Shown here in pieces: positions 1-33,974 of a stretch of DNA of 33,974 nucleotides (within the stretch, counting starts at the first letter, position 1; the number at the start of each line of letters is the position of its first letter). The position numbers and the translations under genes were made by a program. The notes under the pieces are model-generated. The model saw only the letters and a list, made by a program, of their open reading frames with translations. It made no database searches and had not been told where the DNA came from. Source of the stretch: a virus; IMG/VR virus record IMGVR_UViG_3300025000_000284, positions 1-33,974 of that record. One strand, written 5' to 3'.

Positions 1-953
1 CTCCTTTTCATTTTTTCATGTGATCTCTGTGCTACTTTTGAAGCCGAAACTCCGAATATGTCGGAAATTTTCTTTGTGAAGTCGGAAGCCATTACAACGT
101 CCTTCCCGTCTCCAGCATCTCCGCCTTTAGGGGTAGTCCTCCGCTCTTTGTCGTGCGTGTCAGCTATAACTTTTCTCTCTGCTGCAGCCTTCGCTTCTGC
201 TTTTTCCTGTGCGCTCTGTGCGGTCTTTGCGGCCTGTTCCTGCTTGTACTCGTCCGACATAACGTACTGTCCGACTATAAGCGGATAAACGAGCTTCGGG
301 TCAGCTGTCGGGTTAACTTCCATCAACCTGTCAAGTTCAGGTTCGAGCTTTGCGAAAAACTCACTCTTACTGAGTTCTGTTTTGGCTTTCACGTAATCCA
401 ACTCGCGCCGTTCCTCTTTGGTCTTAACTACCACCGGATGCTTTTCCACAATCTCATTAATCTTGTCAGGGTCGCCAGCAGCTTCTTCGATTTGTTCAGC
501 CAGCTTTGCTTTCTCCCGATTGCCGAGTTCTGCAAGGTATTCATCAACGGTGTTGAAGCCTTCTGCTTGTGCAACTCTTTTCAGTGTTGCTTTGGCGGCA
601 TCGGCATCAGCCTTAACCTTGTCGTAGTTGTAGCCTTTCTGGATGTACGTTTGGCGTTCGGTGACTGGTATCTTCACCTTTTCCTTGTTGTACAGGATTT
701 CATCAAACTCAGGTTCCTTGACCGGTTCCTCCGGCTTGACTTCTTCATTCTCCGCTGCGGGCTTTTCATCCGGTTTTGCTTCTACTTTCGCCGGTTCTGC
801 TTTAGCAGGTTCCTTGTCCTTCAAGCCAAAAATGTTCCTTATCGTACTGGTAAATGGCTTGGCTTGCTCCGGCTTATTGTCAAGGTTCGTTTCCTCCTGC
901 TTCGCTGGAATGGTTTCTTCTGCGAATCGTTGGAGATAAATGTTCTTAATCAT
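1..953 (-). CDS. Phage scaffold-like protein, 3' end beyond window
   Basis: A continuous minus-strand reading frame of 317 codons runs off the left edge. It starts at an ATG preceded by GGGAGGAC at good spacing. The protein starts MIKNIYLQRFAEE, a form often seen at the N-terminus of Firmicutes phage scaffold or capsid-assembly proteins. Residues about 30-75 are rich in K, E, P and A, followed by a charged helical region ending KEQ/QEKAEAKAAAERK-like coiled coil. It lies directly downstream of the portal gene, where a scaffold is expected before the major capsid gene. The assignment rests on composition and position, not on a conserved motif; a minor structural protein is the alternative. Confidence 0.6.
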   Translation of the reverse strand, partial: MIKNIYLQRFAEETIPAKQEETNLDNKPEQAKPFTSTIRNIFGLKDKEPAKAEPAKVEAKPDEKPAAENEEVKPEEPVKEPEFDEILYNKEKVKIPVTERQTYIQKGYNYDKVKADADAAKATLKRVAQAEGFNTVDEYLAELGNREKAKLAEQIEEAAGDPDKINEIVEKHPVVVKTKEERRELDYVKAKTELSKSEFFAKLEPELDRLMEVNPTADPKLVYPLIVGQYVMSDEYKQEQAAKTAQSAQEKAEAKAAAERKVIADTHDKERRTTPKGGDAGDGKDVVMASDFTKKISDIFGVSASKVAQRSHEKMKR

Positions 954-970
954 GTTTCAAGTCCTCCCGC

Positions 971-1007
971 CTGGTAGGGCAGTTATATTTCATCCCTGGT
1001 AGGGGAT
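971..1007 (-). repeat. Direct repeat and small hairpin in scaffold leader
   Basis: CTGGTAGGG occurs at 971-979 and again at 996-1004 (plus-strand spelling). The second copy forms a 5-bp hairpin (ATCCC/GGGAT, 992-1007). Both lie between the upstream terminator and the scaffold start. Their role is unknown; an mRNA-stabilising hairpin or a translational operator is possible. Confidence 0.3.
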
Positions 1008-1017
1008 AATTCCAAAT

Positions 1018-1068
1018 AAAAAAGCGGCTGCTCGGGAAACTTTTTCAAGTCTCTCGTTGCAACCGCTT
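1018..1068 (-). terminator. Intrinsic terminator upstream of scaffold gene
   Basis: On the minus strand AAGCGGTTGC pairs with GCAGCCGCTT (10 bp with one G-U) and is followed by six T residues. The interior holds a second stem (GAGACTT/AAGTTTC) closed by GAAA. This long-hairpin terminator separates the portal/zinc-ribbon unit from the scaffold gene, so some scaffold expression may need antitermination or a separate promoter. I could not find a convincing promoter in the short remaining leader. Confidence 0.7.
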
Positions 1069-1141
1069 AAAGCAGTTATCCTTGCGATTCAATTGTCCTT
1101 CAATTTCAGTATAGCACGATTTTAATTAGTTCTTTTCATGC

Positions 1142-1330
1142 CTACAAATCAATCTGATTTACTGTCTTACAAACCTTTCCAGCCGATTTATGCTTACAAA
1201 CAAGAAATATACTGCCATTACCTAAACCGCGCTTGAAGCCTTTTGTTGAAGCTATCTTATGTCCACATTTTGAACAGAATATTGCCTTTTCGTCTACTAA
1301 TGCCTTGACAATTTCACCTGTCTCATTCAT
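1142..1330 (-). CDS. Small zinc-ribbon protein
   Basis: The 62-residue product has a CxxC pair (CSKCGHK, about residues 19-22) and a second cysteine pair near residues 46 and 54 (CKH, CKT), a likely four-cysteine zinc site. Its ATG overlaps the portal stop as ATGA, so it is translationally coupled to the portal gene. Small zinc ribbons resembling the Mu Com regulator are common near phage late genes, but the function here is not known. It is transcribed into the terminator at 1018-1068. Confidence 0.65.
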   Translation of the reverse strand: MNETGEIVKALVDEKAIFCSKCGHKIASTKGFKRGLGNGSIFLVCKHKSAGKVCKTVNQIDL

Positions 1331-3396
1331 CGTTTAGCACCTGCTTTCGCCATAGCCGACATTGCAACTTGCTTCTCCATGCTCTGATTCTGCCTGTCTA
1401 TCTTTTCAAGGCTTGTCTGCTTGTCCTGTTCCTTCTCCTGCTGTTGTGCTTGCATCATAGTCTGTTGCTGTTGCGATACTGCCTCTGCTTGTGCCTTACT
1501 AATCTCGTCAAGTTCCTGCATGATTACGTCTTTACTCGGAATTTTACCTTCAATAATTGTTTCCCAATATGAACTAGGGCCGATTAAGCCTGCGGCACGG
1601 GCTTGCGTAGCAACATTTATCCAGTAGTTCCTGTCTGTCGGCTTATCCTCTGCTATTTTTACTTTGACATCAAACTCCGGTATAAATTCCTCTACCATTG
1701 ATTGACCATTTTCATCTGTTTGTCTGTTCCATGTTTTAACCAGCATACCGCGTTTGAATGTACCGGATTTAGGCTTCTCTTGCTGTGTCTTAATGAACGT
1801 CAGAAGGTCAATCATAGCCTGTAACTGTGTCGCTGGGTCAGTTCCTTGCGGCGCAGAAGCTATATCCTGCAATACCTTGTATGCTTTAGCCTGTATCTGT
1901 TTGGCTTGATTCTCACCCAATATGCGGTACTTTCTATCTTCTGTGTAGAATTGAGCGATACGGTTTATAATAAGCTGTACAAACTCAATCGTGAAACCTT
2001 CCAGCACCTTTGCTTTATGGCTGGTTCTCGCATCAGCCCTTGCGCCGAGTTCAGCAACGGTCTTGTACGGCACATTTGCGCCAATAGACAGTCCTTGCAG
2101 GATAGCCGTATTACCGCTTATTAAGTCAATTACGTCCTTCTTACCCTCTTTGAAATTGATTATGCTGGGTGGCACTTGTACGGCCTTCTTCTCATGGATT
2201 CCGTTTATGTCAGTTACCTCATGCCATGCGTTCGCTTTGGCTAGATTGTCCATGAGTTCCTCGCGTTGGGCATTCGACAAAGCACCTTTACTGTAATACG
2301 CTCCGCCTAAACCTTGTCCAAGCATTGCGCCAAGTTCGATTTCATCAGCTTTGTTGTGCAGGATTTGAGGTATTACAACGTTCCGTATCTCGCCCATTCC
2401 CCAAGGCTGCTTTTCATCAGAGTATAGCACCCTGTAAACGAATGGATACAACCCATCATCATATATGTATGGTATGTAGTCCAGCAGGATTGTACCGGCT
2501 TTGTAGGCACAATGTACACCCTTTAAAGTACCATCTGCCATATCTCTGAGGTCTTTGGCGTAGAAGGGAAGATTTGATTCTGATTCCGCTATCTGCGCTT
2601 TATCAAGGAATATCTTCTTCCATTCATCTGATACGAAATAAGGCGTTCCTTTGTGGAAATGGGTAATCAGCGTGGCTTGATTCGGTTCTTGCCCTTCATC
2701 CTCTTTACCTTTCGGAATATCCTGCGAATCTTCAAGGACATATTGGCCCTTCTCCCAGGTATCAGCAAACCATTGTAATTTCTTGCGCTGTTTCCGGTTG
2801 ATATATGAGCAATCCTGTAACCGTTCCTCTAAGTCGAGTATGGCAGGATCAGGGTAGAATTCCTCTTTCTTGACAGCTTCAGTCCTAATCTCGCCTACCC
2901 ATTTGTCAGGTCCGGTACCACCTATCCAGTGTTGGTCATATCCGACATATTCTATAGCAGGTCCATACCTGACAAACTGTTCAGCAAGTTTACCCCATTG
3001 GTCTTGAAATTTGTTTCTGGACAGAATATGCGGTACAAGGTTATTCAATGTGTCGGCAGCTTCATCATCCATTGGTTCAACACCGGATATTTCCATTGAC
3101 GGAGCAACGGAGAATGGCGCAAGCATATTACGCATCATGGGGAATACGAAGTTATCTTCACTATTGAAATTGCGCTTCTTACCTTTGGACGTACGAAGCC
3201 CTTTGGTGGTATCCCATTGCTTGCCACCGCCTTGATAAATTTTATATTCATCCTCCCAGCAAACCTCAATGTCGGTTCGTGTGCCACCCTCTGCGTACTG
3301 TTGTGCTGTGTCAATCTTGCAGACAAGATCGTTTTCTTCCTGCGTGTTACGGGGGGATGCAGTTTTAACTTCGTTCTTTTTGCCTAATCCAAACAT
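1327..3396 (-). CDS. Portal protein (P22-like)
   Basis: The 689-residue protein would form the dodecameric ring at the capsid vertex through which DNA is packaged and ejected. Length and layout fit the P22-type portal family: an N-terminal region with W and EDEY motifs, a central stem/clip region (about 330-480) containing YPFVYRVLYSDEKQPWGMG, and a long C-terminal helical tail rich in Q (about 630-670, SQQQQTMMQAQQQ). The start ATG has an AGGAGG site 8 nt upstream. It lies a few genes after the large terminase, the normal late-gene order. No internal disruption is seen. Confidence 0.85.
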   Translation of the reverse strand: MFGLGKKNEVKTASPRNTQEENDLVCKIDTAQQYAEGGTRTDIEVCWEDEYKIYQGGGKQWDTTKGLRTSKGKKRNFNSEDNFVFPMMRNMLAPFSVAPSMEISGVEPMDDEAADTLNNLVPHILSRNKFQDQWGKLAEQFVRYGPAIEYVGYDQHWIGGTGPDKWVGEIRTEAVKKEEFYPDPAILDLEERLQDCSYINRKQRKKLQWFADTWEKGQYVLEDSQDIPKGKEDEGQEPNQATLITHFHKGTPYFVSDEWKKIFLDKAQIAESESNLPFYAKDLRDMADGTLKGVHCAYKAGTILLDYIPYIYDDGLYPFVYRVLYSDEKQPWGMGEIRNVVIPQILHNKADEIELGAMLGQGLGGAYYSKGALSNAQREELMDNLAKANAWHEVTDINGIHEKKAVQVPPSIINFKEGKKDVIDLISGNTAILQGLSIGANVPYKTVAELGARADARTSHKAKVLEGFTIEFVQLIINRIAQFYTEDRKYRILGENQAKQIQAKAYKVLQDIASAPQGTDPATQLQAMIDLLTFIKTQQEKPKSGTFKRGMLVKTWNRQTDENGQSMVEEFIPEFDVKVKIAEDKPTDRNYWINVATQARAAGLIGPSSYWETIIEGKIPSKDVIMQELDEISKAQAEAVSQQQQTMMQAQQQEKEQDKQTSLEKIDRQNQSMEKQVAMSAMAKAGAKR

Positions 3397-3413
3397 ATGT
3401 ACCTCCTGTAAAT

Positions 3414-3452
3414 AAAAAAGACCAGAACAATCGATTAAGATTGATCCGGTCT
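3414..3452 (-). terminator. Terminator between tRNA-like gene and portal
   Basis: Minus-strand hairpin AGACCGGATCAATC / GATTGTTCTGGTCT (13 of 14 positions pair, one as G-U, one mismatch) with a 6-nt loop, followed by six T residues. It ends the transcript that carries the small genes and the tRNA-like element, just before the portal Shine-Dalgarno. Confidence 0.75.
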
Positions 3453-3483
3453 GCTCGAGACGCGATAATTTATGTATGAAATT

Positions 3484-3594
3484 TCCACGGTGCGGGATTT
3501 GAACCCGCGAGCCCGTTTTTCGCCAGTATCCAACCTGTCATTAAGTATCCGGGCTTTTGTTGGTGTCAACCTTAAACCTCTCGGTCAACCGTGC
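3484..3594 (-). tRNA. Class-II tRNA-like gene, anticodon arm not identifiable
   Basis: The minus strand has a 6-bp acceptor (CACGGT/ACCGTG, G-G at the end), a class-II D-arm (ACC GAGAGGTTTAA GGT with the GG pair), and a canonical T-arm (GCGGG TTCAAAT CCCGC). These are the features of bacterial tRNA-Ser or tRNA-Leu. However, 59 nt separate D-stem and T-stem, roughly 20 more than usual, and no 5-bp stem with a 7-nt loop exists there. Instead CCAAC can pair with GTTGG and AGCCCG with CGGGCT, which interleave as a possible pseudoknot. No CCA is encoded. It may be a degenerate tRNA-Ser, an interrupted tRNA or a tRNA mimic. Confidence 0.55.
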
Positions 3595-3630
3595 TTCTTG
3601 CTACTTCTATTTTAACATGGTTTAGTTGGG

Positions 3631-3852
3631 TCAATTATCTCCTTGCAACCACAGCCTTTTACCGCCACAATATTTATCTGCTATGTATGCCTGCTGGCTT
3701 TGTTCTAGGCTGATAATGCGGCTGTATGCCTTGCTGCGTGACGCTTCTTCTTGCTCCTTGGTCTTGTAGAAAGAACACTTTGTCCCGTTGCATTTATCAT
3801 TTTTCAGTCATGTACATTTTTCATCTTTAAGTCCGACACAATCTTCAACCAT
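3631..3852 (-). pseudogene. Small Cys-rich phage protein interrupted by in-frame UGA
   Basis: An ATG overlapping the upstream stop (ATGGTTGA) opens a 73-codon frame that contains TGA at codon 15 (3808-3810) and ends at a second TGA. On both sides the frame looks coding: CVGLKDEKC before, then LKNDKCNGTKCSFYKT and YCGGKRLWLQGDN after. This C-x8-C ... C-x4-C-SFYKT pattern is, from memory, a small cysteine-rich protein family of clostridial phages with one continuous frame. No restart codon lies soon after the TGA. Either the gene is dead, or UGA is read through. Confidence 0.6.
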
Positions 3853-4027
3853 TGGCTTTCACCCTTTCGCCCTTTCCGTTTTCGCTTAACTTTAAAATGC
3901 CATCGGATGTTACTACAACATGAGTTGTCCATCCGCATCGTTGGCATATCCTTTTAAATTCGCCGGATGCCTCACCAAGAGTTTTGTTGCATTCCGGATT
4001 GGTACATTTTATCTTTTGGAGTTGCAT
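3845..4027 (-). CDS. Com-like zinc-ribbon protein
   Basis: The 60-residue product has two CxxxxC/CxxC knuckles: CTNPEC (residues 8-13) and CQRC (28-31), a compact zinc ribbon like the Mu Com translational regulator. The ATG has AGGAGGTAACT directly upstream, inside the end of the preceding gene. It overlaps the next small gene by 8 nt. DNA or RNA binding is likely; the target is unknown. Confidence 0.65.
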   Translation of the reverse strand: MQLQKIKCTNPECNKTLGEASGEFKRICQRCGWTTHVVVTSDGILKLSENGKGERVKANG

Positions 4028-4036
4028 AGTTACCTC

Positions 4037-4177
4037 CTATTTGCCGTAAATTTCTTTAATTTCATCCTTTGTCATTCGTCTAACGGGAAGCGTAGCCGGT
4101 TCTCTGTATTGTATTGGTAAATCCTCTAACTTGACAAGTTCGATAAGCTGCAGTTCAATATCTCCGGTGTTGTTCAT
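4037..4177 (-). CDS. Small phage protein (46 aa)
   Basis: The ATG overlaps the stop of the upstream metalloprotease-like gene (ATGA), and the TAG is followed at once by the AGGAGG of the next gene. The 46-residue product is acidic in its first half (DIELQLIELVKLEDL) and ends with the helical TKDEIKEIYGK. No family is recognised. The tight coupling on both sides is the main argument that it is real. Confidence 0.65.
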   Translation of the reverse strand: MNNTGDIELQLIELVKLEDLPIQYREPATLPVRRMTKDEIKEIYGK

Positions 4178-4653
4178 GCAGATTCCCCTTTCATAATTGA
4201 TGTAAGCCCTGCCATTCCTTCCGTTTTAAGCTCCGATGCTATTTTATGGCTCAATGGGTGCAGCCCGCAAAATTGCCTTGTTAAATCACAATTAAGCCTT
4301 TCGATGTAAAACGTATGCTTTTCACCTATACTACCTTGCTTGTCCTCTGGCAGAAGTCTAAATACTTCATTATCCCAAAAGTTATCCATATCTTCCAAAA
4401 CAACGTGATATAGTTCGTGAATTAAAATACTATACCAATCTTTTTCATAGTCCTCATAATCTTTGTTTAGCGATATGGCCGCCGTTTTATAGTGCCTGTT
4501 TCTGTAACAATATCCACCCGGGATATACTCACATTTAGCAATGCTGTCCATTTCACGATCATTAACAATTTCAATAGATACGTCCCAATCCTGTATTCGC
4601 ATAACTCCTTGGAGTTCAGTTAATATCTGCTCAATCTGCTCTTTTGTTGGCAT
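4174..4653 (-). CDS. HExxH phage protein, putative metalloprotease
   Basis: The 159-residue protein carries HELYH at about residues 79-83, inside a hydrophobic helix (WYSILIHELYHVVLE), the HExxH signature of zinc metallopeptidases. A downstream acidic residue could be the third ligand but cannot be fixed by eye. The ATG has GGAGG with 6-nt spacing. It lies between the tRNA-Asn-like element and a coupled small gene. Phage-encoded HExxH proteins of this size are usually of unknown role; a second one, of a different family, is at 10863-11459. Confidence 0.6.
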   Translation of the reverse strand: MPTKEQIEQILTELQGVMRIQDWDVSIEIVNDREMDSIAKCEYIPGGYCYRNRHYKTAAISLNKDYEDYEKDWYSILIHELYHVVLEDMDNFWDNEVFRLLPEDKQGSIGEKHTFYIERLNCDLTRQFCGLHPLSHKIASELKTEGMAGLTSIMKGESA

Positions 4654-4680
4654 TGGCGACCTCCTTAATATTTATTAAAA

Positions 4681-4756
4681 TATCGGCGTGGCAGGATTCC
4701 AACCTGCAATCCGGGGCTAACAACCCCGTGTCTTTTCTGCTCTGACCCCCGCCGAT
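4681..4756 (-). tRNA. tRNA-Asn(GTT)-like gene with aberrant elbow
   Basis: Perfect stems are present on the minus strand: a 7-bp acceptor (ATCGGCG/CGCCGAT), a 5-bp anticodon stem (CGGGG/CCCCG) around TTGTTAG, which places GTT (Asn) after U33, and a 5-bp T-stem (GCAGG/CCTGC). The T-loop is TTGGAAT, so the usual C56 is missing. The D-arm is only GTC/GAC with an A-rich loop without the usual GG. Two extra nucleotides lie between T-stem and acceptor. No CCA is encoded. It could be a decayed phage tRNA or a structural mimic. Confidence 0.55.
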
Positions 4757-4809
4757 ACGATTAAATCAAACTCAGCACCCGCAATATCCTCCTTCGGCTT
4801 ATAGCCTGT

Positions 4810-5013
4810 TTAATCAATCTTTACGTGCTTCATAACTTTGCTCGTTAATATGTAACTCGGTATTGAAACAAAAGTTGCTATAGCAACAATTCTCATAAAT
4901 TTGCTTACCGGTTCAACATATCCGTACCATGAAATGAGAGCACCTATTGTGCAGAATAAAACTATAAACATTAGCCATATCAAACCTTTTAAAACAATCT
5001 TAAATATCTTCAT
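4810..5013 (-). CDS. Small membrane protein, two TM segments
   Basis: The 67-residue product has two hydrophobic stretches, about residues 9-31 (LKGLIWLMFIVLFCTIGALI) and 42-58 (IVAIATFVSIPSYILTS), and a positive C-terminus. Hairpin topology in the inner membrane is likely. Downstream of the stop the same frame stays open for another 30 codons into the tRNA-like element, which may be chance. A holin-like or superinfection role cannot be shown. Confidence 0.6.
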   Translation of the reverse strand: MKIFKIVLKGLIWLMFIVLFCTIGALISWYGYVEPVSKFMRIVAIATFVSIPSYILTSKVMKHVKID

Positions 5014-5025
5014 ACTTTCCTCCCA

Positions 5026-5268
5026 TCACTGCCACAATGGATTACTTCCATCATCCTGTTTCGGTGCTTTCTTCTCGTAGTATGATTTATGCACCTTGCC
5101 TTTTATCAGTTTGTACGCTCCCTTAAAGGCATTCACGGCAGATTCAATCGGCACAGGTGGGATATCATGCTGCATAGCTTTACCGAGGCGGATACCGTAG
5201 ATTAGGGCGGTGTAGTTGGATAGGAGAAGGATTAGGGCTATGCCGATAATAAGGAATAGATTAATCAT
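5026..5268 (-). CDS. Small membrane-anchored phage protein
   Basis: The 80-residue product has one N-terminal membrane segment (about residues 2-24, NLFLIIGIALILLLSNYTALIYG) followed by a soluble, lysine-rich tail. It overlaps the end of the preceding gene by 8 nt, showing coupling. No family recognised; the tail would face the cytoplasm or lie along the membrane. Confidence 0.6.
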   Translation of the reverse strand: MINLFLIIGIALILLLSNYTALIYGIRLGKAMQHDIPPVPIESAVNAFKGAYKLIKGKVHKSYYEKKAPKQDDGSNPLWQ

Positions 5269-5506
5269 AGGTGAGTACCTCCATTTTTACAATTTCATAT
5301 ATTTTGTTTATAGGAAAAAATTTTGATTTTGGCTCTTCGTAAAGCAAAGGCGTTCCATTGTAATACCCACGTTGAATAAAAAGCGTTTCGGCATTAGCTC
5401 TTTTGCCGACACTGAACACCTCTGATGTTTCTCCGGAGATTCGATTTATAATAGTTTCTCCTGCTTCAGGTTTCCAAGATTTGATTATTTCGTTGATATC
5501 GCGCAT
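5261..5506 (-). CDS. Small soluble phage protein (81 aa)
   Basis: I place the start at ATG 5506 (AGGAAGTG upstream) rather than the in-frame GTG seven codons earlier. The product begins MRDINEIIKSWKPEAGETII and has a beta-rich look with FFPINKIYEIV near the end. It lies directly downstream of the large terminase and overlaps the next gene. Function unknown. Confidence 0.55.
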   Translation of the reverse strand: MRDINEIIKSWKPEAGETIINRISGETSEVFSVGKRANAETLFIQRGYYNGTPLLYEEPKSKFFPINKIYEIVKMEVLTYD

Positions 5507-5565
5507 ATAAAACGCACTTCCTTTCACTTATAATTCTATCACGGTTTTTCACGGTACTTTCTTCC

Positions 5566-7410
5566 TCAATCGAATGGCGATTCACTCTCATATCCGCCGT
5601 TTGAATTGTCGTTGTCGAAGGTTCCACGCTGGACTTCTCGCTCTATGTCGGCTTCAAAGGATTGCTGGGTACGGATTTCGTTGGCGATCATGTCCGAGAA
5701 CAAAGCATCGTCATGTTTGCCCGACATTGCATCCGGCCTGAATCCGTTGTTGCCCTGTTTCTTGATGAAGGTCAAACACTCATTGAGCATAGTTATATCG
5801 TTGAACAGGTCTATGTTGTCCTCAATCAAATTAACCTCTTTGTCGATTATAAGCGGTCTTGTGTTGCCATCTGTTTTCCATCCGCGTTTATTCTGGTATT
5901 CTTTTGTCATGCTGTCATATTGCCTTCTAGTGTATTGCCGTGGGTAATGAAGGCGTTCAAGTTCTTCAATTGGAGCCGTGTTAAAGTTTACCTCTATTGC
6001 AATCAAGGCTAGGTTAAAGTAGCGTCCGAGACAATACATTTGCCATGAGTAAGGTTTTGAGTTTGTCCAGCAGAAATGAATAGAAGCTGCCCTGTTGCCT
6101 GTGACATTATTTATGACAGTTGCGGAATAGAAGTCCGTGCCTTCACCTTTTGTATCACCGCCCGCAACGTAAGGGAAACCACTTTGAACATCTTCGTAGA
6201 TTGTGACAAAGCCGTTTGGATCCTCGACAAATTTAATCGTATTGTCCTTGATATAATCCTTCGTGTCAGGATTGCCCCACTTAAAAGTAAATCTGCCCCG
6301 CTTCGGAGGATTCTTCTTATACTGCTGGCGTAGGTATTCAAGGCGAAGGCTTACTCTCTCGTTGTCGAACACAGGTAAACCAGTTGAAAGGAATGCCTCT
6401 TGATATGACGACGGATTTTCCTGGCGCATCATATCAAAATCGCCGTTGTTGTCATTCTTATAAGTCCATATCCACCATTTGACTTGCTCTTTTGTAAGAT
6501 TGTATAGTTTGATTATTCCGGTTTGCTTGGGCGTTCCGAGAAGATATTCACGGATTTTCTTATCAAGGTTATTTAATATTCTCTGATATTCTTCATCTGT
6601 ACAATCCATGACGTTCAATTCAAAGTCATGCCACGCAAAGAAGAGTAATGTCCATTCATTTTCTCCGTTTAACGCATCATCACACAATTCTTTGAAGTCA
6701 TTGTATCCATTTGCCGTTGATTCAATTTCGGCATCTGTGTCAAGTGTTTTTGGCATTGCCGCCATAATACCGGCAAGCTGTTTCTTTGGGCTTTTACCGT
6801 CTGGAGAAGGCCAGAAGGCAAATTCACTGGCGTGAAAATAATGTATCGTATCGCCACGGCCTATATTGACATCTCCTGCTACCTGTATGCTTATCTTACT
6901 GTGTAGTCCCTTGCCCTTCCCCTTGTATCCTGTTGGCCTGTCAAATACAAGTTCCTTTGCGTTTGAAGCCTGTAAGAGCGGTTTTGTGTGCGCAGGAAGA
7001 TTAGTATACATGTACCTTGCTTTTTCAAATATAATGGTCGTTGCAGGTTGTGTATGAGCTACAATCAGACCTGTCCGGTTCTCTTTCGTTGTGGTGTTAT
7101 AAATCATATTGCCCTGTGCATCAGTAGAAACACCGCACTGCCTAGGTTTAATAACAATGATTCTTACCAATTTGCCTAATGCGCGCAATTTCTTCTTTGT
7201 TTCATGGATTTTACACTGTATGCTGTTGAGTTTAAGCGGTACTAGTTCGCCGTTTTTATTGACGATTTTTATGTACTCTTCAGCAAAAACAACCTCATCC
7301 TGCAAAGCCTCTTCTTTCCGTTCAGCTTCAAGTAACTGCAATAACTCTATCTCTTCCTTATCGCTCAGTCTACCCGATTCAAGCATTTTCAATAGTTCAT
7401 CTTTGTTCAA
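5566..7410 (-). CDS. terL: Terminase large subunit
   Basis: The 614-residue protein is the packaging motor ATPase and nuclease. An N-terminal ATPase domain carries a terminase-type Walker A, IKPRQCGVSTD (about residues 89-99), and the C-terminal RNase H-like nuclease domain begins around VAGGDTKGEGTDFYSATVI with its metal-binding aspartates. The start is TTG, with AAGGAG upstream, and it overlaps the preceding gene by 14 nt. The small terminase, an HNH nuclease and the portal flank it, the arrangement of cos-type HK97/P22-like packaging modules. A weak start codon on a motor gene suggests its dose is held low by translation. Confidence 0.88.
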   Translation of the reverse strand: MNKDELLKMLESGRLSDKEEIELLQLLEAERKEEALQDEVVFAEEYIKIVNKNGELVPLKLNSIQCKIHETKKKLRALGKLVRIIVIKPRQCGVSTDAQGNMIYNTTTKENRTGLIVAHTQPATTIIFEKARYMYTNLPAHTKPLLQASNAKELVFDRPTGYKGKGKGLHSKISIQVAGDVNIGRGDTIHYFHASEFAFWPSPDGKSPKKQLAGIMAAMPKTLDTDAEIESTANGYNDFKELCDDALNGENEWTLLFFAWHDFELNVMDCTDEEYQRILNNLDKKIREYLLGTPKQTGIIKLYNLTKEQVKWWIWTYKNDNNGDFDMMRQENPSSYQEAFLSTGLPVFDNERVSLRLEYLRQQYKKNPPKRGRFTFKWGNPDTKDYIKDNTIKFVEDPNGFVTIYEDVQSGFPYVAGGDTKGEGTDFYSATVINNVTGNRAASIHFCWTNSKPYSWQMYCLGRYFNLALIAIEVNFNTAPIEELERLHYPRQYTRRQYDSMTKEYQNKRGWKTDGNTRPLIIDKEVNLIEDNIDLFNDITMLNECLTFIKKQGNNGFRPDAMSGKHDDALFSDMIANEIRTQQSFEADIEREVQRGTFDNDNSNGGYESESPFD

Positions 7411-7711
7411 TGTTGTCTCTCCTTTTGCGCATGATATGGTTTATCGTGTTCTGAAACCGTTTGGGCGTATCATATACTGTAACCAGCACGTCATTGCAGA
7501 ATATGTAGATTTTGTCACCATACATCCGGATATTGTTGGCTTGTCCGTTAAAGTCGTATAGGGAGACTAAATACCCATGGAGCGAACCGGATACATCGGA
7601 TTGGCATAACCCTTTTTCAAACGCAATGTTCGCCAACCGTTCAGCACTTTTTACCTTGATTCCGCATCGTTCGTGTATTCTGTTTTTACCGTGCAGTGTG
7701 ACTTGAACCAT
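7397..7711 (-). CDS. Conserved phage protein near terminase (104 aa)
   Basis: The product starts MVQVTLHGKNRIHERCGIKVKS and contains ANNIRMYGDKIYIFC. I recall this pattern in a conserved hypothetical of Firmicutes phages next to the terminase genes, with an RelE/BrnT-like small alpha/beta look. GAGAGGATACGTC precedes the ATG. It overlaps terL at its 3' end and the previous gene at its start, so the three are translated together. Function unknown. Confidence 0.7.
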   Translation of the reverse strand: MVQVTLHGKNRIHERCGIKVKSAERLANIAFEKGLCQSDVSGSLHGYLVSLYDFNGQANNIRMYGDKIYIFCNDVLVTVYDTPKRFQNTINHIMRKRRDNIEQR

Positions 7712-7871
7712 GACGTATCCTCTCTTTCAAATATTCAATCTCCGGTACCAACATTTCAGAACACTCGTCCAGTAAACACGCTATATCCTCATAGTTTGGA
7801 TTGTCCTTTTCCAATTCTTCGATTGCCAGGCGAATTGCGGATAATAATTCCTGCTTAGTATGGTACAGCAT
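7686..7871 (-). CDS. Small helical phage protein (61 aa)
   Basis: ATG with AAGGATGATTTC upstream; 61 residues, strongly acidic and helical (SAIRLAIEELEKDNPNYEDIA). The 3' end overlaps the next gene by 26 nt. Nothing in it identifies a function; the coupling supports expression. Confidence 0.55.
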   Translation of the reverse strand: MLYHTKQELLSAIRLAIEELEKDNPNYEDIACLLDECSEMLVPEIEYLKERIRHGSSHTAR

Positions 7872-7883
7872 GAAATCATCCTT

Positions 7884-8201
7884 TCAGAAGTTTTCAATCT
7901 CCCTATATGTCATACCGCCTAGTCCGGGACTTTCGCTCATATTGTTAAAATGCGCTTCGGGGTGTTGAGGATACATAAACTCAACCATGGCGAAGTTGGC
8001 AACATCAGCAAGGTATTCTATGTTTCCAGTTTGCTTGTACAGTTCAAGCCGCTTTTCAAGGTTGCTTATAGCGCTTACAAGTTTTTCGCCGTAGTTGATT
8101 CTGATAGGACCGTATTTGTGGAAGGATACCTCCATACGATTCTTGCGGAGAGTGTCAAAGTTTTCGGAATATTCGGTTGATAGGATTTGGTTTGTTGTCA
8201 T
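7884..8201 (-). CDS. Conserved phage protein near terminase (105 aa)
   Basis: I choose ATG 8201 (SD AGAGGTG) over the GTG three codons upstream. The C-terminal half, LADVANFAMVEFMYPQHPEAHF and a final tyrosine-rich tail, is a pattern I recognise from conserved hypotheticals placed beside phage terminases. A mostly helical fold is expected. Role unknown; a packaging accessory or nucleotide-metabolism protein are guesses only. Confidence 0.65.
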   Translation of the reverse strand: MTTNQILSTEYSENFDTLRKNRMEVSFHKYGPIRINYGEKLVSAISNLEKRLELYKQTGNIEYLADVANFAMVEFMYPQHPEAHFNNMSESPGLGGMTYREIENF

Positions 8202-8212
8202 ACCTTTCACCT

Positions 8213-8282
8213 CTTAAAATTAAAATAAACTCTGCCACATTTGCGACAGGTGGCTGAAGCCGATTGACTGTCAGGCTGTTAC
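8213..8282 (-). other. Two-hairpin spacer between HNH and downstream gene
   Basis: After the HNH stop the minus strand can form AGCC/GGCT (loop containing the palindrome TGACAGTCA) and GCCAC/GTGGC, with AAAC/GTTT able to close both. A T-rich tail follows. It may be a weak terminator or one more member of the structured spacers seen elsewhere in this window. Confidence 0.3.
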
Positions 8283-9022
8283 TGTTTTATCGCTTGCAAC
8301 GCCCTGTCTCTCAATGAAACTGGGTTATACACTAAACATTGAGGAACGGGCCTATTGTGAGCTTCTAAATGGCAAGCCTTGCATAGCACAATCACATCAG
8401 AAGGTAGTTCATGCCCTCTTCTCTCGTACGTCAAATGATGAACTTGCAAGGTTATATCATTTCTTCCACATTTAGAGCATTTGCAACCTGCTTCGTGCAA
8501 GCGTTCCTTGGCAAACTTTTTCCAATATTTTGTTTGGAGGAATTCATCGTATGGCATTTTATTGAGTAAAGCTGTTTTGTTTTTACTTTTGCTTTCAATA
8601 GTTTGCGCCCGTTTAATTATGTTTTCCTCTTGCTTTTTGCGCTTTATTTCTAAGCATTTTTCACAATAGTAAGTCTCAGGAAAGCGTTTCATTTTTCTTG
8701 GGCTTAAAAATATATTCATATCGTTTCTGGTATAGCAAGTATGGAAAGTGGTTTCTTTACATTTAGGGCAAAGGTACGGCACTTCTCTAGTTTTTTCAAC
8801 TTTTTTAGTTATACCACTCATTGGAGAATCTGTAATTTCAGACAACATCTTTAATGAGTAGTCTGTTTCCCAATAATACCAATTAACAAATTCGGTTGTT
8901 AAAAGGTTGTTTTCGTTCTTTAGGTTTAATATTAGAGATTCCCTTGCATACACCTTTTCTTGCTCTAGCTCTTCTATCCGCTTTGCGTAATCAGCAATAG
9001 CCTTTTTAGCCTGTTCACTCAT
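8279..9022 (-). CDS. HNH endonuclease, terminase-associated type
   Basis: The 247-residue protein has an N-terminal coiled-coil region, a zinc cluster in the middle (CPKCKET and CEKC, about residues 88-133) and a C-terminal HNH domain: CSKCGRNDITLQVHHLTYERRG, then CKACHLEAHN. The histidines and the C-x2-C pairs of the zinc-stabilised beta-beta-alpha metal fold are intact. HNH proteins beside TerL assist DNA cleavage during packaging in HK97-type phages; a free-standing homing nuclease is the alternative. I favour ATG 9022 (AGAGGCGG upstream); ATG 9040 is possible. A compact tRNA-like element lies immediately upstream. Confidence 0.75.
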   Translation of the reverse strand: MSEQAKKAIADYAKRIEELEQEKVYARESLILNLKNENNLLTTEFVNWYYWETDYSLKMLSEITDSPMSGITKKVEKTREVPYLCPKCKETTFHTCYTRNDMNIFLSPRKMKRFPETYYCEKCLEIKRKKQEENIIKRAQTIESKSKNKTALLNKMPYDEFLQTKYWKKFAKERLHEAGCKCSKCGRNDITLQVHHLTYERRGHELPSDVIVLCKACHLEAHNRPVPQCLVYNPVSLRDRALQAIKQ

Positions 9023-9057
9023 AAAAATACCGCCTCTCATATTCGCCTTTTATTAAA

Positions 9058-9113
9058 ATCCTGCAAGGCGGCTAAGGCTTACCGCCGTTCGGGTGTACAG
9101 CCCTATGCAGGAT
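9058..9113 (-). ncRNA. Compact 56-nt D-armless tRNA-like element
   Basis: Minus strand: an 8-bp closing stem (ATCCTGCA/TGCAGGAT) encloses two hairpins and little else. The first is GGG CTGTACA CCC, with a 7-nt loop in the anticodon-arm position (GTA after U33). The second is GGCGG/CCGCC with a 10-nt loop, next to the acceptor as a T-arm would be. There is no D-arm. It is followed by ATTTTAATAAAAGG and the HNH start. A three-way-junction regulatory RNA is the alternative to a tRNA mimic. The loop contains TGTACA, the motif repeated near the RepL-like gene. Confidence 0.45.
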
Positions 9114-9125
9114 AAAATTAACAAG

Positions 9126-9743
9126 TTACTCTTGTTTGGAATGAAACATTTCTTCAACTTTCTTTTTCAACGGATTTTCAACTGTTTCTGCCGGAGCTGG
9201 CACTATTTTTAACCCAACATCTTTAAGGTTGGCCGCATCATTCAAAGTTTTCCATGCCCACGGTTTCAAATAAGGTTTAAGCTGTTCTCTAAAAAGCATG
9301 AACAGGAATGGACTAAGGTACTTGTTTGACATAAAAAACAGTGGGCTGATGTAGAATTGAACTGTTATAGTCTCTTGTGTGTTTACAGTCGCTTTTGCAA
9401 GTACACCTTTTTGCGTCATGCGGTCAATAAACTGTTTCGCCCTTCTATCGCACAAACCAATTATTTTACTTATATCCTCCATGCTTGCAGGTCTTGAAAT
9501 ATTTCTTTCAGTTACTGCAATCATGTTGGTATCTTTGTAGATTGTTTCAGACAACAGGGATATGTTTGTAAAGTCGCTTTTATTGTTAAGGAATTCCGAC
9601 AGTTTAATATCTGAGTAGGATTTTACAAAGTAGTTTTTTGACCTAAACAAATAGCCTTTCTCATCATCGAACACTTTAAACGTTCTTGAACCCTCCGAAA
9701 TCACCTGTCCATGTTCGTTTATATATCGTTTCTGTTCAATCAT
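9126..9743 (-). CDS. RepL-like replication / winged-helix protein
   Basis: The 205-residue product reads NEHGQVISEGSRTFK early, then a probable winged helix (SRPASMEDISKIIGLCDRRA, FIDRMTQKGVLAK), then FYISPLFFMSNKYL. This order resembles the RepL/Rep family of small Firmicutes plasmid replication initiators, which bind their own origin. ATG 9743 has GGAGAG upstream; an in-frame ATG at 9836 with AAAGGTG would add 31 cysteine-containing residues. GTACA repeats cover the leader. If correct, the element has a second, plasmid-type replication system; a plain phage regulator is possible. Confidence 0.45.
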   Translation of the reverse strand: MIEQKRYINEHGQVISEGSRTFKVFDDEKGYLFRSKNYFVKSYSDIKLSEFLNNKSDFTNISLLSETIYKDTNMIAVTERNISRPASMEDISKIIGLCDRRAKQFIDRMTQKGVLAKATVNTQETITVQFYISPLFFMSNKYLSPFLFMLFREQLKPYLKPWAWKTLNDAANLKDVGLKIVPAPAETVENPLKKKVEEMFHSKQE

Positions 9744-9773
9744 ATTTATACTCTCCTTATTATGTAAACTTGC

Positions 9774-9896
9774 TGTACAGCTCTGTACATTTAACCGCCC
9801 TTTATTGCACAAGTTTGTACATATTGTTTCAGCCATTTAAGCACCTTTGAGACTGATTTTTTATTTCTATCCCTCTGTACTTAATAAGGGATGTAC
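9774..9896. repeat. GTACA repeat cluster upstream of RepL-like gene
   Basis: TGTAC(A) occurs at 9774, 9784, 9816, 9876 and 9892. The first two form the inverted repeat TGTACAG-CTCTGTACA, and the third overlaps the imperfect palindrome around TGCACAAGTTTGTACA. Clustering next to a replication-type gene suggests iterons or an autoregulatory operator. It also overlaps the alternative upstream start of that gene. Confidence 0.4.
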
Positions 9897-9899
9897 TCT

Positions 9900-10363
9900 G
9901 AGGTGTCTTTGAGGTTCGCTTATCTCTATACATTAATTTTATCACCGAAACGGCGAATGCTTTTTGCGCTTGAATAGACGCAGATAGCCTTGAAAAGAAG
10001 TAAGTCTGATTGCAGAAACCGTATCAGTGAGGTTAACAAAATGGTCGGTAGATGGGGATGGATTGGGGTATATTTGCAACTTTGCTCGGTCGGATGGGAA
10101 GTTACTATATGGTACCTTCTGAGAAAAGCCGGGGTAGGTCGAGGCATCGGTTCTCTCCCAGATCAGACCCACCCCCCTATATGGTCCGGCTCCGGTTGCT
10201 ACACCTGGACAAAAATATAGCAGGTGGCCAGTTGTCCGGCTCCTGCTGATAGGTGGCAATGCTTATTGAGTGTATCATCAAACCCTTAACAGAGTAAATG
10301 TATCACATGTAGCGGTACAATGCGGCTTGCATGGTGCTAATCTGTGCTATTTAAGGCGTGACA
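9900..10363. other. Noncoding region; candidate cos/packaging or origin region
   Basis: About 460 bases between the small terminase and the RepL-like gene lack a convincing gene. Frames of 65-105 codons are open on both strands, but they have no good start context and implausible composition. The stretch 10085-10260 is more GC-rich than its surroundings. It contains a C6 run (ACCCACCCCCC), two copies of GTCCGGCTCC (10185 and 10234 areas) and paired ATATGG/ACCATATAG segments. Position beside terS and close to an HNH nuclease fits a cos site; an origin is the alternative. Not proven. Confidence 0.35.
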
Positions 10364-10846
10364 TCATACTATAGTTTCCGACACACTATCAGATAATACC
10401 TTAAAATCCGCTGTAATGGCTGAATCCAGCTGTTTTCCACTTAATAATGATGCTATTCGGGTCCGGCGCTCATCTACAGTTAAATTCACGTTAAAGGTCT
10501 CGTTAATGTCCAGGGTGGATTTCTCGGAGTAGAGGCCAGCCATTTCAAGGATAACTTTGCCGTGCTGAAAGGATCCTCGTAGAGCTTCACGGACGAAGGT
10601 GTTGAGAATTGGGCCTACTGATTGTTTAACTAATTCCTTTGTTTTTTGCTCATAAATAGCCATAAATCCGGGTTTAGCCATTGCATCATAGTAAGTTGGA
10701 CGCGAGCAACCAGCTATTTTACATATGTCTGATATGGATTTAGTACGATATTCTGGATTTAATAATACCTCTAGTATTAATCTCTCTTTATCTGACAGTT
10801 TATAATCTGTAAATCCCTGTAAGGAGGTATTAACATTATCTTCCAT
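10364..10846 (-). CDS. terS: Terminase small subunit (phBC6A51-type HTH)
   Basis: The 160-residue protein has an N-terminal helix-turn-helix (KLSDKERLILEVLLN, then SISDICKIAGCSRPTYYDAM, about residues 17-56), a central helical oligomerisation region and a C-terminal tail. This layout is that of phBC6A51-type small terminases, which recognise the packaging site and load TerL. An AAGGAGG site is absent, but TAGAATATGG follows a purine-rich AATAGA. It is next to a large noncoding region, expected for its recognition site. TerL is five genes downstream, a larger gap than usual. Confidence 0.7.
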   Translation of the reverse strand: MEDNVNTSLQGFTDYKLSDKERLILEVLLNPEYRTKSISDICKIAGCSRPTYYDAMAKPGFMAIYEQKTKELVKQSVGPILNTFVREALRGSFQHGKVILEMAGLYSEKSTLDINETFNVNLTVDERRTRIASLLSGKQLDSAITADFKVLSDSVSETIV

Positions 10847-10862
10847 ATTCTATTAACCTCCC

Positions 10863-11459
10863 TTATATGCTTTTATATTCACTTAAAGTAATATTATCTT
10901 CACCCAATATATCCGTCACTTCTTCACCACATATATTCCAATCAATTCCATATCGTTTCAATATATCAGCAAAGTCTTCCCGGTCGTGTTCTTCCAGTTT
11001 CAGACCCTTTTCGCCTATTCCGATATGCTTTAATTCATGCAACATCAATATCTTTTTCTGGTTCTCGCTCAACAGTTCGGTGTTCGGCTCATAAAACGTG
11101 ATTATAAAGTCAAATGGTAACCACGCCTGATGCTTTAATTTAACCTTTTCGCAATCTGCATATTTAATCTTTGTTCCAGCCGGCTTCTCTTGACTCAGCA
11201 CATAACCGATCTTGATATCATATTCCGGGATGATCGACAATTCCGGGAATCTCGCTATAATCTGATCAGCCAGCTTCCGCATGTCCTTGTTTGGCTCGGC
11301 ATCTCTTATGTTTAACTCTTTCAACAGCTTTTTAATTAATTGGTGCCGGTCTTTTGTTCTAGTCTGCTTATATATTTCCAACAACTTATTCAGTGCCGGG
11401 CATCTACCCTCGCATATATCTGATAGTGCACATTGCTCACATAAAGCATTTTTAGGCAT
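10863..11459 (-). CDS. Putative phage metallopeptidase
   Basis: The 198-residue protein begins with a cysteine cluster (CEQCALSDICEGRC, residues 7-20), continues with a helical linker, and contains DFIITFYEPN followed by LMLHELKHIGIG (about residues 139-150). HELKH is the HExxH zinc-peptidase motif, and EEHDREDF downstream gives a candidate third ligand. This matches the phage metallopeptidase family I know from Firmicutes phages. SD AAGGGAGTTGATTAC precedes ATG. It is the first minus-strand gene left of the plus-strand island. Confidence 0.75.
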   Translation of the reverse strand: MPKNALCEQCALSDICEGRCPALNKLLEIYKQTRTKDRHQLIKKLLKELNIRDAEPNKDMRKLADQIIARFPELSIIPEYDIKIGYVLSQEKPAGTKIKYADCEKVKLKHQAWLPFDFIITFYEPNTELLSENQKKILMLHELKHIGIGEKGLKLEEHDREDFADILKRYGIDWNICGEEVTDILGEDNITLSEYKSI

Positions 11460-11516
11460 GTAATCAACTCCCTTTACTATTATTTTACCTTATTCCGGTC
11501 CGCTCCTTTTGTCCTC

Positions 11517-11545
11517 TTGCAATCAGCCCAAATCCATACTATAAT
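11517..11545 (+). promoter_or_regulatory. Promoter with palindromic operator for RHH gene
   Basis: TTGCAA (11517-11522), 17-nt spacer, TATAAT (11540-11545). The -10 sits inside the perfect palindrome ACTAT-A-ATAGT (11538-11548), an obvious site for autorepression by the ribbon-helix-helix protein downstream. Confidence 0.65.
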
Positions 11546-11578
11546 AGTAATTGACTTTAACTGACAGGAGTTGATATA

Positions 11579-11734
11579 ATGCCAATCAATAAAGATAAAA
11601 ACATAGCTAAAAATATTATGCTGACAAAAGCAACCGCCGAAGCAATCCAAAAGCTGGCCGACAATAACAAGCGGAGTTTTTCTAATCAGGCCGCCTTGAT
11701 GCTGGAGCAATTACTACAAATCAAGCAACAATAA
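11579..11734 (+). CDS. Ribbon-helix-helix protein (51 aa)
   Basis: ATG with CAGGAG 8 nt upstream. The product, MPINKDKNIAKNIMLTKATAEA followed by two helices ending LLQIKQQ, has the size and pattern of Arc/CopG-type ribbon-helix-helix DNA-binding proteins: a short beta strand with alternating residues (NIMLTK) and two helices (ATAEAIQKLADNNK and SFSNQAALMLEQLLQI). These act as dimers on palindromes, and one overlaps its promoter. It probably represses itself and possibly other island genes. A strong terminator follows. No toxin partner is adjacent. Confidence 0.7.
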   Translation: MPINKDKNIAKNIMLTKATAEAIQKLADNNKRSFSNQAALMLEQLLQIKQQ

Positions 11735-11743
11735 TTTTTAATC

Positions 11744-11769
11744 AAGAGCCGCTCAGCCGGTTCTTTTTT
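11744..11769 (+). terminator. Terminator after RHH gene
   Basis: AAGAGCCG / CGGTTCTT, 8 bp with one G-U, loop CTCAGC, then a run of T. A clean intrinsic terminator that makes the RHH gene monocistronic. Confidence 0.8.
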
Positions 11770-11859
11770 ATGCCCAAATATGCTTACAGCTATACCGATT
11801 TGCACCATTTTACCGAACAATCGTTTGTAGGTCTATAGTCCCATCTTTGCAAAAAGGCG

Positions 11860-11888
11860 TTGACAGTCGTTGACGGTCGATGTATCAT
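11860..11888 (+). promoter_or_regulatory. Strong promoter of plus-strand operon
   Basis: TTGACA (11860-11865), 17-nt spacer, TATCAT (11883-11888). The -35 lies in a near-tandem repeat, GTTGACAGTCGTTGACGGTCG, where a repressor or activator could bind. It drives the operon starting at 12063 after a leader of about 165 nt. Confidence 0.75.
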
Positions 11889-11935
11889 AAAACTATCGAA
11901 AGCGGCAACGCACAAAACGAACATTGACAACTTAA

Positions 11936-12021
11936 CAGCCAATTCCCAATAGCCTGCATCTGGCAGGTCATACCTCGAAGTGCATAGCACAGTATAGAGG
12001 GAGCAATTAAAGGATTGGCTG
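11936..12021 (+). promoter_or_regulatory. Three-way-junction 5' leader, riboswitch-like
   Basis: CAGCCAATTC pairs with GGATTGGCTG (10 bp including one G-U) and encloses two hairpins: CCTGC ATCTG GCAGG, and CCTC-GAA-GTGC-ATA-GCAC-AGTATA-GAGG. The unpaired junction strands are purine-rich. It lies between a strong promoter and the first gene of the operon, without a terminator, so translational control or RNA stability is more likely than attenuation. I do not recognise it as a known riboswitch class. Confidence 0.5.
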
Positions 12022-12062
12022 GTCTGCACATAGCAAACAAATAAATTTAGGAGGTATGAGAG

Positions 12063-12248
12063 ATGAAAGCAGGAGATTATATTTACACGCCACGGTTTTG
12101 TACGTGCAAGATTGAAAAGGTGTTTGATAACAAAAGAGAGGCATACGCAGAAGGGTATACAGAACCGACACATTATGAAGGCGAATATGACATCTTAGGC
12201 AAGCACACAGGCATTAACCGCATGATATTCTCAGCAGTAAAGAAATAA
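12063..12248 (+). CDS. Small island protein (61 aa)
   Basis: First gene of the plus-strand operon, ATG after AAATTTAGGAGGTATGAGAG. The product, MKAGDYIYTPRFCTCKIEKVF onward, is a small beta-rich protein with CTC near residue 14 and no known motif. Similar short proteins open accessory operons on clostridial mobile elements, but I cannot name the family. Confidence 0.65.
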   Translation: MKAGDYIYTPRFCTCKIEKVFDNKREAYAEGYTEPTHYEGEYDILGKHTGINRMIFSAVKK

Positions 12249-12251
12249 CAG

Positions 12252-12318
12252 ACGTTTGGGCGTCTTTAAAAAGGCTTTTAAGCCCAAAGCGGTGCAGACT
12301 GAAAGGAGCTGCACCTAG
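12252..12318 (+). promoter_or_regulatory. Alternative hairpins in spacer (attenuator-like)
   Basis: AGACG/CGTCT with a short T tract can form, or alternatively TTTGGGC can pair with GCCCAAA downstream; the two share bases. A third hairpin, GGTGCAG/CTGCACC with an 11-nt loop, follows. Mutually exclusive pairing is the mark of an attenuator, but the T tract is short. Confidence 0.35.
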
Positions 12319-12344
12319 CAAATTTGAAAGGATGGGATTGAATT

Positions 12345-12569
12345 ATGCAAATAATATGCGGACGCAAAACTGGCATCATTGCTAACCTTGTAACAACTAA
12401 ACTTGCTACTGTAAAAATGGAAGAGGATGGGAGCGTTATTTTAAGAACAAGTTGCCCCGTTGAGTGTCAAAGTGCTATTGCGACTAAATTTAAAGGGTAC
12501 GAGTTATTGTTTACCGATGATTACAAAAAGTTTTATACTGCAACCTCTGGGACGCTTGAAGAAAAATAG
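12345..12569 (+). CDS. Small island protein (74 aa)
   Basis: ATG preceded by TTGAAAGGATGGGATTGAATT. The product is 74 residues, MQIICGRKTGIIANLVTTKLA onward, with alternating hydrophobic positions suggesting beta strands. It is followed by a structured spacer and the next gene, whose leader repeats TTGAAAGGATGGGAT, a sign of modular duplication in the operon. Function unknown. Confidence 0.6.
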   Translation: MQIICGRKTGIIANLVTTKLATVKMEEDGSVILRTSCPVECQSAIATKFKGYELLFTDDYKKFYTATSGTLEEK

Positions 12570-12624
12570 TCGAAACCGCTTCGGCGGTCTGCGTCAGATA
12601 GGCGCACTGAAGATGACTTGAAAG
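12568..12624 (+). other. Two-hairpin junction spacer
   Basis: AGTC at the stop codon pairs with GACT (12615-12618). In between are ACCGC-TTCG-GCGGT (a UUCG-capped hairpin) and TGCG/CGCA. It has the same design as the leader at 11936: a closing stem with two hairpins. Confidence 0.35.
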
Positions 12625-12635
12625 GATGGGATAGT

Positions 12636-13043
12636 ATGATAAAAATTATTTCAAACGGCAGTAAGTGGGCAGGACAGCAGCCAGCCACAATTGAGGAACT
12701 TTTAACTGTACTTGCCAAGTATCCGCTTGACCCAACATTCGAGAAATACGGCAACTTTATTAATCCTCACCCAACATGGCTGAAAAAGGAAGCTGCAGAG
12801 CTCTACAAAGGCTGTACGACGATTTTTGGGAACTTTATGGAATGCAGCCACGTGTTTAACGTTATAACGGATGATTCCGACACAATTGCAGCTTTGTCTA
12901 AGGCAATTGAAGCCAATAAGGAAACGGCTGAGTACAAAGCTTTTAAACAAAGAATTGCCGAGACCGAACAGAAGAAGGAGAAAGCTAAAAGGCTTTTTGA
13001 AAAGGGCAAAATCAATTTGAAAGAAATGTACGCTATGTATTAA
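12636..13043 (+). CDS. Island protein of unknown function (135 aa)
   Basis: I start at the ATG after GAAAGGATGGGATAGT, not six codons upstream. The product begins MIKIISNGSKWAGQQPATIEE, has an aromatic N-terminal half and a charged coiled C-terminus (QRIAETEQKKEKAKRLFEKG). I recognise no family. Its place in the operon and shared leader argue for co-regulation with its neighbours. Confidence 0.6.
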   Translation: MIKIISNGSKWAGQQPATIEELLTVLAKYPLDPTFEKYGNFINPHPTWLKKEAAELYKGCTTIFGNFMECSHVFNVITDDSDTIAALSKAIEANKETAEYKAFKQRIAETEQKKEKAKRLFEKGKINLKEMYAMY

Positions 13044-13048
13044 TGCAG

Positions 13049-13101
13049 AGGACAGCCGAAAGGCTGTAATGCTACAGTCTGGTTCCAAGTCCAGACAGGC
13101 T
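13049..13101 (+). other. Two strong hairpins before 381-aa gene
   Basis: ACAGCC-GAAA-GGCTGT, extended by GCA/TGC, and GTCTGG-TTCCAAGT-CCAGAC stand side by side in the spacer. Neither has a T tract, so they are not terminators. RNA processing or stabilisation is plausible. Confidence 0.4.
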
Positions 13102-13123
13102 AAATTATACGGGAGGTAACACA

Positions 13124-14269
13124 ATGGGCATCATTAACGAGGACTTAGCAAGGCGCAGTAAGGAAAATATGAGCTTCTCCGATTACAAATCAGGCAGCGC
13201 AACCGCAGAATATAATGCAGTTATAGCAGAAGCCGTAGAAAAGATTGAAAAGGCAAAATTGAAAGTATCTCCAGAGGGTCAGGAACGACTTGACAGGCTT
13301 TTAGAATCATTCAAGGTAAAATATGCAGACTGGATAAATCGAAGCAATAAAAACGGCGCAGGGCACGTTAGCGTGATGATAGCCGGACCATCCAATTACA
13401 ACATGAGAGCCCATGAAAAATACTTGAATCGTGAACGTGCGTTATGGGCTGAATATGACGATATTAAGGACATTGACAGTAAAATATGGTCCGTTGTGAA
13501 TGGTGACAAAATAATCAGATCCGACGACAAAAACGCGGTTGAACGCATCAAGGCCAAAATTGCATCCCTTGAAACCGCACCACCGGACAAATGGGGGTAC
13601 AACAAAACCGAAATTCGCCGCCTTAAAGAACGTCTCCTACAGCTTGCACCGGAAGAATTTAAGGAACAGCAGGCAAACATCAGCATAAACGGCGCGAAAA
13701 CTTATGAAGAAATTGTTGCCTTGTGGGATAAGGGCCGGAAACATCAATCGCAATATGACGCTAATAGCGGCAGATGGTACTATGACCTTCCTCTTGATTT
13801 TACAGACGGCAAACGGCACTATAAAGAGTTTTTGCAAATTGAGATTGACGAGAGTGGTGAGAACAGGGTAGATTTTAACCTTGAAAAGCGGGAAACAGAA
13901 CTTATCCCATTAACCAGCTATCGCAAATACAACCTGATTATATGCCGCATATCCGGCAGCGGAAACAAAGCGGTTATTTACCAACACTTGAAAAGTCTAA
14001 CGCCTAAAGCACAGGCCGCAAAAGTCGCCGAAGAATCCAGCGATAATGAAGCCGCCAACGATGTAACCATAAACGGCGAAACCGCCAAAGTCGTGCGAAA
14101 TAAGGAAGATATGAGGCTGCAGCTTATGTTTGACGGAAAACCGGATGAAAAGACGCGTGAAACCTTGAAGTCAAACGGGTTCAGATGGGCACCGTCCTGC
14201 ATGGCGTGGCAACGGCTTTTAAATGAAAACGCAGAATGGGCATTAAGGCGAATGGCTAAAGCAAACTAA
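13124..14269 (+). CDS. Mobile-element protein with C-terminal GFRW domain (381 aa)
   Basis: Largest gene of the island; ATG with GGGAGGTAACACA. Residues 1-180 are helical and charged. Residues 190-300 appear beta-rich. The C-terminus (about 325-375) reads LQLMFDGKPDEKTRETLKSN, then GFRWAPSCMAWQR and NAEWALRRM. I know this GFRWxP...AWQR module from the ends of many phage and conjugative-element proteins, including antirestriction and methylase-like polyproteins; its role is unsettled. A part in DNA processing or host defence evasion is only a guess. Confidence 0.55.
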   Translation: MGIINEDLARRSKENMSFSDYKSGSATAEYNAVIAEAVEKIEKAKLKVSPEGQERLDRLLESFKVKYADWINRSNKNGAGHVSVMIAGPSNYNMRAHEKYLNRERALWAEYDDIKDIDSKIWSVVNGDKIIRSDDKNAVERIKAKIASLETAPPDKWGYNKTEIRRLKERLLQLAPEEFKEQQANISINGAKTYEEIVALWDKGRKHQSQYDANSGRWYYDLPLDFTDGKRHYKEFLQIEIDESGENRVDFNLEKRETELIPLTSYRKYNLIICRISGSGNKAVIYQHLKSLTPKAQAAKVAEESSDNEAANDVTINGETAKVVRNKEDMRLQLMFDGKPDEKTRETLKSNGFRWAPSCMAWQRLLNENAEWALRRMAKAN

Positions 14270-14318
14270 ACATCACGCCGAGCCCGGCGGCTATATCCGG
14301 GCAGATTGGAGCCAAATT

Positions 14319-14450
14319 ATGAAACTACGCATCAAACTAATCCACCTGATCCACATGGCAACGGATGAATCATACCGCACCGGCCATGAACGCCGCGCCC
14401 GGTTCGCAAGGGTGATGGCGGCGAATAAATCCATTATGGCAGGGAGGTAA
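14319..14450 (+). CDS. Small basic island protein (43 aa)
   Basis: ATG 14319 opens a 43-residue frame ending just before the next gene's SD, GGGAGGTAA. The product is basic (MKLRIKLIHLIHMATDESYR, then RRARFARVMAANK), helical and possibly membrane-associating. The upstream SD is weak (TTGGAGCCAAATT). An upstream hairpin, GCCCGG/CCGGGC (about 14282-14302), lies in its leader. Confidence 0.5.
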   Translation: MKLRIKLIHLIHMATDESYRTGHERRARFARVMAANKSIMAGR

Positions 14451-14455
14451 ACAGG

Positions 14456-14608
14456 ATGCCAGCAGAACGCCACGAATACCTTAAATCCCTTATACAGCAA
14501 GCACTATGGAACGAATACGCACGGACCGAAAATAAGGACTACAAGGCACTATATGAGCAGTGGTACAACAACTACGAGGACATCGACATACGGAATATTG
14601 AGCAGTAA
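14456..14608 (+). CDS. Small acidic island protein (50 aa)
   Basis: ATG preceded by GGGAGGTAAACAG, five nt after the previous stop. The 50-residue product is rich in Y, W, E and N (ALYEQWYNNYEDIDIRNIEQ), a typical small phage or mobile-element protein. No function recognised. Coupling to the preceding gene is clear. Confidence 0.6.
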   Translation: MPAERHEYLKSLIQQALWNEYARTENKDYKALYEQWYNNYEDIDIRNIEQ

Positions 14609-14618
14609 AGTCCCGAGG

Positions 14619-14690
14619 TTGCGGCATATGCCGGTGAGTAAAATTCTCACACCCGAAAGGGTCAACGCTTATAGACTTATCAAGCCGCAA
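14619..14690 (+). ncRNA. 72-nt multibranched RNA element in island
   Basis: TTGCGGC (14619-14625) pairs with GCCGCAA (14684-14690). Inside are GTGAG-TAAAATT-CTCAC, a 5-bp stem with a 7-nt loop, and ACCC-GAAA-GGGT. The palindrome CGGCATATGCCG competes with the closing stem. The 5+7+5 hairpin differs at only two bases from the T-arm-like hairpin of the element at 28930. About 120 nt separate it from the next start codon. Confidence 0.4.
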
Positions 14691-14812
14691 ATGGTATTAT
14701 TTAGGCATTAATTAATGCAAATAAATTTTACGTAGGGGAACCGAAAAACTAATGACTTGGTGAGTAAGTCAAAATATTGGGATTGCCGGAAACGGCGGAA
14801 AGAGAGGGTATT

Positions 14813-15151
14813 ATGAGTAAATCAGTATTGGAAGGTTTAAAGCATTATGGTGACATCGCAGTAACACAACGCACAGCCACCGGGCATGACGACAGCGAGA
14901 AAACGACACTATATATTGTTAAAGGGTGTTTAGGTGCCGAGGATGTAGATGTTGTTACGAAAGAGAGGGCGCTAACTCTGGCGCAATATAACGATTCAGA
15001 GGTTTTGGGCACTATAACAATTACCCACTCGTTTTTACTGGCTGGATCATGGGGAGAAAATCTTAGTAGATTTATTAATATTGCGCGTGAAAAGTTAGAA
15101 TCTGATGGCGTGTTGGTACAAAACGATTATGGCACTTACTTTTTAGCATGA
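14813..15151 (+). CDS. Island protein of unknown function (112 aa)
   Basis: I choose ATG 14813 with AGAGAGGG upstream; a start 36 nt earlier lacks an SD. The product, MSKSVLEGLKHYGDIAVTQR onward, is 112 residues, alpha/beta, soluble, with no recognised motif. It ends the operon, followed by a hairpin. A 120-nt leader lies between the structured element at 14619 and this gene. Confidence 0.6.
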   Translation: MSKSVLEGLKHYGDIAVTQRTATGHDDSEKTTLYIVKGCLGAEDVDVVTKERALTLAQYNDSEVLGTITITHSFLLAGSWGENLSRFINIAREKLESDGVLVQNDYGTYFLA

Positions 15152-15155
15152 GAAA

Positions 15156-15174
15156 AGGCCGATTGATTCGGCCT
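15156..15174 (+). terminator. Hairpin terminator of plus-strand operon
   Basis: AGGCCGA-TTGAT-TCGGCCT, perfect 7 bp, then a C/T-rich tract (CTCTCCTTTGCTTTT) rather than a pure T run. It follows the last operon stop by 4 nt. Likely terminator, possibly inefficient. Confidence 0.6.
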
Positions 15175-15209
15175 CTCTCCTTTGCTTTTACGCAAATAAT
15201 AATATTAAA

Positions 15210-15316
15210 ATTTCAATCCAACGTTACGCGCCTTGCGGCGTTCCCGACATGAGGTTTACCCCCAAAAACTTAATCGTCAATCACAATGTTTCAATCCAAC
15301 ACACCACCAGCGCGAC
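15210..15316. repeat. Pair of degenerate CRISPR-like repeats
   Basis: The 12-mer TTTCAATCCAAC occurs at 15211-15222 and 15289-15300. The second copy continues to CGCGAC (15288-15316, 29 nt), with the GTTTCAATCC start and GAC end typical of type I/III CRISPR repeats. The first copy is longer (15210-15248), also ends in CGAC and contains an AACG/CGTT inverted repeat. The segment between is 39 nt, spacer-sized. Their inner parts differ, so it is at most a decayed mini-array. No cas1 or effector genes are nearby. Confidence 0.35.
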
Positions 15317-15366
15317 TTTATGTAACTATTATATCGAATCTACAATATTTGTCAAGGAGTGATTTT

Positions 15367-15951
15367 ATGAATTATAGCTATGAACGTGTCTCCACCCTCC
15401 ACCAAGACGAACGCCGTCAGGAAATCAGCATGGAACATATCAAAATTGACCAGCGCTATGTCGATAAAGCCAGCGGTAAAAATGCCGAACGGCCTAAACT
15501 GAAAATGCTATTGACCGATGCCAGACGCGGCGATCATGTTTACTGCGAATCAATCAGCCGATTAGGCCGTAATGTTGACGACCTGCGCAGATTGACCGAA
15601 CAATTTGTTTCAATGGGCGTTACGGTCCACTTTGTGAAAGAAGGTATCAATTCATCCGGCAGCACATACAAGTTTCTGCTAACCATATTGGGCGCTGTAG
15701 CAGAAATGGAAAGAGAGGTTTCAGTGGAACGGGTCCGGGAAGGTGTGGAAAAAGCTATGCGATTTGGCACAAAGTCAGGCATCCCATTTGGCAGACCTGA
15801 ACCAGTGTTACCGGACAGCTTTGAGAAATATTATGACAAGATGCAGGAAGGCGAAATCACAAAGGTGGAATTGGCAAGGCTATTGGAAACAAGCCGGTCA
15901 ACAGTGTATCGGTGGATAAGACAGTTTGAAAAACAGAAGAACCGGGGCTGA
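15367..15951 (+). CDS. Serine recombinase, resolvase/invertase family
   Basis: ATG 15367 follows AAGGAGTG; 194 residues, the usual size of small resolvases. The catalytic domain has YERVSTLHQDERRQ with the nucleophilic serine near residue 7, YCESISRLGRNVDDLRR (the SRLGR motif) and FLLTILGAVAEMERE leading into the E helix. The C-terminal HTH is about residues 160-190 (KVELARLLETSRSTVYRWIR). It can invert or resolve DNA between paired sites and may have carried in or maintain the plus-strand island, though it is too short for a large serine integrase. Paired recombination sites were not found. Confidence 0.88.
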   Translation: MNYSYERVSTLHQDERRQEISMEHIKIDQRYVDKASGKNAERPKLKMLLTDARRGDHVYCESISRLGRNVDDLRRLTEQFVSMGVTVHFVKEGINSSGSTYKFLLTILGAVAEMEREVSVERVREGVEKAMRFGTKSGIPFGRPEPVLPDSFEKYYDKMQEGEITKVELARLLETSRSTVYRWIRQFEKQKNRG

Positions 15952-15971
15952 TGGCTCCGGCTCTTTTTTTT
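15938..15971 (+). terminator. Terminator of recombinase gene
   Basis: AGAACCGGGGC / GCTCCGGCTCT with one mismatch, loop TGATG containing the stop codon, then eight T. A strong terminator at the right edge of the island, between convergent genes. Confidence 0.85.
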
Positions 15972-15994
15972 ATGTGCATTCTTGTCATTGCGCA

Positions 15995-16381
15995 TTACCG
16001 TAGACCGTTTATTTTCCATAAAAGGTCATGCTGATGATCGTCGTTATCACCTTTGTAATTCCAACCAAAATACAATTTTCTAATCCGTGCTAAAGCCCAA
16101 TCTTTTGGAGAATGCTTCTTTCCCAGCATAAACACTGCCGCCCATGGAGTGGCATTCCGGCTAATGTAGAAATAAAGTGGCCGCCAACGCAACTTATCTC
16201 CGTATAGTATCTTGTCTGCAATACCGCAGGGCAACGGTAGTCTCCAACAGATATACCCATATTTCTTTGTCCATAAATGACACCCGAAATGCATGGCGTT
16301 ATCCCCGAACACTGTAAGATTACCGACGGTGAAATGACCTTCTATTTTCTTAGCAAACTTCTTTAATAATTTTTTCAACAT
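15995..16381 (-). CDS. Phage protein of unknown function (128 aa)
   Basis: ATG 16381 has AGGAG 5 nt upstream; a GTG two codons earlier is inside that SD. The product starts MLKKLLKKFAKKIEG, then is rich in aromatic residues (W, Y, F) and glycine, with WTKKYGYICWRLPLPCG. Firmicutes phages carry similar conserved hypotheticals, but no function is known. It is convergent with the recombinase. Confidence 0.6.
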   Translation of the reverse strand: MLKKLLKKFAKKIEGHFTVGNLTVFGDNAMHFGCHLWTKKYGYICWRLPLPCGIADKILYGDKLRWRPLYFYISRNATPWAAVFMLGKKHSPKDWALARIRKLYFGWNYKGDNDDHQHDLLWKINGLR

Positions 16382-16419
16382 AATCACTCCTTCACATTAT
16401 TTATATTATCTGAACCAGT

Positions 16420-17064
16420 TTATTTCCTTCTCTCCACATACTCCAACAAAGCCAAGCTAACAATGTCCTGTATTTTTTCTCTCGGGTGCTTCTCTGCATA
16501 TGTGTGCATTTCATCATCAGCCTTTTTGTGTAGCTTATATGTTTTTCTAACTATGTCCATTCCTAAATCTTCAACGGTATGACTTCGGTATGACTTCGGT
16601 ATGACTTTTTTCAATTCAAGCCTCCCCTTCCCGTCAATCGCCGTATCTGTCAGCACTTCACACAATGTATACTCTCCGCACATAATTTTATCGAGTGGAC
16701 ACTTTTCACAGTCTACTGCTTTGCAATCCTCAGCTAAATCCTTCAGCCTTTTAAGTAACCTCTCTGTCTGTATCGACATAATAACCTCCTCATTAGCGTT
16801 TTGACCTGCTATCGCCTCTAAAATTTCGTATTTATTCACTCTGTATTTTTTAACAAAGCTGTTTATGTTGTAAAAATTAGGGCTGTCCATAATCTTTTGC
16901 ATCTCTGTAAACATTTCCGGTGTGAGTTTCTTCCCGGGTAGCCGATGGGATTGACCTGCCGCAATTTTTAAGGCAGCTTCGCTAGATATTAATTCGTACC
17001 ACATTATTGCAATTGTTAGAGCAATATAACCCACATCGCGAGGATCGTTTTCCACTAAACCCAT
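16420..17064 (-). CDS. Phage protein with small Cys cluster (214 aa)
   Basis: ATG after GGAGGATGTGGACTAG. The 214-residue protein is helical; residues about 115-135 hold CEKCPLDKIMCGEYTLC, a possible metal site. It ends IVSLALLEYVERRK. Around 16578-16606 the DNA has a tandem 11-nt repeat (GTCATACCGAA in the coding strand) giving the peptide VIPKSYRSH. I do not recognise the family; a transcriptional or replication regulator would fit its position but is unproven. Confidence 0.6.
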   Translation of the reverse strand: MGLVENDPRDVGYIALTIAIMWYELISSEAALKIAAGQSHRLPGKKLTPEMFTEMQKIMDSPNFYNINSFVKKYRVNKYEILEAIAGQNANEEVIMSIQTERLLKRLKDLAEDCKAVDCEKCPLDKIMCGEYTLCEVLTDTAIDGKGRLELKKVIPKSYRSHTVEDLGMDIVRKTYKLHKKADDEMHTYAEKHPREKIQDIVSLALLEYVERRK

Positions 17065-17090
17065 CTAGTCCACATCCTCCTTACGGCAAT

Positions 17091-17750
17091 TTAAACTTTA
17101 GAATACCTTAGCCTCTTATATTTCGGATGTTCCAGCGCCTCTTTCACACTAAGCCCAAAGTTTAACCTGTGTTCCAACGTTTGAGCGTCTATGTTATACT
17201 TCCTACCGATTTGGGTAAGTGTTAAGCTTTGCCCTAAATAGTCAAACTTTTTATTTCCGCGCCTGTTGTTGCTTTGTTCTTGTTTTGTTGCCCATCTACA
17301 ATTTTCTTTGCAGTAATTTTTGTTATTATCGATTCTTTCAAGGGTTAAATTATCAGAATACCTTTGCCCCATATCTTCCCAGAAGCCCTCAAACGTTTCC
17401 CATTTACCACAATAAGTAATACCTCGTCCGCCATAATTTTTGTAATCCTTACAAGTTGAATCGTCACATCTTTTGCGCATATTCCGGTATATATGATATT
17501 GCCTTGACCTAGACATATTATGTTTTGTGTTTTGTTTAATAAGCTTTTCCCTACCTAAACATCCACAGCAAGTCGCTGAACCGTTTCTGAGTTGAGCGCC
17601 TCATGAAATCGTTTCATTACCACAATCACATACACAATGCCATCTTGCGCCATTACCCGTACTTTCAGCAATTTTGATTACAGCTAATCTTCCAAACTTC
17701 ATGCCTGTAAGATCTTTGAAATTGGCTATTTTCTTCTCAATCAATCCCAT
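17091..17750 (-). pseudogene. HNH-type phage nuclease interrupted by in-frame UGA
   Basis: ATG 17750 (SD AAAGGGGTGAGCAAT) opens a frame that reads IANFKDLTGMKFGRLAVIKI, WHCVCDCGNETIS, then TGA (codon 50, 17601-17603), then GAQLRNGSATCCGCLGRE, and continues in frame through YKNYGGRGITYC and LTLERIDNNKNYCKENCRWA. This is the full domain order of a common phage HNH family: GMKFGRL / CDCG...CGCL zinc knuckle / NYGGRGI / RIDNNGNY-CRWAT. Family members have a sense codon at the TGA, often an arginine. An ATG at 17516 could restart a 141-residue protein lacking the zinc domain, but has no clear SD. Confidence 0.75.
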
Positions 17751-17774
17751 ATTGCTCACCCCTTTATCTTTAGT

Positions 17775-17951
17775 TTAACCCCTAACCTTCATCACCCTGT
17801 CATATCTCATTTCATCCACCGCAAATTGATCCTGTTTCGCTCTCCATGGCTGTGATTCCTCTTTCGTCTGCTGTATCTCTTTCTTTGCACGCTTTAGGTC
17901 CTCATTGCGTTCAGCCAGGTCGCAGAATTGGGCTTTGTTTAGTTTATCCAT
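17775..17951 (-). CDS. Small charged helical protein (58 aa)
   Basis: ATG 17951 with GTGAGGGGA upstream, just after the VRR-NUC stop. The product, MDKLNKAQFCDLAERNEDLK onward, is strongly charged and helical with a probable coiled coil. No family recognised. Coupled to the nuclease gene. Confidence 0.55.
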   Translation of the reverse strand: MDKLNKAQFCDLAERNEDLKRAKKEIQQTKEESQPWRAKQDQFAVDEMRYDRVMKVRG

Positions 17952-17956
17952 TCCCC

Positions 17957-18310
17957 TCACGCTCCTATCATATAATCCGTAATAACCTTTACTGCCTCGC
18001 CCCATCCGTAGCACACCGCTACTTTATACCCTTGCTTTTGTAACTGCTCGATCCACCACATTTGATTCGTGGATGGCTTATTTCTACCGACTTTCATTTC
18101 GATGTATAGCCCATGATATTCGCCATGTGGGACAGGAAGACAGATATCCGGAACACCCGACTTGACACCTTCCTTTTTCAGCCTCGCCGCCGTTGCAATG
18201 TTACGCTTACCACCGTTCGGTACTGCGAATAATAGTTTCAACTCCGGTGTTTTCTTTGCAGCTATTTCGGCCCATTGAAATAAAGCTTGCTGTTCAGTGG
18301 ATTCACTCAT
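17957..18310 (-). CDS. VRR-NUC domain nuclease
   Basis: The 117-residue protein is a single VRR-NUC domain (PD-(D/E)XK superfamily). It shows the N-terminal EQQALFQWA helix, AVPNGGKRN, KKEGVKSGVPDICLPVP (the catalytic D in GVPD, about residue 55), and YIEMKVGRNKPSTNQ (E-x-K, about 70-72). Phage VRR-NUC proteins act as Holliday-junction or branched-DNA nucleases in recombination and replication. It overlaps the upstream gene by 4 nt. Confidence 0.9.
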   Translation of the reverse strand: MSESTEQQALFQWAEIAAKKTPELKLLFAVPNGGKRNIATAARLKKEGVKSGVPDICLPVPHGEYHGLYIEMKVGRNKPSTNQMWWIEQLQKQGYKVAVCYGWGEAVKVITDYMIGA

Positions 18311-18591
18311 GCCCCCGTCACCTCCATCGCAAGTTGTCCAGCTTCAACCGCTTGCTGTGCTTTACTTTTATACTCTTTTCGTGGTTGGTATTGTCTGAAC
18401 CCACCGTCTGGATTTGCGCCTAATAAATCGTTTGGGTTGAATTCAAAATGCTTGCAATTATTTAGCCTTTGGGCTTTTTTGATGTTATACCCTCTGCCTG
18501 AACCATTGTTACCGCATGGGGCGTTCGCCTCACATATAAGCGTTCCGTCATAATCCAATGCATTGGCACAGTATCTGCAGTATTGCTTCAT
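18307..18591 (-). CDS. Small Cys-rich phage protein (94 aa)
   Basis: Starts MKQYCRYCANALDYDGTLIC, with CxxC at residues 5-8 and further cysteines at 20, 26 and 46 (CEANAPCG, CKHFEFNP), a probable zinc site. A C-terminal helical tail follows. It overlaps the next gene by 4 nt and the previous by 4 nt, firmly in the operon. I know similar phage proteins of unknown role. Confidence 0.65.
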   Translation of the reverse strand: MKQYCRYCANALDYDGTLICEANAPCGNNGSGRGYNIKKAQRLNNCKHFEFNPNDLLGANPDGGFRQYQPRKEYKSKAQQAVEAGQLAMEVTGA

Positions 18592-19112
18592 TCCCCCACC
18601 GCCTTATCTATTGCCGCAATGGCTTCTCTAGTAGCCTTGCACTGGTCACAATCGCAATATTCCATTTTGTCCCACATATCCAATGCTTGCTTTGCCTTCT
18701 TCAGCGCATCCACATCAGCAGGGTTGTGGTAGGGTGTAACCTCTATTTTCGCAGCCATCTCAAATGCCACTGATAGCGGAAGCAGGTACTTTGGATTGCC
18801 TTGATAATGTTTAGATATGATGTTGGATGCGCTAATATATTTATCAAGCGCTTCCCTCATAGCCCCATTCCGCGCCTGTAGCTGCTCATTCTCCTGCAAT
18901 GCTGTGTCATAGTCTGCTACCATCTGCCCTATTCCAGCAAGATCATTACGTAGCTGCTCATTCTCCTGCTGCTGTGATTCGATGGTGTCAATCAATTCCA
19001 AAATCCACACGCGAGGCATTTCAATTTCTTTGGCTCGGAGTAAGATTATATTTTGTCTTAATTGCTCTACTGTCACTTGTTCAAGTAATTTCTTATCATC
19101 CATCAGCCTCAT
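18588..19112 (-). CDS. Coiled-coil phage protein (174 aa)
   Basis: ATG 19112 with GGAGGTAGAGGA. Residues about 40-95 form a coiled coil (ESQQQENEQLRNDLAGIGQM, then ALQENEQLQARN). The C-terminus has a CDCDQCKATREAI cysteine cluster (about 155-160). Such EQL-repeat proteins are common early phage genes without known function. Confidence 0.65.
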   Translation of the reverse strand: MRLMDDKKLLEQVTVEQLRQNIILLRAKEIEMPRVWILELIDTIESQQQENEQLRNDLAGIGQMVADYDTALQENEQLQARNGAMREALDKYISASNIISKHYQGNPKYLLPLSVAFEMAAKIEVTPYHNPADVDALKKAKQALDMWDKMEYCDCDQCKATREAIAAIDKAVGE

Positions 19113-19387
19113 TCCTCTACCTCCAATCCTTTCAGAATCTTCGCAAGTTCACAACCTACGGCATGACCTTCTTCTCTTTCCTCTCCGCAATCAGGACACC
19201 TTGTTATGTGTTCACCATATTTATCACGCGCTAATATCCATTCCAACCGTTTCAGCATATCCGCCAGCGCTAGAGCTGTTTGGGCAATCGGCACAGAACA
19301 ATCACCTTTTCCTAAATTCGCTTTACATGTATGGCATTTCAATTCACTGCACTTAGCCGCATCCCTCAATTGTTTCTCGCTTAACAT
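19109..19387 (-). CDS. Cysteine-rich phage protein (92 aa)
   Basis: Two metal-binding pairs are visible: CHTCKANLGKGDC (residues 18-30) and CPDCGEE (64-67), plus C79. A central helix (ALALADMLKRLEWIL) joins them. Overlaps the next gene by ATGA. A zinc-binding small early protein; function unknown. Confidence 0.6.
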   Translation of the reverse strand: MLSEKQLRDAAKCSELKCHTCKANLGKGDCSVPIAQTALALADMLKRLEWILARDKYGEHITRCPDCGEEREEGHAVGCELAKILKGLEVEE

Positions 19388-19388
19388 T

Positions 19389-19436
19389 TCAACTCTCCCC
19401 TCTAATGGAGCAGTTATCTATAGTCCTCGTAGCCAT
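19389..19436 (-). CDS. Possible 15-codon mini-gene
   Basis: ATG with a full GGAGGAATTTTG upstream starts MATRTIDNCSIRGES and stops by TGA just before the next ATG (TTGAAATG). It may be a leader peptide that couples translation, or a leftover fragment. The good SD is the only argument. Confidence 0.3.
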   Translation of the reverse strand: MATRTIDNCSIRGES

Positions 19437-19456
19437 CAAAATTCCTCCAATCTTTC

Positions 19457-19657
19457 TTATCCGCAATTACAATTATCACCTCTGGCCGTAATTGTACCCT
19501 TTGCTACCCTGGAATCTAAAAATCTACCAGTATCAGTACCTTTTACACATTCAAAGCCATTTGCACCGCAAACAAGGTATCGGCAGCATTCATTACCCTG
19601 TCCTATTTTGCATACGGTTTTTACTTTGTCTATTTGTACCTTCTTTGTATTTTCCAT
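19457..19657 (-). CDS. Small Cys-rich protein (66 aa)
   Basis: I start at ATG 19657 (SD GAGGAAATT) rather than 11 codons upstream. Seven cysteines in 66 residues, including ECCRYLVC and a C-terminal CNCG, suggest a metal-binding knot or a disulfide-stabilised protein. No family recognised. Confidence 0.55.
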   Translation of the reverse strand: MENTKKVQIDKVKTVCKIGQGNECCRYLVCGANGFECVKGTDTGRFLDSRVAKGTITARGDNCNCG

Positions 19658-19710
19658 AATTTCCTCACTCTCTGCATCGTTTTGTTGCACAATCTTCTTG
19701 TTATTGTGAA

Positions 19711-19905
19711 TTACCGTCCTCTTGGTTTGTAATTGTCTTTTACCTTTTTATTGTAAATAATTTCTAATCCTTTATATTTGTGATGCCTTTTGCAGTTTTC
19801 GCAGGTATCAAAAGTACCCCCAAACATTGCGCTAAAACCTGCATAATTTTCGCAAATCTTGTACTGTTCATCCTTACATGGTGTATATGTATATGGCGTT
19901 GACAT
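19711..19905 (-). CDS. Small zinc-binding-like protein (64 aa)
   Basis: ATG after AAGGGAGGTTTTATT. Cysteines at residues 10, 18, 35 and 38 (TPCKDEQYKIC, TCENCKRH) resemble a treble-clef or ribbon metal site. Short, soluble, basic at the C-terminus (YNKKVKDNYKPRGR). Unknown role among the early phage genes. Confidence 0.6.
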   Translation of the reverse strand: MSTPYTYTPCKDEQYKICENYAGFSAMFGGTFDTCENCKRHHKYKGLEIIYNKKVKDNYKPRGR

Positions 19906-19942
19906 AATAAAACCTCCCTTCGCACTCTTTTTAAATTTTGAG

Positions 19943-20185
19943 TCAACTCACCTTATGTAATCCTGTCTGTCCCATATGTACCTCTGCCACACTCATTAAT
20001 TCATCCGCGAACGCATACACATTTTCCGCAGATACTTCCAGCTGTGCGCCTGTCTGCCGGTTTATCAGCCATATTACGCCGTTTGGCTTGTCCACTGCAT
20101 AAGCTATCTCTGGATAGTCTGATTGGATGGTGATAACATTGTGTTCTTCTTCTATGCGTTGCAGGTCACTTAGATTTATTTTCAT
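19943..20185 (-). CDS. Small phage protein (80 aa)
   Basis: MKINLSDLQRIEEEHNVITI onward, 80 residues, overlapping the upstream gene by ATGA. The middle (YAVDKPNGVIWLINRQTGAQ) looks like a beta hairpin; the C-terminal part is helical. No family recognised. Confidence 0.6.
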   Translation of the reverse strand: MKINLSDLQRIEEEHNVITIQSDYPEIAYAVDKPNGVIWLINRQTGAQLEVSAENVYAFADELMSVAEVHMGQTGLHKVS

Positions 20186-20376
20186 GGTATATCCTCCTGC
20201 CCATCAAGGTCACATCTCTTGCTGTACTGATTTGTAAGTCCCGTGTATTCCAATACCCACTCATACGGCACTGACGTTTTTGCCTCGCTGTAGCGGTTTA
20301 TTGCATCTGCTAAACCTTCCATCCGTATTTCATCCCACATCTTTTTAGGCATTATGCCGATTGGCGGCTTTTGCAT
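20182..20376 (-). CDS. Small phage protein (64 aa)
   Basis: MQKPPIGIMPKKMWDEIRME onward. The pattern PPIGIMPKxxWDE...R...L..AI.RY resembles small conserved proteins near DnaB in Firmicutes phages. SD GAGGTG lies at the end of the preceding mini-gene. Overlaps the next gene by ATGA. Function unknown. Confidence 0.65.
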   Translation of the reverse strand: MQKPPIGIMPKKMWDEIRMEGLADAINRYSEAKTSVPYEWVLEYTGLTNQYSKRCDLDGQEDIP

Positions 20377-20380
20377 GATT

Positions 20381-20485
20381 TCACCTCACAAATTTCAATT
20401 TACCTTTGATTATTTCGCGCATTATTTGGCACTTGCGCTGATTGCTCACCTGTTTCAATTGTTCAGCAGTTATCGTAGATTGCAT
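20381..20485 (-). CDS. Basic 34-residue protein overlapping dnaB end
   Basis: ATG 20485 lies in the last codons of the helicase gene (SD GGAGGACGTTTAAATT) and the frame ends at TGA in the next gene's SD. The product, MQSTITAEQLKQVSNQRKCQ onward, is basic and helical. Overlap at one end and SD sharing at the other support it, but it is short. Confidence 0.45.
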   Translation of the reverse strand: MQSTITAEQLKQVSNQRKCQIMREIIKGKLKFVR

Positions 20486-21732
20486 AATTTAAACGTCCTC
20501 CTGTAATATCTCAGGTATATGTATCCTGTAGGACCGTTCCGCTGCTTTCCAACTATCACTTTAATATCAAAATTGTCTGCTGCTTCATCGGTATCTTTGG
20601 GGACGTGAAGGAATATCACATTATCCGCATCCTGCTCAATGCTGCCGGATTCTCTTAAATCGTGTAGTTCGGGTTCCCTCCCAGTCTTGCTGCTGTCACG
20701 AGAAAGCTGACTTAGTGCTATTACTGGTATTGAAAATTCAAGTGAAATTTCTTTCAGTTGCCTTGATATATCTTCTATCTCCTGCCTTCTGTTCTCTGTC
20801 TTTTTCATACTCCGGCACAATTGGAGGTAGTCAACTATGAGAAGATCAATAGATCCTTTGCCTTTGAGTTCTCTGCAATATGCCCTAATCTCTTGTATTG
20901 TTGATAGTTTGTCGTTAAGTTCTATTGGCATATTTTCAATCTCTGTTAGTATACCGGTAATTTTGGGCCAGTCTGAATCAGTTAAACTTTTGCAGAATCT
21001 CAGTTTTTGCCCATCTACCAAAGCAAGATTTGAGAGGATCCTTTTAGCAATCTGTACTTGCGACATTTCACGGGATACAAATAAGCATTTACAATCCTTC
21101 TTAGTCAGGTTCAACATGAGCTGCAATGCAAAGGCAGTTTTGCCAACTCCGGGTCTTGCGGCAATGATAGTTAATTCTTCTGGGTGAAGTCCTGCGGTGA
21201 TTTTGTCCAAGTCATAAAACGCTGTGAAATATTTCTGCTCGTTTGGCGCATTGAATTTTTCCTCAATATCGTCCATAACTGCCATCATTATAGTTTTTAG
21301 GCTGTTATCCGTCTTTTTGTTGTCATACACTGCAATGTCAAACGCCTGTAACACATCACTTTTTAACTCTACCGCATTTTCAAAGCGTTCACCCTCTGCC
21401 ATTTCCTTTGCTTTCATGGAAGCCTTTATAATCTCTCGGCGCATTGTATAAGTTTTCAAGATGCCCATGTAATGCTCCATGTTCTCAGGAGTGGAAACAT
21501 AACTTGCGAGGCCTACAACTATTTCAAGCGCGTTATCAATATCGAGCGCATCTGATACGGTGAATTCATCAACTGTAGATTTATGTTCGTGGAGCTCCCA
21601 GATTGTTTTGTATATCTGCCGGTTGACTTCACTCATAAAGTCAAGTTCTGACAATTTCAAAACATAGTCCAGTTTCCCCATCAGTAAACAACCAAGTACA
21701 CTTTTTTCAATCTCTGGATTGTTTGGTAACAT
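20470..21732 (-). CDS. dnaB: DnaB-like replicative helicase
   Basis: The 420-residue protein unwinds DNA at the phage fork as a hexamer. Residues 1-95 form the helical N-terminal domain (PEIEKSVLGCLLM). The RecA motor has Walker A ARPGVGKTAFALQ (about 193-205), Walker B IDLLIVDYLQLCR (about 297-309), SQLSRDSSKTGREP and RESGSIEQDADNV, all standard DnaB motifs. Length is slightly under the cellular 440-470, normal for phages. It follows the replication organiser by a 4-nt gap, and its SD is in that gene's end. Confidence 0.92.
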   Translation of the reverse strand: MLPNNPEIEKSVLGCLLMGKLDYVLKLSELDFMSEVNRQIYKTIWELHEHKSTVDEFTVSDALDIDNALEIVVGLASYVSTPENMEHYMGILKTYTMRREIIKASMKAKEMAEGERFENAVELKSDVLQAFDIAVYDNKKTDNSLKTIMMAVMDDIEEKFNAPNEQKYFTAFYDLDKITAGLHPEELTIIAARPGVGKTAFALQLMLNLTKKDCKCLFVSREMSQVQIAKRILSNLALVDGQKLRFCKSLTDSDWPKITGILTEIENMPIELNDKLSTIQEIRAYCRELKGKGSIDLLIVDYLQLCRSMKKTENRRQEIEDISRQLKEISLEFSIPVIALSQLSRDSSKTGREPELHDLRESGSIEQDADNVIFLHVPKDTDEAADNFDIKVIVGKQRNGPTGYIYLRYYRRTFKLCNLR

Positions 21733-21736
21733 GTAA

Positions 21737-22525
21737 TCACTCCCCCGGTTTATAATTTGTCATATCGCGGTATTTACTTTTTGTTTCAGTGGTTTGATAG
21801 TTAATATAATCTTCAAATGGCTTTTCTTTGCCCAAGAAATTAGCAGAAGATTTCAGATATTGTTTCTCGGTTCCAACCTTCGCTTTTGTATAATTTTTAC
21901 AAGCTGTCATAAGTTGTTCAACTGTGTAATTTTTGAGTTGAGTTTTCCAGTTAGTGAATGATCTGTTTTTATCCTCCGGTCTTGGGTATTCAGAATAAAA
22001 TTTTTCAAACTCATTTGTGTAAACATTGTTTTTATTTACTTTAGTTTTATTTACTTTAGTTTGTGTACTAATGCTGGTATTTACCGAGTTAATGTTTACA
22101 ATTATATTATTAATGTTGACAATAACCTTTTCTGGATACTTTTCTTGGATATCTAGCAACATGTATTCTTGATAAAAACACACTTCCTTTCTTCTTTGAG
22201 TTGCCTCAATGTATCTTTTTTGAATACCCCTTGAAGTTAAAATTTCATATTTTGAATACATCTCTCTGTTGAATAAATTCCATTTCAAACATTCATTTAC
22301 TACTTCAATAACTAAATTAATGTCAGCATTAATCCGGTTGCTGTATAGTAATTGCTCTCTTTCTGTCCACTTGATGTAGTAACTGTTGTCATAAATAATT
22401 TGGTAAAGTTTTATTAAAACACCAAAACCAGATATTCCAAATTTAGCTTCTACCAGTTTGACTTCATCATCCATTTTTGTATCTAAGGTAAAATAATCAA
22501 TACCTTCCTTTTGTGGTCTTGCCAA
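21737..22525 (-). CDS. Replication organiser, DUF4373 (Lin1244/Lin1753) type
   Basis: The N-terminal 100 residues, starting ARPQKEGIDYFTLDTKMDDE and continuing GISGFGVLIKLYQIIYDN, match the Lin1244/Lin1753 replication protein domain of Firmicutes phages. A low-complexity N/V/I/T-rich linker follows (about 128-165), then FEKFYSEYPRPEDK and a helical C-terminal domain like helicase-loading DnaD-type proteins. It likely binds the origin and recruits DnaB, encoded next. The start is TTG, and its SD can be hidden in a hairpin. Confidence 0.8.
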   Translation of the reverse strand: MARPQKEGIDYFTLDTKMDDEVKLVEAKFGISGFGVLIKLYQIIYDNSYYIKWTEREQLLYSNRINADINLVIEVVNECLKWNLFNREMYSKYEILTSRGIQKRYIEATQRRKEVCFYQEYMLLDIQEKYPEKVIVNINNIIVNINSVNTSISTQTKVNKTKVNKNNVYTNEFEKFYSEYPRPEDKNRSFTNWKTQLKNYTVEQLMTACKNYTKAKVGTEKQYLKSSANFLGKEKPFEDYINYQTTETKSKYRDMTNYKPGE

Positions 22526-22532
22526 TCTCTCA

Positions 22533-22557
22533 CCCCCTAAGAGGGGTTGCTAGCCCC
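22533..22557 (-). promoter_or_regulatory. Alternative hairpins controlling SD of replication gene
   Basis: In transcript order GGGG, CCCC and GGGGG follow each other with 7-nt and 5-nt loops. The middle CCCC can pair with the first GGGG, leaving the SD (GGGGGTGAGAGA-TTG) free, or with the last GGGGG, hiding it. This is a minimal two-state translational switch on a TTG-started initiator gene. Confidence 0.5.
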
Positions 22558-22578
22558 ACTTAATATGTGTTAATTTCC

Positions 22579-22983
22579 TTAAAATGGAAGTTCATCGTCC
22601 TCTAATGGTGTTATATTATACTCACCATCATTGCTCTGGTTCAATGGTTTATCTGCGCTTCCGGATTCCGATTTCTTCCCATTGCAAAAAGTAAAGTCAC
22701 TTACAACAATCTCGGTAATAGTATGTTTTTTGCTTTCTTTGTCCGTCCAGTCCCTTGTTGCAAGCCTCCCAGATATTCCAATCAGATCACCTTTGCCGAA
22801 AAACTTAACAATATTCTCCGCTGTCTTTGTCCATGCTTGACAATTAAAGAAAAATGTTTTCTTTTTATCACCAAATCCATCATCAACGGCTATTGAGAAG
22901 CTGCATACCGCTGTGTTGTTGGCTGGTAAGTACCGCAATTCAATGTCCTTTGTGATGCGGCCTATAATATTAACACTGTTCAT
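22579..22983 (-). CDS. ssb: Single-stranded DNA-binding protein
   Basis: The 134-residue protein has an OB fold starting MNSVNIIGRITKDIELRYLP, with AVCSFSIAVDD, FFFNCQAWTKTAENI and GISGRLATRDW in canonical order. A short linker and acidic tip DDELPF (129-134) complete it; the tip recruits recombination and replication partners. SD AGGAGGTTAAGAA. It sits between recT-side and helicase genes. Confidence 0.95.
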   Translation of the reverse strand: MNSVNIIGRITKDIELRYLPANNTAVCSFSIAVDDGFGDKKKTFFFNCQAWTKTAENIVKFFGKGDLIGISGRLATRDWTDKESKKHTITEIVVSDFTFCNGKKSESGSADKPLNQSNDGEYNITPLEDDELPF

Positions 22984-22995
22984 TTCTTAACCTCC

Positions 22996-23706
22996 TTATT
23001 CATTACAAACCGTAACCAACTTACCCGTCACCGCCTGTATTTCTCTTTTAAATCTAACCGCATCTGAATTTCCTGACGACAAATGCAGTAAATAAACCTC
23101 TTTAACCTGACTCAAATCATTAGCTTTTAAAAATTCCTTAACATGTTCCAGGGAAAAGTGTGAGTGTACAAGCCTTGCCCTTTGTGCCTCTGGCAAGCTT
23201 CCATTTGCAACATTCCTCAATAAAATATCCGAAGCATAATTGCACTCAACCATGACGTAATTTAAGCTCTTAAACTTGTACTTGCAGTAATAACTATCTG
23301 TAATAAATACAAGCTTTTCACCTATCAATGTTGATTGAATTAAAAACCCTATTGAGCCTGGACAATCGTGTTGTGTATCAAAAGGGTGAATTATAAATGT
23401 GCCGACTACAAACTGTTTACGTGGTTCAATAGCATGTACCCTGTGTTCCTCTTGTACCCCTATAGCCTCAATTGTCTCTCTGGACATATAAACATCTATT
23501 CCTGCCTTTATAATGTCCTTAACGGCTTTACAGTGGTCTCCATGGCTATGAGATATTAAACACCCATCTATCTCTGACAATTTATAATTCAATCCTTGTT
23601 TTATCTTCTGCAATGGGATACCAGCCTCCAGTAGTAGCGAGGTGGTACCATCCGAAATTCGATAGCAATTTCCCAAACTACTACTGGCAAGGCTGAGTAT
23701 TTCCAT
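22996..23706 (-). CDS. Metallo-beta-lactamase-fold hydrolase (YycJ-like)
   Basis: The 236-residue protein has LASSSLGNCYRI at the start and the metal motif HSHGDH (residues 53-58), then DTQHDCPGS, TDSYYC and HSHFSLEHV as further metal-ligand regions. This is the YycJ/WalJ-like MBL family, whose members include 5'-3' exonucleases. Next to recT it probably supplies the exonuclease that makes single strands for annealing. Its ATG overlaps the recT stop (TAATG). Confidence 0.85.
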   Translation of the reverse strand: MEILSLASSSLGNCYRISDGTTSLLLEAGIPLQKIKQGLNYKLSEIDGCLISHSHGDHCKAVKDIIKAGIDVYMSRETIEAIGVQEEHRVHAIEPRKQFVVGTFIIHPFDTQHDCPGSIGFLIQSTLIGEKLVFITDSYYCKYKFKSLNYVMVECNYASDILLRNVANGSLPEAQRARLVHSHFSLEHVKEFLKANDLSQVKEVYLLHLSSGNSDAVRFKREIQAVTGKLVTVCNE

Positions 23707-24626
23707 TAGAACCCACGCCCCTTCGACTTATTCGCAGGTGGCGCATCCATAGTTACCTGCTCAGGCTGCTTTTCTGCTGGCACTTCTTCTGTAATCTGTT
23801 CAGCATCAATAGCTTGTTCAATGTCAATGTACTCAGAATTAGCGTTCGTTTGTATCTCTTCCTCCGCCTCCGCTTCGTCAATGTCGGAATAGCTTTTCTT
23901 GGCATATGATGAAAGAATACTAGAATCATCAGAGCCGTTTATGATCGGCTTGCAAGCCTTGTTGGTGACAGTTTTTTTGCACATTTCAGCCGTAAATTTG
24001 CCATGTGTGCTACCTGCTGAAATATTGCCTTTATCATCAACAGGCTTCATTTTAGATTGTGACCACGACTGCTTTATTTCATCAAATGTCATTATTGTGG
24101 CTTCTTCCTTGCCAGAAAAATACAAGATTGTACAATAAGCAGCTATAACCTTATCTTTCTTCACATTCTCAATGCTCTGTGTGTGCTCAGTTACAATTGT
24201 TTTACCGCGGAGCTTGTTGTACTTAAAAGTATCTCCCTCGTATACTACATCAGCGTATATTTCGTCAATGTCTGGATTTACAGCTTTAGCGACCGCTACG
24301 GACCCGAAGTATGATCTTTGCATCTGAAGCTTATTGCCGTACACGATAAAGTAACATTGCTTTTTGTCGGGGTTTAGACCCTGTACAACCATGCTGAGAA
24401 GTGAATTTGCGATACTGTCCTTTGTACAAACTTCAAGCGCCGGTTTGTAATCTTTGCTTTGTACCTCCTGTAACTGTAGCCATGCCGATTTTAAAGCATT
24501 CTCAGGACTATAGTTTGCCGGGAAAAATAATTCCCCGTTGTTCTGAAACTGCTTCACCTTTGCTGTTACAATGTCGATAGTTTCCCTCTTAACTGCGATT
24601 TGTGTGTTCTGCTTAGTGTCTGCCAT
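23706..24626 (-). CDS. recT: RecT single-strand annealing recombinase
   Basis: The 306-residue protein has the RecT core: PANYSPENALKSAWLQLQEV, SLLSMVVQGLNPDKKQCYFI, and MQRSYFGSVAVAKAV, with YGNKLQMQRSYFG as the classic signature. The C-terminal 80 residues are an acidic, low-complexity tail (EAEAEEEIQ, EEVPAEKQPEQV) ending in a basic KSKGRGF. It anneals complementary strands in phage recombination and works with a partner exonuclease, probably the MBL protein encoded next. Confidence 0.93.
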   Translation of the reverse strand: MADTKQNTQIAVKRETIDIVTAKVKQFQNNGELFFPANYSPENALKSAWLQLQEVQSKDYKPALEVCTKDSIANSLLSMVVQGLNPDKKQCYFIVYGNKLQMQRSYFGSVAVAKAVNPDIDEIYADVVYEGDTFKYNKLRGKTIVTEHTQSIENVKKDKVIAAYCTILYFSGKEEATIMTFDEIKQSWSQSKMKPVDDKGNISAGSTHGKFTAEMCKKTVTNKACKPIINGSDDSSILSSYAKKSYSDIDEAEAEEEIQTNANSEYIDIEQAIDAEQITEEVPAEKQPEQVTMDAPPANKSKGRGF

Positions 24627-24628
24627 AA

Positions 24629-24823
24629 TTATTTTTCCTCCGTTTCGTTATTTTTAATAGCTTTAAATATTACATTTCCGCGTTGTATTGCATCACGAGC
24701 CATTCTAAATTGCCAACTCATAAACCACCCCTTGTGAGTAATCTTGTCCCACCAATATACAAATTCTTGCTGAGCTAACTCGTCAAGGCTTTTGATTGGT
24801 TCACCTTTTGAGTATTTTTTCAA
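24629..24823 (-). CDS. Small phage protein (64 aa), TTG start
   Basis: TTG start with GGAGG 8 nt upstream, beginning directly after the TAG of the ATPase gene. The product, MKKYSKGEPIKSLDELAQQE, then WWDKITHKGWFMSW, is known to me as a frequent small gene between sbcC-like and recT genes in Firmicutes phages. Tryptophan-rich; function unknown. Confidence 0.65.
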   Translation of the reverse strand: MKKYSKGEPIKSLDELAQQEFVYWWDKITHKGWFMSWQFRMARDAIQRGNVIFKAIKNNETEEK

Positions 24824-26845
24824 CTATGCCGCCTCCGTTTCAATCCTCAGCACTTTATCCTTCTTACTTACCACAAGCCTGAATAACTGTGATTTTGTCT
24901 CTGCCAATGCCGTGACCGATTCTGCGTTATCACAAAATATAGGAGCCTCAAAGTTGTAGAATTCCGAGAGAGTATTTATAATGTCAATGCCGCCGTTTAT
25001 CTTGCCGGACGCATTTGCATCTGAATAAGGTGTCCAACAGCCATTGGTATTGATAAGAGCTTCGCAGCACTCATTCAAAGCGCCGTTTATCTGCACATCA
25101 AACAGTTTGAAGCGAACATACTTGAAGCTACCATTGATTTTACTGTCCAGCATTTTAACCTTTGTGCGAATGAATTCTTCTGTAAGATATAGCTCACCTT
25201 CAAGCCTTTCATACTCCTTGGCAAGCTTCTTTTCATCGGCTTTGAGTTCTTCAATTCTGGCTGTGAATTTTTCAGCATTTTCAACTGCGGTTATCTTGGT
25301 CTGCAGCCCTTGGATTTTTACGGAAATATCGTTGATAGAATTTTGAATTTCTGTGATTCTGCCAGTATTACCACTCTGCAACTCTGTAATTGCCGCTCTA
25401 ACCTGTGCCATTTCAGTAGATAATGATTTATATTCCGGAGTTTCGGAAACGTCTGTAAAGCCATTCTGAACGTCTGTAATCTGCTTTTGGATAGTTTCAA
25501 GCGTAGTGGTTGCTGATAATCCCTTGTTTTTAAAGTCTGCAAGTTCAGTTTCATATACAATCTTTCTTTCCTTTGCCTTGTTTTGTTGTTCACGCAGATT
25601 CTTTCCGGATTCCGTGATTTTTTCAAGACGAGTAGACTTGTCTAGGTTAAAAGCTTCAAGCGCTTTTTGCTTGCTTACCTCATACTCCTTGATTGCTGCA
25701 TCCCTAACAGCGTCAATCCTTTCCTGTGGGATATCCTGACCGCATGTAGGGCATGTGTGAGATTGAGGTGTAAAGCTAAAAGCCTTATAACAATATTCCT
25801 CATTCTCAGCGTTGTCGTATTTCTCATACAAGGCATTGATTTCATTTTCCAGGGTATTTATAGAGCGTTCAATTTCAGCAATTTCACTCTGCTTGCATAT
25901 GTATCCGCTCCGCAATTTACCCTGTTCAGACTGTGCCGTGTTTTCTTGTTCCCTTAATCCTCTCAAAGCATCATTCTTTTTCTGATCCTGTGCATTTTTA
26001 AGAGAAATAAGCTCCCCGTTAATTTCAGCCAGTCTCTTATTTTTTTCTGCAACTTCGCCGCCGGACTGTATGCGTGTAATTTCCTGCCTTAATCCGTCCT
26101 GTTCTTTCCGCAGTTCAACAATTTCCTTCTCAACAATACTTACAATAATTCCCGTGGTATCCGGCATCATGTTTTTATTTTCAGTGATTTTCAAAGGAAT
26201 CTTTTGAAGTTCCTCATTGATTTTAGTTTTAGCTGCCGCAATAATTTTACGGTGTTCGTCAATGCTGTGTTTCCCCAGGATAGCAGTAAGACTTGCAAGC
26301 TTTGAATTAACTTCAAGCACATCACTATCAACAATATCACCGCACACTTGCAGGAGCATCTTGCGCCTATCTGTCCAATGAAGTTGTTCATTAAAATACA
26401 GTGGATTTGTCAGCAGTTTAAAAGCCTTTTCGTCTGCAATCTTGGCTATGCGTAACTCATACTCGCCTTTTTTAACCGGAACATCATTGACATAATAATC
26501 CGTTGTATTGCCTGAGAATGTGCGCTCCGCTGCGCCTCTTTCCTTAACCCACTTCTCATAGAATACCTTTTTCAGAATCAGTGTATCGCCACCCAAATCC
26601 AGTGTAGCTTCAACCTCTGTTTCGATGCCGTGAATGACTTCCTGTGTTGCAGGGTCTATCGGCTTAATCCCAAAATCTGAACGATTCAAACTGTCTTTAC
26701 CATTCAGCAGCCAATTGAATGAATCTGCTATAGTGGTTTTCCCTGTGGCATTGTCGCCAAACAAATTCATATTTATGCCGTTTGCATCAATTACCAGTTC
26801 CTTGATTCCTTTGAAATTCTTAATTACCAGTTTCAGTATCCTCAT
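24824..26845 (-). CDS. SbcC/Rad50-like AAA ATPase
   Basis: The 673-residue protein has an N-terminal ABC-type Walker A, GDNATGKTT (30-38), after a LVIKNFKGIKEL strand. Two coiled-coil arms (about 240-350 and 380-560) flank a zinc hook CPTCGQ (365-370). The C-terminal part holds the second ATPase half (SDANASGKINGGIDIINTLS, then FCDNAESV). It resembles phage and SbcC-type DNA-end ATPases, shorter than bacterial SbcC. No SbcD is seen; it likely works with the recombination proteins encoded downstream. ATG immediately follows the previous stop. Confidence 0.85.
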   Translation of the reverse strand: MRILKLVIKNFKGIKELVIDANGINMNLFGDNATGKTTIADSFNWLLNGKDSLNRSDFGIKPIDPATQEVIHGIETEVEATLDLGGDTLILKKVFYEKWVKERGAAERTFSGNTTDYYVNDVPVKKGEYELRIAKIADEKAFKLLTNPLYFNEQLHWTDRRKMLLQVCGDIVDSDVLEVNSKLASLTAILGKHSIDEHRKIIAAAKTKINEELQKIPLKITENKNMMPDTTGIIVSIVEKEIVELRKEQDGLRQEITRIQSGGEVAEKNKRLAEINGELISLKNAQDQKKNDALRGLREQENTAQSEQGKLRSGYICKQSEIAEIERSINTLENEINALYEKYDNAENEEYCYKAFSFTPQSHTCPTCGQDIPQERIDAVRDAAIKEYEVSKQKALEAFNLDKSTRLEKITESGKNLREQQNKAKERKIVYETELADFKNKGLSATTTLETIQKQITDVQNGFTDVSETPEYKSLSTEMAQVRAAITELQSGNTGRITEIQNSINDISVKIQGLQTKITAVENAEKFTARIEELKADEKKLAKEYERLEGELYLTEEFIRTKVKMLDSKINGSFKYVRFKLFDVQINGALNECCEALINTNGCWTPYSDANASGKINGGIDIINTLSEFYNFEAPIFCDNAESVTALAETKSQLFRLVVSKKDKVLRIETEAA

Positions 26846-27001
26846 TTACCTATCGACCTCCCTAAATTTATTTATTTGTCCGTCCTCTAACTGCTCCACC
26901 GTTTCCGCCTCTTTCCTCTGCCACTCTTCCAGCATGTCAAGTATGTCTTGTAGGCTCACGTTGGTAGGATAGTTGTGTATGTCTATGGTTATGTCTTTCA
27001 T
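26846..27001 (-). CDS. Small helical phage protein (51 aa)
   Basis: ATG overlaps the upstream stop (ATGA), and the TAA directly abuts the ATG of the ATPase gene. The 51-residue product has MKDITIDIHNYPTNVSLQDI, then an acidic helix LEEWQRKEAETVEQLED. The SD of the ATPase (GGGAGG) lies inside it. Coupled but uncharacterised. Confidence 0.65.
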   Translation of the reverse strand: MKDITIDIHNYPTNVSLQDILDMLEEWQRKEAETVEQLEDGQINKFREVDR

Positions 27002-27222
27002 TCCAAATCACCTTCATATTTCTTGCCACAGAATGGGCATTTTGTTAGCAACATAGGAACTTCAATCTGCTTCATCCTGCCACTCTTGGTGACCTTTTCA
27101 CATGTAAAATTTAAGTAAGTCCTACCGGAAAGCAGTTCTACTGGTGGGAAAACATTTTTATAGCTGGAATATGCTGCGGCCACCTTCTTTGCTGCCTCAT
27201 TGGCACAATTACACTGTTTCAT
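26998..27222 (-). CDS. Small zinc-knuckle phage protein (74 aa)
   Basis: MKQCNCANEAAKKVAAAYSS at the start and CPFCGKKYEGDLE at the end; CxC near residues 4-6 and CxxC at 63-66 could bind zinc together. The middle is predicted beta. The start lies in an AGAGGG context. First gene of a transcript entering the recombination module. Unknown role. Confidence 0.6.
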   Translation of the reverse strand: MKQCNCANEAAKKVAAAYSSYKNVFPPVELLSGRTYLNFTCEKVTKSGRMKQIEVPMLLTKCPFCGKKYEGDLE

Positions 27223-27265
27223 CCCTCTTACCCCCTTTTCGCATATTTATACATTTACCGTATAT

Positions 27266-27294
27266 TTGCGTTTCCGCTTGACCTGTGCTATACT
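27266..27294 (+). promoter_or_regulatory. Plus-strand promoter of tiny transcription unit
   Basis: TTGCGT (27266-27271), 17-nt spacer ending TGTGC (extended -10 TGn), TATACT (27289-27294). It points against all neighbouring genes and toward a terminator about 40 nt downstream. Confidence 0.5.
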
Positions 27295-27300
27295 CTGCTT

Positions 27301-27340
27301 AGCAGTTTACCTTTGCCGCTTGTGTGAGCGGTATTTTTTT
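27301..27340 (+). ncRNA. Predicted short plus-strand RNA ending in terminator
   Basis: Starting about 27301, an RNA of about 37-40 nt would end at CCGCT-TGTGTG-AGCGG followed by a run of seven T (27316-27340). The T run touches the stop codon of the convergent 213-aa gene. It may be a tiny sRNA, or simply the terminator hairpin with a chance promoter. Confidence 0.4.
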
Positions 27341-27980
27341 ATGCCCTTATGTACCATTCGCCGCGCAAAATTTCATCATGATTTATCGCATCGGCGTTTT
27401 CATCCGTCATACCGAAACCGCGAGATATTTTATAATTGTGCATTTGTCCATCATGCTTGCACTCCACCGTCTTACCTTCGCTGTATGCCTCCACCGCCTC
27501 CATGAAGCTGACAGGCTGGGGGATAATTGGGTATATTTTGGTATAATTTCTGATGTAAATTTCAGGGTTTGCTAAGAACTGAAGCGAATAATATTTGCCA
27601 TCTTCCTTGCACTCATACACTTCAGTTATGTATCGCGTGAAATCGTTTGCCTCGAACACTTGACCACCGCATTGATAAACGATGTGCCACCAACCGTTCT
27701 CTTTTTTATACACAATGCCCCATTCGCCTGATGTGCCTTTTATTACCATGTAATCACTGAATTTCAATGTGCCTTCCTCCTTCACTAATCCTTCAAACAT
27801 TTCGTCTGTCCAATGTTCCCACAATGGGTCGATGTGATAGCAGTCACCACTACATCTAGTGACGGTTACTGTTTTACCGCTCAATCTTGCCATAGATGAT
27901 GTAATATTACGTCCTTCGTATTGCTGCCCTTCTTCTAAATCACTTCTAACCTTCACCTTGTCCCCTACTTTGTACTTCAT
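27339..27980 (-). CDS. Phage protein with SH3/KOW-like repeats (213 aa)
   Basis: Starts MKYKVGDKVKVRSDLEEGQQ with YEGRNITSSM, a motif I know from Firmicutes phage proteins; WTDEMFEGLV closes that module (about residue 66). A middle beta-rich part and a C-terminal region (MEAVEAYSEGKTVECK, SRGFGMTDENADAINHDEIL) follow. Probably a small-domain regulator or nucleic-acid binding protein. SD GGAGAGGTTGAATT. Confidence 0.65.
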   Translation of the reverse strand: MKYKVGDKVKVRSDLEEGQQYEGRNITSSMARLSGKTVTVTRCSGDCYHIDPLWEHWTDEMFEGLVKEEGTLKFSDYMVIKGTSGEWGIVYKKENGWWHIVYQCGGQVFEANDFTRYITEVYECKEDGKYYSLQFLANPEIYIRNYTKIYPIIPQPVSFMEAVEAYSEGKTVECKHDGQMHNYKISRGFGMTDENADAINHDEILRGEWYIRA

Positions 27981-27996
27981 AATTCAACCTCTCCAT

Positions 27997-28200
27997 TCAT
28001 ACCTTCTTCAAATATTCCGTTGCGAATCCGCCTCTTACGCCATCAAGCAAAATAACTTCACTGCCGCGCAAATCCCACGGATCGGATAAACAGGTAAATT
28101 CCTTATCCTTGTACTTTTCGAGCGTTGATTCGCTGCAAGTGTGCATCGTAACTTTGTCGCCTACATGTAGTCCGCTTAGTTTTAGTTTTCTTTGTCTCAT
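27997..28200 (-). CDS. Small KOW/SH3-like protein (67 aa)
   Basis: ATG 28200 (AGAGAGGGAA upstream) preferred over an upstream GTG. MRQRKLKLSGLHVGDKVTMH then EKYKDKEFTCLSDPWDLRGS and a C-terminal ATEYLKKV resemble small barrel proteins of phages that often pair with the larger one encoded next. Function unknown. Confidence 0.6.
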   Translation of the reverse strand: MRQRKLKLSGLHVGDKVTMHTCSESTLEKYKDKEFTCLSDPWDLRGSEVILLDGVRGGFATEYLKKV

Positions 28201-28214
28201 TTCCCTCTCTCCCT

Positions 28215-28406
28215 TCACAATTTAATATCAATATGCCTTTCCTTGCTCCCTATCGGCTTGCTCGCCTCCCGCTTCTTCCGTGCCTCCTACTTATCCAGCG
28301 CCTCATTAACCACACAGAGTATGTACCCCGTGCCTCCACCTATCATCATGCGCAGGATTGTGATGACAAGGACTTTGATAAATGGGTGTAGATCGTGTAG
28401 AATCAT
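28215..28406 (-). CDS. Small membrane protein with in-frame UAG at codon 40
   Basis: ATG 28406 with AAAGGAGG upstream. Thirty-nine residues (MILHDLHPFIKVLVITIL... GYILCVVNEALDK) form one membrane segment and end at TAG (28287-28289). The same frame then continues 23 codons, EARKKREASKPIGSKERHID IKL, to a TGA, with strongly protein-like charged composition. Either the gene simply ends at TAG, or the charged tail is cut off or read through. The next gene's GTG/ATG start lies right at the end of the extension. Confidence 0.5.
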
Positions 28407-28426
28407 GGTGTGTGCCTCCTTTCAGC

Positions 28427-28690
28427 TCAACATTGCGCCTTTTTCAACATGACCATTATTGCATTCTTAGCGGCTTTGATAGCCCTGTTTGTGTCCTTTG
28501 TCCGAATGATCTTTTTATCATTGATTAACTTGTTTAAATCGGCAATAAATTTCTTGCACCTGTTTAACTGAATATTCATCCAAGACTTTTGAATTTTGTT
28601 GCTTTCGATACGATTTTTGAGCCTATTTCTTTGAATTTTGCGGTTATAGACCGGCATTACTGGTTGCGGATTTCTGTGATTACCCTTCAT
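28427..28690 (-). CDS. Basic helical phage protein (87 aa)
   Basis: ATG 28690 with AGGAGGGGTTAAGT. Very basic (K, R, N rich: RNRLKNRIESNKIQ, KKIIRTKDTNRAIKAAKN), probably nucleic-acid binding. No family. The leader duplicates that of the next upstream gene. Confidence 0.6.
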   Translation of the reverse strand: MKGNHRNPQPVMPVYNRKIQRNRLKNRIESNKIQKSWMNIQLNRCKKFIADLNKLINDKKIIRTKDTNRAIKAAKNAIMVMLKKAQC

Positions 28691-28698
28691 ACTTAACC

Positions 28699-28749
28699 CC
28701 TCCTATAAATTTATTTATCCTTTGCGGATTGGGCCGGGAACTACCCGGC
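28699..28749 (-). promoter_or_regulatory. Structured leader, copy A (hairpins plus conserved SD)
   Basis: GCCGGG-TAGTT-CCCGGC (28733-28749) and ATCC-GCAAA-GGAT (28717-28729 area) precede AATAAATTTATAGGAGG. That 17-mer recurs exactly 200 nt away at 28899-28915, also behind a small hairpin, so the leader is duplicated. Confidence 0.5.
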
Positions 28750-28755
28750 TGAAAG

Positions 28756-28893
28756 TTAATTGTTTTCGAGTGTCACGGCGTAAGCTACCAAATTGTTGAT
28801 TGTTCTTGCCACTTCGCAAGCTTCCATAGTACATGCCGTGTTTTCTTTCTGCAATTTTTCAATTTGGCCTTCAATGACTGCTTTGTAATCCAT
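28756..28893 (-). CDS. Small helical phage protein (45 aa)
   Basis: ATG 28893 with TATAGGAGGTAGTT. The product, MDYKAVIEGQIEKLQKENTA, then ARTINNLVAYAVTLENN, is helical with two cysteines, typical of small early phage proteins. Its leader contains the 28930 tRNA-like element and a GCC-GAAA-GGC hairpin. Confidence 0.65.
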   Translation of the reverse strand: MDYKAVIEGQIEKLQKENTACTMEACEVARTINNLVAYAVTLENN

Positions 28894-28898
28894 AACTA

Positions 28899-28927
28899 CC
28901 TCCTATAAATTTATTAGCCTTTCGGCT
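28899..28927 (-). promoter_or_regulatory. Structured leader, copy B
   Basis: AAGCC-GAAA-GGCT followed by AATAAATTTATAGGAGG, the same SD module as at 28699. It directly follows the tRNA-like element at 28930-28987. Confidence 0.5.
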
Positions 28928-28929
28928 TG

Positions 28930-28987
28930 TGGGGAAGGTGAGAATTGCACTCACTAAGGGACCAACATGAGGTCCGCTACTTCCCCA
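28930..28987 (-). ncRNA. 58-nt D-armless tRNA-like element
   Basis: Minus strand: an 8-bp acceptor-like stem (TGGGGAAG/CTTCCCCA), TAGC linker, GGACC-TCATGTT-GGTCC (5-bp stem, 7-nt loop), CTTA linker, GTGAG-TGCAATT-CTCAC (5-bp stem, 7-nt loop keeping C56 and A58 of a T-loop), directly abutting the acceptor strand as in tRNA. All 18 pairs are Watson-Crick. The D-arm is absent, and position 33 is C, so decoding is doubtful. The last codons of the HNH gene (HHGEVADLMLVP) are read from it. Confidence 0.6.
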
Positions 28988-29442
28988 TGATGAATTTCTG
29001 GCGTTATATTGCGCCAAGATTTTCGATTTTTGATTCTGAGTATAGTAGATTTAGAAACCCCGTATTTTGCAGCTATTTTATTATTTGAGTTGCTGTCGTT
29101 GAGAATTACTAAAACTTGTTGGCTTGTTAATTTGGATTGTCCGTTACTTTCTCCAGGTAGAATCCCATTACGGTTTCTACCTTTTTTCACCATGTCTTGC
29201 GTATTGTCTTTTCGAGTTCCAAGAAACAAGTGTTGAGGGTTTATACACGGCGGATTATCACACTTATGGCAAACGCATAATCCTTCTGGTATTTCACCAA
29301 AACATTGTTCGTAGACAAATCTACTTAAAAAATATCTCTGCCCATCGGATTCACATTGAGGATATCCACCTTTGACTCTATGGTGGCTTGCGCAAACCCA
29401 ACAACCGTTTTCATCCGCTTCCCACTCAATAGCCTTTTTCAT
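28954..29442 (-). CDS. HNH homing-type endonuclease
   Basis: I start at ATG 29442 (SD AAGGAG, 9-nt spacing), giving 162 residues. Motifs: CWVCASHHRVKGGYP, VYEQCFGEIPEGLCVCHKCD, then NPPCINPQHLFLGTRKDN, the full HNH_3-type core of phage homing nucleases. An HTH-like tail follows (LTSQQVLVILND, KIAAKYGVSKSTILRIKNRK SW). Family members usually end soon after SWRxI; here 16 extra residues run into the tRNA-like element. Likely a mobile selfish gene. Confidence 0.85.
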   Translation of the reverse strand: MKKAIEWEADENGCWVCASHHRVKGGYPQCESDGQRYFLSRFVYEQCFGEIPEGLCVCHKCDNPPCINPQHLFLGTRKDNTQDMVKKGRNRNGILPGESNGQSKLTSQQVLVILNDSNSNNKIAAKYGVSKSTILRIKNRKSWRNITPEIHHGEVADLMLVP

Positions 29443-29467
29443 TTGTTTGTTCTCCTTTCTTAGTTTG

Positions 29468-29559
29468 AAGCGGGCGAACCTCACTGATTAGCCCGCTTGA
29501 TTAAGTTGATCCGTTTTATTTTGCATGAGGCCGCTGCGTACATGCCCCCGCTGCTCTAA
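29468..29559 (-). other. Hairpin and short spacer upstream of HNH gene
   Basis: AAGCGGGC/GCCCGCTT (perfect 8 bp, 15-nt loop, 29468-29498) lies just before the HNH SD. It has no T tract. The remainder to 29559 has GC-rich CAGCGG repeats and no gene. Confidence 0.4.
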
Positions 29560-29691
29560 CTAAAAGAATCCGCTTGGGTATCCGGTTACATCTGAACGCT
29601 GTACTGGCTTGCAGAAGTATTGACATTGAACGAGAATCGATGTTACGTTGTTGATTCTCAATGCCTCAAACCAGTTGTATCCGAAAATCAT
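29560..29691 (-). CDS. Small phage protein (43 aa)
   Basis: ATG 29691 with GGAGGTAAAGGGAT. The 43-residue product starts MIFGYNWFEALRINNVTSIL and ends VTGYPSGFF; it is aromatic and has two cysteines. No family recognised. The SD and spacing are good and no better frame exists here. Confidence 0.6.
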   Translation of the reverse strand: MIFGYNWFEALRINNVTSILVQCQYFCKPVQRSDVTGYPSGFF

Positions 29692-29695
29692 ATCC

Positions 29696-29836
29696 CTTTA
29701 CCTCCGACACTTTTATTCTTTAGCCCGGTACATATCGACCTGTACCAAATAATAGTGGGCTAGCTGGCGGGCTTTATGGATGAACCCACTGAACCGCTTA
29801 GAAACTTTACAAATGAAACATAATTCTCAGCCTGCT
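29696..29836 (-). other. Structured noncoding spacer
   Basis: About 140 nt without a gene. AGTGGG/CCCACT and AGCCCG/CGGGCT can each enclose sub-hairpins, including GTACA/TGTAC. GGGCTAGCTGGCGGGCT repeats GGGCT. A 10-codon frame (MPMCPTNKAG) with AGGTAGGTG lies at its start. It is likely a structured leader of the 43-aa gene; details need folding. Confidence 0.3.
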
Positions 29837-30007
29837 TTATTTGTCGGGCACATGGGCATCACCTACCTTTGTGGAAACCAACTACCAATATTTCAAAATA
29901 GCAATTATTACTTTAAGTAGCCATTTCAGCAGAAACCCTGCAAACACGAGATATCCGAGGATTAACACACATAAGACAATTGCAACCGGTACTGTGATGT
30001 TTTCCAT
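29837..30007 (-). CDS. Small membrane protein with in-frame UAG at codon 42
   Basis: ATG 30007 follows the previous stop by 3 nt (SD GGAGGAAGGGAAG). Forty-one residues, MENITVPVAIVLCVLILGYL then VFAGFLLKWLLKVIIAILKYW, make one or two membrane segments, ending at TAG (29882-29884). Fourteen further sense codons (LVSTKVGDAHVPDK) run to a TAA. The short protein is plausible by itself. The extension could be a real tail or chance. Confidence 0.5.
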
Positions 30008-30010
30008 TGC

Positions 30011-30145
30011 TTACTTCCCTTCCTCCCCTATATCCACTATCCGCCCATCCCGGACGGTAAAATATGTGCCTGTTAGCCTGTACCAGTCTGCGAACCAGTG
30101 GATGTCAACTTGCTCGTTTAAAACTTTCGACTTTTCAAGTGGCAT
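30011..30145 (-). CDS. Small phage protein (44 aa)
   Basis: ATG 30145 with AAAGGAGGCTCGC. The product, MPLEKSKVLNEQVDIHWFAD then WYRLTGTYFTVRDGRIVDIG, ends just before the membrane-protein start, so the two are coupled. It probably forms a small beta sheet. No family recognised. Confidence 0.65.
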   Translation of the reverse strand: MPLEKSKVLNEQVDIHWFADWYRLTGTYFTVRDGRIVDIGEEGK

Positions 30146-30174
30146 GCGAGCCTCCTTTGTGCGGGATTGTGCTG

Positions 30175-31080
30175 CTATTGTGAGCTTACTGAATCAGCTT
30201 CTCGCATAACTTTTTCGATTATTAATCCAGTACATTTTTCAATAACAGTAGAAGCCGGTTCACTATCAGCAAAATTGGTATTACACCAGCCGTCAAGCCA
30301 TCCATCAATATCAATTTCTGCGTATTGAAAGAATTTTTTTGCGAGAATATTAATGTCATTACGTGTCATTGGCTGAATTTCATGTTTGATTGAAAACCGC
30401 CTAATAAGTGCCGGGTCGAGCCTGTCATAACGATTAGTAGTTCCAACTATAATGACGTTATTAGGTAAACTGTCCATTTCCTGCATGAGAGCTATAACTA
30501 TGCGGTTCATCTCTCCAACATCATTCTTCTGACCACGAGCCATACCAACGGCGTCAATTTCATCAAAGCAAAGAACACATGGAGCCGCCCTCGCATATTC
30601 AAACACCTTAGCAACATTTGATTGAGTACTCCCGAGATAAGAACTTATAACGCTTGAAAACCTCACATATACAAACGGTCTATCTGCTATATGAGCAATA
30701 TACCGAGCCAGCATTGTTTTCCCGCCGCCGCTTTCCCCGTGAAGCATTAAGGCCGGGAGATAAGAAATGCCAAGTTCAGATAGCCGCTCAGACGCTTTAA
30801 GTGTCGATAATACAGTTTTTACAGTTTTCGCTTCTTCTGGACGTAACACAAATCGGCTTTCGGGAAAATTTGAAACATCTTCTGCAATCAGCAATTCACG
30901 CAGATTATAGGGAAGTTCAATCATATTCGGTTTAGCATCGAGTTTCCGAAGCATATTTTTCTTAAACGCTTCATCTTTTGCATAAGCCGATTCGCTTAGA
31001 ATAACCCTTGTTTGCTGTTGAGCCTTTTTTATGTCTCCGTCGCATATGTATTGAATTAAATCTCTTTGCCTATCGTTCAT
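30175..31080 (-). CDS. AAA+ ATPase
   Basis: The 301-residue protein has Walker A GESGGGKT (115-122), pore-loop region VRFSSVISSYLG, Walker B LCFDEID (170-176), sensor 1 GTTNR (213-217) and Arg finger RR (227-228). This is a classical AAA module of the FtsH/Cdc48/spastin type. The N-terminal 100 residues are helical and unrecognised. Its partner is unknown: remodelling of a replication, repair or host complex is likely. No protease domain is present. Confidence 0.88.
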   Translation of the reverse strand: MNDRQRDLIQYICDGDIKKAQQQTRVILSESAYAKDEAFKKNMLRKLDAKPNMIELPYNLRELLIAEDVSNFPESRFVLRPEEAKTVKTVLSTLKASERLSELGISYLPALMLHGESGGGKTMLARYIAHIADRPFVYVRFSSVISSYLGSTQSNVAKVFEYARAAPCVLCFDEIDAVGMARGQKNDVGEMNRIVIALMQEMDSLPNNVIIVGTTNRYDRLDPALIRRFSIKHEIQPMTRNDINILAKKFFQYAEIDIDGWLDGWCNTNFADSEPASTVIEKCTGLIIEKVMREADSVSSQ

Positions 31081-31119
31081 TTCGTACCTCTTTCCTTCAC
31101 ATTCTTTATATATGGTGAA

Positions 31120-31653
31120 TCACTCCGCCTCCCACACTTCCAGCCATACCCTTCCAAACTCAAAGCATTCCTTTGCTGTGGACATGTACAAGTCCAGCCG
31201 CCCCTCCACAATATCCCCACCGCAATCCATCACCGTAAATGTCCTGTCAAAGTAGGGTATATACAGCTTCGTCCCTATCGGATATTCTTTCAGCCATGCC
31301 GCTATAAATCCCTCCTGCACACGTTCCCCGCTTGCCGTTATGCCGTATGTGGGGTCAGTGGGCTTCTTGCCGCAGGAACCTTCCCAATAGGCTGTGCATT
31401 CCATTATGCGACGGTCAACTCGTTCTGTACCTTTACTTGACTTGCCCTGTGCTTCTTTCACCTGCACGGATAATTCTTCAACTTGCTTCATATACTGCCT
31501 ACATTTGGCGTGTAGGCTGTCTAGCTCGGTCTGTAGCGTGGCGTTATGCTGTTGTACGGCGTCGAGTTCTTTTTCAGTGGCAACTAGTGCGTATAGTGTG
31601 TATACTGTGACGATTAGGGCGATTATGTAAACAAATATTAATTTAGGTTTCAT
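31120..31653 (-). CDS. Membrane-anchored 3D-domain protein
   Basis: An N-terminal membrane segment (about residues 5-24, IFVYIIALIVTVYTLYAL), a coiled-coil stalk (27-70) and a C-terminal 3D double-psi beta-barrel (about 85-177). The three aspartates are in the motifs PIGTKLYIPYFDRT, VMDCGGDIV and GRLDLYM. 3D domains occur in resuscitation-promoting and MltA-type cell-wall enzymes; here it is probably an envelope protein acting on peptidoglycan. Function in the phage is unproven. Confidence 0.85.
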   Translation of the reverse strand: MKPKLIFVYIIALIVTVYTLYALVATEKELDAVQQHNATLQTELDSLHAKCRQYMKQVEELSVQVKEAQGKSSKGTERVDRRIMECTAYWEGSCGKKPTDPTYGITASGERVQEGFIAAWLKEYPIGTKLYIPYFDRTFTVMDCGGDIVEGRLDLYMSTAKECFEFGRVWLEVWEAE

Positions 31654-31665
31654 TGGGTGCCTCCT

Positions 31666-32418
31666 TTAAAACATACTTATTTGTGCCATCGCTGCATCAA
31701 GTCTCTTTTGTGCCTTGCCGTATATCTCTCTATCTGCTTCAAACGCTATAAAATTTCTCTTTAAATCTAAACACGCTGCAGGTATTGAAGCTGAACCCGT
31801 TGCAGCATCCAAAACTGTTTCACCTTCATTGGTATAGGTTTTGAGCATGTAACTACATAACGGTACAGGCTTTTGGTTTGGGTGTATCCTCTCGGGATCG
31901 TCATTGTTCACGACGTCAAATTTAAGAATCCTTTTTGGGTATCTGTCTGTCGTTCCTGTATTGTTTTTAGTCGCCTTTCCTGAACCATATACGCCTGATG
32001 TATGTTGTGTTGTGGCTGCATTCATCGGCAATAGATTTTTCCTCATTTGCGGGTTATAGGTTGGAGCTTTACCGTAGAACACCATTACCAACTCATAATC
32101 AAGCATGGGGACAGAATTTTTATTCAAGTGTCCAGTAGTTTTGTTCTTCTCCCAAATCCAGTCATAACGGTACATTTTGGGGTTTGTGGAATACAGGAAT
32201 TTATCAAATGGAGGAACGGCAAACAATAATATGGCTGCGTTCGGCTTTGCTACTCTCAAAAATTCACTCCACATTAATTCAGGATTTATTATCTTGTCCC
32301 ATGAGCTTTTTGTTTTGCCATATGGAAGGTCTGTAAATATGCAATCAATACTGCAGGTTTTTATTTGCTTCATGCCTTGCAAACAGTCCATATTGTAAAG
32401 TTTGTTTAGTTCTAGCAT
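31666..32418 (-). CDS. DNA N6-adenine or N4-cytosine methyltransferase
   Basis: ATG 32418 has GGGAGG 5 nt upstream, preferable to an upstream ATG. The 250-residue protein shows the catalytic motif TDLPYGKT (29-36) first and the SAM-binding DAATGSASIPA last (about 208-218), a beta-class order. NPQMRKN and RIHPNQKP are typical phage-MTase landmarks. No restriction partner is adjacent; it probably protects phage DNA from host restriction. Confidence 0.88.
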   Translation of the reverse strand: MLELNKLYNMDCLQGMKQIKTCSIDCIFTDLPYGKTKSSWDKIINPELMWSEFLRVAKPNAAILLFAVPPFDKFLYSTNPKMYRYDWIWEKNKTTGHLNKNSVPMLDYELVMVFYGKAPTYNPQMRKNLLPMNAATTQHTSGVYGSGKATKNNTGTTDRYPKRILKFDVVNNDDPERIHPNQKPVPLCSYMLKTYTNEGETVLDAATGSASIPAACLDLKRNFIAFEADREIYGKAQKRLDAAMAQISMF

Positions 32419-32433
32419 TCTGACCTCCCCCAA

Positions 32434-32590
32434 CTTTATTTAGCCACCTTTTGCGCTCACTCTGACCGCTCATGGCGTTGTCGCGATATTTAGTTTTCAA
32501 GGTACATTTGTCCCCAAAACGAGACAACTTTTAAGCCCTCCGAAGAGGGTGAACATTTGCGTGGTTAGGCTGATATCCTGTATAACTTTT
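32434..32590 (-). other. Noncoding leader upstream of methyltransferase
   Basis: Contains CCCTC-TTCG-GAGGG (32536-32549) and, on the minus strand, CCTTGAAAACTAAATA (32487-32502), which resembles the conserved motif of Firmicutes 16S-23S spacers. TTGTC/GACAA forms an inverted repeat nearby. No gene found. Confidence 0.4.
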
Positions 32591-32591
32591 C

Positions 32592-32620
32592 TTGTCGTTT
32601 TCTCCCTACAATGGTAAAAT
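32592..32620 (+). promoter_or_regulatory. Promoter of Cas2/SinR-like gene
   Basis: TTGTCG (32592-32597), 17-nt spacer, TAAAAT (32615-32620), about 40 nt ahead of the plus-strand gene. It is divergent from the methyltransferase leader. Confidence 0.55.
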
Positions 32621-32660
32621 TATGTCGTCCAAACAAATTTTATAGAAGGGAGGTGATTCT

Positions 32661-32927
32661 GTGAGCGTGTATATGATTTCTTACGATTTACATTCTCCAA
32701 CCAATAATAGAGAAAACGTTGAAAATGCAATAAAGGGTCTCGGTACTTGGTGCAAATATGTGACAACGACATTCCTGGTGAAAACTGACTTAGATGTATA
32801 TGCTGTAGAAAAAACTGCTGTCGCATACTTGGACACAAACGATTCCATGGTAATCTGCAAGATTGAGAAACCTATTCGGGGTTGGTTGACCGAGGCACAG
32901 TGGAAATGGATACGTGAGAATCTCTGA
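32661..32927 (+). CDS. Stand-alone Cas2/SinR-like protein
   Basis: GTG start with GGGAGGTGATTCT. The 88-residue protein begins MSVYMISYDLHSPTNNRENV, the beta strand and Asp (YDL) of Cas2/VapD-type ferredoxin-like nucleases, and ends DSMVICKIEKPIRGWLTEAQ WKWI. This pattern matches the small proteins called SinR-like or Cas2-like found outside CRISPR loci. No cas1 is present, so it is not a CRISPR adaptation gene. It may be a toxin-like or RNA-binding protein. Its 3' end overlaps a minus-strand gene by 56 nt. Confidence 0.7.
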   Translation: MSVYMISYDLHSPTNNRENVENAIKGLGTWCKYVTTTFLVKTDLDVYAVEKTAVAYLDTNDSMVICKIEKPIRGWLTEAQWKWIRENL

Positions 32928-33027
32928 TACCGTCACTATCTTCTGGTATGAAGTTTATCAGCCGGACTGCTTGCTCTAGTTCGGCTACTTTCTTTTCTAG
33001 TAATTCGATACGTTCATTAGGCATCAT
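32872..33027 (-). CDS. Small coiled-coil phage protein (51 aa)
   Basis: ATG 33027 (SD AGGAGGTGTAACCGCT). Short coiled coil MMPNERIELLEKKVAELEQA then an acidic tail. The last 56 nt are antisense to the Cas2/SinR-like gene. It is in the operon with the antirepressor upstream. Unknown role. Confidence 0.6.
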   Translation of the reverse strand: MMPNERIELLEKKVAELEQAVRLINFIPEDSDGIRDSHVSISTVPRSTNPE

Positions 33028-33077
33028 AGCGGTTACACCTCCTTTCCTAAACATTAAACATTAGCTGGAGCACGGTG

Positions 33078-33845
33078 TTAGGTTAGGTACTTAATGCGAT
33101 ATTCCTTGATAATTCCGGTATAGATTTCTTTTAGCCGCTTTTCTTCCTCGATACAGTCAAGTTTGCAGTATTCCTTTACCGCTGTTTTTGTCGCCCCTGC
33201 ATCCTCCAAGCGCTTCTTGCCATTTCTCAACCTGGTAGATAAATCTGCACCGGCTTTTTCTTCGAGAAGCTTATAACTGTCCGACCTTAAATCCTCATGG
33301 TTTTGTCCTTTGTTGCCGAGTTTGATTCCGATTTCTCCAAGGCTGGAATTAATCCATTTGCGCCATTGGTCTTTAGGCAGCTCAGCCATAGTATCTTTAA
33401 TTGTTTGAGTGGCAGTTTCAAGCCTCTCAACTTTTGCTTCCAGTTTTGCGGATGCCATAAGCAGGTGAGATACCATTTGGAGTTCGGGGGAAAGTTTGGA
33501 ATAGTCGATAGATTGCTGCTTGAATTTTTCTTCTACTTTAATGAAGTAACGGCGAATTTCCTTACCCTTTTCGTTATTCTCAACCATAGCGATCTCTTTT
33601 GCCGGTTCAAGTTTAAAGACGTAATCAATTGCCCTTCCACCGTTTTCTAAGTTTTTAGAAACCGTTATAAAGTCTTGATTTTCAACGAATTCATACTTTT
33701 CAATGCGGTTCTTCATCCAGTCTGCAAATTTTGAATTTACTTCGAGAAATTCATGCAACTCCCTAGCATTAACCAGATTTGTCCCCTTTTCAGATTGATA
33801 GATTGGTATTAAACCATTTTCAATAATTGATAGATTATTTATCAT
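33078..33845 (-). CDS. AntA/AntB-type antirepressor
   Basis: The 255-residue protein starts with the AntA domain (about residues 14-95: YQSEKGTNLVNARELHEFLE, SKFADWMKNRIEKYEF, ENGGRAIDYVFKLEPAKEIA), known from antirepressors of temperate phages. The middle is a coiled region (KLEAKVERLETATQTI). The C-terminal part (QWRKWINSSLGEIGIKLG) resembles the KilAC-like module. SD AGGAGGAACGCTA. It likely inactivates the lytic repressor and is next to an XRE regulator. Confidence 0.88.
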   Translation of the reverse strand: MINNLSIIENGLIPIYQSEKGTNLVNARELHEFLEVNSKFADWMKNRIEKYEFVENQDFITVSKNLENGGRAIDYVFKLEPAKEIAMVENNEKGKEIRRYFIKVEEKFKQQSIDYSKLSPELQMVSHLLMASAKLEAKVERLETATQTIKDTMAELPKDQWRKWINSSLGEIGIKLGNKGQNHEDLRSDSYKLLEEKAGADLSTRLRNGKKRLEDAGATKTAVKEYCKLDCIEEEKRLKEIYTGIIKEYRIKYLT

Positions 33846-33885
33846 TAGCGTTCCTCCTAAATATATCCGTTAGGTAAGTTTTGGA

Positions 33886-33974
33886 CTAAATTTTTTTATC
33901 GTTGAAAAGTGCATCCATTGATACACCCAAAACCTTTGACACTTTCCGCATAACCGGCAATTCAAAGTCAATTT
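33886..33974 (-). CDS. XRE-type HTH regulator, C-terminal end only
   Basis: The frame enters from the right edge and reads IDFELPVMRKVSKVLGVSMD, then ALFNDKKI and TAG. This is the last two helices of a Cro/C1-type HTH domain (the VLGVSMDALF motif). It is probably a short Cro- or repressor-like protein upstream of the antirepressor. The start is outside the window. Confidence 0.75.
   Translation of the reverse strand, partial: IDFELPVMRKVSKVLGVSMDALFNDKKI

Follow-up and report, generated by a model that had tools for sequence, protein, structure and literature searches.

The 58-nt element E1, which lies on the minus strand at 28987-28930 of the window (by which we mean the whole 33,974-nt stretch of viral DNA that was analysed), is confirmed to be a real element. 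It is most likely, with a probability of roughly 0.6, a non-decoding relic of a phage tRNA that arrived with an HNH endonuclease cassette and is now passive or an incidental substrate of RNA processing. This explanation is built on the structure of E1, its tRNA origin, an insertion at this site and the loss of the decoding signatures. The surrounding genes are read from this strand too. The parts of E1, with the arms and linkers read from the sequence, are as follows.

28930..28987, minus strand: E1, a three-way-junction tRNA-like element (fold, R2 model described below, Rfam tmRNA match)
28987-28980/28937-28930, minus strand: acceptor-like stem, 8 bp
28979-28976, minus strand: first linker, UAGC
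28975-28959, minus strand: middle arm GGACC-UCAUGUU-GGUCC, 5 bp with a 7-nt loop
28958-28955, minus strand: second linker, CUUA
28954-28938, minus strand: T-arm GUGAG-UGCAAUU-CUCAC, 5 bp with a 7-nt loop, abutting the acceptor

The 8-bp acceptor-like stem and the two 5-bp arms with 7-nt loops, claimed in an earlier note to be entirely Watson-Crick, are indeed so in 18 of 18 pairs. The acceptor consists of seven Watson-Crick pairs extended by a U-A pair, and the T-arm is stacked directly on the stem, which is a feature of canonical tRNAs. The fold has an energy of -25.6 kcal/mol (z -3.8), and none of 200 dinucleotide shuffles equalled it. The tRNA-like order of the arms, for which the note named no strand, holds on the minus strand only. 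The plus-strand reading, which gives an equally good fold, was rejected, as in it the T-arm would not adjoin the acceptor.

A strict geometric scan of the window returned E1 as the single match, and the same geometry had no matches in 4.08 Mb of first-order Markov sequence; about 0.03 matches per window are expected for a looser geometry with U54/A58. In 4.3 Mb of fetched loci, which contain about 1,200 ARAGORN tRNAs, all other occurrences of the layout of E1 lie within intact tRNAs, as alternative readings of these, and the kept matches of a D-armless pattern scan contained no second convincing case. Two candidates were rejected: the one in L399 has six acceptor pairs but also an alternative reading with a long D-stem, and the "D-armless Gln" of L078 is an intact tRNA. 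The clean D-armless geometry of E1 is rare, and in this respect the unusualness claimed earlier stands, whereas a decayed tRNA in the company of an HNH gene is more ordinary.

As a tRNA, E1 keeps U8, A9, G53, U54, C56, A57, A58, C61 and A73. The D-arm is absent, as had been claimed, and only the 4 nt of UAGC separate the acceptor from the next arm. Because the middle arm could derive either from an anticodon arm or from a class II variable arm, "D-armless" is one reading of E1. Read as an anticodon loop, the middle loop UCAUGUU has C33 and not U33, the loss of which had been spotted correctly (C33 occurs in 31 of 1134 tRNAs), and U37 in place of a purine, and its CAU is out of anticodon register. 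The T-loop UGCAAUU has the complete U54-U55-C56-R57-A58 motif except for U55, a contact point with the D-loop in complete tRNAs; G55 is seen in 13 of 1134 tRNAs. Judged from these bases, E1 cannot decode by the usual rules. ARAGORN called neither a tRNA nor a tmRNA over the window, leaving E1 and the elements E2 and E3 described below uncalled, and E1 does not reach the RF00005 gathering score.

The covariance model R2, for which the D-arm was deleted in silico from 23 real tRNAs, finds E1 with exact ends (24.0 bits, E 3.8e-5). A search of 301 bacterial genomes of the class of Sporomusa with the model R1, for which E1 was the only sequence, yielded 14 matches of 19.5-25.3 bits. Ten of the 14 loci were fetched, and the ARAGORN check covered nine, that is, all except L472 and the four unfetched matches. 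Genes for tRNAs, mainly tRNA-Leu, stand at or overlap most of these matches; the match at 1501-1554 of L467, near the end of the locus, has no ARAGORN call. The T-arm of E1 is identical to that of a viral tRNA-Glu at 16 of 17 bases. The best Rfam match to E1 is tmRNA (E 8.6e-5), and tmRNA and tRNA belong to the same Rfam clan. E1 is thus clearly tRNA-derived, and its tRNA homology and lost decoding features fit a tRNA-derived pseudogene. Homologues of E1 were not found in viral contigs, phage records or the 301 bacterial genomes; scans of the viral contigs with exact degenerate patterns of E1 and of E2 had 0 matches, and blastn against phages returned weak leader or T-arm matches only.

The neighbourhood of E1 contains the following features.

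28954..29442, minus strand: HNH endonuclease gene, 162 aa (PHROG 59, E 4e-32)
28931..29766, minus strand: 836-nt insert relative to L146/L147 (pairwise alignment, both flanks)
28916..28927, minus strand: leader hairpin AGCCGAAAGGCT, then AATAAATTTATA (identical in L146/L147, before a different gene)
28899..28903, minus strand: Shine-Dalgarno (SD) sequence GGAGG (sequence)
28756..28893, minus strand: 45-aa ORF downstream of E1, with its ATG at 28893 (sequence)

In agreement with the overlap that had been described, the HNH gene ends within E1: its stop codon (TAG, 28956-28954) is inside the second linker, and the last 12 codons and the stop lie at or in E1. Most homologues of the HNH protein end near residue 146-150, and the last dozen codons here are therefore tRNA-derived. 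The relatives L146 and L147 are syntenic with the window and present the empty site. Their left flank ends AAGCCCGC and their right flank begins one base on, ACCAGCCGAAAGG, with 836 nt between the two in the window. This insert contains a small ORF, the HNH gene and E1, whose last acceptor base is where the insert ends; E1 thus lies at the terminus of the inserted HNH cassette. None of the syntenic relatives L146, L147 and L188 has E1. The clean match of the insertion junctions to two relatives, together with the degeneracy of E2 and E3, makes it unlikely that E1 is an assembly-damaged copy of a full tRNA, an objection that the earlier note itself had raised.

In L007, L018, L020 and L078/L080, members of the window's HNH family have a tRNA gene no more than 300 nt away; in L078 the gap to tRNA-His is only 8 nt. 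HNH genes are modestly enriched near tRNAs (10 of 38 tRNAs have one within 300 nt, against about 10% of bases), and SegB homing endonucleases co-localise with tRNAs (PMC13096335). An intact homologous tRNA beside the window's HNH gene was not found.

On the 3′ side, E1 is followed by the hairpin, an A/U stretch, GGAGG and the ATG, so that the structured SD leader reported before is present. L146 and L147 have the same leader and no tRNA-like element before it, and the 45-aa ORF has a 39% homologue in L188, also with no tRNA-like element upstream. The search for a sigma-70-like promoter or terminator around E1 gave no match. In viral contigs, 49 of the 80 T-arms with an SD and an ATG downstream of them belong to intact tRNAs. 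The location of E1 5′ of an SD is weak evidence for its function because intact phage tRNAs often stand there too. The proposal that E1 is a signal and not a decoder holds as far as decoding is concerned (C33, U37, out-of-register CAU). The part that considered a processing signal or translational element is conjectural: the predicted fold contains no sequestration of the SD by E1, and no homologues were found that would show covariation. In other leaders of the same phage group, unrelated GC hairpins precede the same A/U-rich SD. Related phages share a leader cassette (GC hairpin, AATAAATTTATAGGAGG) that stands in front of various small genes: at 28927-28899 and 28731-28699 of the window, L147:3829-3860 and L188:14306.

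The window contains two further degenerate tRNAs.

4681..4757, minus strand: E2, degenerate tRNA, Asn GUU-like (RF00005 21.4 bits, gathering score 29; fold)
3486..3593, minus strand: E3, degenerate class II tRNA, Leu/Ser-like (R2 20.0 bits on the T-arm, E 7e-4; fold; sequence)

E2 has an 8-bp acceptor, a damaged D-arm and intact anticodon and T stems, and is located directly 5′ of the SD leader of ORF 4653-4174. E3, which is upstream of the portal gene (3396-1327), has a 6-bp acceptor, a D-arm of the Leu/Ser type, a rearranged anticodon/variable region and a perfect T-arm. Thus, in all three elements the T-arm is kept, as is almost the whole acceptor, D or anticodon parts are damaged, and a gene follows. 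With the acceptor/T-arm stack read by RNase P and RNase Z retained three times in a single 34-kb contig, phages of this group might reuse tRNA genes stripped of their D or anticodon parts as pre-gene processing or punctuation elements, although we regard such a general practice as doubtful.

If E1 is a relic, a phage tRNA gene would have lost its D-arm region (or its anticodon arm, should the middle arm be a former variable arm), and E1 would have entered the phage lineage as the 3′ end of a cassette composed of a small ORF, an HNH endonuclease and a tRNA. We infer that E1 is transcribed together with the minus-strand genes and that its RNA would fold into an acceptor/T-arm stack with one additional arm. 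RNase P recognises the T-stem-loop/acceptor stack (PMC4919913), and because the bacterial enzyme measures this stack, E1 may be its substrate. RNase P and RNase Z could plausibly cut the predicted fold where the acceptor begins and ends, which would leave the 45-aa gene with an mRNA whose 5′ end is defined, of possible benefit to the phage. Absent cleavage, E1 would be a passive structured spacer. Several points speak against a relic. The 18 of 18 perfect pairs, despite the loss of U33, U55 and position 37, exceed what is expected of neutral decay unless the loss is recent, and the ancestral isotype of E1 cannot be named; the failure to find an intact homologous tRNA beside the HNH gene and the modest size of the HNH enrichment near tRNAs count against it as well. 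Perfect stems and degraded loops are a hint of structural selection, but recent loss is also an explanation for them.

Such selection is the essence of the alternative in which E1 has been exapted, with its acceptor/T-arm stack kept as RNase P/RNase Z punctuation between the HNH message and the 45-aa gene, stabilising the latter. This is possible, if unlikely. It would account for intact pairing alongside lost decoding loops and for the T-arm/acceptor and pre-gene location common to E1, E2 and E3, and RNase P does cut non-tRNA substrates, including the phage M3 and C4 RNAs (PMC11143913). However, intact phage tRNAs also commonly precede SDs, the same leader is present in the relatives without a tRNA-like element, and a cut at the 5′ end of E1 would delete the HNH stop codon. 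We rank a relic or incidental substrate first and a selected processing element second.

It is improbable that E1 is an independent three-way-junction RNA, a riboregulator or leader that merely resembles a tRNA. A middle loop without U33 and purine 37 and the unrelated GC hairpins of the other leaders are consistent with such an RNA, but the nearly identical T-arm and the R1 and R2 models, which approach from both directions, point to tRNAs, and no riboswitch or cis-regulatory Rfam family matched the region around E1 at E<=10. We consider a minimal tmRNA-like tRNA domain, comparable to the 79-nt TLD-like elements of L235 and L282, very improbable: tmRNA is the best Rfam match, but it scores 16.9 bits against a gathering score of 47, and the tmRNA D-loop signature (GGxUUCGAC type) and the tag ORF are absent. 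Least credible of all is a functional D-armless tRNA of the kind found in some mitochondria, for although the geometry (7+4+17+4+17+7+1) fits and the middle loop contains CAU, the bases at 33 and 37, the register of the anticodon, the loss of U55 and the failure of ARAGORN to recognise E1 all argue against it, and no bacterial factors adapted to D-armless tRNAs are known.

Decayed phage tRNAs are already known. What is unusual is a tRNA without a D-arm whose stems are all intact and which is joined to an HNH cassette; our literature search found no description of such an element in phages. Pseudo-tRNAs such as the predicted B. cereus tRNA-Other, which has a Trp anticodon and is charged poorly (PMC3399842), are like E1 tRNA-derived, folded, non-decoding and tied to mobile DNA, but E1 is without one whole arm and keeps every remaining pair. 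The D-armless tRNAs of metazoan mitochondria (~57 nt) share with E1 the three-way junction of acceptor, one 5-bp/7-nt arm and T-arm, whereas E1 has neither U33 nor a usable anticodon, a phage context and no known partner machinery. The tRNA 3′ fragments of prophage att sites (PMC9897764) are, like E1, tRNA remnants in viral contigs, and fragments of this look are present in L107, L111, L135 and L183, the G003 tRNA match in the last of these resembling an att-site tRNA-Leu remnant. They comprise the 3′ part only, whereas E1 has both acceptor strands and is located in an early operon with no integrase beside it. Non-tRNA substrates of RNase P (M3, C4 RNA, tmRNA and MALAT1 mascRNA) have an acceptor and T-arm stack measurable by the enzyme, as is predicted for E1. 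If E1 is a relic only, it is a record of how phage tRNAs decay and move about together with HNH genes, and an example of the sequences that tRNA finders overlook. If E1 is processed, phage mRNAs would have a mechanism of tRNA punctuation, and E1 would be a minimal substrate of bacterial RNase P/Z that occurs in nature.

Other tRNA-like sequences were encountered in the fetched loci. Ten phage elements of 83-190 nt (L225, L236, L248, L252, L259, L275, L277, L286, L302 and L303) have a perfect 7-bp tRNA acceptor and a T-arm, several also a D-arm, with the anticodon region enlarged or replaced; they lie just 5′ of an SD and have no ARAGORN call. L235, L282 and L269 carry lookalikes of the tmRNA tRNA-like domain of about 79 nt (TGGTTTCGAC...GGACAGGGGTTCGAATCCCCT), in which a short hairpin replaces the mRNA part. 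An element of about 200 nt at L110:11609-11810 (AGGGCGG...GCAGGTTCGAATCCTGC-CCGCCCT-T-CCA, with an encoded CCA) precedes an XF1762-like gene and has no Rfam match. The motif GGTTACTTC-NCTNNTAA marks tRNA-like sequences that recur in viral loci (L348, L354, L364, L383, L393, L418 and others) and are uncalled by ARAGORN; they may be tRNAs whose D-stem is extended. A 158-kb phage has within its tRNA array a 62-nt tRNA-like sequence (L007:2744-2805) with an acceptor and T-arm and without a normal anticodon arm. Finally, Rfam matches in the window include a Pistol ribozyme (12250-12320, plus strand), a Twister-P5 ribozyme (13044-13094, plus strand) and an int-alpA RNA (9046-9113, minus strand).
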